A stretch of 64,000 bases of DNA from NCBI GenBank assembly GCA_030247885.1, contig JAPDRO010000004.1:992001-1056000 (forward strand), written 5' to 3'. A model generated the notes under the pieces. The model was not told the origin of the DNA, ran no database searches, and was given only the letters and a program-made list of their open reading frames with translations. Below, one piece after another: positions 1 to 64,000 of the stretch; positions within the stretch are counted from its first letter, which is position 1; the number at the start of each line of letters is the position of its first letter. Both the position numbers and the translations under genes were made by a program. This DNA is from Taxawa tesnikishii (nom. ined.) (taxonomy: Eukaryota; Ascomycota; Dothideomycetes; Dothideales).

Positions 1-1734
1 CTGAATGGGTAGCTTTCCCACCGTCTCTGAACATACTACGATTCGTTGACACCGGCTTAGCTATGATACCGGCTGCATTGGTGCCATTACCGAGATGCAC
101 TATTTCGAAGAAGTATTCGGCAAGCTGTCACCAACCCTACGTGGAACCACTGTTTCCTTGGTCATGCTTGGCGGTGTGCTCCCAGGGTTCTTCGCCGGTC
201 AATTATCGGACCGTTTTGGAAGACTGAGTATCATATGCCTAGGTGCTGTGATATTCTCCCTAGGAGCGATACTTCAAGGTGCTGCGTTCCATCTACCAAT
301 GTTCCTTGTTGGACGTGTGTTTTGTGGCATCGGAGAGGGTACTTGGATGTCAAACGTCTATGTGTGAGTATCATGGAGCGAGCCATGTCTTTTGACGGGC
401 TCTTGACTGACGTGGCTGCAGCTACATCGCAGAAATTGCACCGTCTGCACGCCGTGGTATGCTGGCTTCTACGCCAGCCTTCATGGCGGCTACGGGTGTT
501 TGCGTGGGCTACTTCACCTGTTACGGCAGTGTGCATCTAGGATCCAGTCTCTCCTGGCGCGTCCCTTACATTGTCCAGGCCGGATTGTCATTGATCTGGG
601 CAACGAGCTGTTTCTTCCTGCCACAGTCCCCGAGATGGCTCCTCTTCCACGGCCAACGTGAGAGAGCTATTCAAGAACTGAAACGCCTGGACTTCAGCAC
701 GGTTGAAGCAGAGAAGGATCTCCTTGGCCCTGCCGCAGAGCCGCAGAGACTTGCCCGGCCCGGCGCTGTCGAAGGGCTGGTCATGCTGTTCAGGCGACAG
801 TACAGAAGTCGTACAATGCTGGCTCTGTTCGTGCTCGGAATGGTACAGCTTTGCGGTATTGACGGGGTGCTATATGTAAGTTTACCAATTCTGTATAACT
901 AATGTTGTCGTTGTTGCTGACAAGACTTACAAGTACGCGCCCACGCTCTTCGCCCAAGCCGGAATTCCAGCCGCCAACTCTTCCTTCCTCGCCTCCGGGC
1001 TTTCCGCCATCCTCATGCTCGCTATTAGCATCCCAGTCACCATCTACGGCGACAAGATTCCGCGCCGCGCCAGCGTCCTGATCGGCGGCACGCTCCTCGG
1101 CAGCTGCATGTTCATCATCGGACTTCTGTACGCGACCGACTCAGTTCACGCAACAGGACCCGCGCGCTGGGTCGTCATCATCCTCGTCTTCATTTTCGGA
1201 CTCTCTTACTGTGCGACCTGGGGTGTAGTGGGCAAGATCTATGCCAGCGAGATCCAACCCCCAGCCACACGGTCCAGCGCCAACAGCGTAGCGTCGGGAT
1301 TGGGCTTCTTCACCAACTGGCTCGTGGCTATCACGACGCCGATTTTCCTCGCCCAGTCGAGATTCGGCGCTTATTTCCTATTCGCGGGCTTCTGCATCTT
1401 TACCGTCTTGGTGCTTGCTGCATACATGCCTGAGACGAAGGGACTAAGCCTGGAGGCGATTCAAGAAGCGTTCCGGCAGCCTGTTACGGGAGGTTCAAGG
1501 GTCACGAGCTACCTAAGGCGCTGGACGTTTGGCCGTAGAGCCGCTGCTACTCCTGTCTCTTCTGGTGCAGAATTGCCGACATCAGACAACGGCTCGAGTG
1601 ACAATGAGCAAGGCCGGGAGAGTTATGAGATGAGCGGTGGTATCCTGCAAGGGGTGGGTATCCTTCCGGATGCAGCCAGCAATACGTCGGCGCTGGAGTC
1701 GGGAGCACGGGTCGTCAGAATGGAGGCTGCGTAA
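1..1734 (+). CDS. MFS sugar transporter, 5' truncated by the window edge
   Basis: Plasma-membrane sugar porter of the major facilitator superfamily, probably a proton symporter. About 521 residues are visible. Exons are 1-8 (partial), 61-363, 422-875 and 934-1734, joined by GT-AG introns of 52, 58 and 58 bp; all joins keep frame. Family marks are GYDTG in the first visible segment, DRFGR after TM2 (the loop 2-3 motif), GRVFCGIGEG in TM4, a PQSPRWLL motif, and PETKGLSLEAI near the end, which is the sugar-transporter signature. The tail of about 90 residues is Ser/Gly-rich and probably cytosolic. The substrate cannot be read from sequence. The start codon and the first part of TM1 lie upstream of the window. 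It has no obvious metabolic partner nearby. Confidence 0.93.
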
Positions 1735-2072
1735 TCTTGTAGTCCTCTAAGAGGGACGTGGACCATGTAAAAGAGTGTGTGTTTGCTAAAGCGGTTGCTG
1801 AGGGTTGAGAGATGAAGATGCGACCCACTGTAGTTCGCAATTTGTCGAGATAAAGCGCCGTACGCCTGCGTAGCCGTCTTCATGGCAGAAAGATCTCTTC
1901 CCGCTCGACTGTGGAAAAGTGCCTCGGCTCGATGTCCGAAGCTTCACAGCTCGACTCGACGCGTCGCGTCTTCCACTTCGCATCGGCATTTGCAGCTGTA
2001 TACGTCTCTACGTACCCTTGTACATAGTTGTCTCGCGTGAATACACCCACATCCTCAGCGCTCTGTGTTATC
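1735..2072. other. Intergenic, 338 bp
   Basis: Lies between the transporter stop and the small basic protein. Short open frames here are on the minus strand, lack an ATG-led conserved product and overlap each other. I see no RNA gene or repeat. Confidence 0.4.
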
Positions 2073-2281
2073 ATGCCTGGTGACACCAAGCGCAACTCAC
2101 GCTCCGCGTTCGACAACGAGAACGAGTCTGACTTCTCCTCCGAGCCCGTAGCCAAAAACCACGCAAAGCAGCCGCGCCTCGTAGCAGCAAGAAGGCTGCC
2201 GCCAAGGACGCCGGAACCTGTTCCGTAACCAAGAAAGAGTTCGGAGACCGTGTCAAAGCCGCTCTTGCATTGGAGAAGTAG
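2073..2281 (+). CDS. Small Lys/Ala-rich basic protein, frame broken once
   Basis: Encodes about 69 residues if one base is restored. It begins MPGDTKRNSRSAFDNENESD in frame 0. From the A5 run at 2154-2158 onward, the sensible reading is one frame back: RKAAAPRSSKKAAAKDAG, then TKKEFGDRVKAALALEK and a stop at 2279-2281. One more A in that run joins the two halves exactly. The composition, acidic at the start then Lys/Ala-rich, suggests a nuclear or nucleic-acid-associated protein, but I recognise no family and name no function. The gap is probably one of the assembly indels seen throughout this window. A decayed gene is the alternative. Confidence 0.5.
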
Positions 2282-2654
2282 CACTTGAACAGGACCGTGA
2301 TAGACATGCGAATGGACCTGGCCTACTTCAAATCTTTCTTCGGCAGCCAGGAATCTCTGTCTTCAAGCATCACACCTTCGGCTGCGGTAAATGCCATGTT
2401 AACTGCGACCAGCCATGTACTGGTCTTCGAAGGTGACTATTCACCACAGGACGCTTGGCTCTACATAGCATCAGATCGTTGGTTCTTTTGTCTCTTGCGA
2501 TCATTAGTAACTCTCCTGCACTGGCATCACTGCTTCGGCTGAATGACAGCCGGTGTCTGGAGAAGCTCATCACTCATGCTTTGAGGCGTTACAGGACAGG
2601 CCTTAGAGATAAGTTTTGCAGATTTCAGTTGCCCATTCGTTCAAGGATGTTCCA
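2282..2654. other. Intergenic, 373 bp, with one repeat copy
   Basis: Contains copy A of the dispersed two-module repeat (2394-2440, minus orientation). Nothing else is supportable here. Confidence 0.4.
2394..2440 (-). repeat. Dispersed two-module repeat, copy A (module 1)
   Basis: Read on the minus strand it carries CGAAGACCAGTACATGGCTG followed by GTCGCAGTTAA, matching module 1 of the other copies. A weaker module-2-like stretch follows within about 40 bp, much closer than in other copies, so this copy looks shortened. Confidence 0.5.
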
Positions 2655-3601
2655 TCAATCGTCACCCAGCAACAGCGCTACATCATCGTTCCACTCCTCG
2701 ATCCTCACCTTCTCCTCTCCTCTCCGTTTCACCACAGCATACCTGCTAAGCTCAAAGCTCTGATACGCGTCCCTGGCACACACCGCCGCCAGCCTATGCA
2801 TCGGCAACCGACTCGCCTCCACCGCATCCTCTCTGCTGGTCCATACGCACGTAGCCAGATTCGCCCCCGTCCCTGGATCCGGTACACCATACCAATACAT
2901 CAACAGACCCCCAGATGCCACAGCTTCCTCATGCGCCAACTTATCTGCGCGGTACAAATTCGTGCTTTCGCTACCGCTGCGGCGTTTTGAGCGGAACACG
3001 ACGCCGTAGAAGACGCCTTGCATACGGTGGGGTAAGGTGAGCGAGTCCCAGTTGAGGATGCTGCGCACGAGATCCAGCGCCGTTCTCGACCGCGATTGGG
3101 ATTTGGCGAAGGGGCATCCGGACGCGGTGGGTATTGGTTCTGAGCCGAAATCGCCGGCATAGTCTGCTGTCAGGGGCTTCAGCAGATGGAGGGCTTGCCA
3201 GAGGTAGATAGCCGTCTCATCGATGACTGGCAAACGGGATGCGGTGTACAGGACCGTTTCGTTGAGTGTTTCGGGTAAGGACAGGCGGTTCTTTCGCGTC
3301 AGGTAGTCGGTAGCGGATGTTACGTCGCTGGAGTCTTCGTCCTCTTCTTCTGCCCGCGGCAGGCGGGAAAGGATTGGGAGGATGGATTTGAACTGTTGGG
3401 GATCTGGGAGGTCGACGAGCTTTTTGTCGATTAATCTAGCTGGCCACTCGAAGTCGATGGGGGTCTCGTTCTTTGGACTTCGACAGACATCGAGTGCCGC
3501 TATGAAGGAAAGACCAGCGTCGTTTGATTTGTTATCGGACGCCTTTACGTTGTTGGAGTTGAGGTATTGTGAAGGGAGAGAATCGCGTTTGTGTACAACA
3601 T
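2655..3601 (-). CDS. Conserved fungal protein of unknown function (possibly UPF0643-like)
   Basis: Proposed 291-residue protein: exon 3601-3549, a 71-bp intron (3548-3478), then exon 3477-2655; the exon lengths sum to a multiple of three. The second exon is clearly coding. It contains LYRADKLAHEEAV, then GGLLMYWYGVPDPGTGANLA, TCVWTSREDAVEASRLP and a basic C-terminal YAVVKRRGEEKVRIEEW. I remember that block from widespread uncharacterised ascomycete proteins, possibly the UPF0643 group, but could not check. No enzyme motif, signal peptide or membrane segment is visible. The first exon and start are the weak part: no ATG exists in the main frame before its upstream stop, so an intron is needed, and another splice choice is possible. 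Confidence 0.6.
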
Positions 3602-4399
3602 GTTGCTACTGACGTTCGAGTTGACCAGTATATACACAATGCGAGATTACGTTCTGTCGCCATCGAAGGCATCTTTGACGTTCTCACGTCAGGCACTGTG
3701 TTCCATGCTGAAGTAGTAACATGGGTTTGGTGTTTGTGCGCTCCGGAGTCTCGTGTGCGCAATAGCACGCCATACAGGGTCGAGGAATGCTAAGAACGGT
3801 CAGCAGCATTTCTTGAGTGTTCGACGTGAAGCAGTGTTGTTTGTTGGGATTTGGCTTGGAGGCATCGAGGAAACTTAACAACGATTGCGCGATCTTTGTT
3901 GCTTATTGCGCCTCAAGTGACCGCCGCGTTGGTCCGTTGTATATCATGCCGCAATTCACGTTAGCATGGAGTTGGCCATCGCTGGATGTGTTATTTGATG
4001 CTGTTCTCCTGTCAAGATAACATTGTTCGTTTGCTGACGCCTATGGCTTCACGCTCCTTCAGGCTGCAAGATCGGTGTTTCTATGGTGGATGATGAGGCC
4101 ATCAGGTCTTATATCGCTATGCACGACACTGCAAAGCCTCCAACGACCTCTAACACAGATATCTTATGCGTTTATCAGGACTTTCAAGGAGTTTCAGCTT
4201 GGGTATCATTGCATGTGGAAGTTTGCGATAGCTATGTGATTGGCCGTCTTATGGAGCAGGTATGCATGCGACACGGCTGGGGTGCAGTACGCGTGCATAC
4301 GCGCATCTCAGCCTCGTGTGAACCTCACTCCTATCGCACAAGCTCATCCTCTCTCTGTCTCATGATTACGAACACTATCGCTGAAGATTCAGTCCGATC
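3602..4399. other. Intergenic, about 800 bp, probable shared promoter
   Basis: Separates two divergently transcribed genes. Small open frames occur on both strands but none has a conserved product or a plausible spliced extension. No repeat or RNA gene was seen. Confidence 0.4.
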
Positions 4400-6276
4400 A
4401 TGTCAAGTTCCAACCCTGGTCCCGCAAACCCAGAAACGGTCGGTGTGCCTGGAAATTCGATCTGGACTGCTGCGGAGAAGGAAACCTTCTACAGGCACGC
4501 AGATGGAATGAAGATGGCAAACTGCGTCCCAAAGTCATGGATTCACAAGAAAGCAGAGTGGCCGAAGGATATGGACGAAGAATTGTTGCCGTTTGCGACC
4601 GAGAGACAGCTGGCTGATGATTTTGCGTTTATCGCTGCCTACCAGAATGGAGTACGCCAGGTTACCACGGCGACAGTCGAAGTTTCAAAGCAGGGCGTGA
4701 CGGTCAGGCTTGCTGCGAACGAGGGTGTCGACAAGTGTGTTCAAGTCGCACTCAGGGAGCTCTTTCGAATCCTTGAGAGCTGCGCTAGGAAAGGTTGGGT
4801 GCGAGACATTGCTCCGTCGTGTCAGTTGGCTAATTATTCGAGCAAGAGTCATCTCGACAGAAATGCACACAAGAAGCCCTGAACATTGTCGTGAATCTCA
4901 ATCGTAACCGGATCCTGGGAAGATTGGGATCCCCTTGGTATCAACCCCAATTTGATAGAGACAGGGCGAAGGATCTTTTGAGCAAGCGCTTGCAAGAGTG
5001 TGAACGATTCAGCGCCTGTATGCGCAGAAATGCCGCGGAAGTATATGCCGCATTGTCCGCTCAGTTGGACGCGTTCGACATTCTACCATCTCGGACGGAA
5101 GGTGACAATCCCTCTGCTGAGTTCAGCTTAGCGTTGAACTCCATCATTGAGAAAATCTCTCTGCTGCTGGACGGAGATATCTCGTTTCGTGAACGGTTCC
5201 CGGAACCTGGCAGCAAGGCTTCGGACAAGGAAGTAACATTGATGAAAGACCTAGATAAGATAGCGAACTACTGGCGGATCTCTAACGACCTAGCTGAGTG
5301 TTGTCGCTCCTACCGATGCTTGTTTTGGAACCTCACCCTTAGCATCATTCCGCACCACGAACCGACTGTGATAGGTAGAAAGAAAAGACACGTGCATGCG
5401 GAGATCCAGACAGTTGTCTATTACGAGACTCACCCCAATGGAAGAAGGCCCCGTGCAATCGGCTCATCCAAAGAAGCTTGCTTCCTGTGCGATGCATTCG
5501 TTAAAGCTCACGGCCAGTTCTATCTGTCAAAATCGCACCGTCAAGTCTACCCCCAATGGACAGTGCCTGAACTGAAAGAATACAGCCACACCAGTATCCT
5601 GCTGTTTCGGGAAACACTGAGAAAGGTGGACATGAGTATGAGAGAAGAGATGAACAGGACAAAGAAAAGACATAATCTGTTCCCTATCCAGAGCTCGATA
5701 AACCTGGACAAAGTGAACTATCTTGCACCTTCACTTACGACTCTGGCTCCTTCTGATGCCTCTACGATTCGAGCTGCGCCCTCGTTGCCGGTGTTGTTGC
5801 GAGACGAGCCAGGGACCTTGTGTAAAGACTCTGCCGACTCAGGAACGGAACAGCTGGAACGCGTCGATTCCGCATTGACACCAACAGTCCAAGAAGCCAC
5901 GGCTGCCAGAGACCAACATGTCACGCCAGAGCTAGAGAAGAATCCCAAGGCCTCAACCATGACGCCAGATGCTCCCATACACTTGAGGATGGGTTGGTTG
6001 AGTCTGCACACGCATCTGGAAGCGCACAGAGGAGTATCCGGCAACACCCGACTGCATGAACAGAGTGCACCCAAGAGGTTCTCACATGGGTCCATAAGCA
6101 TAGAGACTGTAGATCGAGGTGTAGCTGGTGTTGGAAAATGCATTGACATTGATGACTTGATGCCCGGCGAAGAGGTAGTGCTTCCGGTATCTGACAAGAT
6201 GGAAAACTGTCTGAGATTTACGATGATCCATCCGCAGAAGGGTTCTGTAAAGGTTCAATGTCAATGGCATTCCTGA
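4400..6276 (+). CDS. Predicted nucleic-acid/nucleotide deaminase, OTT_1508-like
   Basis: 604-residue protein: exon 4400-4798, 62-bp intron, exon 4861-6276. The centre (about residues 300-390) has the two zinc-binding halves of the deaminase fold: HAEIQTVVYYE (His and catalytic Glu) and SSKEACFLCDAF (CxxC), followed by HGQFYLSKSH and VYPQWTVPEL. This layout fits the OTT_1508-like deaminase family common in fungi, whose substrate is unknown. A helical region of about 290 residues precedes the domain and a Ser/Thr/Pro-rich tail of about 200 residues follows. No signal peptide is evident, so it should be cytosolic or nuclear. Family knowledge suggests an effector or nucleic-acid-editing role, but nothing here identifies a target. 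All expected metal ligands are present, so it looks active. Confidence 0.85.
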
Positions 6277-6626
6277 TATAGTGAGAATGAGACAACTGGG
6301 AGAGAGGACGAGGAGCCAACCCTGCGCATGACATCCTTGGAGTGACCTCTTCCCGCTCTCGCGTCCTGGCTCATACTTCGCAAGACAGATGTCTTCAATC
6401 ATGACGACCGGAGGACTTGACTCCCGGCGATTCTTCCGGAGCTTGCAATCTGTACTCTCTGCCTGTCGCTGTCACACCGCGGTGAAGCTTGCTTCTCTGT
6501 CGTGCCAAGAGAAACGGCACAGCTTTTCTGTAGCACCGCCTTCATCTTCGTTCGGTACACAGAACCGATTCCTCGCTAGCGAAGTCGCTGTCAGAGCCCA
6601 ACCGTTGCTCTTGTCTGAGTATGCAT
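6277..6626. other. Intergenic, 350 bp, between convergent genes
   Basis: 3' flanks of the deaminase (plus) and the lipase (minus). The 84-residue open frame here has no recognisable features. Nothing supportable. Confidence 0.4.
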
Positions 6627-7746
6627 TCAGAATCCTTCTTTAGCGAGCATATCTGCTATATCCAGATAGAAGGCAATGGCGTTAAAGTTGCGCTTGTTGC
6701 CGGCGAGCGTCCAAAAGTACCATCTGAGCCGGCTCGTCCAATTGATCAGGTCCAGATGACTGACATCTTTCAAAGTGCCCTTGTACTCTCCCCATTTGCT
6801 GCTCGTCACGCTGACGAGACCATCATTCGGTCCTTCGGCTTCAGTGATGATGCGGCCGGACTGGCGGAACATAGACCAGAGACGGGGCTCAATCATTGCT
6901 CCGTACGAGTAGTATTTGACGCCTTCTCTGTCGGGTGTCCTGGGGTTGAAGCTCTCAGCCATGTACTTTTGGGTAAGTTGTTGGAAAGCGCCGGTCTCGA
7001 AACCGAAGAACTCGAGCATCTTGTACAATTTCGGGACGTTGACGGGTCCAATAAAAGCAAACATGTAATCCGCGAAGGCAGATCCATGATGCGGTGTGGC
7101 AATGGTAGTTAACGACAATACTTTGAGACCTGGAGGCTTGTCTTGACTGATCATGTGGCGAGCGTCCAGACCTCCCTATCAACCCATCAGCGTGTGTTGC
7201 GTGGATTCGAGATGAGTTTGAAGTACCATGCTGTGTGCAATGATGTTGACGGCTTTTCCATGTGCCTTCCTGTCGATGTCTTCTGCCAACCTCTCTGCTC
7301 TGGCCTCGATGGATCCGGAAGGAGGAACGACAGCGGTAATAACCTCGATTCCTTTGGCAGCTAGCGCTTCCCTGATGCCACGCCAATACTGTATGCCCGG
7401 CAGATTTGCGCCTGCTAAGTGCAGTTCCTCGAACCCCAACAGGCCGTGAGCCAGAATTATGGGGTTTTTGGGAGTCTCTATCGGCACATGAGTATTCGAA
7501 TCGAGCTTGGAATCCTCCCGACTTACGGTAATCATTCCTGATGATGGCGTACTCGTCTTCTAGTATCTCGTCGGAAACACTGCCGCTGGCCAGACTTTTG
7601 CCTAAATCTTTGGAGCGTGGATCATCCTGCACCTGATCTCTTTTCGCAGCGATGTGGCTAAACAAGGAAATTCTTGGAACACTGGTGTTATTGAGCATCC
7701 ATATCGGCTGCCGTAGATAAGGAGACCGCCTCAATAGCACACTCAT
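6627..7746 (-). CDS. TGL2: Alpha/beta-hydrolase lipase, TGL2-like
   Basis: 339 residues from three exons (7746-7527, 7477-7227, 7175-6627) with introns of 49 and 51 bp. PIILAHGLLGF supplies the oxyanion-hole HG region. NIIAHSMGGLDAR is the nucleophile elbow (Ser in AHSMG) and is split by intron 2, which is why no single open frame shows it. ATPHHGSAFADY follows, and GPNDGLVSV with a later DVSHLD gives the probable acid and His. The Arg-rich, acid-free N-terminus (MSVLLRRSPYLRQPIWML) looks like a mitochondrial presequence, as in yeast Tgl2, a mitochondrial triacylglycerol/diacylglycerol lipase. The assignment rests on motif order and length; substrate and location are inferred. Confidence 0.85.
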
Positions 7747-8087
7747 GCTGGTTCAAAGTGGGATGGAGCGAGCGAAGGCGATTGTTCACGAAAGAAGACG
7801 CGAAGGGAAACCCGCGTCATGTGTATGCGATGACGTAAACCTGCTTTAAGTGAACACAAGAAACCAGGAACACAACATGAGGTGGGGAGAGTCACAACAT
7901 CTACACACGTTAAAAGAGGACGTATATAGCAGGAAGAAGTACAGGATTAAGATGGGCGATGTACTTTGGCAGAAGACGCAAAGAGTCTATAATGGGATAT
8001 CTACAATCGTAAAGCCATCGGCTCGCCAGAAAAGCAAGCGCCCGGTTCCAGCGCGCTCAGAGCAACAAGTATAGCATAGTACCGTCT
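7747..8087. other. Intergenic, 341 bp
   Basis: Promoter side of the lipase and 3' flank of VMA10. A 74-residue plus-strand frame has no features. Nothing else seen. Confidence 0.4.
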
Positions 8088-8750
8088 CTACGAGACTGGC
8101 TGCTCCACCCTGTCGGGCACCTCTGGCCGCACGTCCGTGACCGCGTTGAGCAGGTCATCGACGACCTGTTGGCCAGCCTTGTTCTTGATCTCCTCGATCT
8201 CCTTCAGCTTCTCCTCAATCTCCTTGTCGGCATCCTCCTCGGCCTTCTTGTACCCACTCGAGTGCTGCATTGAGTTAGCGGTTGCGGCCGATGTGTTCGA
8301 ACCCTCGGCAGTTTTCCAGGAGAGCAGGCTGCAATGCGACACACCTCCTTCTCGAACTTCTTGAACTCTTCTTCCTTCTGCTTGCGGTACTCCTCAATCT
8401 CCTTCTGCGCTTCGCTTCGTGCGTCCTTTACGCGCTTCGTGCGGTCTGTCTTGGTTAGGTCCCGGTTACTGCAACGAGTGGTTGAGTCGCTTGCGCATAC
8501 ATTCCCTAGCTATGGTATCTGTTAGCTCAGCAGCTCTTTGTCACTCTGTCATTACTCCTCCTACCCTTTTGTACAATCTTCTGAGCCTCCCGCTCTGCCT
8601 AAACCCATCATGAGTATGAACCCCACGTTATCTTTGGAAGTTGCATGGCGTACATCGAGCAATGTTTGGATACCGGCCGAGTTCTGCGCTGACTGCACAG
8701 ATGGTTAGCAGATCGTCTGTGGCTCTCAGAAAGTGAAACAATCGTACCAT
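8088..8750 (-). CDS. VMA10: V-type proton ATPase subunit G
   Basis: Peripheral-stalk subunit G of the vacuolar proton pump; a 120-residue coiled-coil protein (family about 114-118). It is assembled from six exons: 8750-8748 (the ATG alone), 8692-8654, 8598-8565, 8509-8501 (9 bp), 8445-8345 and 8264-8088. The joined protein reads MSAQNSAGIQTLLDAEREAQ, then KIVQKAREYRTKRVKDARSE, a KEIEEYRKQKEEEF helix, HSSGYKKAEEDADKE and AVTDVRPEVP near the end, the classic subunit G pattern. Introns 1-4 are each exactly 55 bp and intron 5 is 80 bp. Every splice site is GT-AG and the frame holds throughout. It is divergent from PET117 across a 201-bp promoter. Confidence 0.95.
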
Positions 8751-8951
8751 TTTGATTTATGAGGTTCTGCGCTGCAGGATACCTTGACGTGATTGAAGGT
8801 ATATATCAGTGGATGAGGCCTGGAGTTGGAGCACGCGGGAAACGACGCCAAGACCGGCGATGTCCAAGCTTGCCGCCCGCAAAAGGAACTCGAAGTCGCA
8901 GCCAGTCAGCGCACCAGCATCCCCGTTCATTCACTCACAACGACACAAACA
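8751..8951. promoter_or_regulatory. Bidirectional promoter region, VMA10/PET117
   Basis: The 201 bp between the two start codons must hold both promoters and both leaders. No clear TATA box was found. Compact divergent housekeeping pairs like this are common in ascomycetes; co-regulation is inferred only. Confidence 0.5.
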
Positions 8952-9257
8952 ATGTCGGCAAAGGCAAAGCTCACTCTCGCCGGAACGACGGCAGGTGCTA
9001 TAGGCATCATCATGTTCGTACACTGGGCTCAGCAATCCGAGAAAGCCGTACGAGCTTTAACAAGCCATGACCGACATGCTGCATAACTGACAACAAAACA
9101 GGCGATGCACGCGGGCGTGATTCGCGACATGGAACAACAGCGCCTGAAGAAGGAACGCCAGCTGGATTTCGAGATGCAAGCGCAGCTGGAAGCCGAATAC
9201 CGCAAGATACAGAACGTTTCCGACGGACGAGAACCTGCCTCGAGCACTGGACGATGA
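8952..9257 (+). CDS. PET117: Cytochrome c oxidase assembly factor PET117
   Basis: 83 residues from exons 8952-9047 and 9102-9257 (intron 54 bp). An N-terminal membrane-anchor-like stretch (TLAGTTAGAIGIIMFVHW) is followed by the family core AMHAGVIRDMEQQRLKKERQ and LDFEMQAQLEAEYRKIQ. Pet117 is a small mitochondrial inner-membrane protein needed for complex IV assembly, acting with Cox15 in haem a synthesis. Length and motif order match the family closely. The short Ser/Gly tail is variable. No break or unusual feature was seen. Confidence 0.93.
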
Positions 9258-9721
9258 ACTATCACGTGCGACGAAGATCGATACACTGCAACACTCCACT
9301 TACCTATCACTCCGTCTGGGAGACCTCAGGATGCTGAGGCATACCCGTGCTAGAGTGGCGTGATGCCGCCACGCCGCGGCCGATTCCATTGCCGAATGCA
9401 GAAAAACAGAAGCATTCTTGGAGGATTGGGAACATCGGCGCAGGACGACGGAAGTCTGTACGATGTTGGAAAGGGTAGAAGAGACCATGGTCCTGCAGCT
9501 GCAGACTACCCAGGCTCGCCGGCGAGGCATGGGAAAACGATTGCCTCGAAGGCGCAACCACATGCAGACGAAGTCACACTCGGTCGACGACGATGCCATC
9601 TAAGCGCACCAGAAGGCGCCGGATACATGTATATCATATTGGGGAAGAAGTATTACGTATTCATGATATCTCGCTACCAGAGCACATCCTTCTCATCAAT
9701 CGTACACTTCGCACCTCTCGT
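9258..9721. other. Intergenic, 464 bp, between convergent genes
   Basis: Within it, 9376-9603 on the plus strand reads as a charged helix-like segment (for example TEAFLEDWEHRRRTTEVCTM) ending in a stop, with no ATG until 9418. It may be the end of an unrecognised small gene, but no upstream exon could be joined convincingly, so I do not call it. Confidence 0.3.
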
Positions 9722-10160
9722 CTACTGTTCCTTGTCCGCGGCGTACTTCTTCAGGTCATCCATCGAAATCTTGCTCAGCGCCTTCTCGTTCGTCGCGTTC
9801 AGGAAAATCTTTGGGACAATCTTCTCTCCCTCCTTTCCCCTCGCGTCGAATGCCTCCTTCCATCTGCTGGCGCACAGGCACCACTTGCAGCCGCCCTTGA
9901 GTCCGATCTGGCGAAGATCGTTTCCGTTGTTCGCGGAAAAGGTCAGGAATTCCTCCGTCACTTCGGCCGCCACCGAGTGGTTTCCGTGTCTGAGTCGGGA
10001 ACTTCGCAGTACCCGTTGCGCAGGTAGCCCGTCATTGGATTGGTGGAGTGGAGGGTAAGGGGCTTCTTGAAGACTGCGTGGAACGTTAGCAGCAAGGTCA
10101 ATTGTAGTAAGGGGCTCAAGGTCCTCGAAGTGTCAGCTCACCATTGAGAGAGCGAGACAT
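9722..10160 (-). CDS. DUF2237 family protein, frame broken once
   Basis: 123 residues if one base is restored. Exon 10160-10142 (MSRSLN), 68-bp intron, then exon 10073-9722. The first part reads VFKKPLTLHSTNPMTGYLRN then GYCEVPDSD. Near 9987 the frame slips by one base, and the rest is GNHSVAAEVTEEFL, GLKGGCKWCLCASRWKEAFD and a C-terminus ending KYAADKEQ. The CKWCLCASRWKEA motif and length are typical of DUF2237, a small family shared by bacteria and fungi with no assigned biochemical role; its conserved cysteines suggest metal or redox chemistry. One more base between 9987 and 9988 would give SDYGNHS, the expected join. The break is probably an assembly error. Confidence 0.85.
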
Positions 10161-10674
10161 TATAAGTGGTTGCTGTTCTGGTTGGTTGTGATTGTGGCTG
10201 GGATGGTTGTGCGATGAAGCTGCAGTCAGAACTAGGATTGATAGAAGATAGGTGAGAAAAGTGAAAGAGATGATCATTGAGACATATAAGAACCCAGAAT
10301 ACAGATGTACTTATGCTTCCGAATGACGAGCAATGCGGTGGAGCCTCTTGAGTGAGGAGCTATGAGCTCTACATTCGGGGTGATCGACATGACGTACGAT
10401 CCATCTGGGGAAAACCGAGATGGCCGAGATCTCATCTCGCAAAAACAGCATACACTTAACCGCGCTTGAATCGTACCGACATTGCTGAGAACAAGCTGTT
10501 GAACAACAATTCATCTCATATCTCGTAAAAACTTCGCTTGCATAACCGCCGGGTATCATAAGAATAGGACCATCACAATGCCACCGCCTTCGTATCCCAC
10601 TACACCGACACCGCCTCGTAAGTCCAGAATTGCCTCCTCCTCCGGGCTCGCGGAGGCGTATCCGCCAGCAAATC
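10161..10674. other. Intergenic, 514 bp
   Basis: Promoter side of the DUF2237 gene and 3' flank of GCN5. Short frames only; no repeat or RNA gene seen. Confidence 0.4.
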
Positions 10675-12104
10675 CTACTTGCCCACGTCGGTGAAGTTTT
10701 CCGGTTCGATGTTGCTCCACTCTGGAATCTCCCTGACCTTCTTCCACAACTCCTTCTCGAGTTTCGTCGCCGCTTTATGATACGGCGTGGTTTCGCTGTT
10801 GTAGCGCCGGCAGTTGTTGCAGATGAGTACTACGTCTCTGATGAAATCCTCGGGCAGAGGGTATGCGTCGCTTTCGAGCTTCGTCTCCATGGTCGAAAGG
10901 TCCATGGGCTGCTTGATGACGTCGTAGTAATCCAGCACTTCGTCTTTGTTGACGGGCTGAAGGAACGGCCACGCGTTCGTACTGTTCTGCAATGCTGAAA
11001 GGATGTGCATCAGGGTAGAGTGCCAGGGGTTGTGGCGGGGCTGTCGGGCCAGCGCGTCCATGTCAGGGGACCAACCGGTCTCCTTGATTGCTGTTATGGA
11101 CAGCGGATCGATGGCAGGAGCGGCTGCCCTTTCGATATGTTCCTCCACGCGGCGGGCGGTTGATGGACCTCGTAGCTTTTGCTGACGGCCTTGATCTTCG
11201 CATGCACGCATGCCTTTTGCTTAAGGAGTAACCGTCCGCTTTCAAGATATCTGATCTTGGGCAGCATGGAGCACTGCATGATCGTACCGCCTTCGTAGTC
11301 CTTGATGTAGCCCATCCACCTTGGCTTATCCAATGTAATCTCCTTTGTGAATCCCTGTTTCTTGAAGTATCCGATGGCATAGTTGTCGGCGTATGTGAGG
11401 AAGTGCATCACATCCGAGGTGGCCTTGACATAGTCTTTCAAATGCGACATCAAATGCGCACCGTAACCCTTGACTTGCTGGTCTGAAGATATGGCGCAGA
11501 ATACGATCTCGGCAAACTGGCGCCCTTTGAAAGGTTTGTACGTGATGCCTCCCACCACCTCTAGCGGCTTCTTGACGATCGCCATGCTGAGATGTGTCCG
11601 GTCGTAGACCAGGCGTGCGATATAATCCTTGGGCATCTTTGGAAGCTGCTTCTGAAAGATGCACTTGAGACCGGTGAGGATGATGTAGGACTCATGGCTG
11701 CCATCGTTGTTGACAACACGAAACTCAATTTCTCCGTTTCGCTCTTCGATCACCGCAGGCTAGAACCTCCTTTGTGAGCTTTGCGCTTCCGCTGAGTGTC
11801 AGCTCATGGGATGATGCGCAACGTACCTTCTCCGGGAACGGTACAGGCTTCGCGGGCTCCCTCGGCAGAGAGGCTGCAAAATCGGGCGACGGTGATGAAG
11901 AGGACTTTATGCGCTTGTGGTCGGCGGCCACATCGAGAGAGTCTTCGGCTTTGCGCTTGTCTTTGACTACATGAAATGAACAAGGACACCCGTCAGCGAT
12001 CATGCCCGACCTCAACCTTGGACCCATCGTGTGCGATAAACATGGCAGTCTAACGCTAACATGTCGGAGAACTTACATTCGTCCTTGATAAGTGCTGGTG
12101 CCAT
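10675..12104 (-). CDS. GCN5: Histone acetyltransferase GCN5 (SAGA/ADA), frame broken once
   Basis: Catalytic subunit of the SAGA and ADA complexes, acetylating histone H3 tails. 417 residues from exons 12104-12077, 11966-11827 and 11759-10675 (introns 110 and 67 bp), with one base restored near 11127. The N-terminus is short and acidic/Ser-rich. The GNAT domain follows: [20 protein letters not shown] (acetyl-CoA loop Q-x-x-G-x-G), [28 protein letters not shown]. Then comes a linker with [15 protein letters not shown] and a C-terminal bromodomain ([38 protein letters not shown] with the acetyl-lysine-contact Asn). The slip lies between the domains, in a CCC run (11127-11129, plus strand). Because GCN5 is intact on both sides, I read it as a sequencing indel. 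Divergent from OST5. Confidence 0.95.
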
Positions 12105-12327
12105 GGCTGGAGGGATGTGCGAGGATGCATGCGGTGGTGTTGGTGTTCGCCGCATCTGGCAGGAGAGCGCGGATGGTTGATGATCCGGGGGCTACCGAAG
12201 AAATTCCGAGGACAGATCTGGGGAAATGCCAAGAATACCGGCTCACTCCAGCTGTTCACTTCGCCGTGCTGCTTGCTTCACTTGAGCACATCCATTGAAA
12301 TTTGTTGCATCTCATCCTGACGCAACC
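12105..12327. promoter_or_regulatory. Bidirectional promoter region, GCN5/OST5
   Basis: 223 bp between two divergent start codons. No clear TATA box. A 110-bp first intron of GCN5 adjoins it and could hold further control sequence; this is inference. Confidence 0.45.
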
Positions 12328-12728
12328 ATGTCCGCTCAACCGCTCCGTGATCTCTGGGACGCCGCTGCTGGCCAGCCTTACGAACCTGCAATCGGCAAGA
12401 ACAGCCAATTCACCGTCGGCTTCACTCTCCTGTTGACCGGTATGCTTGGCATGCTCTTCGAATCAGGCAAGGGCAACTAGCTAATCACCTGTACAGCTCT
12501 CATGCTCTCTGGATACTTCGGCCTCAGTATGATGTTTCCACCATCTCACAATCGCAGAATACTCATGCAATCACAGACCCTTCGCTGAAGAACCTCCCCT
12601 CGTCGGTATTCCGGCGTCGATCGCTGCTGGGTAGGCGCATGGCGGATGCCGAATTACGAACCTTTAGCTTACGTGTTGCAAGATTGGGCGCTGTCTACAT
12701 GATCTGTGCCGTCGGTGTCTATGTCTAG
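12328..12728 (+). CDS. OST5: Oligosaccharyltransferase subunit OST5 (TMEM258-like), frame broken once
   Basis: Small two-span ER membrane subunit of the complex that transfers N-glycans to nascent proteins. 80 residues with one base restored: exons 12328-12439, 12497-12526, 12577-12630 and 12683-12728, with introns of 57, 50 and 52 bp. Reads LWDAAAGQPYEPAIGKNSQF, first membrane span (TVGFTLLLTALMLSGYFGL), loop NPSLKNLPLVGIPASIAAG, second span GAVYMICAVGVYV. The exon 3 frame fails at the CCCC run 12596-12599; a fifth C restores it. Length and the two-span layout match the family. The short, intron-dense structure hides it from simple ORF searches. Confidence 0.85.
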
Positions 12729-13390
12729 AAGGGGCTATACTCAACGACCACCTCCAATCCAGCTTCCAGGAGTACCGATAACACTCGCCGCACATCTAAC
12801 TGCACTGGATCCCGCAAATACCAGTCTGGTTTAAGCGTGCTGTGTCTGGACAGCATGACTTGCACGCAGTCTGACATGAGAAGGAAGACAAGCGTGCGAG
12901 GCGAGAGTGGTAATAAGAAAAGGCACACTGCGAGCTGCGGGTTGGGGATATGAGAAGAGACGCATGCTTCCAGACCACGACTTGTAGTGGACGTTGCTGC
13001 TTTCAATCCATCAGCGCTTGCTTGTTCGTTTAGATACCCCTGTCATGACAAAAAAACATATGGGAACAAAAGACACTCCACGAATTTGCATAAATTTCCG
13101 GGACCGACACCTCAACATCAATCACCACACTAGACGTTGTGACAGCGTTGCTGACAAAAGTACATCATTGACTCTGGACGCTCACAGCACTGGAGCCGTA
13201 TCTCTTGCCCATCGAGGAGTTTGCCATATGTGTAGGCAATATAGGAGCTATGGGATGGTAAAGATGTATGCATTAGTTCGTTTATCATCAAGCTAGAGAA
13301 GCTCGCGCATGATTTTCATAGCAATATGCTCTGCTGGCCTCGTTGAGCGTTCCATCGCTTGTTGCTTTCACGGTCGCAGCCCCTGTCAGG
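12729..13390. other. Intergenic, 662 bp, between convergent genes
   Basis: Downstream flanks of OST5 and the caleosin. Minus- and plus-strand frames of 60-100 codons occur but overlap each other and have no recognisable content. No repeat seen. Confidence 0.4.
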
Positions 13391-14450
13391 CTAGATACCC
13401 TTATCCGTCTTGGCCGCCTTTTGGACTCTCGCATTCCACTTGACCAATCCGTTTCTCCTCCCATTGCCCTTCTTCCGCTGCTCTTGGGCGTATTGGTCTG
13501 CCTTGTACTGGAAGATGCTGCCATCGAAGACGCGTCTGACGTCGTCCTTGCGCAGGATACCGTCTTCGGGCCAGAGGAGGAGGTAAGTCGCGAGCCCTGC
13601 GTGTCGAACATCAGCCAACGCCCCCGTAACTTTGGTTTTGTTTACGTGGAAAGGAGGAAGCAACTCACATTCCAAGAACGCAGCACTCCAACCGAAGAAA
13701 TCAAAAGCCATCCTCTGCCCCTTCAGTGCTCTGGACAGGTCCCAGAGGTCCAGTCCGCCCTTGTTGCCCCTGTCATACTTGCTGAAGAAGTCCTCGAAGT
13801 TTTGCGGGCGGAAGCGGCCCTCGTTGTCGTAGCTCATACTGTCACTGCCATGTTTATCCTTGTGCACGCGCGCGATCCAGATGCGGAAGAAGGGGTCAGG
13901 GAGATAGGTCGGGGAAGTTGGGTAGGAGAGGTTGAAGTTGATGATGAAGGTGGCGAAGGCGGCCAGGGGAATTGACCAGCCCCAGGCGCGGATGCCGCGG
14001 TAGGTGTCTTGCGGCCAGATGATGCCGTCGTTGTCGGTGTCCCAGTAGGAGCAGTGTTGCTGGACGACCTGTGGCAGAGTAGCGTCAGTAGCCGATGCGC
14101 GTGATGCCGGGGAAGGAGACACGGAGTCGGGAACTCACAGTCTGATGCTCATGCTTCTTCGCCCATCCGCCCTCAGTCGTGCCGTTCGGGGCCTCGTTCG
14201 TTGCCGCGATCGTCGCCCTCGCAGTGCCGGGGTCAAGCAGACGGTCGCCCTCCTTGGGGAAGTGTGGCAGGCGTTCTACGGTGACGGGCACGTCCTCGAC
14301 CGCGATGCTGTACGGTTTCTCGGGTGGGTAGTCGTCGATGGCCTTCCCGATCAGGCGCACCAGGTCGTTGGTGTCGCCGTTGATGACCAGCGTGCCGGTC
14401 CTGTTGTGGTCGGGCGCGCTGACGGAGAGGGCCGAAGGAAGCTCAGGCAT
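13391..14450 (-). CDS. Caleosin / peroxygenase
   Basis: Lipid-droplet and ER-associated haem peroxygenase that binds calcium. 305 residues from exons 14450-14139, 14068-13669 and 13596-13391 (introns 70 and 72 bp). A single EF-hand (YWDTDNDGIIWPQDTY) follows the His of QQHCSY. Next is an amphipathic membrane region with the proline knot (NLSYPTSPTYLPDPFFRI), then VHKDKHGSDSMSYDNEGRF, GLDLWDLSRALKGQRMAFDF and LLLWPEDGILRKDDVRRVFD, all in family order. I chose the ATG at 14450; an in-frame ATG at 14513 would add 21 residues (MSHLHLAPHLRRRYQ...), and both lie just downstream of a GAA repeat in the leader. In other fungi caleosins act in sporulation, oxylipin signalling and lipid storage. Confidence 0.93.
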
Positions 14451-14520
14451 GGTGGGCTCGTCGTCGGTTTGGTAGCGGCGGCGGAGATGGGGAGCGAGAT
14501 GGAGATGGGACATGCGCGAC

Positions 14521-14567
14521 GAGGAAGAAGAAGAAGAAGAAGAAGAAGAAGAAGGAGGAGGAGGAGC
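14521..14567. repeat. (GAA)n/(GAG)n microsatellite in the caleosin leader
   Basis: About 13 triplets of GAA then GAG on the plus strand, immediately upstream of the caleosin start (so a TTC/CTC tract in its 5' leader). Confidence 0.9.
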
Positions 14568-15303
14568 GACCAGGAGTGTTGATACTTGCAGCGCAAACCA
14601 AGCTGGTGTTTTGCTCACCTTTGCCTAATGCGCATTTGCATGTCGCGCCTGCGCTTGCATGTCTTCATTTCCCTGTCAAGTGGCCGCATCTCGCCAATAT
14701 CCTTGAACCCAGCAGTCTTGCCGTGATCCATACGTATGCATATCCAGACGTGATGGTGACGTTTGAAAATATATATCTCGCATGTGATTGTGATTGTGAT
14801 TTCTGCATCTGATTCTTGGCACTGACCCGATCGCATCCGTTTCCGATGCACCCCGGTCACACCAAGACGACGACGCAGACGAACGAGTCCGAGTCCGAGT
14901 CCGAGTCCGAGGCCGAGTCCTACAACCAGAATGAGTGCGACGTTCGTGCTGTCCTGTCTCGTTCCTGTTCCGTTCTGTTCTAATGAAAGTTGTTTCCAAT
15001 AAACGCAGCTAACTCAAAACGGAACTATAGATAGAAATATAAGGGGAAAAAATGAAAAACGCAAACGAAGTCGGAATAAAGCTCATCGAGGCTTAGATGA
15101 GGCTGAAACAACAAAGCTCAGAGTCTCTAAGCAAAGTGCAAAGTATCGCAGAGCACGAGCCGTGAACTGCGAGCGCAGCCCAATGCGAATCCAGAACCCA
15201 ACTCCCAAAGAACACAACACCAAACCGTTACTTAAAAAAAAAAAAGAACACCTCTATACCAATTCCAGAGCCGTCTAGGGACAATCAGATACAACCAACC
15301 CAC
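14568..15303. other. Intergenic, about 740 bp, with short tandem repeats
   Basis: Holds a GATTGT repeat near 14778-14801 and the hexamer repeat at 14884-14920. The rest is A-rich and probably contains the 3' end signals of the OTU gene (A9-10 run near 15234-15245). No gene seen. Confidence 0.4.
14884..14920. repeat. GTCCGA hexamer tandem repeat
   Basis: Four to five near-perfect copies of GTCCGA followed by a variant GGCCGA unit. Confidence 0.8.
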
Positions 15304-18300
15304 TTACTTCCTCCCTCCCTTCTTCCCTCCCTTCCCCTTTCCCTTTCCCTTTCCGCCCTTCTTCGCCGCACTCTTAGTCACCCTACCAGCGCGCGTACCG
15401 CTTCCAGCACCTCGAGCAGGCCTTGAGGCAGCTGCTGGAGCAGGTCCGGTGCGCGTACCGCCCGCAGCACCACGGCCGCCGGCACCTGGAGCGGGCCGCG
15501 AGGCAGGCTCGCCCCTCCGCCTCCTCGCCGCCCTCTCGGCCCTCGCTAACGGCGCTGCATGCGGATTCGCAGGTGCTGGGGCGGGCGCAGGAGGCGCCGC
15601 TGTGGTCGCCGTGGCGGCGGCTCCTCTCGCGGGCCGGCCAGCGCCGCGGCCCCGGGTTCGTGATACTGGAACCTCCACGTGCGAGGCCCTGCGGATGGCT
15701 CCCGATTGGGTGCGCGTGCGTATGGGCGACCTCCTTGGCGCGGGAGCCCTTCTTCGTCGCGCAGGGGCGGGGGCTGCGGTTGCGGATGGCGGCGGTGGCG
15801 GCGCTGAGGAGGACCACGACGTATGCGATCTCGGCCTCTGTGGAGTTCTCGGCGGCGACGGCTGGGGCGTTGCGAGCCTTGGTTGCGGCTGCTGGTTCTC
15901 CTTGTCCGAGTCCTCCGTTGCTGGTGAGGATCTGGTCGACCTCGTCGTGCCGCCCTGCTGTGGGGAAGCAACGCCGTGTCGGGTGGAACCATGATCAAGG
16001 CCCCTACTGGGGTTGCCTTGGTTCCTCGTCGCGGCCTCCGCAGCGGGGCTCTCGTCACCCACGCCCGTATCGCAATCAAAGTGCTCCACCGCAGTCGGAG
16101 TGGTCCCTCTATCTTGACGAGGATTAGATGGAGCCGGTGCGGTGGGAGATGGATCTGGAGAAGGTGTACGCGAGCGCTGGAATGGTCTCCCTGGAGATCG
16201 TCTTGGGGTAGTTGCGGCCCGGGGTGGAGTACGTGGCGAGCGGCATGTGCGAGTGAAATTTCCCAGAGGTGGTGCAGACTGAGGTCTCTTGTCCGGTCCA
16301 GAAATACCTGACTTTGGTCTCTTGCTCGGACTGGTAACCCTGTCTGCATCGGGGCTTCTTCTCTTCGTACCGGCGGATCCAGCGGATATACCAGAGTATC
16401 CTTGCCGGGCAGTCGTGCTACCAGAAGGCGGGTGTTTCTCTGTACTGTCGAGAACAATGTCGTGAAAGGGAGTGTTGCCTGGACTGGGTCCAGTTGGCGG
16501 TAGGATCTGCGCATTGTTGGTATCGTAGTTATAAGACCCCACTGGATCTCTTGTCAAAGAAGGCACCGGGCCCCCGCCAATCACCGGTTCTCTGACCGCG
16601 GGTGGGACGAGGATGGTTTGCGTAATCTCAAATTCAGCTTCTGGAGTCGGTCGCAGGCCGGTGTAGTGCTGGTAGTTCATGTAGCTCGCCAGATGTACTC
16701 TTCTGCTTGGATTGCGGTTGCCGCGTACGGCCTCCAACGTCCAGTGGTCTGCAACAGGATTGCCGTCGACCAAGACGACGTTATGCGGCGTCCAGACGAA
16801 GATCTCGACATCGAAAGCGTCGGCAAGGATCTGAAGAACACTGGCCGTGCCTGGGTTGCATCGTTAGCAATGTTGCAAAGTCACGATAGAGAGCTTGGAG
16901 ACTACTTACCCCATTCTCCATCATCCCAAACTTGTCGCCACAGCGAATGATCCTGCTGTAGCATACGTTGGTAGAGCTCATATCGTTCACTCCCGACAAC
17001 GGTTTCTTCGGGGCCCATCCTGACTATCGCCCATAGGTCACGCATGGCCCCGACCACCTCCCTGTAGCGGTCCTGGGTTCCAAACCAAGCTCGGGCAAAC
17101 GCGCGATACAAGCAGTTGCCATCTCCTGCAACATCAAGCTGCCGCATAAACATGGGGTTTGGTCTAGCTGCTCCGACCGTAGCCTCGGCCTGGATAGTGA
17201 TGCCCCTTCTTCCGGTCATCGCAAATTCTGCCCGCACGGCTGCCCGACGTCTTTCTCGACGCTCGCGGGCTTGGGCGGTCTCCGGCTCGTTCGCTGGCAT
17301 CTTTTCTCCCGCATCTCCTGTTGGCTGCTTCCCTCCCCGAGCCTTCGGCTTTCGGTCCTCTTGCCATCGACCCAGCCACATCTTTCCTTGTTGACGTCCA
17401 ATTCGTAGTTGATGAGGCGCAGGAGGAGCTCACAATCGTCGCCTTCAGTCTCAAGATCACGTTCCCCAAGAGCTTCAGGAGCCCCTGACGTCTCGCTTTG
17501 TCGGCGCGAGGATGGAGGGATCCGCGGCCACTACCGTGCTTCTCTAGTTCGGCATCGATGAGGAACGGCATACTGTTCCAGCTGCACCTTGCCTTGTTGA
17601 CACTGTATTCGTAAGAGAGAAGACGCCAGAGAAGCTCACAAATCGTGCCGTCGGTATTCAGTCCACGTTCGATCAATAATCCTTGGACCTCGACACGTCC
17701 ACCGTGCCAAGATACACGGCCATAGTCCTGCAGTCTTCTTTCGAGGGTCCCGAGGCTCTCTCCCTTTCGGTAGAGGAGCCCCAATTCGGCGAGGCGGCTG
17801 GAGAGAATATGCCTCATTAGGTTCCGGCATTCCTGGATCATCTGTTCACGGTCCAAATTGTGGTCGGGATGGAAGATTTCCTGGAGCCTGTCTGCAGCGG
17901 TGAGCTCTCGTGTGCCGCCATAATCGCAGGCCCACAGGGCGTAGTACATAATCTGCGGATCTTCCAATGGGGAAATTCGTCGCTGAGCATCATATCAATT
18001 TTTTCAATGAGTTCGTCAATGGTCTCGCCGGGATAGCGCAGATGGTTGTCCATCAGGAACCAAAAGTTACGCCGCAAACTCGATGCGAATGACAATGCGA
18101 ATGCGAGTCCGCCATATCTCCGAACTGTTTCGTTCTGCCATGCTGGGTAGTTCTCAAGAGGGTTGTCCCTCCCTAGATCTTGAAAATGAAGGTCCGTTGG
18201 GCTCGTCCTGACATCTCGCCAGTCTCTACCCCAATTGAAACCTCGTATATAGTTCGGCGAGTAAGGGCTTCCGCTATATCCCGAAGACGGCGGAAGCCAT

Positions 18301-19255
18301 CCGTCCTTAAACAGAGGAAGTGGGATTTTCGAGTCCGGGGTCCGAGGCGTACGAGAGGGTTTAGGAGTTGGCCAATTTTATCCAACGTGAACACGAAAGA
18401 GTTCTCCAATACCTCTTCTTCGGCGTCCCACCAATCATGCCATACATCCTCGCGTGCATCCCATCCTGCAGATCATCAGTATGAGGAAGGCACAAGATAG
18501 TATTTTCACGTACGGCTGCCCATGGAACCACGGTATGTTCGGTGGCATCTATGGCACTCAAGGTCAGCAGTCCCAGACTCTCTGTCAAGCTTGACAGTGA
18601 CCCTCCTTTTTCTGCAATATGCACAGAGGAAGGGGCCCCCTGTACGGTCTTTGAGCTCTGCTTCCGACTGTAGCTCGGCTTCCCAGTCGTCATATACACT
18701 CTTTTGAGTTGCACTCTCGCTGATCTCCTCGTCGAAGGTGGCATCGCAATGGCTACACCTGAGGGCACCCATAGGACATGGCCTGTAGTTCCATTGGAGC
18801 CTGATGGTCACGGCCTTTTCGCCGCAAACATGACATTTCCAGAGATTGCTCGAGTCGTCACTCGCAATTTCTCCATTGTTGTCCGAAGCACCATCAGATT
18901 TATTCTGCTCGTCATTGGGGCAGTTGCCCTGGGAGTCGTCCTTGGACTTGTCTTCGGCATCCTTACCGCCATCGTCCCCTGCATCGTCCCCTTTCCCGTT
19001 CCCGTTGTCCTGGGCTCCGTCTGCGCTGCTAGCGAACTCGTGATGATTGGTTTCGCTTGTCTCAATCAGGCCTTGCTCTTGCGCAAACTCCTCATCCGGA
19101 GAGTCATCAGCGTTTGGATCTCTCGGTGGAGTGTTGTGATAAATTGGCGATCTCTGCGGACCTCCAGACCATTGGGTTGATAGCGGCGTACGGGAAGCGT
19201 CTGCTGCTCCTCCCACTTCTGGGAGCCACGATTTGATGTAGGTTGTTAAACCCAT
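15304..19255 (-). CDS. Large OTU-domain cysteine protease with paired N-terminal CxxC modules; frame broken four times
   Basis: Predicted deubiquitinase-type protein of about 1282 residues once four single bases are restored; exon lengths then sum exactly to a multiple of three. Exons 19255-18514, 18465-16910 and 16850-15304; introns 48 and 59 bp. Order: an acidic Asp/Asn/Ser-rich N-terminus; two zinc-ribbon-like modules (WKCHVCGEKAVT...LRCSHC and FLCAYCRKRRVT...LECHRC); a WWDAEEEV region; a long helical region in which ICELLWRLLSYEYSVNK and DCELLLRLINYELDVNK are duplicated; an Arg-rich linker; the OTU core with catalytic DVAGDGNCLYRAF (Cys) and a late YQHYTGLRPT (His); then about 400 residues of Pro/Arg/Ser-rich, disordered sequence ending GKGKGKGGKKGGRK. 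The slips are near 18376, 17969, 17528 and 17383, three of them in base runs. The OTU call is firm; substrate and partners are unknown. Confidence 0.8.
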
Positions 19256-19520
19256 GGTCGCTGTCAAGAGTAAATGGTAACAAAGATGTGAGAAAATGCG
19301 AAAGACTTGTTACGGAGAGAGAAGAAGGAAACAAGTTTGCCTTGAGAGAACTAGAGTAGGGAAGACAATAAGGTACAAACAGTTGGTCTGGACAATAGCG
19401 CATTCAGCATGTGAGGTGAGGAGGAGTGAGGCGAGGTGAGGTGCAGGCCGAGAGCAGGGCGCGATGGCTTGCTCATGACATTTGCTCCAACACCACGTCC
19501 TTTGTCCTTGAAGCGACACA

Positions 19521-19610
19521 GTTTCCGCTTCCGGCAGTGTATGATTTCCCCATATGTTGTTGTGATGCGATGAAAGACAGACGTAAAGCCATGTTTCCGC
19601 TTCCGGCAGA
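19521..19610. repeat. 17-bp direct repeat pair
   Basis: GTTTCCGCTTCCGGCAG occurs at 19521-19537 and again at 19593-19609 (start-to-start about 72 bp). Could be paired binding sites; nothing links them to a gene start. Confidence 0.7.
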
Positions 19611-20848
19611 TTGCTTGAGAGAGTGCTATTTGTAAGCCATGAACAAAAGAGAAACCGATATCGAGAACTGGAGAGAATGGCCCCCTTATGGCTTCAACCT
19701 GGTCTTGTATTTCATCCAAATAAACGGCACTAAAACCAATCCGCGAAGGGAAATATTGGTACATCACATGGAACATCATTGCAGGCAGCGAGGTGGACCC
19801 TGAAATGTATGAACTTCGTTATTCGACTGTTCAAGACGCACATGGATGCGGTAACTGCGGTGTTAATATTCTGCCAGGAAGACCATGCGTCTTACGTGAT
19901 GAGCGCAAAGAAAAAACATACCGACGAAGTAAGTGTTTGAAAGTATCATGCAACGGACAGCGATGAGACATGCCGCAATATGTCATGGAGCTGTACAAGC
20001 TGCAGCATGCAGGACCCAACACCACGTTGTTGCATCAACATGCGATGCATGCATTGTTCTCACCATCTCCTGCTAGTGCTTGCGATCAAATATAACCACA
20101 GAGCCTCTGCTCTGGCCAGATATGGCGAGAGGCTTGCACTTGGCGCTGATGATGCATCTTTTGAAGTCGGCGTTGGAGTAACCGAGCAGTGGCAATATTG
20201 CGCCTGCAACAGTGATGCAAGTCTGCACCGATGAACATGAAGAGAATCGATTGGCGTTACCAGCGACCCGAATGATAAGCAACGCCTGGTGATTGCAGCG
20301 GCCATGGTAGACAGAGAGAGAGGAGGCAGTTTAGTGGCGTTAACGATCCTGAGGGTTAGCCAAAGTCCAGCAAGGAGTCTTCAGGCTTTCACAATTCTCG
20401 GAGATTGCAAATAAGCACTGAGCACTGTGTGAGCGTTTTAACGAGCATGCCGCGTATGCCGCTTGTCGATGCCATGCATGTTTGTTACTGTTGTCTGCAC
20501 TTGTAGTGTTCCAAGGACCTGGACGGCGGTTGTGGCCCGCAGCAAACCCCTTGCTTGAGGTCCGGTCAACGGCACTGCAGAGGGCGCCGTTAGGGGTTGG
20601 ATACACATCCACCTGTTTCCTTCTCCCTCGTCCACAGTTGACGAATGCTTGTCTGCGAAAGAAATAGCGATCTGCAAGAATAGACAAAAAGATCGGGCGT
20701 GTTAAGTGACGTTCAGGCAACCCGCAGAGAAGAGTGACGCGGGAACGGTGTCAAGTGCTTGCGGACCAGCCAGCTTGCGACGCGACTGGGTCCTACCTCT
20801 GATGGGGCTGGGAACGGCAGACACTGGAAAAGACGATTGCTGTTTGCG

Positions 20849-21169
20849 TTAGAAGTCGTCCCCTGAACGGAAGCGGTCTCTTTCTTTCGATAGCATCGTC
20901 TGTACCCGCTTGCCGTTGTCGTCGTGACCGAATCGAGTCACACGGCTGTCGTTGTCGCTGTCGCTGTCGCTGTCACTGTCGCTGGTGTCTCCTCTAAACT
21001 CCACTGCATCGTCATTCTGGATCATGCTGCTGATGTCCTCGTGGCCCTGCAGTGGAGCGCGTGACGATGCCGTGGCATTCCGAAGAAGAGGCTGTTGTTG
21101 TGCGGTCGAAACAACGCACAATAGACGGTTCGACTCGCAGTTACGTGCACACTTCTCCACCATGCACAA
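20849..21169 (-). CDS. Possible small hydrophilic protein with Ser-Asp repeats
   Basis: 106-codon frame whose second half reads GHEDISSMIQNDDAVEF, a (Ser-Asp)5 run, then RVTRFGHDDNGKRVQTMLSK and ERDRFRSGDDF before the stop. The charged, well-formed C-terminus looks more like protein than noise. The first half is Cys-rich and unconvincing, and no homologous family comes to mind. An upstream intron may hide the real start. It could equally be a chance frame over a GTCGCT repeat. Confidence 0.25.
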   Translation of the reverse strand: MCMVEKCARNCESNRLLCVVSTAQQQPLLRNATASSRAPLQGHEDISSMIQNDDAVEFRGDTSDSDSDSDSDNDSRVTRFGHDDNGKRVQTMLSKERDRFRSGDDF

Positions 21170-22377
21170 GATTCTGAAGGCTCAGAGTTTTGATGATGTT
21201 GTTATCGCTGTGGAGAGTTGACGCTACAAAAGCTCGACCATACGCGTAAGACGCGGGAGAGAAATACAGGGGTGGTCGAGGCTCTAACTTTAGAACGCGC
21301 CTCTACCGCGCCTCTACCGCGCCACCACCAATGGCTTGTTTTGAGGTCAAGCGGCACCCACTGTCCATGGTGAGGCGGCGGCTGACTCGTGCGAACATGT
21401 GAACGGCGTGCGACAGATGATCCAACCCGCAGCTGACACCAGGCAACATTGCACCCATGACATGCTTGTGTGGGTTGTTGTGTTCGCTGATTGCGACATT
21501 GTCGTCCATACTATACGTGGTGGGTGTTATGTATTGCGGAATTTCGTTGGCCCTTTAACAGGACCATTATCACGCTCTGACGTGTGAGTCCTGCCATCTT
21601 CTTTTACCCTGGTGATAATTAGACTTGTGCACGGCCGCGACAAATCAGAGGGCAGAATGTTGGCTTCGAAACAATCGGCTTGTCCTGTTCCTGGAGACGC
21701 GCGACAAGGAGCGGCAGCCGAACACGCTAAAAGCCTTATAGCCTCGATCTGCGCAAGCCGCTACCAAGCTCCCAAGCCACGCCGAGCACCCCTGCAGAGC
21801 GATTAGCACTCATGCAGGAACAACTGCTGCTGACCTGCTCTGCTGCCACCACCGCTGCCAGGCTGAGTTGGCAATGCATCATGGCATCGAGCTCAGACGG
21901 CCTGCAATGGCCCAGAGACGAGACCCACAATCTGCTCGGTAGCAGCAGCTACAAAACCATGGCACCAGCGCGGCCTGGTCCCGATGCTGTCTCCCCTTTA
22001 ACTCTTCTCATTATCAACCCATCTTTATCACGCTGACCTCTTCCTTAACTTTCGCTCTCCCGCATCACTTTCCAACACACCCTGTCCACTTTTTCCCAGC
22101 CCTTCACGGCCTCGGTCCAAGAGATCGTTTCCACATCCGCAATTTCACTTTCGCACACATATATCATCCAAGCATTCCTCATCTATTGCCGGTCAACCGA
22201 GATATCACCTACCTCAGCATTCCACAACATCAACTTCATCGTCGCATCTGCCGATCAGACATTGCCGATCTGTTGACACTCGTGAGGAAATTGTCATCAG
22301 AGGTGCCCGTACACCTTCACCTCCCCTTGTCAACCGGCCGACCTGTCTATTTGTGAAGGCCGACACTTCGAGTCAAC

Positions 22378-23740
22378 ATGCTGTTCAGATACGCCTTCTC
22401 TGCGCTGTGCGCAACCGCTGCAGTCATCGCGGCACCCGCAAAGCGGTCCTCCACTGGCTTCAACTGGGGCGGTGAAACAATTCGCGGAGTCAACATCGGT
22501 GGTTGGCTCCTCCTCGAACCGTGAGTGACCCTCAAGCTTTATCGGTCCAGAACCCCAGCAACTGACTGCATGCAGGTGGATCACTCCGAGCATCTTCCAA
22601 GCATACCCAATGTCGGAAGGCATTGTGGATGAGTACACCCTCGGCGAAAAGCTCGGTTACGATGCGGCGCAGAGCGTACTGAAGTCCCATTGGGACTCCT
22701 GGGCCACACTTTCGGACTTCCAAAAGATCGCCAATTCTGGCTTCAACCTTGTGCGCATCCCTATCGGCTTCTGGGCCTACGACAACTCCGATACACCATA
22801 TGTGACTGGCGCCGCGGATTACCTCGATGCCGCCGTAAGTGGAAACGCAGCGAAACTGTATGGGCAATCAATACTAACTTCCCCTGCTTAGATCGACTGG
22901 GCTAGACAGACTGGGCTCAAGGTCCTGGTCGACCTGCACGGTGCCCCAGGATCTCAAAATGGGTTCGACAACTCCGGCCAGCGGCTCTCCGCACCCGGAT
23001 GGCAACAAGGCGACACAGTGCAACGCACACTGGCTGTGCTCCAGACAATTCAGAACAAGTACGCCGACTCGTCCTACGACGACGTCGTTGCCGGCATCGA
23101 GCTGTTGAACGAGCCTCTCCTCTCTGAGCTCAACCTGGACGAGTACAAGCAGTTCGTGCGTGACGGCTACGGCAACCAGCGTACCGTATCGCAGTATCGG
23201 ACCGTGGTGATGCAAGACGGTTTCCAAAACCCCAGCAGCTACAATGGATTCCTGACTCCCTCTGACAACAACGCTCAGTACGTGGCCATCGACCATCACG
23301 AGTACCAGTGCTTCACCAACGAGCTCGTCGCTATGCAGCCCTGGCAACACAGACAGTACGTCTGCAACAACGCATACGTCTACTCGGGCGCCGACAAGTG
23401 GACCTTCGTTGGCGAATGGAGCGCCGCCATGACCGACTGCGCCGCCGCACTGAACGGCTACGGCATCGGCGCGCGCTACGATGGCACATACCCCGGCAGC
23501 ACATACGTCGGTTCCTGCGCCAACATTAACTACATCGACCAATGGTCGCAGACTTTCAAGGATGACACCAGAGGATACATCGAGGCGCAGCTGGAGACCT
23601 TCGAGCGCAACACCCAGGGCTGGATCTTCTGGAATTTCAAGACCGAGGCGAGCCCCGAGTGGGACGCATTCCGTCTGATCGATAACGGCATCTTCCCGCA
23701 ACCGTTGACGGACCGCAAGTTCAGCCAGATCTGCACCTGA
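22378..23740 (+). CDS. Secreted exo-beta-1,3-glucanase, GH5
   Basis: 416 residues from exons 22378-22520, 22576-22834 and 22892-23740 (introns 55 and 57 bp). Begins with a signal peptide (MLFRYAFSALCATAAVIAAP) and a Kex2-like KR site at about residues 22-23. Family blocks: [61 protein letters not shown] (acid/base Glu), DHHEYQCF and TFVGEWSAAMTDCA (nucleophile Glu), ending with a WIFWNFKTE block. This matches the yeast EXG1 / Aspergillus exgA type, which trims beta-1,3-glucan in the cell wall. All catalytic residues are present and the length is normal. It stands alone between two gene-poor stretches. Confidence 0.95.
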
Positions 23741-25263
23741 GGTATACGAAACGAACAAAACAGATAGTGAACCAAACACTACACCCTTTCGCGTGCGGCG
23801 GGATCGCAGAAATGACACAACAGACGCCAGGAGCTATGAAGGAGGAGCAGAGCATCTAGAGGAGCGAGGCGGTCGTCATCGACAGAGCAAGAGCGTTTTT
23901 CTTTTTCCACTCCCATGCATCGGAAACAGGTCGGGTTTGGTTAGGTTTGGGGTTTGGACAAGCAAGCGACTTTCAGATACCCAAGCCCTCAAGGGGGATT
24001 TTTCTTCTTTCCTTTTCCGGATTGCTCGTACCCGAGGATTCTTCTTTCGTTGTGGCTTTTTCCAAGACGCATTATTGTATAATGCTAGTTTTTAACTTTC
24101 GAATATCAGATTTTGTGCTGAATTGAACCAAGGGTACATTTCTCCACAGAAACTAAGATATATAACCAATCCCTTTTGAGCACCGGTCAATAGCTGGTAG
24201 CATCCAATGGAGTAGCCTCTATGTAGTGATCCATCTTTGCAACTTGCTGCCCTCACCCGTGTCTCATTGCATGAGCGTGCGTTTGAGAGGAGGAAGGAGT
24301 CGTATATATAATTCTCAAGGCCACATTAGTTCAGACATGCTGACCACTCTTCACCTAAACCGTCTCTTGTCGTATCTGAAAGGGAAGAAGCTAGACACTG
24401 CATTATCTGTGCTATAGTAAGAGAGGACGAATCTGACTACAAACTGAGCTAATCACGGGCTACGTCGCCGCCATGTAACCCTCTGAACAAAGATGTCGCA
24501 TGTTGCAGAGATGGAGATGGAAGATGTCGCAAGTTTTAGACAGGGTTGGACAGCGGCTCGGCCGTGTTTAGTCTTGCTTTATCAACAATGTCCAGAGTAA
24601 GCTAGTCGGTCAAGGGAGAGGCGGCTGCAGTCGATACAAGCTTCCGCCGCGGCGAGGACTACATATCTCCGATTGTGGAACGTAGCACATACTTCAATGA
24701 ACCTGAAGCTAGCGGTTAGTCCGAGCCACTGTTTGCTCGCCAACAGATCAACCAACAAATATAAGTGCTAACCTGAGGTAACAATCCATACCGTACCGTT
24801 AGGCCCATGGAACTCAAATGGATTGCAACCCAGTATTCTGCGCAGCTCGTTGCATGTCTTGCTATGGGCTGGCATTCAGAGATAATCGCTTAGCTTTTGC
24901 AACCCCATTCACGACTGGATCAGCTTCTCGTGATGTCCGCCTTTCCTCGGTGATTAAGGCCATCTCACGAAAGAAGTGGGTCTATACCTTGATGCCAAGA
25001 TTGATTAGATAACTCATACGCTAACCGCATCCATGCGGCTGTTGCCTCATTCCAGCCTCTTGCGATCCCCAACGTACAACCATCTGATGTCAAGCAATAC
25101 TTGTATATGAAGAAGTTCTTAAGAAGCTAGCCCTAGATTACTCTAACATCGGCATCCAACTCTCATCATGCGTTAGGTTTTCCGAATCCTCCACAGTCAA
25201 ACGCCCGTTGATAGTACATTTGCGGAGGAATACGGCTCGCTGCGAGAACTTGACTCTTGAACA
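23741..25263. other. Intergenic, 1.5 kb
   Basis: Only short overlapping frames. A T-rich stretch follows the glucanase stop (about 23890-24120). AGATGTCGCA recurs near 24491 and 24523. No gene, RNA or element recognised. Confidence 0.4.
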
Positions 25264-26333
25264 ATGGCAAACGATGCGGACGCGCCGATTTTTAGCGCAG
25301 TATCATCATCTGCTCGGCAGCTCTTCCTGCTTCTCCGATGTATCTCATTCGCCCCCAAAGCCACGGTGCGCATATCGCCCGAAGGCATCCGCTTCAGCGT
25401 AGAAGAGACGAGTGTTATGGAAGGTAGGTTCGACAACCATCTTTCCTTACATACATCACATTGATTCTCGTTGCAGCCTTTGTATTTTTGTCCAAATCTC
25501 TCTTCACAACCTACACGTACCAAGACACGTCTTCAGAACACGACCTAGCAGACGAGCTGCCACCGCCTCCAACCTTCCAAATCTCCCTTCCCGCTCTCCT
25601 GGAAACACTTCAGATCTTCACGCTTAACGATGCTGCTTCCAAATCTTCCGGTGAGCCTTATGATGCTTTCACAGCCGCCCGCCTCAACCGCCACGCAAAC
25701 CAACCATTCTCGTCCTCCGTCCTCGGCACCTCCGGTCTCTGCCGACTCTCCTATCAAGGTCCAGGTAGTGCGTTATCCGTGCATCTCACCGAAGCCGGCG
25801 TGTCCACTACTTGCGATCTGACCACATACGAATCCTCATGGGGTGAAGAGGACATCCCGTTCGACCGGGACTCCTTAACCCTCAAAACCATCATGCGGTC
25901 CACGCACCTGGCCGACGCCGTCACAGAACTGGCATCCGCGAATCCGACCACTTTATCGCTACTTGTCAATCCGGAACGCGCGCCGCACCTTTCCCTCAGC
26001 GCAACGGGACCGCTGGGCTCTGCAACGGTTGAGTTTGCAAGAGATCCACAGCTGCTAGAGACGTTCCAATGCGAGCGCCGATTCTCCAGTTCGTACAAGT
26101 TTGCACTGGTCAAGGCTGCCCAGAGAGCCATGACCAGCGCGACAAAAGTCAGTCTGAGGACTGATGAGCAGGGTGTGTTGAGTTTGCAGTTCTTGATAGA
26201 GGTCGAGGCGGGCGGACTGGGCGGGGAGGGTATTGCGTTTGTAGATTTCAGGATCGTGCCATTGGTGGAGGGCGAAGGAGAGGCGGGTGTGAGGGGTGGC
26301 GGGGAGAGTGGGGAGAGTACGGATGATGAATGA
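25264..26333 (+). CDS. RAD1: DNA damage checkpoint clamp subunit RAD1
   Basis: 338 residues from exons 25264-25423 and 25477-26333 (intron 53 bp). PCNA-like fold: FSAVSSSARQLFLLLRCISF, ATVRISPEGIRFSVEETSVM, AFVFLSKSLFTTY, a loop carrying FQISLPALLETLQIF, and FALVKAAQRAMTSATKVSLR with LSLQFLIEV near the end. Rad1 joins Rad9 and Hus1 to form the 9-1-1 clamp loaded at damaged DNA to activate the ATR-type kinase. A Ser/Asn-rich insertion near residues 105-130 and a Gly/Glu-rich tail are typical fungal variations. The call depends on overall pattern because Rad1 has no catalytic motif. Confidence 0.85.
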
Positions 26334-27262
26334 AGGCGGTGGACTTGAGCATTCTCATCACAGTGAATGTATCTAGTCACGCTACCGCTCACCGCCCAGC
26401 TTAGCGTGAGTGGAGCGTGGACATCTACGGCCTCGCCGTATCGGCATCACTTGCGTTTGTCGACCACCGAGGACTCTTTCGAGGAACATCTAGGACCGTA
26501 GCTTCGAGCCGGGAGAACACGAACCCTGGTATGTCCCATTGATCGAGACCAGCTCTAGCTGTTTGTCAAAAGGGACTTACGGCGGCGCTTGAGTGCTTGT
26601 TTCGTGCTCCAGCCGAATGGTGTTGTCGCCAGAATGGCAGAACACTACGGTACGCTAGGGCCCTTACCGCCCTCATTGGCGCTCTCCGAAGAGATACATG
26701 TCCAACATCTTCTCTTCTCACTATTCTCATCGTACAAAAGCTCAGGAGCCAGAAAATAGCGAACTGTAAAGGCGTGTAGAGGCATCACCGACGATATCAT
26801 CAGCATCCTCTTAGGAGTCGCCCCGTCGATTACAAACAGCTGTGCGCTGGTATTCAAAGGGGATTCCACCGCTTTGATGAAAAGATTCGTTTACCTGCTA
26901 ATTGCTCATGTCTGTGGCCTGCTCAAGTGCTAACGAATCATCCACACAAGTCAGACATGGGCTCCTCGAAACAATCCCGTTCTCTTGCAGGCTTGCGATG
27001 ACCAGAGCGATCCTTATTTCGACTTGACCACTGATGCACAAAGGTCGTGATGCTTATCCTTGAGAGACGGGCGAGAAGATTCGCGTACGTGAAAGCGCTA
27101 GATGGTCCGTGCACGATGGTTGCTACGGAAAGGGAAGTCTGTTTACTGCCGCTAGGTCATCCTGCATTTGCAACCCACAAAGCCAGCCAAAGCTTCATTG
27201 CAACAACCTTCTGCATCATCTATCCCCATATCATTGCACGCAAAACACTTCATAGTCAGCAA
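26334..27262. other. Intergenic, 929 bp, with two tandem repeat copies
   Basis: Holds copies E and I of the dispersed repeat (26530-26866), both in minus orientation about 285 bp apart. The remainder forms the leader of the coiled-coil gene. Open frames here derive from the repeat. Confidence 0.45.
26530..26866 (-). repeat. Dispersed two-module repeat, copies E and I in tandem
   Basis: Read on the minus strand: module 1 at 26866-26817 (CCCCTTTGAATACCAGC, then ATCGACGGGGCGAC), module 2 at 26685-26645 (CCAATGAGGGCGGTAAGG), then a second module 1 at 26580-26530 (GGTCTCGATCAATGGGAC). The spacing equals that of other tandem copies. Heavily diverged. Confidence 0.55.
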
Positions 27263-28571
27263 ATGGCCAGACTCACGATGGAATCTCCGTTACGGGCATT
27301 CCCACTCTCGCCTACACGTTCCGCGCCGGATGTGTCGGTGCAAGGTCTCGTCGCGAGGTTCAACACCTTACAGGTCAACGACAGAGATGAAGAGGCACAG
27401 AGGCAGATCAAGAGGCTAGAGGCCGCGCTACGACGGGCAGAGATTGCACGGGAAGAGGCGGAGAGCGAGGCTAAGGCGCTGCGGAGGGACATCAAAGAGA
27501 TGCAAGAGGAGAGACAGAAGGACAAGGGCTCGGCGCAAGAACGATGTGACGAGTATGAGGTATGGAGCGGCATTGAAGCTAGTCGTTGTCTTGGTTTGAG
27601 GAAGGTTGCTGATCGCCATACAGAAAAAGTACGAAAAGGCCAAAAACGCATTCCGGACGCAGAAGCTCAAGCATGAGGAAGCGACGAAGAAGGCATCGAA
27701 AGAGTTCATGGAAAGCGAAAAGCGGCACTGGCGCGCTCAGGCTGCGTTCGAAGAAGAGATGGAATGGGAGCGCAAATTGAGAGCTGATGCTTACGAGCTG
27801 GTGGCCTTCATGGAGGTCGAGCGCCGTTTCTTGCTTCCTGACGAGACGATTGAGCTCAAGACGCCGAGAGTGATGCTTGAGGAAGAACCAAGATGCAGAG
27901 GCGTAACACCAAACTACCACCCTACGCCCGAGCCAGAGGAGCGGCCAGTGGTCACGCCGAGAGCAGCACGGCAGTTTGAGGCCGAGACAGCAGAGACAGT
28001 GCAACAAGAGCAGTCGCACGCAAGACTAGCTTCACCAACCGAGATAACTGAGCCGGAGCGAGAAACGGACGCAGGAGAGACCACAGAAGCTATGGATATT
28101 GAACCAACACCCGCACCTACCACCACAAGCACACCAGAACCTCAACCCGCATCCACATCTCCAGCTCCAGCCACCGCACCAGCAGTCCTGTCCGCTCCAA
28201 CCGAACCGACAGCCGAAGACAACGACTGCGCCATATCAGAAGACGATGGACAACCCCTCCAATTTGAACACCAAGACCTCAAAACGCCCCTCAAGCGCTC
28301 CATCACAGTTCCTGTCCACTTCGGCGACGACAAGGAAAACCAAACTCCTCGTCCCGTCGACCACTCCGCATCCTCCAACACCACGCCTTTCAAGGGACTT
28401 GGCACGCCCATCATCGACCGCGCCGCTGCACTTGCGGCGATCCAGTATCGGAGAGGTCGGGCGAGGAGTTTCGCAAACCAGCAAACGCCCAAGAGGCTTG
28501 GGTTGCTAGACTCGAGGAGGGATATCAGCGCGCCACCGCTTGTTACGATGAGTGTTGGGCGGAAGAAGTGA
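27263..28571 (+). CDS. Coiled-coil protein of unknown function
   Basis: 414 residues from exons 27263-27559 and 27624-28571 (intron 64 bp). Residues about 40-180 form a long charged coiled coil (EAQRQIKRLEAALRRAEIAR, then KKYEKAKNAFRTQKLKHEEA). A Pro/Thr/Glu-rich disordered region follows. The C-terminus has short motifs that look conserved in filamentous fungi: TPLKRSITVPV, a DDKENQTPRP stretch and DRAAALAAIQYRRGRARSF, ending SRRDISAPPL. I have seen similar C-termini in uncharacterised ascomycete proteins but cannot name the family. The KENxxP element resembles a KEN-box degron, which would suggest cell-cycle turnover; that is inference. Frame-compatible upstream codons exist, but 27263 gives the best start. 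Confidence 0.75.
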
Positions 28572-29262
28572 GATTGTCCTGTCAGTGAGAAGGTTGAGAG
28601 TGCGAGTGGGATGCATGAGTGGGCTAGGATGCGTCTGGCATATGCATCAGAGGGGGACGACGGAAGAAGAGTCTTGCAAGACGAGCTCGAAGGAATTCTT
28701 TTTATTCGAGGTAAGGGAGGAAAGAGGAGTGTGTTTGGGGATTCTTGTCCTGAAGCGTTCGGCGAACATTGGCATTCGATGGCGTTGGATATATCATGGA
28801 GGTTGTAGGAACGCATCAAAATACTCTTTTCTCATGTTTGTCTGCATTCGAATTTCGGACGGTGACGCGTAATGACAATGCCATAGCTGTTGTCGGTGGC
28901 AGGACACGATGCCATCCGGTGGGCAAGAGTGTGGTCATGTTTGTGAGGACTTTCGAGCTTTGACTTGAGAAAGAGACGATAGAATAAAGTACCTGCCGAA
29001 TCCGGGAGACGCAGTCCATGAAGAGAATCGTAACGTCCGGACTTTCTGAAACTGGGACTGGGACCATAAGATTCGTGTTCATTTTGACATCTTTTTGAGG
29101 GACACTATCCATTTCTTTTATGCGACAGCACCTCAAGTGATCATAAGGCTATCACTAAAACGCCCGAATGCAGCCCAGTGTGTAGCACAAAGTCACCAAA
29201 TCCACATCCTCACATCCCATGAAAACCTCTCTTCCCCATAGCAAGAACAAAGTACCAGCACT
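28572..29262. other. Intergenic, 691 bp, between convergent genes
   Basis: 3' flanks of the coiled-coil gene and RPS5. Short frames on both strands, none with recognisable content. Confidence 0.4.
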
Positions 29263-30110
29263 TTACCGGTTGCTCTTGGCAACACGCTCGAGCTCGTCCT
29301 TCTTCTTGATGGCGTAAGAGTTGGAGCTTCCCTTGGCAGCGTTGATGAGCTCTTCAGCCAGGCACTCGGCAATGCTCTTGATGTTACGGAAAGAGGCCTC
29401 ACGAGCACCGATGGTCAGGAGAGCGATGGCCTGGTTGACACGGCGGAGAGGAGAAACATCGACGGCCTGACGACGGACGGTACCGGCGGAACCGATACGA
29501 GTGCTGTCTTCACGAGGACCGCAGTTGACAATAGCGTCAACAGCGACCTGGAGAGGGTTCTGGTCGGTCATGATGTGGATCTGAAAGATATTAGTGTCAG
29601 TGACCTTTTCTCCTTTTCTTTCTGTAGTGCTGGGGACTTCTTGTTTGTGGTAGACGTACGATCTCGAAAGCGTGGGCGACGATGCGGACAGCCATGAGCT
29701 TCTTGCCGTTGTTGCGACCGTTCATCATGAGAGAGTTGGTCAGGCGCTCAATGATGGGGCACTGAGCCTTGCGGAAACGCTTAGCGGCATAACGACCGGC
29801 AGTGTGAGGGATGTAGACGGGGTTGCGGATCTGGATGTAGTCGCTGTTGTGCGCTTCGCGTTAGCCCAATATCCTCTCTCTTTGCGCCCAGTATTCCTTC
29901 CACAGCACACAGATCGGCGTGCGTTCAACAACAAGAGGCGCTGCAAATATGGATGGTGTATCCGTACGTCAAAGAGATATCCCGGATCTCAACATCCTCG
30001 TAGCTCCACTTGTTGAACAGCTTGATGGTGCCCATCTCGTTGGTGACGTCCTTTGGCAGAACTGGGTAGCCCTGGGGGCTCTCGACCTCGACTTCGCCGT
30101 TGTCAGACAT
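29263..30110 (-). CDS. RPS5: 40S ribosomal protein S5 (uS7)
   Basis: 214 residues from exons 30110-29968, 29843-29660 and 29580-29263 (introns 124 and 79 bp). Reads [80 protein letters not shown], then [20 protein letters not shown] and [20 protein letters not shown], ending [11 protein letters not shown]. uS7 sits in the head of the small subunit near the mRNA exit and tRNA E site. Length and sequence are standard. The longer first intron close to the start is typical of highly expressed ribosomal protein genes. No break. Confidence 0.98.
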
Positions 30111-30933
30111 GATTGCGATTGAAGGAGACTGGGCGGCGTGTAGGAGTTGGGCGTGAAGGTGGTTGGTCGGTCGGTCGCTGGTCGTCGCTGTCTGGAGTTT
30201 CTTTGAAGTCCGCTGGCTGAAAATGTTCGCGTGCGGATTCGGATTCGCCGGACTTTTACCGACGGCTCGCTCCCACCCGAGGACATCATCGCCGAATTCC
30301 CACTCTTCCCCATTCTACTCTATTCTGCTACAACATATGCACAATTGCGATGCATGATGTTGAGAGAGAATAGACCAAACTCTCTATCATGTATAGTATC
30401 GCATTGTTTTATGAGATTCCCCGGCGGACGAGGCCGCAACGAACAGTCGGCGAGTCTCCATGATAGACGCCTATTCCGCCATCTTGCGACAAGAGACTTG
30501 CTCTTGGTGTTCTCGGAGAAGAACGTCGGTTGACTAACGGTTGAGATACCATGTTTCAGTATGTTCCATATCAGGATGCAGTGTTGCAGTCTTGCGGTGT
30601 CTTGTTAAGCCTCTATGCTCCCGTATCTCTTACAAAGGTTTTTGCGATCGTCTCGGATAGTCCTGTTTTCCATGGATCACTGCATCATTGTGGGTCACCT
30701 TCAGAGTGTTTTGCCCCTTACAATAGCCACACTTATTTCAGGCATGTATCGTTCCAAATGCATGCGCTTTCCATAGGCAGGTAACACTTTCTCTTCATGG
30801 CTTCACCCACCGCGTGTCACGCTTGCCCATCCTGCATTCGCTACTAATAAACACACAAATCTTCAATCAAGGCCAGCTTCCAGCTTCCTCACCACTCCAA
30901 CCGTGCCCACATTCAGGCTGGTGAACAACCAAC
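30111..30933. other. Intergenic, 823 bp, divergent promoter region
   Basis: Separates RPS5 and the SRA-domain gene. Contains a short GGTCGGTCGGTCG run near 30164. No gene or repeat copy recognised. Confidence 0.4.
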
Positions 30934-32549
30934 ATGTCGATCTCACTGGATCAATCCGCTTCCTTTGGAATGTGTTTCAACACCGACCTTCTCAAACAGC
31001 AGGTCCGCTGGATCCGTGACGATTTAGATCCTCTAGTCTCCAGAGACGGCCCCGACGTTCTGCATCCCGACGACGTTCTTACAATACACGGGATGGTAGA
31101 AGAACTTCAGGAAAATCCATTGCCCATCGAAATCATTCGGGAAACCCGCATCCACCATGCTCTTCTCGAGATAGCCGGTCGAGCGACGCGGTGGCCACAC
31201 AAACTCATCGACAAAGTCGACGAGCTCGTTGAAGAATGGCAAGCGAAGTTTGGGCCTCTCCACAAGATTGGTATCGCCCTCTATGAACCAGGCGGAAGAC
31301 TCCACGGCATCAGTACACTAGAAGACACCGACAAAGACAAATTGCTTGTGAAGTGGATGAGATCGAAGAATGCGCGAGTTTCACCCATGGTGGCGAGGCG
31401 ACACGGCGAGCTGAGCTTCAAACCTGGAGAGTAGGTTGATACAACCTGGTATTCTCGTGCTTCAGACTAATGGTTGTCAGTTGGTGGATCAATCCTCTTT
31501 ACGCCTACCGTGATGGCATCATCGATCGGTGGGATCCCAAGGGCGGAATAGTTGCAGACGGTCAGGGAGCATACGCCGTCTTGATGACAGACAATGATGA
31601 AGTTTCCAGCATCAGTGCAGATCGTTTCACATACCGCAGCAAGGAAGACGATGGTGGAAGATACAAACTCACAGCCGCAGATGTCAAATCCCGCCACCCG
31701 GTCAGGATCCTGCGCAGCCATACCTTACGCAGTCTGTATGCTCCGAGAGCGGGCGTCAGATACGACGGACTGTAAGTTATGCTTTGCCGACATCCTCCGC
31801 GTCGCTTCGGTCGTTGAGCGTTGGCTTGAAGCACTCCCAATGTTGATGGTTAGGCAATAGGTTTCGAGTCTCCGGATTCACAGTAACCTACGACGAAAGC
31901 ATCCGAAAACACAACTACAACATCCGCTTCGAGCGTCTCAAGGGGCAACTGCCCATGACCGACGTTTTGAACCGTCCACGAGCCGACGAGATCGAGGATT
32001 ACAGAGAGTACAAGCGGCTACGGCAGATGGCCTTAATGATAGGTCCGTCTCACCTCGTCCGCGCAACACCGATTGGAAAGCTATGGTCGTTTGATGGTGC
32101 GGTTGACGGTGAAGCGAGCGATGATTTTGAGGAGCCATTCGATAAGATGGAGCGGCGCCGTACCTCGCTGATTGGAGCCAGCTTGGACGAGAACGTCGTC
32201 CTTTTCGGCGATGTTGAGGTCGCAGAGAAAAGGGACAGCGGCTTGGGGGCAATGGTGGGTGACGGCTGTGGTCTACCAGTCTAACCCGTGGTTCACCGAA
32301 GAGATTGGGCGCGTACTCGTTGAGCGCTTCTTGGATCCTGGTCGAAAACAAATGATGTCCGAGAAAGTATATACACGACTCAGGGAGCCAGATGTCGTTT
32401 CCGGATTCACCAGACTCCAATACAACGAGCGCCAGGCCGTTCGAAGCATGATGGAACAAGGTATGGCAGTGGAGTTGGTATGGTCAGGAGCAAGGTCACG
32501 GAAATACCCACGGAAACAGCTTAACGATTATATACTTTGTATATTTTGA
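30934..32549 (+). CDS. YDG/SRA-domain protein, frame broken once
   Basis: 491 residues if one extra base is removed: exons 30934-31430, 31481-31771 and 31861-32549 (introns 50 and 89 bp). An N-terminal helical region of about 170 residues precedes the SRA fold, marked by GDWWINPLYAYRDGIIDRWD, a DGQGAYAVLMTDNDE strand, HPVRILRSHTLRSLYAPRAG, VRYDGLFRVSGFTVTYDES and NYNIRFERLKGQLPM. SRA domains flip and read modified cytosine in DNA; in fungi their role is largely unstudied. The C-terminal third (QSNPWFTEEIGRVLVERFLD) continues in another frame after a G5 run at 32245-32249; four Gs would give one frame. No RING, SET or nuclease domain is visible, so this is an SRA reader without the usual partners. 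Confidence 0.8.
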
Positions 32550-33246
32550 ACTCAAACATCTCTTGGATAAGACATGCACATCTTTTTCTCCCGGCGGATA
32601 AAGTGTAACGCACGTGTCGACGTCATGGCACCTATGGCAGACGCCTCGCGGAAGTTAATCTGAGCTTGGCAACCGGCATCCGTCCCTACGTTGCGAAAAG
32701 CTCGTGGGCCTCACGTAACACATTCCCTCTTGTAACCTCACACAATGAAATCCGGCGTCTTTGGATGAATGAGTGGATCCTTCACGATCCGTCCTACCCT
32801 TCCCCCTCACTTTCTCCAGTTTGTGGTTTGTGGAGGGTAGCGGAGGCCCGCACTTCCGTAGGCGAAACAGTGGAGCACAGGCCGGGGATCGCCCTTTCGT
32901 TTCTTGTTCTGACCGCGAAGCACTGCCGAGGGTGCTTGAACACGCCACGCGTGCTTGATGGGTTACTTGATTGGGTAAATCGTATATCTGGCACCGAAAC
33001 ATACGGCCAAGCATGCAACTTTTTGTGGGGATGGCAGGGTGGTATGTCCCTCAACGACATGATCATCAGGTGTCAGCGAGACGGGCCCGGTGGGTGAATA
33101 TGCAGTGATCTCCCGCTTCCGTTGCGTGGGGTTTCGTTGTATCTCTCCTGCTTTTGTTCTCGCTCTCATCCCTCCTCTGTCTTACTCTTTAGTCTTGCGT
33201 TTGTCTCGTTCACACACGGTAGATTGCTGCTGTATCAGTTCGCAAG
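32550..33246. other. Intergenic, 697 bp
   Basis: Between two plus-strand genes. The CT-rich stretch at 33105-33240 is probably the promoter and leader of the MFS gene. Short frames only. Confidence 0.4.
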
Positions 33247-35216
33247 ATGAGCTTCCCTGTCAACAACGAACCGTACTACGGCGAGAAGCATCTCAACGAA
33301 TACCAGGAGAAGAACGCAACAGACCAGTTGGAACAGGGAAGAGAGGTTGCAAATGCAGACAGGCCCAATCGCCGCATGGAGGCGCCTCCTCTGGTCAAGA
33401 GCATGACACCCGAGCAACGAATACATGCAGAGAAGGCGCTGGTCAGGAAGGTCGATGCTCGACTGTTGCCTGCGGTCATCATCATGTATATTCTGAACTA
33501 CTTGGACCGTAACAACATTGCTAGCGCGCGACTGGCCGGACTTGAGGAGGAATTGAATTTGACATCTACGCAATACCAAACCTCCGTCTCCATCCTTTTC
33601 GTTGGTTATCTTCTTATGCAGAGTAAGTGGGTCTGAGTTGTTGTTCGGAACATGCGCTGATACCTGTCAGTCCCCTCCAACCTTTTTCTTAACAAGATCG
33701 GACTGCCCGCCATCTACCTGCCAACAGTCATGATTGTGTGGTTAGTATTGCCATACTCCGGACCGGTGCACAGTTGCTGAAGTACGTTAGGGGTACCATA
33801 TCTGCTGCGACCGCTGCTTGCGAGAGCTACGGTGGCTTGATCGCTATCCGGTTCTGCCTTGGTTTTGTCGAGGCTGCTTACTTCGTACGTCAACATTCAA
33901 ACGTCCTCACCAAAACGGGCAGTGTTTCTAACGGATACAGCCCGGATGCCTCTTCTTCCTCTCTTCCTGGTATACGCGCAAGGAGCTCGCGTTTCGTTCT
34001 GCTATTCTTTACTCCGGATCCCTCATCTCAGGCGCATTTTCCGGTCTGATTGCGGCCGGAATCGTGAATGGCATGGACGGCGCTCGCGGTCTGCGCGCTT
34101 GGAGATGTAAGCTTACCAGTTTCTGGAACAGATACTGTTCATCGCTGACCTTTGACCAGGGTTGTTCATCATCGAGGGTGCAATCACTATAGCCGTCGCA
34201 TTTTTCGCATTCTTCATCCTCCCAAACTTTCCACGCACTACAAAGTGGCTTTCTGAGGAAGAGCGTCAGCTTGCAGTCTGGAGGCTCCAAGAAGATATCG
34301 GTACTGATGACTGGACGGGCTCAGGCGAACAGTCTTTCTTCCATGGCATGAAGCTTGCCTTCCTTGACATAAAGATGTGGATCCTCATGGGTAAGTCCAT
34401 TCGCAACTAAGCAAAGGAGCGTAAACTGACAAGAGTACGAAGTCATGCTCTTCGGTATTGTCGCAGCAGGCTCTGTCACGAATTTCTTCCCTACCGTCGT
34501 CAAGACACTCGGATACGGAAACATCGAGAGTTTGTGCCTCACCGCACCACCGTATGTGCTCGCAGTCGGCACGGCGTTCTTCAACTCCTGGCACGCGGAT
34601 CGTACAGGCGAGAGGTACCTGCACGTTATCATTCCGGAGATCGTCGCCGTCGTCGCCTTCATCCTTGCGGCCGCGACTACCGCTACTGCGCCTAGATATG
34701 TGGCTATGATGCTTAGTATGTCGTCCCATGTTCGATTCGCAGATGTGTGACAAGTCACATTGGCGAGCGATGCTAACAACCGTGACAGTGGTCCCGGGTG
34801 TCTACAGCGGCTATGTCATCGTCCTTGCTTGGATCTCGAACTCGATTCCACGCCCTCCGGCCAAGCGTGCCGCAGCCCTCGCTGCCATCAATGCCGTTTC
34901 GAACTGCTCGTCCATCTACGCATCGTACATGTATCCTACATCTGCAGGCCCCCGCTACGGTACGTCCAACCGACCCTTGCCCCTATCCATTCTATCTTTA
35001 AGCCCCGGTTACTGATAACATGTAGTGGTCGCGATGAGCGTCAACTGTGCCACAGCGGCATTAGCCATCATCATGGCGACGATTCTGAGGTTCATGCTCG
35101 TGAGGCTGAACAAGAAGCTTGATAGGGGTGAGCATGTCGAAGGTGCGATAGGAGCGGGCCACAGTGGAGAAGGGGTTGGCGAGGAGACGAAGAAGGGATT
35201 CAGATTCTTGGTCTAG
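33247..35216 (+). CDS. MFS transporter, anion:cation symporter (allantoate permease-like) family
   Basis: 523 residues in eight exons: 33247-33622, 33671-33740, 33791-33884, 33941-34106, 34160-34390, 34443-34715, 34789-34959 and 35026-35216; the seven introns are 48-73 bp and the frame holds throughout. Twelve membrane spans are expected. Family marks: KVDARLLPAVIIMYILNYLD (Dal5-type opening), LARLAGL-like NNIASARLAGLEEELNLT, FCLGFVEAAYFPGCLFFLSS in TM4, WRWLFIIEGAIT, FILPNFPRTTKWLSEEER in the central loop, and FNSWHADRTGERY. This group imports vitamins, allantoate, nicotinate or small carboxylates; the substrate cannot be assigned. It has no neighbouring catabolic genes. Confidence 0.93.
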
Positions 35217-36031
35217 ATCTAAACCAAGGGTCGGATCGAGGACTGCGGGAACGCATAATAGAATAGATAGATCAATATGGGTTCAACGACACGGTATGGA
35301 ACACGCGGACTGCAGACTTGGAGTTCCCTTTGGAGACCAGCACGTGGTTCGGTCGCAATCGATGGGCGGCCCTGTGTCAGGATTGAACTCCCAGTTGGGG
35401 GCACCACAAACTCCTGGTTTTTTTTGCTAAAGAAAAAATGGACCTCGAGGAAAAGACAGATCCCAGTTGTTGTTGTTCCTCAGTGCTGCACTAATCGAGG
35501 CGGCGAAGAAAGCCAACGTGGCGGCCATCTCGTCGTAGTACAACATGCACGTGGAACATGGAAATCGTATTTCAGCGGTTTCGTGTATTGTGTGCATATG
35601 CGATCTTCTCAAAGAGTGGCGATCTGAGTTGTCGACAACCCGATCAATGGCAGCCAAAGGGGAGAGCCTGTAGATCAGCCAGGAGCAAGGAGGACCGCAT
35701 AAAGGGCTTGCCTCGGGAAAGAACTGCGAAGCTGGTTCGAGCTGTTGCTGCAAGGCCAGAAACTGGCCAAGAGACTCGGCACGTCAAGACAGAGGATCCA
35801 TGCATCATTGTCATAATCACTTTCGGATTGGACGAAGAGGAGACGTTGTACGACCTTTGCGGATTCCCTGAGACGCTGTCTAATTGTAGGTGACGATCGC
35901 TTCATTTGTGATTCAAAACGTCAACATCAGTATTGGTGCTTGTAGTGAAATCCATGGATTGATGGGGTGCTTTCTGAGGAGGAACGGTTGCCAAATGCAG
36001 AATTTTGTTCAGTCCTGATATTAACTTCAAA
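35217..36031. other. Intergenic, 815 bp, with one repeat copy
   Basis: Between convergent genes. Holds copy B of the dispersed repeat (35322-35508). The rest shows only short frames. Confidence 0.4.
35322..35508 (+). repeat. Dispersed two-module repeat, copy B
   Basis: Module 1 at 35322-35375 (CCCTTTGGAGACCAGCACGT, then GGTCGCAATCGATGGGCGG) and module 2 at 35484-35508 (GCACTAATCGAGGCGGCG). The spacing, about 160 bp, is similar to copies C, D and E. Confidence 0.6.
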
Positions 36032-37789
36032 TCACCCACAAACAAGCCCTTCCTTCGCGACCTCCACCGTAGGCGCATCTTCCTTGTCCGCCACTTTCTC
36101 TTCTTCCACCCTTCCACCAGGTGTCAGGCCTGCTTCTCTGGTTTCAGCCTTTTCCTTTTCCAGCCTAGCCTTCTCCTTCTTGGTTAACGACAGTGCACCC
36201 TTCTGCATCGCCTCATTCGGCAGCGGCCGAATATGTGGCTGGCAGATAAACCATGGCCGCTTGCATTTCGCCACAGTCGCAAGGGAACTGGGATCCTTAG
36301 TCGGGTCTTCTTCTGGTCGGACTTCTGGCTGATCTTCTACTGCTGCAGCTTTGCCCTTTGATGCACACGCTTCGTACTCAAGCATACCCTCTTTCGTTGC
36401 AATCTCGACTAGAGTGAGAACGTTTTCGTAAGCTGCAATGTCTCCGGCTCTGGATTTTGCAAGTGCGTCTCTGATTTCCGTCCGATGCGTGACTAGAGGT
36501 CGCAGCATGTGGAAGAGATGTGCTTGCATGCAAACGAGGTTCGGTGATGTGCATTTGTCGACTTTGCCAGTTTGGCTACGACGTTCGGCTTTGCTGCGCT
36601 TTTGTTTCTTTTTCGGTGGTTGCCCTTCCTCGTCTTGTTGAGGATCGTCTTTTGGTCGTCTTTTTCTTCATTGACCTCTTGCACTGGGATTGGCGCGTTC
36701 GCTGTGGGCTGTTCTTCCGAAGCATCGCTCGGGAGGAAAAGAGGTTTTCGTTGAGGCGGTTCTTGGCCAAGAACATCGCGGTAAATAATGTCCATATACC
36801 TTCGGAGAACTGCATCCATTCTGAAACCACCCTTGCCGTCCTTGCCTCGCCAATACTCTCGCCCTTCTTGGCCGGCTGGTGGAGGTTCCGCGAAAATGGT
36901 AGGGTCGTATAGGTTGCCTTCTGCACTCATCACTCCATCCACACCGGTTTCCTGCAAACATCTTGCAATATCCTCATGCTGCAGAATGTTTCCGTTCGCG
37001 AACATGACTGTCTCGGGAGGTAGATTGTCTCTCAGATATCGCAGCATGCCCCAATCTGCCAGACCGGTATTATGTCCTTTCTGTTCCCTTCGTCTTCCGT
37101 GAACCGTAAGAATGCTGGCGCCCGCTGACAAGATCATCTTGGCGTATTCGAGTGTCTTTTCCTTTGTCTCCAGTACTCTCATCTTCGCCGTAACTGGGAT
37201 GTCCAGCTCGAGGTGCAGTTTGTTGATAAGCTCGTAAATCAGATCCCAGTCCTCTTGTAGAAACGCGCCATAATGTCCTTTCTTTGCGATTCCCTGTGGA
37301 CAGCCCAGGTTGAGATCTACCGCATCACAGAAGTGTTGAACATGCTTTGCCGCTGCAAGAAGCTCGTCCGGGTTGTTCGCGCAAAACTGCACAAAGAGTG
37401 GCCGGTCTTTCTTAGGATTGCCATCTAAGTACCTGTCCGACTCGTTGTGTTGACTGGCATGGTAGGAGTCCGGTGGAGAAGGAAGTGTAGAACGTATAGG
37501 TTGGAAATGTGATTCGCGATACTTGGGTGTGTCAGCGAACAGTCGCGCGTGGAACATCGGCGAGTAGGCAAGGAGGTCTTTCGAGGATTCAGGAGTCATA
37601 AAAGAACGAGAGAGCATACGCCAAGCCTGAAACTCGATATCAGCGTTCGCAGTGGGCTGTAGAAGGGCGAGGCTTGTTCGTTACATATTCGGACTGATCC
37701 ACCATGGGTGCGAGTATCATCTTCGGAGATCCAATGCTCTCATAGAAAGCCCTCCCATGGAGCTTGCGATGCGCTATCTGGTCGGCCAT
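36032..37789 (-). CDS. DUS1: tRNA-dihydrouridine synthase 1, frame broken once
   Basis: FMN enzyme reducing uridines 16/17 of cytosolic tRNAs. 566 residues with one base restored: exon 37789-37685, 58-bp intron, exon 37626-36032. Key blocks: KMILAPMVDQSEYAWRMLSR (FMN-binding start of the barrel), FVQFCANNPDELLAAA, VDLNLGCPQGIAKKGHYGAF with catalytic Cys, PVTAKMRVL, LTVHGRRREQKGHNTGLADW and VMFANGNI, GVMSAEGNLYDPTIF. The slip near 36562 lies in the C-terminal region; a restored base gives AKVDKCTSPNLVCMQ, as expected for this helical domain. A Lys-rich tail ends the protein. In-frame upstream codons exist before 37789, which might add a targeting sequence; I chose the family-typical start. Confidence 0.93.
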
Positions 37790-38634
37790 GGTGTTGTATG
37801 CTGTGCGAACGCTGCGTGGTCCCAAGCGGAAGAGGCGGGTGGAACTTGTTAAAAGGAAAATCTTTTCCTGAGTTATCTGGAGTGGCGGCGCGACGAAGGA
37901 GGGATGTTTGAGTGAGGAGATAGTCTTACGCAAGCCACACGACCTAAGAGTATACAGCATGTGGAGTTTGACAGGTAGTGAGCGCTCCAAAAACGAAGAA
38001 GCTCTCAGTCGCCCATGCAGGGTCGAGGTCGTTGCATTGTGTGGAAGCTTGGCACGATCCTAGTCGAGCCGAATCGGGAATTACTCGATCTAAAACGGTA
38101 GCTGGAACGCCACGTGCGAATGTCGTGCATGTCAGATCTGAAACATGGGGAGATGTTGATCTACAACTTCACTCCATCAGAGCATTGTTGGCCGTTTCTG
38201 GTCTACGAAAGAAGCGGCTATCTCGGGGACTCACGAAATAAGCAGAATCAACCTTCTGTGTTCTTGTAAGGGCAGCCGAACAGCTCTCCTCCTAAAGAAT
38301 ACTCAGGGCGCCAAAACAGCTTGAAGAGAGCAATTAAATCAATTCAATAGAATACATTTTACATCTGCCAGCTCAAGCTTCTACCGCGCTTCACAGGTGT
38401 CTTGTTATGTCAAGCAGGTAACCAAGTGATAAGGTACCAGAAGAGCTGTTCTCTCCCGGCGTTGTTGTAACGGGTTGCGTCTCTCGGTCGTTCCTGCGCA
38501 TTGAAAATTCAGAGCAGTATTGCTTTGAACTCTTCGGGTAGGCTTCATGACCATCACTGATAACCTGAACACCGTCTTACACTCTTGGCGCTGTTCAGTC
38601 GCACTGCAAGCTGCTATCATCCAGTCTTGCTATT

Positions 38635-38738
38635 CAGTTATATCCGCCGTCTCGCTGTCCCGCTTGTGGTATAGCGACCATTGGCATTGCCGGTCAGTTA
38701 TTTCCGCTGGCTCATCATCCCAGCTGTGGCCATAGCGG
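38635..38738. repeat. Degenerate direct repeat, 60-bp period, two copies
   Basis: CAGTTATATCCGCCGTCTCG at 38635 and CAGTTATTTCCGCTGGCTCA at 38695; both continue into TGTGG..ATAGCG. About 75 percent alike by eye. Confidence 0.6.
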
Positions 38739-39100
38739 GCTTCGTTGGCGAACGATCAGCGCATCTATCCTCAAAGCAGCCAGAACTTGCTCAAGCATTC
38801 GTTCTGTCATCTCATCTTATATTCCACACTCTTCATGGATAGCCATCATAAGTATATGATTGTGTATCAATCTTTGGCAAACTGACCCTTCCGATGCGAT
38901 CCTGATAGGTCCGGTAAGTGTACGATCGTTGATGGTTGTTGTATTGCTGTTGCATCGCTGCGGCTCTTATATATGCTCATCGCTTTGGGCGGGTATCCAG
39001 GGGATCCCACTGCTTTGAGAATAGCCCCGAACGCAGCAGTAACTGCGGTGATTCTCGCATGGACGTGCCAGGTTCTGTCATAGCTGGGACCCTTGAGACC

Positions 39101-39191
39101 AGAGGATAAAAACGCTGCTCTTCTCTTCGAATCCTTCCTTCCCTTCTTCTTCTCTTTCTCTCACAGCATTGCCAACACACTCTCAAGAACA
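39101..39191 (+). promoter_or_regulatory. Putative core promoter and first leader exon of the repeat-exon gene
   Basis: GGATAAAAACG (TATA-like, about 39105-39115) is followed by a CT-rich tract and a CAACACACTCTCAAGAACA stretch just before a strong donor (GTAAGTATC) at 39192. A matching acceptor, CTAACATATTGTTACAG, ends at 40177, 55 bp before the start codon. This would make a 986-bp intron in the 5' leader, or several smaller ones. Inferred from signals only. Confidence 0.4.
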
Positions 39192-40232
39192 GTAAGTATC
39201 GCACCTCCCTGCCTCATCACTGCCCAACGCTCCTGCACCTTCATCCTCATCTATCCTAATTCCCATCGCAACATCTGCTGGCGGCTTGGATCCGCTGCTG
39301 CTGCTGTCGTCGCTGTCATTGCTTTGGGCGTCATTGCACGGAGGCCACTCAACGTAATATGCACCGGACCCAACTGAACGTCAACACACCGGACTGGAGT
39401 CGAGGTTTGCCTTGACATAGTCCATCGTGACCAATAGGTATGTTGGAATGAGAACAGCCTTGTTCCTCGACCTCGCTGACCTGCATATAGGCTCGCCCTC
39501 GACCGCCCTCAGCGGCGTCGATGGCATTGCCATCATGCTGCCCGTGTGACTCAGTCTTCGCATTGCGATAACATCGCGACCATTGCTGCAGGTATTTTTC
39601 GAGAGCTTCCTGTTTTCCATCGGCATCACTGACCGCTCCGCAGGCTGTCACTCATGCGGTACCCTGCCGTCGCGGCATGGTACTGGACCGACAGCAACCT
39701 GGACGTCTGACAAGGCATTGTCGCTGCGTTGTAAGTATCTCGAGAACCCTTACTGCCCTCAACACCCTGCTGACCATCAAGCCTTCGGGTCTTCAGTAGG
39801 CAACCTGTCGCCACTCGCCTTACCGCTTTGCCACCCGTGCCTCCACCGACTTGTGTTATCATAATGTACTATACCTCTCAGCAAGGGCTCTTGGGGATAC
39901 ACTGAGTCTTTCTCCAATGGCGGCCTGCGACCATGACGGCCCTCACACTGGACAGCCCCCGAAATGTTCCTTCCAGGATGCCACATACCTGAACAATGCT
40001 TCGCCTTGGGATTGCACCTTGTGCCTCCCTGGATGCTGGCTTTGAGATCAATCCTCGCTCTCCGACTTGATAGCCCACAACCATCGCCGCCAGCGGACCT
40101 AACCTCACCCTCCTTCTCATTTCACACTACTGCCCTCCACTGTCTGCTGTCTGCATTGTGCTAACATATTGTTACAGGATCAGTAACCCCAAGCTTATTT
40201 CAAATACCACAAATCCACTAACTCTTGACAAG

Positions 40233-42013
40233 ATGGCCATCCCACATTACATGCTTCCAACTGTCGCCTCTGAAGCTCGTTAGTCTACTATCTGAATGCG
40301 AAGTGTTTCCCAAGCTTACCGTTATGCAGGTGCCGCCCCACGAGTGAACGACCGCGCAGTTGTCCGCAGCACTGCTGCCAGCCTTCGCGCTCCGGCCGTC
40401 GGCTCTCTCGTCCGCGTATGTGCTGGTCCTACCGCCTCCTGCTACAATACTGACGCTTTCCAGCCTTCCCCTTCTTCTGGTGATCGCCGCCACAACGGTC
40501 GCCCATCTATTCGCCTCGCCGGAGGACCATCTGTCCGTCTGGTTTCTGGCCCTCGGGAGGCCATCACAACAACAACTCCCGCCACTCTCTCCGGCGATGA
40601 GCAGCCGGTTGAAAATGCTCTGCCTCCACCCGGTGTCTGTGTCCCATCCAGCACCAACTGGTGTGTCGACAGTCACCCTACTGTCCGACTCGTGTCCGGC
40701 CCCCAGGAGGCCACTACAACACCATCTCCTGTCTCTCTCTCCGGTTCCGAGGATCCGGATCTGACACAAAATCCTCCACCACAATGCCAGGTCTCCGCCT
40801 CGAGCGAGAACTGGTCGGTTTTCGGTTCGCCAACAATCAGAATCGTGCCCGGCCTGCAGGAGGCCACTACAATCGACAATCCTGCCACTCCTTCTCTTTC
40901 GGATGACGGACTGGACGCAGATCCCGAATCCAACTACACTCTCTTGGGAGCACCCTTTGCCACTCGCTCTTCGACTCCAAGGACAAGCCGGATTACTCCC
41001 GGGACTGGACCATGGTGTCCTTTACGGATTTCGATCCCTACACCGGCTTCGGGATGCCAATCAGGCACAACTTCAGGAAGTCACCTCTTCCACGGGACCC
41101 CTCTGTCCAAAGGGTTCGCCCATCCACTCGCGCCCCTTCCTTTGTCTACCTGGATGCGGACAATGGTTGGGATGATGATGACCTGGCCTCGGATGTCGCC
41201 CTGGCCATCAACTCCGGCCTTGGTTCAAGGCTTTCCTTGTATGTGTGCCAGCTCAAGTAGTGCGCCATACCCATGCAGTGTACTAACAGTGTGTAGCGCT
41301 TGCCCAACTCACGACAATCCTTCGGCTTTCGTTCAGCTGGCCTCCAATTACGCTGCCGACAACTCTTCCGGCTTTGAAGAGTCTTCATTGTATGTTCCCT
41401 GAACCTGTTAGCCATTCATCGTAATGCAAGACACTAACAGTGTGCAGCACTCCTTCTCTTGGCAACACTCATTTGGTCTCCCTCTCGCTGGCCGCTTCCG
41501 ACTCCGCCGACTTCTCCTCCTCGTCTTGGTCTCCTTCCCTCCAGGGTACCGAACTCCTCGACGAGCCTTCGCTTTTGGATGGAGAGTCATTCCCATCGTT
41601 TGAACACTTCCGGGACGACATTGCCCGCATCACCGATTTGGCCGCCCGCTCTCTCTTGGACGACGAGGGCTTCCCTTCTTTCAGCCAATTCGCCGACGAC
41701 ATTCACCGTATTTTCGACCACTCGCTTCCGGACCATGAGTCCGAGACCAATCTCTCGTTTTCATCGTAAGCAATTTCCACCCCATACTACACTATTGCAA
41801 TGCAAAGTACTGACAGCGTGTAGGCTACCATCGCTAGAGGGCACCAACCTCGACAGTCTTTCGCTTCCACCGGAGGATACGGACAACCACATGCCGACGC
41901 TCGACGGCTCTCATTTCGACGACTCGCTTTCGGACGACGACATATCCGGATTCCCATCGTTTGACGACTTCGCGCCGGTCATTCGACAGATCGCCGCTCG
42001 TTGGACCGATTAG
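40233..42013 (+). CDS. Unknown protein built of repeated exon/intron units, frame broken once
   Basis: 518 residues with one base restored near 40960. Exons 40233-40278, 40330-41238, 41297-41389, 41448-41765 and 41824-42013; introns 51, 58, 58 and 58 bp. The middle holds three units of about 50 residues with the core PTVRLVSGPQEATT and variants (PSVRLVSGPREAIT, PTIRIVPGLQEATT), each followed by an acidic SGSEDPD-like segment. The C-terminal part holds three copies of FPSFEHFRDDIARI (also FPSFSQFADDIHRI and FPSFDDFAPVIRQI) among acidic LLDDEG-type stretches. No signal peptide, membrane span or enzyme motif is visible. I recognise no family; it looks lineage-restricted and expanded by internal duplication. 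Confidence 0.65.
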
Positions 42014-43621
42014 CTGACCCACACACGCTCGCTCCAACAACACCAAAGGTCATCATCAACACTTTTGCATCCAATCACCATCTTTACCGACTATTCGCCT
42101 GGGAATACGTCGACATATCCTGGCTCACTCCTTACACCAGGATCGTCACCCATTTTTCTCATTGACCGACCAGACCTCGACTCCTCCATCGACCTGAACC
42201 TGAGTTGCAACGAAGTGGAAGGGTTCATGATGAGCCTTGTTACGACTTAGCTGAAGCTGAAACTGCAACGAAGGGGACGAGAGATGTGCTGGATCCAGGA
42301 CGAGGCTGAAGCCATTCGCTTTTTCCGTGCTGCCGCAGAAAATCCTGACGAGGATTGGCACCACTCCCTTTGGATCTCGGACACCTTCTTGGCTTGAGGC
42401 ACCTCGAAGGACCAGACCATCGGACTTCTCTTCATTTCGCCGGGGGCCCCTCACTGCATGTCAGGAGGAACAGAGGCAAGAGTCACCCACCCATAGCTCA
42501 TCCGAGCCGGGGACGTTCGAGGTTGGTGGTGGTGGTGGTGGTGAAGATTTCCTTTGTTTTTCCTTATAAAAGAGAAAGATATTGCTTCTGCCAGCGACAC
42601 CCGGGCGGGGGTCCTGGACCAACAGAGGTCGTACAAAAAACTTGCAAAAGGTGACGAAAATGCGGAGGCAAAAAATTCTGAGGCTGAGAGTGCCGGGGAC
42701 GGTCTTTTCCTGTACTTACATAGCTTTATATAGACACTCATTGGCCATGTGCCACTTGCCGTTAGAGGGGAGGCTGCTGACGATTCGCAGGGTAGTGAGC
42801 GCAGAGCGGACAGGTGGCGAAAGCCAGCAAGAGGAGGCCACTGGTACATCGGTCGAAGAGACTGGTTGCCGGAGGCTTTTCATCGACCTTGCAACAGGGA
42901 GAAGAGCACAACGGATGAATGGTCACCAGAAATGATGCTCCGGATCCTTCCACCTTCATTCGCGCCGCTCCCCGTCGCCTTGCACTCTTCGAGCGTGCTA
43001 ACCATGGTGAATGCGCTGATGCTGTAGTTGTGATTGAGCAGTCATGATTGGAAAGCGCCATGCGAAAAAGCGATGATTGTTCAGTATACGCAGAAAGTTT
43101 GACTTGATGAGATTGCTGTGCCTGTTTGTAGTGGAGACTGGAAAGTCGCAGCCTCAGGTTGCGCTGCTCGCTCAGGCTCGGCTGTTACGCTCGGCCAATC
43201 ACTCTCTTCTTTCTCTCTCCCCATACTTTTGACAGCTTCAGGATACCTGCCACGCAGACATCGATGCCTTGGGCGACGTAGTCGAGCATCACACATGAAA
43301 CCTATCCTTTTCTCGCGTTCCCAACTCACAAAGAGATCTGTAGTGCTAGTGCTGCGTTGCTGCCGACAACCGTTTCTGTAAGCAGAGTATAACTACACCA
43401 AAAGCCCAACTACACATACCATGACAGCAAAGCAGCAAAGCCCGCATTGTCTACCTGTATCAAAAAGCAAAGAGCAAGCTTCGCACCACATAACGCCCCG
43501 CCGTTCCCATGCATTCCATGTCCTCCCAATTTTCCATCCTCGTCTGCAGCAGCGCTTCGGCAAACCTCTGCAGCCTCTGCCCCCACTTATGCAGCCTCCC
43601 GCAGCCCCCTTTCCAGTCCCT
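42014..43621. other. Intergenic, 1.6 kb, between convergent genes
   Basis: Contains a (GGT)n run at about 42524-42544. Several 60-130 codon frames overlap on both strands; none is conserved to my eye. No dispersed-repeat copy seen. Confidence 0.4.
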
Positions 43622-46600
43622 TTACTCCCAAATCGGCGCAACGATTTCAGCCGCCCTGTCCACCACAGCCCTCACGCGATCTGCCAGAACCCTGCTACTC
43701 GCGCACTCCACCTCCAGTTTCTCTAACCACACCTGCACAACGTGCTTATCGCACTTGACCTCCAGTCCTGGCACTGGAATGCCCATCCTATGGAGACGAT
43801 CCAACTCTTCTGCTTCCGCGCGCGCTCTTGTCTTCTCCGCTGCGATGGGGTCCGAGTCTGTCTCCGTGGCGAGGGACGCGGCGAGGCGAGGTTTGGCGAT
43901 GGGTGCAACGGCATCCTCGCCAAATTGTGCTTCAAGGAACATGCAAAGACGGGAAAGGCGCTCTTGCGGCGTGGTGTTGGCGTAAGGGTTGCGGCCTGCT
44001 TGTGGGGAATGGGAGTGGGAGTGCTGTTTTGAGGATTCTACGGGCAGTAATCAGTAAAAGAACCTCCGAGTAGTGAAAGGGTCGAAGGGAGGGAATAGAC
44101 TGGGGAAACTTACGCTTAACGGCGGCAGGGCTGGTCTCGACCGAAAAGAGTACAGCCATGACTGCGTCCGCGATACCGTCGTTCTGGATGTTGCCTTCCC
44201 ATTCCACCTCAATTTCTCCTTGCTCTTTCACTTGAACCCGCACCGCGCCCATGACCTCGAAGGTAGTGCCGACGTGGCGAGAGATTTCCTCGTCGGCGTC
44301 TTCGGTCTTGGTTTGGCCGTTGGTGTCAATGTTCATCTTGACGTCGTTGCCGTTCATTTCTGGCGTTAGAACCTTGAGCGTCCCAAACGTGCCTTCAAGA
44401 GCCCATCTGATGAGGTCCACACCGGCATACGACAGCGTCAACCGTTGACGGCAGACGATGGTGGTCGTAGTCAAGCCGGCATACTCTTTGAGATCTTCCG
44501 GAGCCATAAGACTGAGCTTGAAGTCGTTCTGCACCAGTACGCCTGAAATAATCTGTCCACCAGTGTCTATGCGGGGCTTCTTCTCTTCCAATCCCTCTTC
44601 CTCGAGAGACGATGGGGGTGACGGCAAAGCTGCAGGTATCTGGATCTGATCCGCGAGACGCCCAACGACATTGACAACTTTGTCCTGCCGGAAGGGAATG
44701 CGAAGCTGCTCGGTGTTGGCAGGAGAGAAGACTTTGACCGGTGTGGTTTTGTTGGCATTGAGGGATAAGAGCTTCGACTTGAAGCGCATCATGTTCGTTT
44801 TCTCGCCATGAACAAGAATCTGCAAATTACGGCGTCAGTGTTACCGTTCACATCAGGGCGGGAGTTGGTGAATCTTGCTTACCACCACAGGTGCACCGAC
44901 TTCTTCCACAAACTCTCTGTTCTCGGTGCCATCAACATGCGCGGCAAAACTGTACTCCGCAACGGTGCAGCGCCTGGGTATCATGACCTTCTCGCCCTCG
45001 GCACCAGCCTTGGCGCCCCTGGCACCGACACCCTGCACTCTTCCCCGGTTCTAGCTGTCATAACCGCCTGGATGCTCTCCGGCTCCGTTAAGATCTGCTT
45101 CGCCATGGTGCCTTCGACACTGTATCCGGTAACGATGACGCCGTTCTTCGGGTCAGGAGCCCATCGCTCAAGCAGCGCGCGAGAAACACCGTTCTGCAGC
45201 ATACCAGGGAAGCCAGCATCACGCAACCACCGACATCATCGAAGCGGTCCAAACTCTTGAGGCTTCGAATCCAGCGGAAGTCCCACGGTCCTCCGGCGGC
45301 CTTGTTTCCGTCCTTGTCGCCATTTGCGGCCTCGGCAAGTCGGTTCTGAAACATGTTCCGGATGTTGTCGTTCATGGCGTCGATGTACGTCTGGTAGACT
45401 ACCATACACTTCTTGGCCAAGCTACTGGCGTAGTATATGGGGTATTTCCGGTATTCAGGATGCCGGTTCCAGTAGTCCTCCAGAATGAGCAACAATTCCT
45501 GCGCTCTACCGATGGCGAACACGGGCATCAGGACTCGGCCTCCACGGTTGAGAATTCCGGTTAGGTTCTTCATGAGCGCAGTTTCTCTCTCTACCCGGGG
45601 TATGTGCGACGCGACCCCGAACGTGGATTCGGTGATCAGAACATCGACTTTGATGCCTTTTGGTATGGTTGCTGGAATCAGATGTCGGTCGTGTTCTCTG
45701 CTGTAATCACCGGTAAAGAGGATGCTAAGACCAGCAATCTCGATCAAATACATGCACGCTCCGAGAACATGACCGGCCGGGTATGGTGTAAAACGGATTC
45801 CGTTATGAGTGTGAGTCGTGTTGAAAGCGACTGTCTGGATGAGGGGAGTGTGTTCAGCATGTCCTGTTCGGTGAACAATGCCGATAGATGTTCTGAAGCG
45901 GTTTGCGTGTTCCTGCATCATGTCAACGATTAGAGTAGGAGTACCAGCATCGCGAACTTACTGTACACGAACGGAATCTTGCATGAGCCATTTGTAGATG
46001 GCCTTGGTCGGATGTGTCATGTAAACCCGCCCATTGAAGTTGGTCTTTGCTAGGACGAAGGGCAGCGAGGCGGCATGGTCCATGTGGAAGCTAGAATCGT
46101 ATCAGCATGCTGCCTCTCCGTCTTGAGAATAGTTTCGCTTTGACAAAGACCTAAGTGCAAGGGGCAGGCATGCGATCACAGGAACCAGGAGTGGAAGTAA
46201 AAATGTTGCATTTCGTAACTATGTACATTCGTGCAGTCCAGGCTCCTGTCGCAACACCATTCTCTCCTGCCTATCAGGCCGAATAAGGATAGGAGATGAA
46301 GGCACAAAAAGTGTGACGAAGACGAGCGAGCGGTGCTTCCTGTGACCACATGCCTGGTCGCCATGTAGATACCGAGCGACAAGCGCTGTCGCGCTTACAA
46401 ATAAAAGAAGAAAACACTTACTGAGTGACGAGGAGCAGATCTACAGTACTGAGATCGAAATCATCGTAGAAGGGAAGCGAGGCAAACCCGTCGTACGCTG
46501 GATGTACGCCTGCATCAAGCTAGACAGACACTTAGCTTCTCTTCGCAACCGCAAGATAGCCAAGCGTACCATGACCGTCTTCCCCTTGTATTGTATGATA

Positions 46601-46719
46601 TGGCAAGATCTCCCGACCTCATTTCCACCGCCCAAGGCGATGAAGAGAAGCTCGTCCGAGGGGTCTACTGGGTCCTCCTCTTCAGACAGCGTATTGTCAA
46701 GCTTGCGCTTGGCAGCCAT
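43622..46719 (-). CDS. YSH1: Cleavage/polyadenylation endoribonuclease Y SH1 (CPSF73), frame broken three times
   Basis: Zinc endonuclease that cuts pre-mRNA 3' ends in the CPF complex. 843 residues after restoring three bases: exons 46719-46570, 46519-46422, 46090-45962, 45912-44883, 44819-44114 and 44037-43622; introns 50, 331, 49, 63 and 76 bp. Metallo-beta-lactamase motifs: [15 protein letters not shown], the [10 protein letters not shown] block, [13 protein letters not shown] (Zn ligands), [28 protein letters not shown]. The beta-CASP part includes [37 protein letters not shown] and [16 protein letters not shown]-terminal CPSF73-100_C domain follows. The slips are near 45843, 45207 and 45043, all at or beside runs of G or C. 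YSH1 is essential in yeast, so true inactivation is unlikely. The 331-bp intron is the longest well-supported coding intron in the window. Confidence 0.96.
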
Positions 46720-47347
46720 GATGGGCGCGGGTGTATGTTTGTTGCTGTTGCTGTGTTTCTAGTTGGACGCTCAAAAGTCGTGTCTGTCGTTGTGCTTGAC
46801 GACGGTAGTGGGCGCGTTACGCGACCTGTGCTGAGTCGGCAGTCACGTTGAAGTCGCTGCAGCTGATGACGATCAAACCATACGCCTGGATGCTAGTAGT
46901 GGACGAAGAAATGAAGGAAAGATAGAGATGGATGTGAAGTCGCAAAGGTAAGCTCTAAGCTCGGGGGCAGTTGCGGAAGTTGCCGCTCGACGAATCTCTC
47001 GAAGCATGTGAGCACGGCAAGTCTCTTGAAGCATTGTTGTTGGAAGTTTCCCTACTATGGACAACAATACCTTTATCCACTGAAACTACCGCGTCTGAGC
47101 GCTTGCTGCATCTGCTCCGCTCGTGCCAGAACTCTTCACCACCGAGCTTTGCCTAGCAGGTTCCGCGCCCATGGTCGTCATATAACACCAGTGACTGCCT
47201 GCCCGCCCAGGGAACCTCTCGCTGCTCCTCCTCATCCTCCTCCTCCTTCTCGTCTGCCGCACGCGACTGCATCTGCACTTCCCTAACGCACGACCGCCAC
47301 GACTGTCGCTATAGCCACTCTTTGTCTTTCCTTCAGAAGGCGCAACC
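46720..47347. promoter_or_regulatory. Divergent promoter region, YSH1/TAF4, 628 bp
   Basis: Lies between two genes for general mRNA-synthesis factors. A GA/CT-rich stretch precedes TAF4 (about 47200-47340). No distinct element could be assigned. Confidence 0.4.
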
Positions 47348-48968
47348 ATGGCGCACCAGATGTCGCCGCCGCCGCAAAGGCCAGCACAACCTCCACAGAT
47401 GCAGCGACCATATTCTCCATACCCAAATGCGCAGTCGCCGACCAACAGCGGCATCGCGCTACCCGCCGCGAAGAGGCAGCGACTCTCACCGAACCCTTCA
47501 TCGCCGCAAACGGTACAATATTCTACACCGCACCATGAGTATCCAGCATATCCTCCATACCCCCATACCACTCGCCAGCGCCCTACACGCCAGCGACCAG
47601 TCCGCCGAATTTCAACGTGCCGCAGCCACACAGCTCGTCTCCTGTACAGCAATCTCAACCAGCACCTGGCGCCATGGGTCCTCCTCCGAAACCTGAGAAA
47701 GAAGAGAAGGAGAAGATTACGGATATAGGTGACATCAGTGACGTGGTTTTCGGGTCAGGCATAGATTTGCGTGAGGAGGAGAACTACATTGCAAACACGT
47801 ACCGAAACACACACGGTGCGCCATCGTTCAACTCATTCGAGTCGGGAACTACTATCGCGTCACCGAACAACAGCTTCAACCAACTCGCGCAAGCTAATTA
47901 TGGGAGCCATCCAGCGTTCGCAGGCAGTGGACCGCTTTCACAACCGGCAACGTCGCAAGAGAGTATCGAACAGGAAATCAATCGCAAGCACAAGGCTGCG
48001 GCACAGGCACAGGCGCAAAAGCAACAGCAGCATCTGAACGATCCATTTCTTCTGGGTGACACGGTTCGCCAGCGTTTACATCGGTTAGCTTATGAGCAGG
48101 GCGTGCACCTGAACATTGATGGCCTCTTCGACCCGAAACCTCCGCTCGTACCGCAAGGCGTAACAGCAACCGGACCTGATGGTACAGGCATAGCAGCCGT
48201 CAAGGCAAAGCCCATCGTACAGGAAAACGCGCCATTCGCCGACATCCTTGCTTTAATCTCCCTCGCCGCTAACGAGCGGCTGCGCGGGCTGATGGATGAA
48301 GCTTACACCCTTTCCCGCAACCGGCGTTTCCAGGATGCTTCGCCGGAGAGATTTGGCGCCACTGAAGCAGGAGTACAGGCCAGCACGGCACTACCCGACA
48401 CGTTGAACCGCCTTTCTCTCGAGGACCAGCAGCGCGAGGCCGAGCGTCTACGCCGACGCGCTCAGCGTGCAGCCAACGTGCCAGCCACTGATGCAATCAA
48501 GACCGAGAACGCCTCGGAGGCAGCGACACCGGACCCGGCCGCCTCAGTTGCTCCAGAGAAGCCCATGACGAAAAAGGAGCGCGAGCGCCAAGCGAAGATG
48601 GGCCAGACAGAGGAAGCGCTGCACAAGAACGCCAACACAACGGCCGCCATGCAACTCGGTCTCGGCAGGAAAGGAAAGAAGTACTCCTGGATGACCGGTG
48701 GTGTGGCCGCGGCACCCATAAACCCCTACAAAGCGAGTCCGAAACCTGCTGCCGTGTTGACGTCCGCGCCCACCGCTGGCGGAAAGGCCGCAATCGGGCC
48801 GGGAACGGCGGCCGAGGGCGGCAAGGTGAAGGAAAGGAAGTGGGGAGGCTGGAACGAGGCGGGGTTGAGGGTAGAGGTGTGCAGATGCGGGATCTGGTGT
48901 TCGTGCTCGAGAGGGATGGGAAGGAAAGGAAGGCGTTGCAGAGGTGTCTGCTGAAGCTCGACAAGTAG
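47348..48968 (+). CDS. TAF4: Transcription initiation factor TFIID subunit 4, frame broken twice
   Basis: 540 residues with two bases restored; single exon. The N-terminus is Pro/Gln/Ser-rich and disordered. The conserved C-terminal half has ITDIGDISDVVFGSGIDLRE, EENYIANTYRN, LNDPFLLGDTVRQRLHRLAY (histone-fold-like helices), NIDGLFDPKPPLVPQGVTAT, MTKKERERQAKMGQTEEALH and, at the end, VFVLERDGKERKALQRCLLK. TAF4 pairs with TAF12 in the TFIID core. The slips are in the C5 run at 47560-47564 and near 48878; both leave sensible protein on either side, and the length is normal when joined. No introns, unlike most neighbours. Confidence 0.92.
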
Positions 48969-50296
48969 CTTCTCTCTCTCTTTCTTCCCGCATCGTCGGT
49001 TTCATATGGGGCAACTGCATAGCATACGGCGGCGTCGTGGGTCATTGATGGGACTGGAGGGTTGGCTCGGGCTCAAAAGCGTACGTACGCGAATAAAAGG
49101 GTCTTGTTCAGGCCGCGAAGGTTGCCGAAACTCCATTTTCTTTTGTCTGTCACGTGTGGCTCATGATTTCCCTTCCAAGATCCGGCCAAAGTAACCCCTT
49201 CCAATCCCCTTCGGAGAACCAGCTTTCGGCTGATTGCGGGCCAATGAGACCGCTGCCACGAAACCGATACCCTCCTCTGGAGGGTTTGACCCGCGAACCA
49301 GTTGCGTGTCCCGTGTGCGGAGAGATCCGCGTTCTCGTATACCGGTGCCGCCGCACCCTGTCCCCCGGTTGCTGCGGAGGAGTGTTGTTCGAAAGAGGGG
49401 AGGAAGGGCGTACGTGTAACCTCAGGGACTACGCTAGTTCAAGGCGGTGAAGACTGGTTCCGGATCACTGCCGCATTGTTCTTCGAAGCGCCGTAAAGAG
49501 ATGGGAGGATGTTTACGTCCAGACGCGAATTTTGTGATTTTCGAGTACTTTTTTCCCCTTCCGGTCCCCCTTGAGGACTAGCTTCTGACTGGTTGCAGTC
49601 AGTAGGGTCGTTCGTCGGGCTGCACTAAGTGTAGGAGCATGCGTTGATGGGGTAGGATCGTGGGATGAACGGCCCGTGGCGTTGTCGCGCACGTTGTGAG
49701 GAGGACCTCGTCGGAAAGGCGTGGACCTACGTATATGTCCAGATACTACGCTGGTCTGGGCGGTGGAGACTGGACTCAGATCCTACCGTACTGCTCAATA
49801 AGGTGCGGAAGGGAACGGAGAACACAGTCAAGCCGGGAGCATTTAGTTTCTGTATCAACAGAAAGACGCACCGAGGGTTCCTTTGAGACCATTTTTGGGC
49901 TGGCTGCGACAACAGGGATGAGTGTGAAGGGGTTAACAGAGTTTTCGAGTGTGACCGAAGTACTGGTGTTGGTGAGGGAATTGAGAAGCTGCAGATATAA
50001 TCTCATACACCACGCTAATCAAGGCGGTGAGATTTGGACTCGGATACTGGCACGCTGTTCCTGTAGCGTTGAAAGGGTACTGGAAGATATTGCTGGCCTG
50101 TTGAGTCGTCCGACCATGTTCTTAAAATCCCTTGCTGCTGGCCTGTTACTGACACCGGGTGTACTTGGGCGTCACAGTACCTAACAAAGTGGTCGCCTTG
50201 CAATGGTCATTAGCCAAGCGATCGACCGTTTCTCGGGAACGTTCCCTTGCAATGAGCAAGCATTAGCTACTTCAGCAAACAGAGCCCGTTAGCCCT
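48969..50296. other. Intergenic, 1.3 kb, mostly dispersed-repeat array
   Basis: Occupied largely by three tandem degenerate copies (F, G, H) of the two-module repeat from 49204 to about 50060. The short frames in it are by-products of the repeat. Confidence 0.45.
49204..50060 (+). repeat. Dispersed two-module repeat, tandem copies F, G and H
   Basis: Three direct units about 310-360 bp apart. Module 1: 49204-49252 (TTCGGAGAACCAGCTTTCGG), 49564-49610 (TTGAGGACTAGCTTCTGACT), 49872-49920 (TTTGAGACCATTTTTGGGCT). Module 2: 49425-49470 (CTACGCTAGTTCAAGGCGGT), 49741-49790 (CTACGCTGGTCTGGGCGGTG), 50006-50060 (CCACGCTAATCAAGGCGGTG). Between modules the units have diverged almost completely. Confidence 0.65.
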
Positions 50297-52192
50297 TCAC
50301 GCTCCTATGACCGCCTTCAACTTCTCCGGCCCGTGCCCATCCTCCATCTTCACGCCCTCCATCGCCCTTTCCACTTCCTTCTGCTTCGCGGCCTCGCCTC
50401 CCGCTTCAGCATCTCCCTTGAAATCTCCATCGGCATCTCCGTTGGCATCTCCATTCGACGCCGCAACCGGCATCTTGTTCAACGCGTGCTTGAACAAGGG
50501 ACTCTCCTTAAGCTTCTCCCAGTCCAGAGTCATGAACGCATTGTGTCGGCTCGTTTCCACCTCCGCCCCGCCACGCTTCGCGACCTCGTCGCTGTAGGCT
50601 TGGATTGCCGTCGCGAGGTCGGGAGAAGGTGCGTTGGGAGCTTCGGTTTCGCCGTTGGCGGTGCCGTTTGTAGTGCCGCCGGGTGTGCTGAAGGCTGATG
50701 TTTGGCTAGTGAGCAGGCTGACGAGGTTGTATACGTCCTGGATGCCGTTGTTGAGGCCTTGGCCACGATCTGTAAAGTTTAGTTTGACATGAGCTGTGAT
50801 TGGCAGAGCAATATACCTACGTGGTGGCATAGGATGGGCAGCATCTCCGGCGAGTGTCACGCGTCCGCCGTGTGTGTCCCAGGGTATGCAGTCCCAGTAG
50901 TTGATCTGGTCATAGGTCATGGGGTAATCGTCCGGAATCCATTGGATGGCGGACTTGAACGGCTGCACTATGTCAGCGCGGTTCTACGGTGACGTGTATG
51001 TTCAATCATTTCACCTCTGGTAACTGTGCGCCTTTCCGCTTGACCTCGGCGACTTTGGCAGCACTGTCTTCCGACTTGTCACGTTCACCGAGCCAGCCAG
51101 TGCAGACCTGGAATCGCCATGTTTCTGGCTTGTCTGGATCTACGGTGTCTTGGACTAACAAGTCCATTGTTAGTTGAATGATCTTTGACGGTCGAGATCG
51201 ACGCTATGTACTCACTTGACCAAAAGGAGAAGCAGTCCGGGTGCATGCACATTGCCCACACTGGAGTATGTTAGCTAACGTACAGAGCCAACAAGCGTAC
51301 AACAAAGTCATACCAGGGTGGAAGGAACGGAGATATTTCGCCTTTTCCGCATCGTTGAGGCAGAAGGCGGTATTAGCATGAGCGATGTCCAGAGGGGTCA
51401 CGGCGGCTCTCTCCTCACCCAACAGCAGCGATCGCACAGCAGACTTGGGCCCGTCGCATCCGACGATGAGAGTGCCTTTCGCCTTGTTGCCATTTGCGAA
51501 GATGGCGGTGACGCCGTCGTTGTCGTATTTGATATCGACGAGCTTGTGGTCGTACTGTTGCGGGTATTCACTACATGGGACTTGAGTCAGGTGGCAGGTC
51601 TCGTACCTTGACATCAACTTCCTGTGCCAGAAAGGCGCGCAGCTTCCGCCGTGAGACGCGAACGAGCTTTCCCGGTAGAGGAATGTCTTTCAAGACCTCT
51701 CCGTTCAAGCCGTTGTAGATTCTCATCCGAGTGTTTTCCGGTCTGGTGAAGTCCATAGACGGGTCGACGTATGCTTCGTTCCATCTCGCGCGGAGATGTT
51801 CCGGCAGGAGAGACTCGAGTAATGGGATTCCCCAGTGTATTCCCATTGTCCACTCTCGTGGCCTGTAGGTCTCTGCGGAGGGCTCATATTCAAAGACGGA
51901 GCATTTGATGCCTGCCTGACAGATCGTTCAGTGACTGACTGACTCGTCACAAGAGGGGCAGGGGTGAGATTGAGCGACGTGAGTTGGAACAGTGCAGAAG
52001 GAGTCGTTGCAGCCTGTACGACTATCTGCAACACCGACCTACCTTTTGCAGACCGTGAGCAAGGAGCAGTCCCGTCGCAGCTGTTCAATCGGATCAATTC
52101 GTGCAAAACGGAGCCAAGACGACGGGAGGCAGCATACCAGCACCAATTACGAGGACGTGTATGTCGTTTACTTGCGGCTGGGCGGACTCCAT
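50297..52192 (-). CDS. FAD-dependent aromatic-type monooxygenase
   Basis: 480 residues in eight exons: 52192-52138, 52080-52043, 51915-51607, 51554-51314, 51260-51216, 51154-51015, 50962-50821 and 50769-50297; introns 57, 127, 52, 53, 61, 52 and 51 bp, all in frame. HVLVIGA then ATGLLLAHGLQKAGIKCSVF forms the FAD dinucleotide fold; GTLIVGCDGPKSAVRSLLLG is the DG motif; GGRVTLAGDAAHPMPPHRGQ is the GD motif contacting the ribityl chain. The group hydroxylates or epoxidises aromatic and other small molecules with NAD(P)H. The tail is Ala/Asp/Gly-rich. As spliced, the first Gly motif reads GAAATG instead of GxGxxG, a deviation worth checking. It is divergent from a LaeA-like methyltransferase. 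Confidence 0.88.
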
Positions 52193-52937
52193 GGCGATGG
52201 AATCGGAGGGGTCAGAAACTTTTTGGTGTCACGCTGACAATAGATCGGTGACGAATATATGTCCCAGCATAGCGGCTGTTCTTCTGATTTAAGCGAAGCA
52301 GACGCAAGCCGAGTAAGGAGAGAACGAAAGAAGCACGCACGGATTGGCCGCTGTGTGCGGCGCGGCGCGGGTCGCTCTGCAAGCATGCGAGAAAAGCCTG
52401 CACGAGGGGAGATCCGCTGCCGTGTCAGGCCAATCGGTGTAACGTGACAGGTGTCCCAAGGAGAGCGACTGCAGCTTGTTTGCAAGCAGAAGGACACTAC
52501 TGGTGCTACGCGCTGAGGAGTGACTGACTCCGGCCGGATGAAGCCATGGAGCCATGGAGCCATGGAGCCAGCATCCTTGTGGCCTCGGTAACAGTCTATC
52601 GGTACCTGTTAGTTGCGTGTGAGAAGGACCCGTTGCGACGACTATTTAATCCCGTCGTGGAGCCTCCTGCCGCCCGCTCATCTGACGTTTGTGTGAACGA
52701 ACATCTTCCCTGACAACCTCAAGCCTTGTTGTTAGAGGTTGCAGATGCAGTCGCAGTCGCAATAAGGAGTCGTTGCAGCTGTCGAACAAAAGAAGCATTC
52801 AGCCGCACGGCCGCACAGCAAAGCCCCCAGTGGCAGTGCCCTCCCCCCCCAATTCTGTTCAACTGGCTGGTCCCTGCAGCAAGTCCGCGCCGTCTGCTTC
52901 CGGCGATTGCTCCCGTTGACCGCTTAATCTAATCCAC
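52193..52937. promoter_or_regulatory. Shared promoter region, monooxygenase/methyltransferase
   Basis: 745 bp between divergent start codons, including four near-tandem GCCATGGA units at 52542-52569 and a C8 run near 52842-52850. Co-regulation of the two genes is plausible but unproven. Confidence 0.45.
52542..52569. repeat. 8-bp tandem repeat, GCCATGGA
   Basis: Three full units plus a partial one. Each unit contains the palindrome CCATGG. Confidence 0.85.
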
Positions 52938-54428
52938 ATGGCCTCCAACACCTCTGGCCCAGACACTGCAGACACATACCGAGGCTCACACACAGGAAGC
53001 TCTTCGTCCACTGATACAAGCCGTCATCTCCACCCTGAACCCAGTCCAGACAACATCAACGACCATGTCGCAGACCATCTCCCCACGAGCCATGCTCAAG
53101 CTGCACCAGCTCAAGACAACCAAGCAGACGACAGCCTCAGCGACGCCGCTGAGACGGACGCCGATGCGGACTCCGTTTTCACGCACGACGTAAGTACCAG
53201 TGAGCCTATCATCGTCGTTGCCATTCGAGTTCGAGTGATGGAGAAACCGCATGTTGATCTCAACCTCTTGCCACTATCATGCTGATGTCTCTTCCCTTCA
53301 CGAAACTGAGGACGTGTATTTGAGCAAATGCACCTTACGGCTGGCGCAACAGAAAGGCGCAGAATGTATCCTTCGCCGCTGACTCCATTGTAGGAAGGCT
53401 TTGGCGACTACGGCAGCTCAGCCTCAAGCTTCTACAGCAACCTCCGGGCAGAGGCCGAGGACTATTACTGGGAGAATGGCCGACGCTACCATGAACATAA
53501 CCTCAGACGGTACCCACTTCCGAACGACGACATTGAGCTCGATCGCGAAGACATGAAGCACCACATGTGGCGCCTTGTTCTGGAAGGCAAACTGCATCTG
53601 GCGCCGATGAAGGAGAACCCGTCAAAGATCCTGGATCTCGGGACCGGCTCTGGCATCTGGGCTATGGAAGTTGCGGATCAATACCCCTCTGCCGAAGTCA
53701 TCGGAACAGACATCTCACCTGTACAGCCCAAATGGGTTCCACCCAACCTGCACTACGAGATCGATGATCTCGAGCAGGAGTGGCTGTTCAGATCCAACAG
53801 CTTCGACTTTATCAATGTCCGCTTCATGTTCTACGCCATCAAAGACTGGCCTGCCATGCTGCAGCAAGCGTACCGAACGCTAAAGCCTGGAGGCTACATT
53901 GAATTATCCGAGCTGGCCCTGCAGCCAGTGGCAGGGGATGACTGCCCCTCTCCTCCTACAATCACGCAATGGTTCAAGATCCAAGGTGCAGCCATCGAGA
54001 AAGCTGGTTTTGACATGCATGTGGCGTGCAGGTACAAGCAAATGCTCATAGACGCGGGCTTCGAGGCTGTCGTTGAGGAAAAGATGGACATTCCCTGGGG
54101 CACGTGGCCAGAGGACCGGAGGTCAAAAGCGATCGGCTTTTGGCATGTCGGTGAGTACCAGAGATTAGTCCATTATTTGACTTGAGGTTGACGGTCTTGC
54201 AGAGCAATTGAAGCAAGGCCTTCAGGGCATCGCCTTGGCCACCCTAACCCGCTCCGGTTGGTCTGTTGCCGAGGTTGAGCTTTTCCTTGCCAGCCTGAGG
54301 CAGGAGATGGGCGATCGCAAGTACCGCTTCATGGACCATGCGTCAGTTTCTCTCTGTCTCATTTCGTACCGAGAACAATGCTCATCGGATCCAGGTACAT
54401 CGCCTACGGCCGCAAACCGCTGACATGA
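52938..54428 (+). CDS. LaeA-like SAM-dependent methyltransferase
   Basis: 393 residues from exons 52938-53189, 53394-54150, 54203-54341 and 54395-54428 (introns 204, 52 and 53 bp). An acidic, Ser-rich N-terminus of about 80 residues is followed by RRYHEHNLRRYPLPNDDIEL and DMKHHMWRLVLEGKLHLAPM, then the SAM-binding core ILDLGTGSGIWAMEVADQYP, AEVIGTDISPVQPKWVPPN, FDFINVRFMFYAIKDWPAML and AYRTLKPGGYIELSEL. This matches the group containing LaeA, a nuclear regulator of secondary metabolism, and many metabolite-tailoring enzymes. The window cannot decide between them. Its divergent monooxygenase neighbour favours a tailoring role, weakly. Confidence 0.9.
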
Positions 54429-54894
54429 AGAGCCGACGCCACCTGGCCACGAAAGAACGGCAACAGGCTTGAGATGCGTGCTCAATTGCCATCAGCTGTG
54501 CCAACAAACCGCTGGGTGATCCAGCACAGCCGCTTCTGGGGAAGGCAATCGAGCAGTGGCAACGCCGGCGACGAGGATCAAGTGAGAAGGACATGGACCA
54601 TCAGTAGAGGGAAAGCAGTGGGACTGCAAAGGAGGAACTTTGGCCAGGAGGAATGCATAATGAATACACGGTAACCATGATTTTTCTCGAATCTCAACTT
54701 CACACATATCAACAGAGCAAAAAGCAGCGCAAATGGGTATCACTTCATCATAACTGATCTGCAATGCCTCGAAACGTTCCAATGCAACTGAATCTCTTCT
54801 CCGTAGCCCGTCGGATTATTGAGTGTATCCCTTCGGTCCCACCACCACATCTCCTATTGTAGACTCGCCTCGCCATCCCACACCAACTCTGATC
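54429..54894. other. Intergenic, 466 bp, between convergent genes
   Basis: 3' flanks of the methyltransferase and the next unknown gene. Short overlapping frames only. Confidence 0.4.
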
Positions 54895-56052
54895 CTATCC
54901 TCCGCCGACGTTCTTCATCCTCGGCCCTTTTGACGGCGTCTCCGGCGGACTCTCAAATTCCGTTGAGCTATCGTCCGGCGTGGATCCCAGACGCTCCGAG
55001 ACGCTTGCGAATCGTACGCTCCGACCAGAGGCCTGCTGTTGCTGTTCGCCTTCATCTCGACTACCTGGCGTCCGCAGGATGGAACGCAGTGCGCCACCAG
55101 ACGCGGTCATCGTTCCTGGTCTTGGAAAGGAGCGGTCACAGGGTTGAGTAGGGGTTGAGGGTCCTGGAGGCGAAGCATCAGGTGCTGAACGACGCGTACG
55201 CCTCGAGGCAGATTCATCAGATGCGCTGTCTGGGCTGGCCGACGACGACGAAGAAGAAGAAGACGAACTGCTTGATGCTCCGCCCTCCTTCGCTCTTACG
55301 CACCGTAGAAGAGCCACCGCCTTGGTGCTTCCCTTCCTCTTCTGGTTCTGCAGGACTGTCACGATATGCGCAGGCAAAACGCACACGCCGTTGGCATCAT
55401 CGGAGAGGTAATCTCGGGTCCGTTGCAGTGTAATGGGGTGCCACAAGCTCCCGTCCTCGAGCTCCACCATTCTTCTCGACGAAACGGTGCTGGACAGGAC
55501 CTCCGGATCGTAGCGGTGCCTCGTGATGGCGGAGTTGCGGTACTGCGCGTAGGGCGAGGGGGAGCGTTTGCGCTTCCTGCTCCCTGGGCGCGGACTAGAG
55601 GAGGCAGATGGAGTCGACTATTGCTGGTGAGTTCCCACAGATCAAGAGGGAAGACTAGAAGAACTATGCTAAATCACACACCTCGTCAGACTGTCCGGAC
55701 AAGTCCATTCTCTCAGCAGGCGAGGCGGAGGAGCGCTGCTCCTCGCTGCCGCTACCCTCACCGCTGCTCTTACATGTTGTCGCTCCAAGCAACGACGGCA
55801 CCGCACGCTCGATGTCATCCACAACCATGCCTGTTCCTTGTCAGTTTCTATTACGCCAACCAGAAGCGCAAGCCACGTACGATTGAAGAGCCTGCAGATG
55901 GTGCAGCCGTCTTCTCCGCACGGCTGGCCTCGCCAGCCAGTGGCTACGTCTTTCTTCTCTCCGCTACGCTTGAATACTAACAGGCGCTTATCGCCTCTCT
56001 TCTCGCCGCGGCGGAGACGCAGCTTGCAGCCTGCGAGTGTGGTGGCTGACAT
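54895..56052 (-). CDS. Unknown protein, Ser-rich, fungal
   Basis: 347 residues from exons 56052-55881, 55830-55682 and 55617-54895 (introns 50 and 64 bp). The N-terminus has a basic start followed by a CGEDGCTICRLFNR Cys cluster. The middle contains RKRKRSPSPYAQYR (a possible nuclear localisation signal) and a segment that looks folded: MVELEDGSLWHPITLQRTRD and YLSDDANGVCVLPAHIVTVL. The second half is Ser-rich (a run of about 14 Ser) and Pro-rich, with RSVRFASVSERLG and ending PETPSKGPRMKN. I recognise no family. Splicing is well supported because each exon's reading frame joins cleanly. Confidence 0.7.
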
Positions 56053-56561
56053 CGTGAAGGCGCTCTATCGATGTTCGGGAGGCAGAGAGAGGATGGGCGG
56101 TGCCGTATACGAACGAACGTAAAAGGATGCGTGTATGTCGAACGAATGCTGTGGTTACGAAGGCAGGAAATCCCGGGCAATACTGAGGATAGTACGGCCC
56201 GGTAAGTAACCGTAAGCGGCAGTCCGTGCGTGAGGTGAATGAAGGTGAATTATATACAATCGAACGTACTGGGACAGGAAGAACGCTGATTTCTTATCGC
56301 GCGGGCCATCGGATCCAGATATACTGAGCGTGGGACAATGGGTCTAGTAAGATTAACGTGTGTGTTGGGCTCAAGCAGTCCTTTGTCCTCTCTTTTTGTC
56401 TAGCTTGAGACAACGGTCTTTGATGAGAGCAATCGGTCAAAGAAAGATCGCACCGCACATGTTTGCCAGATACAGTTTCCCGGAAGACTTCCCTAGCAAT
56501 GCTTACTCGAGCTTTCTGGGCAGGAAAAGGCTCTTGCGGGAATGGAAGCTCGAATCTAAGG

Positions 56562-56780
56562 AACACCCCTTTGAAGACCAGCACATGGCTGATCACGATC
56601 AATGGGGCGGCGGCGGCACCCAGCGTGACGAGATGCCCGCTGGCATGTGCACTGGAGCTTGGGAGCAGTTGCCGCACATCCGCCCATATAGTGACGTGAG
56701 AGGATACCAAATGAGAAAGCAGGCTGCAAATACGCTTAGAGCAATTACACTAGCGAAGGCGGTGAGGCTTAGTCCCAACG
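56562..56780 (+). repeat. Dispersed two-module repeat, copy C
   Basis: Module 1 at 56562-56612 (CCCCTTTGAAGACCAGCACA, then ATCAATGGGGCGGC). Module 2 at 56741-56780 (TTACACTAGCGAAGGCGGTG). The best-preserved copy by eye. Confidence 0.65.
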
Positions 56781-56859
56781 CCAAGAGTTCCTTGGTATGC
56801 TTGAATAACAGGCCTAGATATACGGACACGCGTGTCTTGAATCCCGACAGAGAGCATCG

Positions 56860-57070
56860 TGGTAGGACCTAGTACTGACCGCCTTCGTTGGTGTGGTAAG
56901 CGACTTGGATACGTCAATATCCTTCTCAGCGATATCCTTTTCACGCAACGAGCAGAGATTGGCAAGCAACGACTACGGCATGTCGCGTATGCCAAAGCAG
57001 TATCAAAGCCGCTCATGGTTGTCCCATTAATTGCGACCGGCCATGAGCTGGTTCTCAAAAGAAGGTGGGG
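56860..57070 (-). repeat. Dispersed two-module repeat, copy D (inverted relative to C)
   Basis: Minus strand: module 1 at 57070-57019 (CTTTTGAGAACCAGCTCATG, GTCGCAATTAATGGGAC) and module 2 at 56900-56860 (CCACACCAACGAAGGCGGTC). C and D face each other tail to tail, about 80 bp apart. Confidence 0.65.
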
Positions 57071-57388
57071 AAACGCTAGAGCGCTCTCTCTGTGAAGAGA
57101 AGATAGACAAGAGAGATCTTTGAGGCAATAGCGTTGATACTGAGGCGGAAAGGCTGAAGACTGATGGGGCACACGATGGAGCGCAATGCAACCAAGACGG
57201 AACAAAAACCCGCTGAAACACAGCGGAGAATGCAGAAAAGCCTTGATCGTAAACTCCAAAGACTGCACACACAAGCTATCCAAGCTACGGAATTCTATCC
57301 GCTGCTCTCTTACCACCTTCAGTCATACAAATGAAGGCTTCGCAGAGGCTGTCCGACTGTTGTTCCCCGACTTGATGCCTACAGCATC

Positions 57389-58498
57389 TCAAGCCTGTGA
57401 CGCAGCCGCAGCGTCACCAGAGAAACTGTTCGCACCGACTGGTTTCCAGCGCGGACGCGGAGATCTCGATCTCTTTGGCAAGGGGATGCGGGAGGTTGTA
57501 ATGTGCCCATTTCCCTGCAGACCGCCACGTTGGGAGCTGTCGCTCCTGCGCTTCCCCTTCCCTTCACCGTTGATTGCCGGGCGGTACGCCGCAAAGTCAG
57601 CCCTGTCCGACAGCCCACCAACAATCTCAACCGCGCAGCATGGCCTCCCGAGGCCCACGAGCAGATCTAGAGTCTCCTGGCTTTCGCGCGCGAAAGCATG
57701 CTTCCTCCTGCCAATATACTCATCCGTGATGTTGCCCATGCAAGTCTTGATAGCTTCTACCTCCTGTTGCATAGCCTCTTGCTGCCTCTTCTTCATATCA
57801 GACAGGAGCTTATCAATGCATGCAGGACATGCAAATCCCTGATCGAGGTCGCGTGGATTGGTGTACTTTGTTCCCGTTGAGACGCGGCAGTTGTAGCCGC
57901 AGACCTCAGGGAGTCCGGTCAACACAAGATGACCACAACCCTCAAGCCGATGGGACAGTGCACCGGAGGTGCAGGGTTCCGCGACATGCGGGTTTGCGTA
58001 GATGGAGGTTCGGGATGGAGCACAGAAGGATTTCCTTGACTTTGGGGTGCCTGGTGTTGATGGGGTCTTGGGGGTCTTCGGTGGCGTTGGTGGTGTCTGG
58101 AGCGATGTGGCAGAGTCCTTGTCCTTCGGTGGGCTCGGTATGTCAACTCTTTTCGACGGACGACGTGGGATTGACGTCGCAGATTTGTTCGCGGCGGTCG
58201 CTCCTCCATTTTTCACTCGCTGGACCGGTATGGACAAAGAGTTTCCATTTGCGGAAATCGGCAGCTTGGGCGGTGAAGACACCCGCGTGGTGCTCGATAG
58301 CAAGGTGGGCTTGCGAGTGGGAGTGCGTGCAGTGAACCGACGACTAGCCATCTTCTCAACGTGGGATGACCAGAGAGCTGTGGGTAAAGGCTGGAAGACA
58401 CCATCCAACCGGTGGATAGCATTTTGTAGTCTTGCGCATATCTCGTCCAGAGAGTGACGCTGTTCCAGAGGCGCAATGTCTGAGATTGGAGCCTGCAT
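57389..58498 (-). CDS. Unknown protein with CGH...CGxNC...CxxC module (paralogue A)
   Basis: 369 residues, single exon. The N-terminal 40 residues are helical (EICARLQNAIHRLDGVFQPL). A basic, Pro/Ser/Thr-rich disordered stretch with a TPKTPSTPGTPKS repeat follows. At about residues 180-240 lies a Cys/His module: HRLEGCGHLVLTGLPEVCGY, NC, then FACPACIDKLL, probably zinc-binding. After it comes a charged helix (DMKKRQQEAMQQEVEAIKTC) and a basic tail. The same module occurs in the divergent neighbour at 59466. I know no named family. The start was chosen as the first ATG in frame. Confidence 0.75.
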   Translation of the reverse strand: MQAPISDIAPLEQRHSLDEICARLQNAIHRLDGVFQPLPTALWSSHVEKMASRRFTARTPTRKPTLLSSTTRVSSPPKLPISANGNSLSIPVQRVKNGGATAANKSATSIPRRPSKRVDIPSPPKDKDSATSLQTPPTPPKTPKTPSTPGTPKSRKSFCAPSRTSIYANPHVAEPCTSGALSHRLEGCGHLVLTGLPEVCGYNCRVSTGTKYTNPRDLDQGFACPACIDKLLSDMKKRQQEAMQQEVEAIKTCMGNITDEYIGRRKHAFARESQETLDLLVGLGRPCCAVEIVGGLSDRADFAAYRPAINGEGKGKRRSDSSQRGGLQGNGHITTSRIPLPKRSRSPRPRWKPVGANSFSGDAAAASQA

Positions 58499-59465
58499 AA
58501 ATTCCGAGACTTTGGAAAGTCATTGCACCTGATTAGGATCCAACGTTCGAGGCAGTAATTGAGTTCCAGTGGTCTCGGTGTGTGAAGTTTATGTGTTGGC
58601 TGAGATGTCGCACGTGGACAAAGGGAAATAAAGACGTAGCATCCGGACAGCTTGTTTCGGTTAGACATGGCCAACAAGCATGGTTCTTTGTTCTTGGCAG
58701 ATAGCTCTGAGGTATTCTGTATGCTTATTAAGGAAAAAGTAGCCAACAGGGGTTAAAAGCTGGTAGGTATGATTTCGTCAGCCTTTCACGATATCTCTGT
58801 GTGAGAGTACCGGGGCGGATCTTGCAGGATGTAGAAAAAGCCTCTGCTGTCGGCAGAGGACTTTTCGCCGGTGTATTGGCCGAAGAGTCTCGGGCTTCGG
58901 AGCACCAAGTCCTCCCCATCGCGGATGATGCTTGTTGCCTAATCGGGCCTGAATGGTCGAATCCCAGCTCCTTGTCGGACACAGACCACAGGCAATGACC
59001 AACCGTACCCGTCCCTTGCAGCAGGACATCGCAGCAACACACTGGTGAACCCGTTTCTCAATCGGCTGTAACGCTTTCACATGCCCATATGCATCTCGGA
59101 TTGTCACCGCTCCGACTCCCACGTTGTTCTTTACACCAGCTGCACGCGCACACGAGTTCACCTTCAAGCGTGTTCACGCCCCATCCAATTGGTAAGCTAA
59201 CGAACACTACCTTAGTCGGTGTTCGTCTCGAGCACCTGATTCCTGCTTAGAAGTTAGCATCTCTCTTTCGACACATCTGATCTAGCTAACTTGAGAAGCA
59301 GCCGCGAAGAACACGCCGTCTCCCTTACCTGGCTCGCTTTTTGTCGCCTTTGTCGCTTTTGTCGCCGCCACCATCGCTGCTGTCTCTGTTGCACTCTCGT
59401 TTGCGCGGCGCGACATTGTTGTCGTAATTTAACGAGCCACCAGCACCACCGCCACCGCCGTCACC
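58499..59465. promoter_or_regulatory. Divergent promoter region, 967 bp, between the two module genes
   Basis: Contains a CT-rich tract and short GTCGCC/CACCGC runs just before the plus-strand gene. No RNA gene or dispersed-repeat copy recognised. Confidence 0.4.
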
Positions 59466-60479
59466 ATGAATCAAGAAGACAGCCTGTTCGTCTCCAAGGA
59501 CGCTGAGATGCCTAACGCGGACAAGGCATCGATGACGTACTGCGCCGCATATCTACACCATCATGATACGCGGGCGCACCATCTTATATGCGGACACACA
59601 GTCCGCGCCAGAAAGTCATTGCCATGTGGCCGCAACTGTAGAGATGCAGAGAAAAAGCATGCTGCCGGAGCCAAGGGACAGAAATTTCTGTGCAAGAAGT
59701 GCCAAAGGGAGACCCCTTGCCTGCGTCTTGACCTCCAGAAAGGCCACCCCACGGAACCAATTTCCGGAAGACTGGTAGACATTGCCGCCACTGCCGCCAC
59801 GGCCGACGATGAGGCATACCACGCTTCCACGAACGGTAGCAGAAGACCAAAGCTTCCTTCGGAGGCCTTTGCTTCCGACCGGCGTAAGTGGGAATCGTAC
59901 CGCCTCCGCAACAACAGCACTCCAGCATTACGCGGCAACAGACAAGCCAACGTTGATGGCAATGGACGGAAGGAGAGAGAAGACCGTGGCTTCGACAACA
60001 AGGATCATGCTCCGTCAGCAGGAGACAGGCTAGTACGCAACCGACCTACCATCGTCCCCATCTTCACGTTCGGTCATCTCGATTCGCAGATTCCCGGACT
60101 CGGTGCGCCTTCTCCAGTCGTTCCGGGACCAGTCGGCTTCTCAATAGGCGATCTAGCTTACATGATGGGCGGTGCTGATCTGTACAACCCGCAAGAGCAA
60201 TACCAGGCAATTATCCAGAAGATGCCGGCGAAGCATATTGCCCAATACGATCCTCGTGCATACAAGAAGTATGGTGGAGCCCTGGACGCTTCGGATATCC
60301 CAGTAGAGGATGATGGCGATATCTATGAGGTGGAAATGAGTGAGCCACCGCAACAGATCGGCGAGTTTGCAGATCAGACGGACAAGGGACTGGTAGCTGA
60401 CGGCCATGAGAGGCTCGAGGACGACGACTACTCGAAAAGTCTGGAAATTGAGGAGGGAGATGGCATGGAAATGGGTTGA
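59466..60479 (+). CDS. Unknown protein with CGH...CGxNC...CxxC module (paralogue B)
   Basis: 337 residues, single exon. Near the N-terminus (about residues 30-80): HHLICGHTVRARKSLPCGRN, C, then QKFLCKKCQRE, the same spacing class of Cys and His as in the divergent gene at 57389-58498. A basic, low-complexity middle follows, then a segment that looks ordered: PTIVPIFTFGHLDSQIPGLG, GFSIGDLAYMMGGADLY, KHIAQYDPRAYKKYGG. The C-terminus is acidic. No signal peptide or catalytic motif is seen. Probably zinc-binding and intracellular. The arrangement suggests that the pair arose by an inverted duplication, now diverged outside the module. Confidence 0.75.
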   Translation: MNQEDSLFVSKDAEMPNADKASMTYCAAYLHHHDTRAHHLICGHTVRARKSLPCGRNCRDAEKKHAAGAKGQKFLCKKCQRETPCLRLDLQKGHPTEPISGRLVDIAATAATADDEAYHASTNGSRRPKLPSEAFASDRRKWESYRLRNNSTPALRGNRQANVDGNGRKEREDRGFDNKDHAPSAGDRLVRNRPTIVPIFTFGHLDSQIPGLGAPSPVVPGPVGFSIGDLAYMMGGADLYNPQEQYQAIIQKMPAKHIAQYDPRAYKKYGGALDASDIPVEDDGDIYEVEMSEPPQQIGEFADQTDKGLVADGHERLEDDDYSKSLEIEEGDGMEMG

Positions 60480-61063
60480 GAGAGTCCAGAAAGCACAAGG
60501 TGACGTAACGCTGATCGGCTCCTGATTTTATGTATCCTGTATAACTCATCCTTTCCGTAACCTCTCGTAGCGAGTACGAAATTTGTATTCCATTGCGCAA
60601 CGGGATTGGATGGACACGCTGCTGGAAGCGAGAGGCTGTCTTCGAACAAACCCTCTTTAGAAGGCGCCCTCGTATGGATGCCGCGCGTTGCCATGAAGCT
60701 TTGCTAAAGGTGGCACAGGTCTTGCTGCTTTCGCTCTCCGCGGGATAGAGTTTGAGATAATCAGATGTTGGTGGCTCACAATAGTTTCGTCCGGTGACAA
60801 CTTGGCGATGGCTCTACGGGCGTTGCACAAGCAGACCGCTCACACGCGTTGCCAGAATTGGAAAGCGTTAGCATAAAGATTCGACTCGACCAAAGGCACA
60901 ATGAAACCTAATCAGAGGTTCCTCCCTGATTGATAGTTTTTGGCATGATTCATCGAGGGCATGAGAGAACGTGCGTTGAGACAATTCGACATACACGGCC
61001 AATTGACAACTTTGCCAACCTGGGCGGCATGTTGCTCTCGAGTCTCTGTCGGCATATATGACT
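60480..61063. other. Intergenic, 584 bp, between convergent genes
   Basis: Only short frames; no repeat or RNA gene recognised. Confidence 0.4.
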
Positions 61064-62250
61064 TTAGGGTGGCGGGTTGAGATCTAGTCCGTCCACAGTC
61101 AGGTGGAATGCATCGTTCCTCGAGTATGAGCCAGCCACATCGAGGTCCAATCTCCCTCGCTCGCAGTCTTGAAAATCTGCATCGACAACCAATAGGCCGC
61201 CATCTTCGACCTCCCATATTGGACCAGCCAATAGCTGACCCATTGGGCCAACGATGCATGAGCCGCCCCTGCTGACAAACTCCTCATCTGCAGGATCCGA
61301 GTTAGCAGTTGGCTTGATGATCTCGGGGTATCATCGATCGCTGAGGAAGAGGAGGACTCAGGCACGGCAGGCAAGACCAGCTCGTGCTGATCCTCCTTAA
61401 ATGTCGACCGTCGACGTCTAGTAGGGCTCCTGTTTGATGTCTCACCAGGTTTGCTGCTGACGGTCGTCGACGCGTCTCCCGTTATCCAATCGGGCAGATG
61501 TTTGCGCTTGACGCATTGATTGGCGCTGAGGACGAATGCTCTGCTCTCCCCGCCGATAGTTCGCATCAGCGGCTCCCAAGTGTCTCTGGCATCAGCTGTA
61601 GGTGCGAGGTATAGGTTGACGTTCTGGCTGTAGAGCGAGTATCGCAGCAGTGGCATGTAATTCTCCCAGCAGATGGCGGCGGCCAAACACAACTTGACAC
61701 CCTTGATTGTCGTCGTCACGGCTCTCAATGTTGATGGCGAGCCTTGGGCCCAGACCAGACGCTCAGAGCCTGTTGGCATGACCTTTCTTCTCTTTCCAAC
61801 ACACCCGTCTCGAGGATCGATGTAGACGACGCCGCAGTATAGACTCCCACCTGCTCTTTCAACCAACCCTGTGACAATGAAAACACCGGTCTCTCTGGCA
61901 ACCTTCTCAAGATATTCTCTCGTTCCATCACCTCTGTGCTCTTGCCCTCTAGCCGTCGGCAACTTGCGGTCTGTCCAATCGTCTCCAGCACCCAGAGGGG
62001 TATCGCCCAGATCCACAGCCTCGTGGAAGTAGCGCAGGAACTGCTCTCTGCCATGATCCGACCTGGCACCAACTGCAGCACCGAAGTTGCAAGTGCGAGG
62101 ATAGCCTCCAAGATAAGCCTCTGGGAACAGGAGCAGATCGATCCCTTGCTGTGCGGCTTGACGCGTCGTCTGAGCTAAGGACTCGAGAGTTGCTGAGAGG
62201 GTTGGCAGGGTGCGCGACTGCGACACTGCGAGCTTGAGAATCTTCGGCAT
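61064..62250 (-). CDS. Nitrilase-type carbon-nitrogen hydrolase, frame broken once
   Basis: 395 residues if one base is restored; single exon. Catalytic triad: [15 protein letters not shown] (Glu), [19 protein letters not shown] (Lys) and [20 protein letters not shown] (Cys). The C-terminal part, [20 protein letters not shown] then [20 protein letters not shown], is typical of fungal nitrilases, which turn nitriles into acids and ammonia. A Ser/Arg-rich insert of about 65 residues lies between [18 protein letters not shown] and the SRGGS block and makes the protein longer than usual. The frame slips in a G4 run at 61325-61328 inside that insert; five bases would restore it. I began at [12 protein letters not shown]; an in-frame upstream extension is not nitrilase-like. 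Confidence 0.88.
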
Positions 62251-62930
62251 GCTGACGACGTTACAGTGTTGGGATAGTCTTTGGCTGTCTGAACACCCTC
62301 CAGGTTGGAGAGGAATCAATGACAGCAATGCGTCTGAATCGAATACGAACCATGAACTCCATCCCCACACCGACATCGTCGCCAAGTCCGTGCCGCGAGC
62401 GGGGCAGACAGTCGAGGCGGGTATCACAACCATCGAGTATTAGAACCAATTATTGAACAAAGTGGTAGGGACGTGTAACAATTCTGTTGGTTCACCACCT
62501 GCAAGTTGGTTTCAAGAGCCATTGTTGAAGCACACAATTTACAATCAACCTTCATCATCGTACGTACCTTTGGTTAAAGCTGGTATGAAGTACCTCGATC
62601 GCAACGTGCCAATGACTCCAACTAGAGAGAAGTACAGTATGTCGCTGCGACCTTTGCCCATTACTTGACATAGCGATTCAGGTCGTTTTAACGCGCGAAC
62701 TCTCTGTCACACGAATACGGACATTGGACTCGAATTGTCTGGACGTTCGAGTCATCCGCTCTCTATTCTTGAAACGCCGTCCTCGTGTACGTATGCTAAG
62801 CCCAAGAAGCGGTAGGCCACGGACGTGGTGTCGGCTGTGTCTAGAGGCACATCGCCACTACCGTTGTCGTCCTGTGCTCCTTGGGAAGGTGTCACGTTCC
62901 CAGGAGGTGGAACATAGGGCCGGAGTATGT
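62251..62930. other. Intergenic, 680 bp
   Basis: Promoter side of the nitrilase. No gene, RNA or repeat recognised. Confidence 0.4.
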
Positions 62931-63440
62931 ATAGCACTTCGACTCCGTCCGACATGCAGACGAAGTCGCATACCCGTATAAATGGTGGCTACGGCACGCA
63001 AAAGACGCTATGGAGAATATTGCCGACGATTTTGATCTGGCCAGCGCTTTCTGGGAAGCTTCATCAAGTCTTCGGAACAATTGGTGGGAAGCGTACAAGA
63101 GGACCTCGACTGAATACGAAGCTCTCGAAAACCTCACGTCTTTACATATCGCCGCATTTTCCGGGTTTCTCCCTCTTATACATGGATTGCTAGAGACTGG
63201 ACACGCTGGCAAGGTCAACGAACGGGACTCTTTGGAACATCAGCCAGTGAGTATTTTAAACGCATGGTTGCGATAACTCGGATGCCTTCCCCAAATCGCT
63301 TGCATGACACTGAGTGACAAGCACTAATGCCGGCGGATGTCGCTTGCAAAGCAACTCATGATAAACACTCTGTGGAACTGAAGATAATAAATCTTCTCCT
63401 TCCATCTTGCGAAACCAACGTTACCGAGTTCTATCTGGAA
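62931..63440 (+). pseudogene. Remnant of a NACHT/ankyrin-repeat (NLR-like) gene
   Basis: After a stop near 62929 the plus strand reads YPYKWWLRHAKDAMENIADD, FDLASAFWEASSSLRNNWWE, then LTSLHIAAFSGFLPLIHGLL and ETGHAGKVNERDS, which resembles the segment of fungal NLR-type proteins where the region after NACHT runs into the first ankyrin repeat. Further on (about 63330-63400, another frame) MPADVACKATHD and a KIINLLL stretch look like a decayed ankyrin repeat. No start, no NACHT P-loop and no long frame exist, so it is a fragment. The rest of the original gene is not in the window. Confidence 0.5.
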
Positions 63441-64000
63441 CGCGTCCCTTGACCTCTTCGGCAAGCAGGTGGTTTGCAGCACCAGTGGTCCGATCATGCC
63501 CGTTCATCCGGAGGTCAATCAAAGCGATTGGGATTATCGTGGAGTGTTATGGAAGAGTGATTCTGTGGCGGCAAACGTGCTCAACCACACCACAGCCAGC
63601 CAAGAGAAAGTCAACAGCCGATGGAAACATGACCACTGCGCTCTGCTACACAAGTTGCCTGCGCATTACCATCATCACAACAAGTACCTGTCACATGCTA
63701 CTGCCAAAAGCGTACCAGGACGCCTTTCTGTTCTGAGGCTTGCAACGGTCGCACGACTACGGTTTCACATACGGCTCGTGTGTAGTCAAAGCCTTTCAGG
63801 CTTCAGGCCCCGAAGAGGAAGGTCGGGTCGTTCACAGTTCGATGTGGAGCTATCAACGCCCCTGCAAGCCCCGCCCCGCTCTGTCACTATCACTGTCACT
63901 GTCATGTCTCGGTTTCATCGGCAGAAGCCGGTACCTGTCGGACTTGCCCTCCGTTGTTGTATTCTCATTTGTTAACACTCGACTCGACGTCATTGTTACA
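63441..64000. other. Unassigned 560 bp at the window end
   Basis: A 168-codon plus-strand frame (63469-63975) covers most of it but has no conserved segment and a biased His/Arg/Ser composition. It contains a TCACTG repeat near 63886-63902. Not called as a gene. Confidence 0.3.

What the first reader, a model, noticed from the sequence alone, without database searches (positions are those of the whole stretch)
15304..19255. Giant OTU protease with twin CxxC modules and a Lys/Gly tail
Seen: two N-terminal modules with paired CxxC, a duplicated helix unit (CELLxRLxxYExxVNK), an OTU catalytic Cys motif (DGNCLYRAF) split by an intron from the His motif, and a 400-residue disordered tail ending GKGKGKGGKKGGRK. 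OTU proteases are deubiquitinases; a fusion to two ribbon-like modules and a basic tail is not an arrangement I know. The modules could read ubiquitin or nucleic acid, and the tail could hold the protein on chromatin or RNA. Function is inference.
Basis: partly seen in the sequence, partly recalled or inferred. Interest (0 to 1): 0.75.

Follow-up and report, generated by a model that had tools for sequence, protein, structure and literature searches.

The report
Elf1-type ribbons joined to OTU deubiquitinase
A fungal gene appears to join two copies of a small RNA polymerase II-binding zinc module (Elf1) to a ubiquitin-removing enzyme (OTU), which suggests a deubiquitinase that rides on transcribing polymerase; the joining and the activity still need transcript and biochemical proof.

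Summary
The parts are real. On the minus strand, 19255 to 15304, lie two Elf1-type zinc ribbons (PF05129, 42.7 bits, cut-off 29.8), a 31-residue unit occurring twice (19 of 31 identical), a spliced OTU core (PF02338, 30.3 bits, cut-off 23.3) and a basic, disordered-looking tail. The second matches this genome's own Elf1 (z 20.8), and both genes carry a phase-1 intron at the same alignment column, so it very likely descends from an Elf1 gene. Both ribbons keep the Asp-Trp of YSDW (S72K/D73K disrupts ELOF1-Pol II binding); neither keeps the whole N30-H31-E32 ligase dock. Best reading: a deubiquitinase tethered to elongating Pol II. Cautions: the frame changes four times without a clear intron between 18378 and 17300; similar breaks occur in YSH1 in this window and elsewhere in the genome, so assembly error is likelier than decay. 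The ribbon-to-OTU join, the tail's frame, Pol II binding and catalysis are unproven (Thr, not Asp/Asn, two after the His); coding statistics are weak over the middle. No fungal collection could be searched. The repeat is SAP-like only weakly.

The parts
15304..19255 (-). whole proposed gene, ATG at 19255, stop ending at 15304
   Evidence: successive open frames on one strand with two clear introns and four frame changes without a clear intron
18845..19255 (-). N-terminal acidic, low-complexity segment
   Evidence: sequence; best hexamer score in the ATG frame
18671..18844 (-). Elf1-type zinc ribbon 1 with VYDDW
   Evidence: PF05129 25.6 bits alone (below the 29.8 cut-off), E 1.3e-5, profile 23-76 of 79; z 10.1 to own Elf1
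18410..18634 (-). Elf1-type zinc ribbon 2 (with its intron) and VWHDW
   Evidence: spliced, PF05129 37.4 bits, above the 29.8 cut-off, profile 23-78 of 79; z 20.8 to own Elf1
18466..18513 (-). 48-nt intron, phase 1, at the same alignment column as an intron of the genome's own Elf1 gene
17671..18409 (-). linker and helix-rich region of unknown family; holds two of the four frame changes
   Evidence: no Pfam family near its cut-off; single-sequence model mean pLDDT 60, helical blocks 68-84; no fold match at E <= 0.001
17578..17670 (-). repeat unit 1 (31-residue core), SAP-like
17372..17464 (-). repeat unit 2 (31-residue core), SAP-like
16910..17159 (-). OTU domain, first exon part, DGNC motif with the catalytic Cys codon at 17114
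16851..16909 (-). 59-nt intron inside the OTU domain, with a GCTAAC branch-like site
   Evidence: read
16630..16850 (-). OTU domain, second exon part, HYTGL motif with the His codon at 16668
15304..16629 (-). basic Pro/Ala/Arg/Gly/Ser/Thr-rich tail, 441 codons open, ending in a Lys/Gly run; frame uncertain

Best explanation
One nuclear fungal protein of about 1,280 residues in which two Elf1-derived zinc ribbons tether an OTU deubiquitinase to elongating RNA polymerase II. The ribbons (shown by profile to be Elf1-type) would dock where Elf1 docks, on the Rpb2 lobe at the DNA entry tunnel (inferred from the kept Asp-Trp at the helix start). The SAP-like units and basic tail would add contact with DNA or RNA (weak inference). 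The OTU core would trim ubiquitin from Rpb1 or neighbouring factors on stalled polymerase, in the sense of yeast Ubp3 and Ubp2/Ubp6, so that polymerase restarts instead of being degraded (inferred). Because the ligase-docking N-H-E of ELOF1 is not kept whole in either ribbon, the protein may occupy the Elf1 site without recruiting the ubiquitin ligase (inferred).
For: Both ribbons match PF05129 over profile 23-76 or 23-78 of 79. Ribbon 2 has z 20.8 to the genome's own Elf1 and shares a phase-1 intron with it at the same column. The low-confidence model of the pair has ELOF1/Elf1 chains at Foldseek ranks 3-7, probability 0.99-1.00 over 44 columns, none at E <= 0.001. The own Elf1 aligns, 2-59 to 24-81, with human ELOF1, which puts the DW of both ribbons at D73-W74; S72K/D73K is used to disrupt Pol II binding (figure legend) and N30/H31/E32 contact CSA. 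The spliced OTU passes its Pfam cut-off, with Cys and His motifs. Ubp3 and Ubp2/Ubp6 deubiquitinate Rpb1 on stalled Pol II in yeast, so such a task exists. All parts lie on one strand in overlapping or adjoining open frames.
Against: No transcript, no relative and no structure of the joined protein. The joint between ribbons and the rest falls where two frames score alike, and coding statistics over ribbon 2 favour another frame. Ser72 is Asp in ribbon 1 and His in ribbon 2; ribbon 1 alone is below the Pfam cut-off; the basic N-tail of Elf1 is replaced by an acidic one. Foldseek ranks 1-2 for the ribbon model are a yeast RNA polymerase I subunit, not Elf1. The residue two after the OTU His is Thr, not Asp/Asn. 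Two ribbons on one chain cannot both sit on one Elf1 site. Pol II ubiquitylation is reported not to be essential in yeast transcription-coupled repair. No call tested Pol II binding.
Confidence: 0.42

Rival explanations
1. A chromatin- or RNA-tethered OTU deubiquitinase: the ribbons have drifted from Elf1 and no longer bind Pol II; SAP-like units and basic tail place the enzyme on DNA or RNA.
For: Ribbon 1 is well diverged (25.6 bits). The only two PDB sequences returned for the repeat profile at E <= 10 are both the SAP domain of yeast THO1, at E 1.3; 2 of 500 shuffles reach the SAP score for either unit. Tail net charge +47 in the open frame.
Against: No Pfam SAP match for either unit. Asp-Trp kept at the helix start of both ribbons.
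Confidence: 0.25
2. A catalytically dead OTU used to bind ubiquitin on Pol II or chromatin instead of cleaving it.
For: The His motif is H-Y-T, while the Asp/Asn usually follows the His by two (recalled for most OTUs); [quoted passage not shown]
Against: Catalytic Cys and His motifs are intact; another OTU locus of this genome, L002, reads H-Y-S at what looks like the same place (by eye), and some active OTUs take the acidic residue from elsewhere (recalled).
Confidence: 0.13
3. Two adjacent genes: a twin-ribbon Elf1-like protein ending at 18173, and an OTU protein starting near 18050.
For: The ribbon frame runs on, open, to a stop at 18173, and hexamer scores there do not separate it from the other frame (-1.1 against 0.2 and -2.5 against -2.0). 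This reading removes the first frame change.
Against: Only about 120 nt would separate the two, and the second frame is open from 18377, so it overlaps the first gene. The remaining three frame changes would still be there.
Confidence: 0.15
4. A decaying pseudogene.
For: Four frame changes in about 1.1 kb; a path search left 18646-16860 uncalled as coding.
Against: YSH1 in the same window also changes frame without room for an intron, inside a stretch that matches human CPSF73. A scan of 20 stretches of 10 kb plus two window parts found 21 frame changes with overlapping open frames and no intron candidate in about 120 kb called coding; 14 of the 21 go in the same direction as the four here, and L017 has three in a row. 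The CxxC pairs, the OTU Cys and the OTU His are in place.
Confidence: 0.1

Closest known systems
Elf1 / ELOF1 (PF05129), Pol II elongation and transcription-coupled repair factor
   Same: Two CxxC pairs, conserved V-[YW]-x-D-W start of the C-terminal helix, and in ribbon 2 the same intron column and phase as the genome's own Elf1
   Different: Two ribbons in tandem, joined to an OTU; acidic instead of basic N-terminus; Ser72 changed; ligase-docking N-H-E not kept whole in either ribbon
OTU deubiquitinases (PF02338), such as Otu1/Otu2 of yeast
   Same: DGNC Cys motif, WG...LxxLAxAFxVxIxVW stretch, HY His motif
   Different: Elf1-type ribbons and a SAP-like repeat in front, basic tail behind; Thr at His+2. 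A review lists two OTUs each for S. cerevisiae and M. oryzae and one for C. neoformans; this genome shows two other OTU loci besides this one.
Yeast Ubp3 and Ubp2/Ubp6, which deubiquitinate Rpb1 on stalled Pol II
   Same: the proposed task
   Different: USP-type enzymes, not OTU, and not joined to an Elf1 ribbon (recalled)
SAP domain (THO1, SARNP and others)
   Same: ERxLxTxGxxxELLxRLxxYE pattern; the only PDB hits of the repeat profile
   Different: E 1.3 only, no Pfam match; extra VNKxRCxW after the second helix

Membership tests
Elf1 zinc ribbon (PF05129) | profile match above the curated cut-off | tested here: met
   first exon 42.7 bits, ribbon 2 spliced 37.4, cut-off 29.8; ribbon 1 alone 25.6, below it; in the unspliced genome search the two single matches were 26.4 and 25.5, both below it
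Elf1 zinc ribbon (PF05129) | two CxxC pairs | tested here: met
   both ribbons
Elf1 zinc ribbon (PF05129) | Y-S-D-W start of the Pol II-docking helix | tested here: inconclusive
   D and W kept in both; S is D in ribbon 1 and H in ribbon 2; role of S72/D73
Elf1 zinc ribbon (PF05129) | basic N-terminal tail, stand-alone small protein | tested here: not met
   acidic N-terminus; the genome's own Elf1 has the usual basic start. So: Elf1-derived domains, not an Elf1 protein.
Elf1 zinc ribbon (PF05129) | binds elongating Pol II | not testable with these tools
   needs a binding assay or a complex prediction
OTU protease (PF02338) | profile match above cut-off | tested here: met
   spliced 30.3 against 23.3 bits, profile 2-86 of 128
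OTU protease (PF02338) | catalytic Cys and His | tested here: met
   DGNC (Cys codon 17114) and HYTGL (His codon 16668); the His lies beyond the profile-aligned part and was read by eye
OTU protease (PF02338) | Asp/Asn two after the His | tested here: not met
   Thr; OTUs may lack the Asp/Asn, so I keep it as an OTU domain but not as a proven enzyme
OTU protease (PF02338) | deubiquitinase activity | not testable with these tools
   needs a chain-cleavage assay
SAP domain (PF02037, accession recalled) | profile match | tested here: not met
   no Pfam hit at E <= 10 for either unit; weak likeness only

The most novel reading that the evidence does not exclude
A deubiquitinase built by joining a duplicated Elf1 gene, intron included, to an OTU protease: an enzyme that sits at Elf1's site on elongating Pol II, lacks the ligase dock, and erases the ubiquitin mark that Elf1/ELOF1 helps to place.
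Probability: 0.35. Interest if true: 0.82.

Novelty: new variant of a known kind. Interest (0 to 1): 0.6.

Why it matters
[quoted passage not shown] An Elf1-OTU fusion would show that evolution has coupled the Elf1 docking site to ubiquitin removal, and would give a natural tool to erase ubiquitin at elongating polymerase. It makes a clear prediction (Pol II binding competed by Elf1; cleavage of ubiquitin on Rpb1) that ordinary assays can test.

Tried and rejected
Tried without result: a genome-contig scan with the helix/repeat piece (15 pattern matches, none a relative) and a viral-contig scan with a piece of the first OTU exon (2 pattern matches, none a relative); these collections are prokaryotic and viral, so this says nothing about fungi. 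Fold of the helix/repeat piece: mean pLDDT 60, no match at E <= 0.001. The first PDB hits of that piece by sequence were TAL-effector repeats, 5.4e-4 for the whole chain but at most 4 bits for any single repeat of that chain, so I set them aside as an effect of summing repeats. NCBIfam gave no hit near its cut-offs. Ribbon 2 also matches UPF0515 at E 6e-4, under that family's cut-off. The best PDB sequence match of the OTU core is a viral RNA polymerase chain (a nairovirus OTU, by recall), 1.7e-6 in two short pieces; the next match is at 0.046. I do not claim a viral origin from it. A tblastn of the OTU core against the two other OTU loci of the genome gave only short weak pieces, all in one of them, so it looks like no recent copy of either.

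Results against my reading: a codon score trained on eight window genes favours another frame over ribbon 2 (18715-18415). The path search likewise puts 18651-18372 in another frame, and the stricter one leaves 18646-16860 uncalled and switches frames in the tail. In the segment table the assumed frame is best for 11 of 11 non-tail segments that assume one frame (two of the 11, the ribbons and the first OTU exon, are still negative), three join segments are near ties, and in the tail the assumed frame is best in 3 of 5. The SAP model was reached by 2 of 500 shuffles for each unit, and for unit 2 the best shuffle scored 16.2 against 8.6.

Considered and rejected as the first choice: pseudogene, because frame breaks without introns also occur in YSH1 and elsewhere in this assembly; the intron test there was rough and motif-based, so the count of 21 is approximate, and the model was trained on the same stretches. 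An intron in place of the first frame change is possible but has a weak donor (read).

Literature: ten searches were made. Four of them combined OTU with Elf1 or ELOF1 terms. One search held one paper, without Elf1. One search held six, none with 'elf1-like'. One search held 854 papers with at least three of five terms, of which I saw the ten listed, none with ELOF1., ELOF1 with 'OTU domain', held one paper, a gene-expression study that I did not open. I therefore saw no description of an Elf1-OTU fusion, in open-licence PMC papers only.
Full report
What is there. The window is part of a 29.4 Mb genome of 34 contigs. It is eukaryotic by its genes (Rad1, TAF4, CPSF73) and by its short introns probably fungal; the species was not identified. 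On the minus strand, from an ATG at 19255 to a stop ending at 15304, runs a chain of open frames. In order it holds an acidic low-complexity N-terminus, two zinc modules, a helix-rich region, a unit that occurs twice, an OTU core and a long basic tail. Two introns are clear: 48 nt at 18513-18466 and 59 nt at 16909-16851 (read). Removing only these leaves about 1,280 codons.

The zinc modules are Elf1-type. Pfam gives Zn_ribbon_Elf1 (PF05129) 42.7 bits for the first exon against a cut-off of 29.8. Taken singly, ribbon 2 with its exons joined scores 37.4 bits over profile positions 23-78 of 79; ribbon 1 scores 25.6 bits (E 1.3e-5) over 23-76, below the cut-off. The genome has an ordinary Elf1 gene elsewhere (C4, 70.3 bits; 90.1 bits for the joined ribbon). 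Against it ribbon 2 scores 109, shuffle mean 21.8, maximum 50 of 1000, z 20.8 (24 identical residues of about 60 by my count of the printed alignment); ribbon 1 has z 10.1. The strongest sign of descent is the intron. In ribbon 2 (48 nt) and in the own Elf1 (51 nt) it is phase 1 and splits the codon at the same alignment column, 11 residues before the Trp of the DW pair by my count. So ribbon 2 very likely came from an Elf1 gene, intron included.

Which Elf1 functions could remain. In human ELOF1 the C-terminal helix docks on the RPB2 lobe (PMC10948364, section read). S72K/D73K is used to disrupt Pol II binding of X. laevis ELOF1 (PMC11645862, one figure-legend passage). C29 with N30, H31 and E32 contacts CSA, and N30A-H31A-E32A supports transcription but not Pol II ubiquitylation (PMC10948364, passages). 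The own Elf1 aligns to the human chain 2-59 to 24-81, which fixes the numbering. Both ribbons keep Asp73 and Trp74 (VYDDW, VWHDW); Ser72 is Asp or His. N-H-E reads G, gap, E in ribbon 1 and gap, R, K in ribbon 2. This pattern fits Pol II contact without ligase docking, but no call tested binding.

The OTU core. The first exon alone is under the OTU cut-off (15.7 bits). Joined at the intron it scores 30.3 against 23.3, profile 2-86 of 128. The Cys motif DGNC and the HYTGL motif are present; the latter lies beyond the profile-aligned part and was read by eye. The residue two after the His is Thr. [quoted passage not shown] The best solved-structure match by sequence is a viral RNA polymerase chain, 1.7e-6, the next 0.046. 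The family search of the genome listed two other OTU loci; it did not list this one, whose domain is split by its intron.

The repeat. Two units share 19 of 31 residues (score 104, shuffle maximum 46 of 2000), and the genome search listed no third copy. I suspected a SAP motif from memory. A profile of the two units then returned just two PDB sequences at E <= 10, both yeast THO1, each at E 1.3. A small SAP model made from five recalled sequences scored the pieces 3.7 and 8.6 bits, reached by 2 of 500 shuffles each. Pfam reports no SAP. SAP-like is a lead only.

The tail. 441 codons are open, rich in P, A, R, G, S and T, net charge +47; none of 2000 simulated stretches stayed open in that frame. 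But codon and hexamer scores favour other frames at 16435-16135 and 15955-15655, and the Lys/Gly end is a polypurine run that reads similarly in other frames. The tail is probably coding; its exact sequence is not to be trusted.

The frame breaks. Between 18378 and 17300 the frame changes four times without a clear intron. To see whether this is decay or assembly error I looked at YSH1/CPSF73 in the same window. Its first large open frame matches human CPSF73 up to residue 330, and then the matching sequence continues at once in another frame; a later open frame matches from residue 415. In 20 stretches of 10 kb plus two parts of the window, a hexamer path search called about 120 kb of coding sequence with 32 direct frame changes; 21 of these have overlapping open frames and no intron candidate, 14 of them in the same direction as the four here. 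The intron test was rough. Breaks are thus common in this assembly, and four here do not by themselves mean a pseudogene. The same search left 18646-16860 of this gene uncalled and switched frames in the tail, and codon scores favour another frame over ribbon 2. So the middle of the gene rests on open frames, domain matches and the repeat more than on coding statistics.

One gene or two. The ribbon frame stays open to 18173 and the next frame is open from 18377; hexamer scores tie there. A twin-ribbon gene followed at once by an OTU gene is not excluded. Against it, the second would have to start about 120 nt after the first, with its frame overlapping the first gene. I give one gene about 0.8.

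Structure. The ribbon pair folded from a single sequence is poor (mean pLDDT 52), but residues 81-110 (in ribbon 2) average 74-79. Foldseek lists a yeast RNA polymerase I subunit at ranks 1-2 and ELOF1/Elf1 chains at ranks 3-7 with probability 0.99-1.00 over 44 columns, none at E <= 0.001. The helix piece gave mean pLDDT 60 and no such match.

Mechanism. In yeast, Ubp3 and Ubp2/Ubp6 deubiquitinate Rpb1 on stalled Pol II as a first line of defence before degradation (PMC7653365, section read). The most economical reading of two Elf1-derived ribbons in front of an OTU core is a deubiquitinase placed on elongating polymerase. Shown: Elf1-type ribbons by profile, OTU core by profile with Cys and His motifs. 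Well supported: descent of ribbon 2 from Elf1. Inferred: one protein, Pol II docking, activity, substrate. The confidences given for the rivals are not exclusive of one another.

Novelty. The domains are known; I saw the combination in none of the ten literature searches, four of which combined OTU with Elf1 or ELOF1 (12, 49, 74, 75). No fungal collection was available, so how widespread the order is remains unknown. I rate it a new variant of a known kind.

Noticed in passing
window 43935-45957 (-): YSH1/CPSF73 gene: the frame changes without room for an intron inside a stretch matching human CPSF73, so the assembly carries frame errors in conserved genes.
   Followed up: yes
L017, reverse complement, about 1286-2079: three successive frame changes without intron candidates within 800 nt.
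   Followed up: no
window 4834-6273 (+): 480-residue open frame with an OTT_1508-like deaminase domain (PF14441, E 2.2e-19).
   Followed up: no
window 13391-14624 (-): caleosin-like gene next to the OTU gene (name recalled, not searched), with a (GAA)n run near 14525-14555.
   Followed up: no
window 16630-17159 (-): the OTU core's best sequence match among solved structures is a viral RNA polymerase chain (nairovirus OTU by recall), 1.7e-6 in two short pieces.
   Followed up: partly
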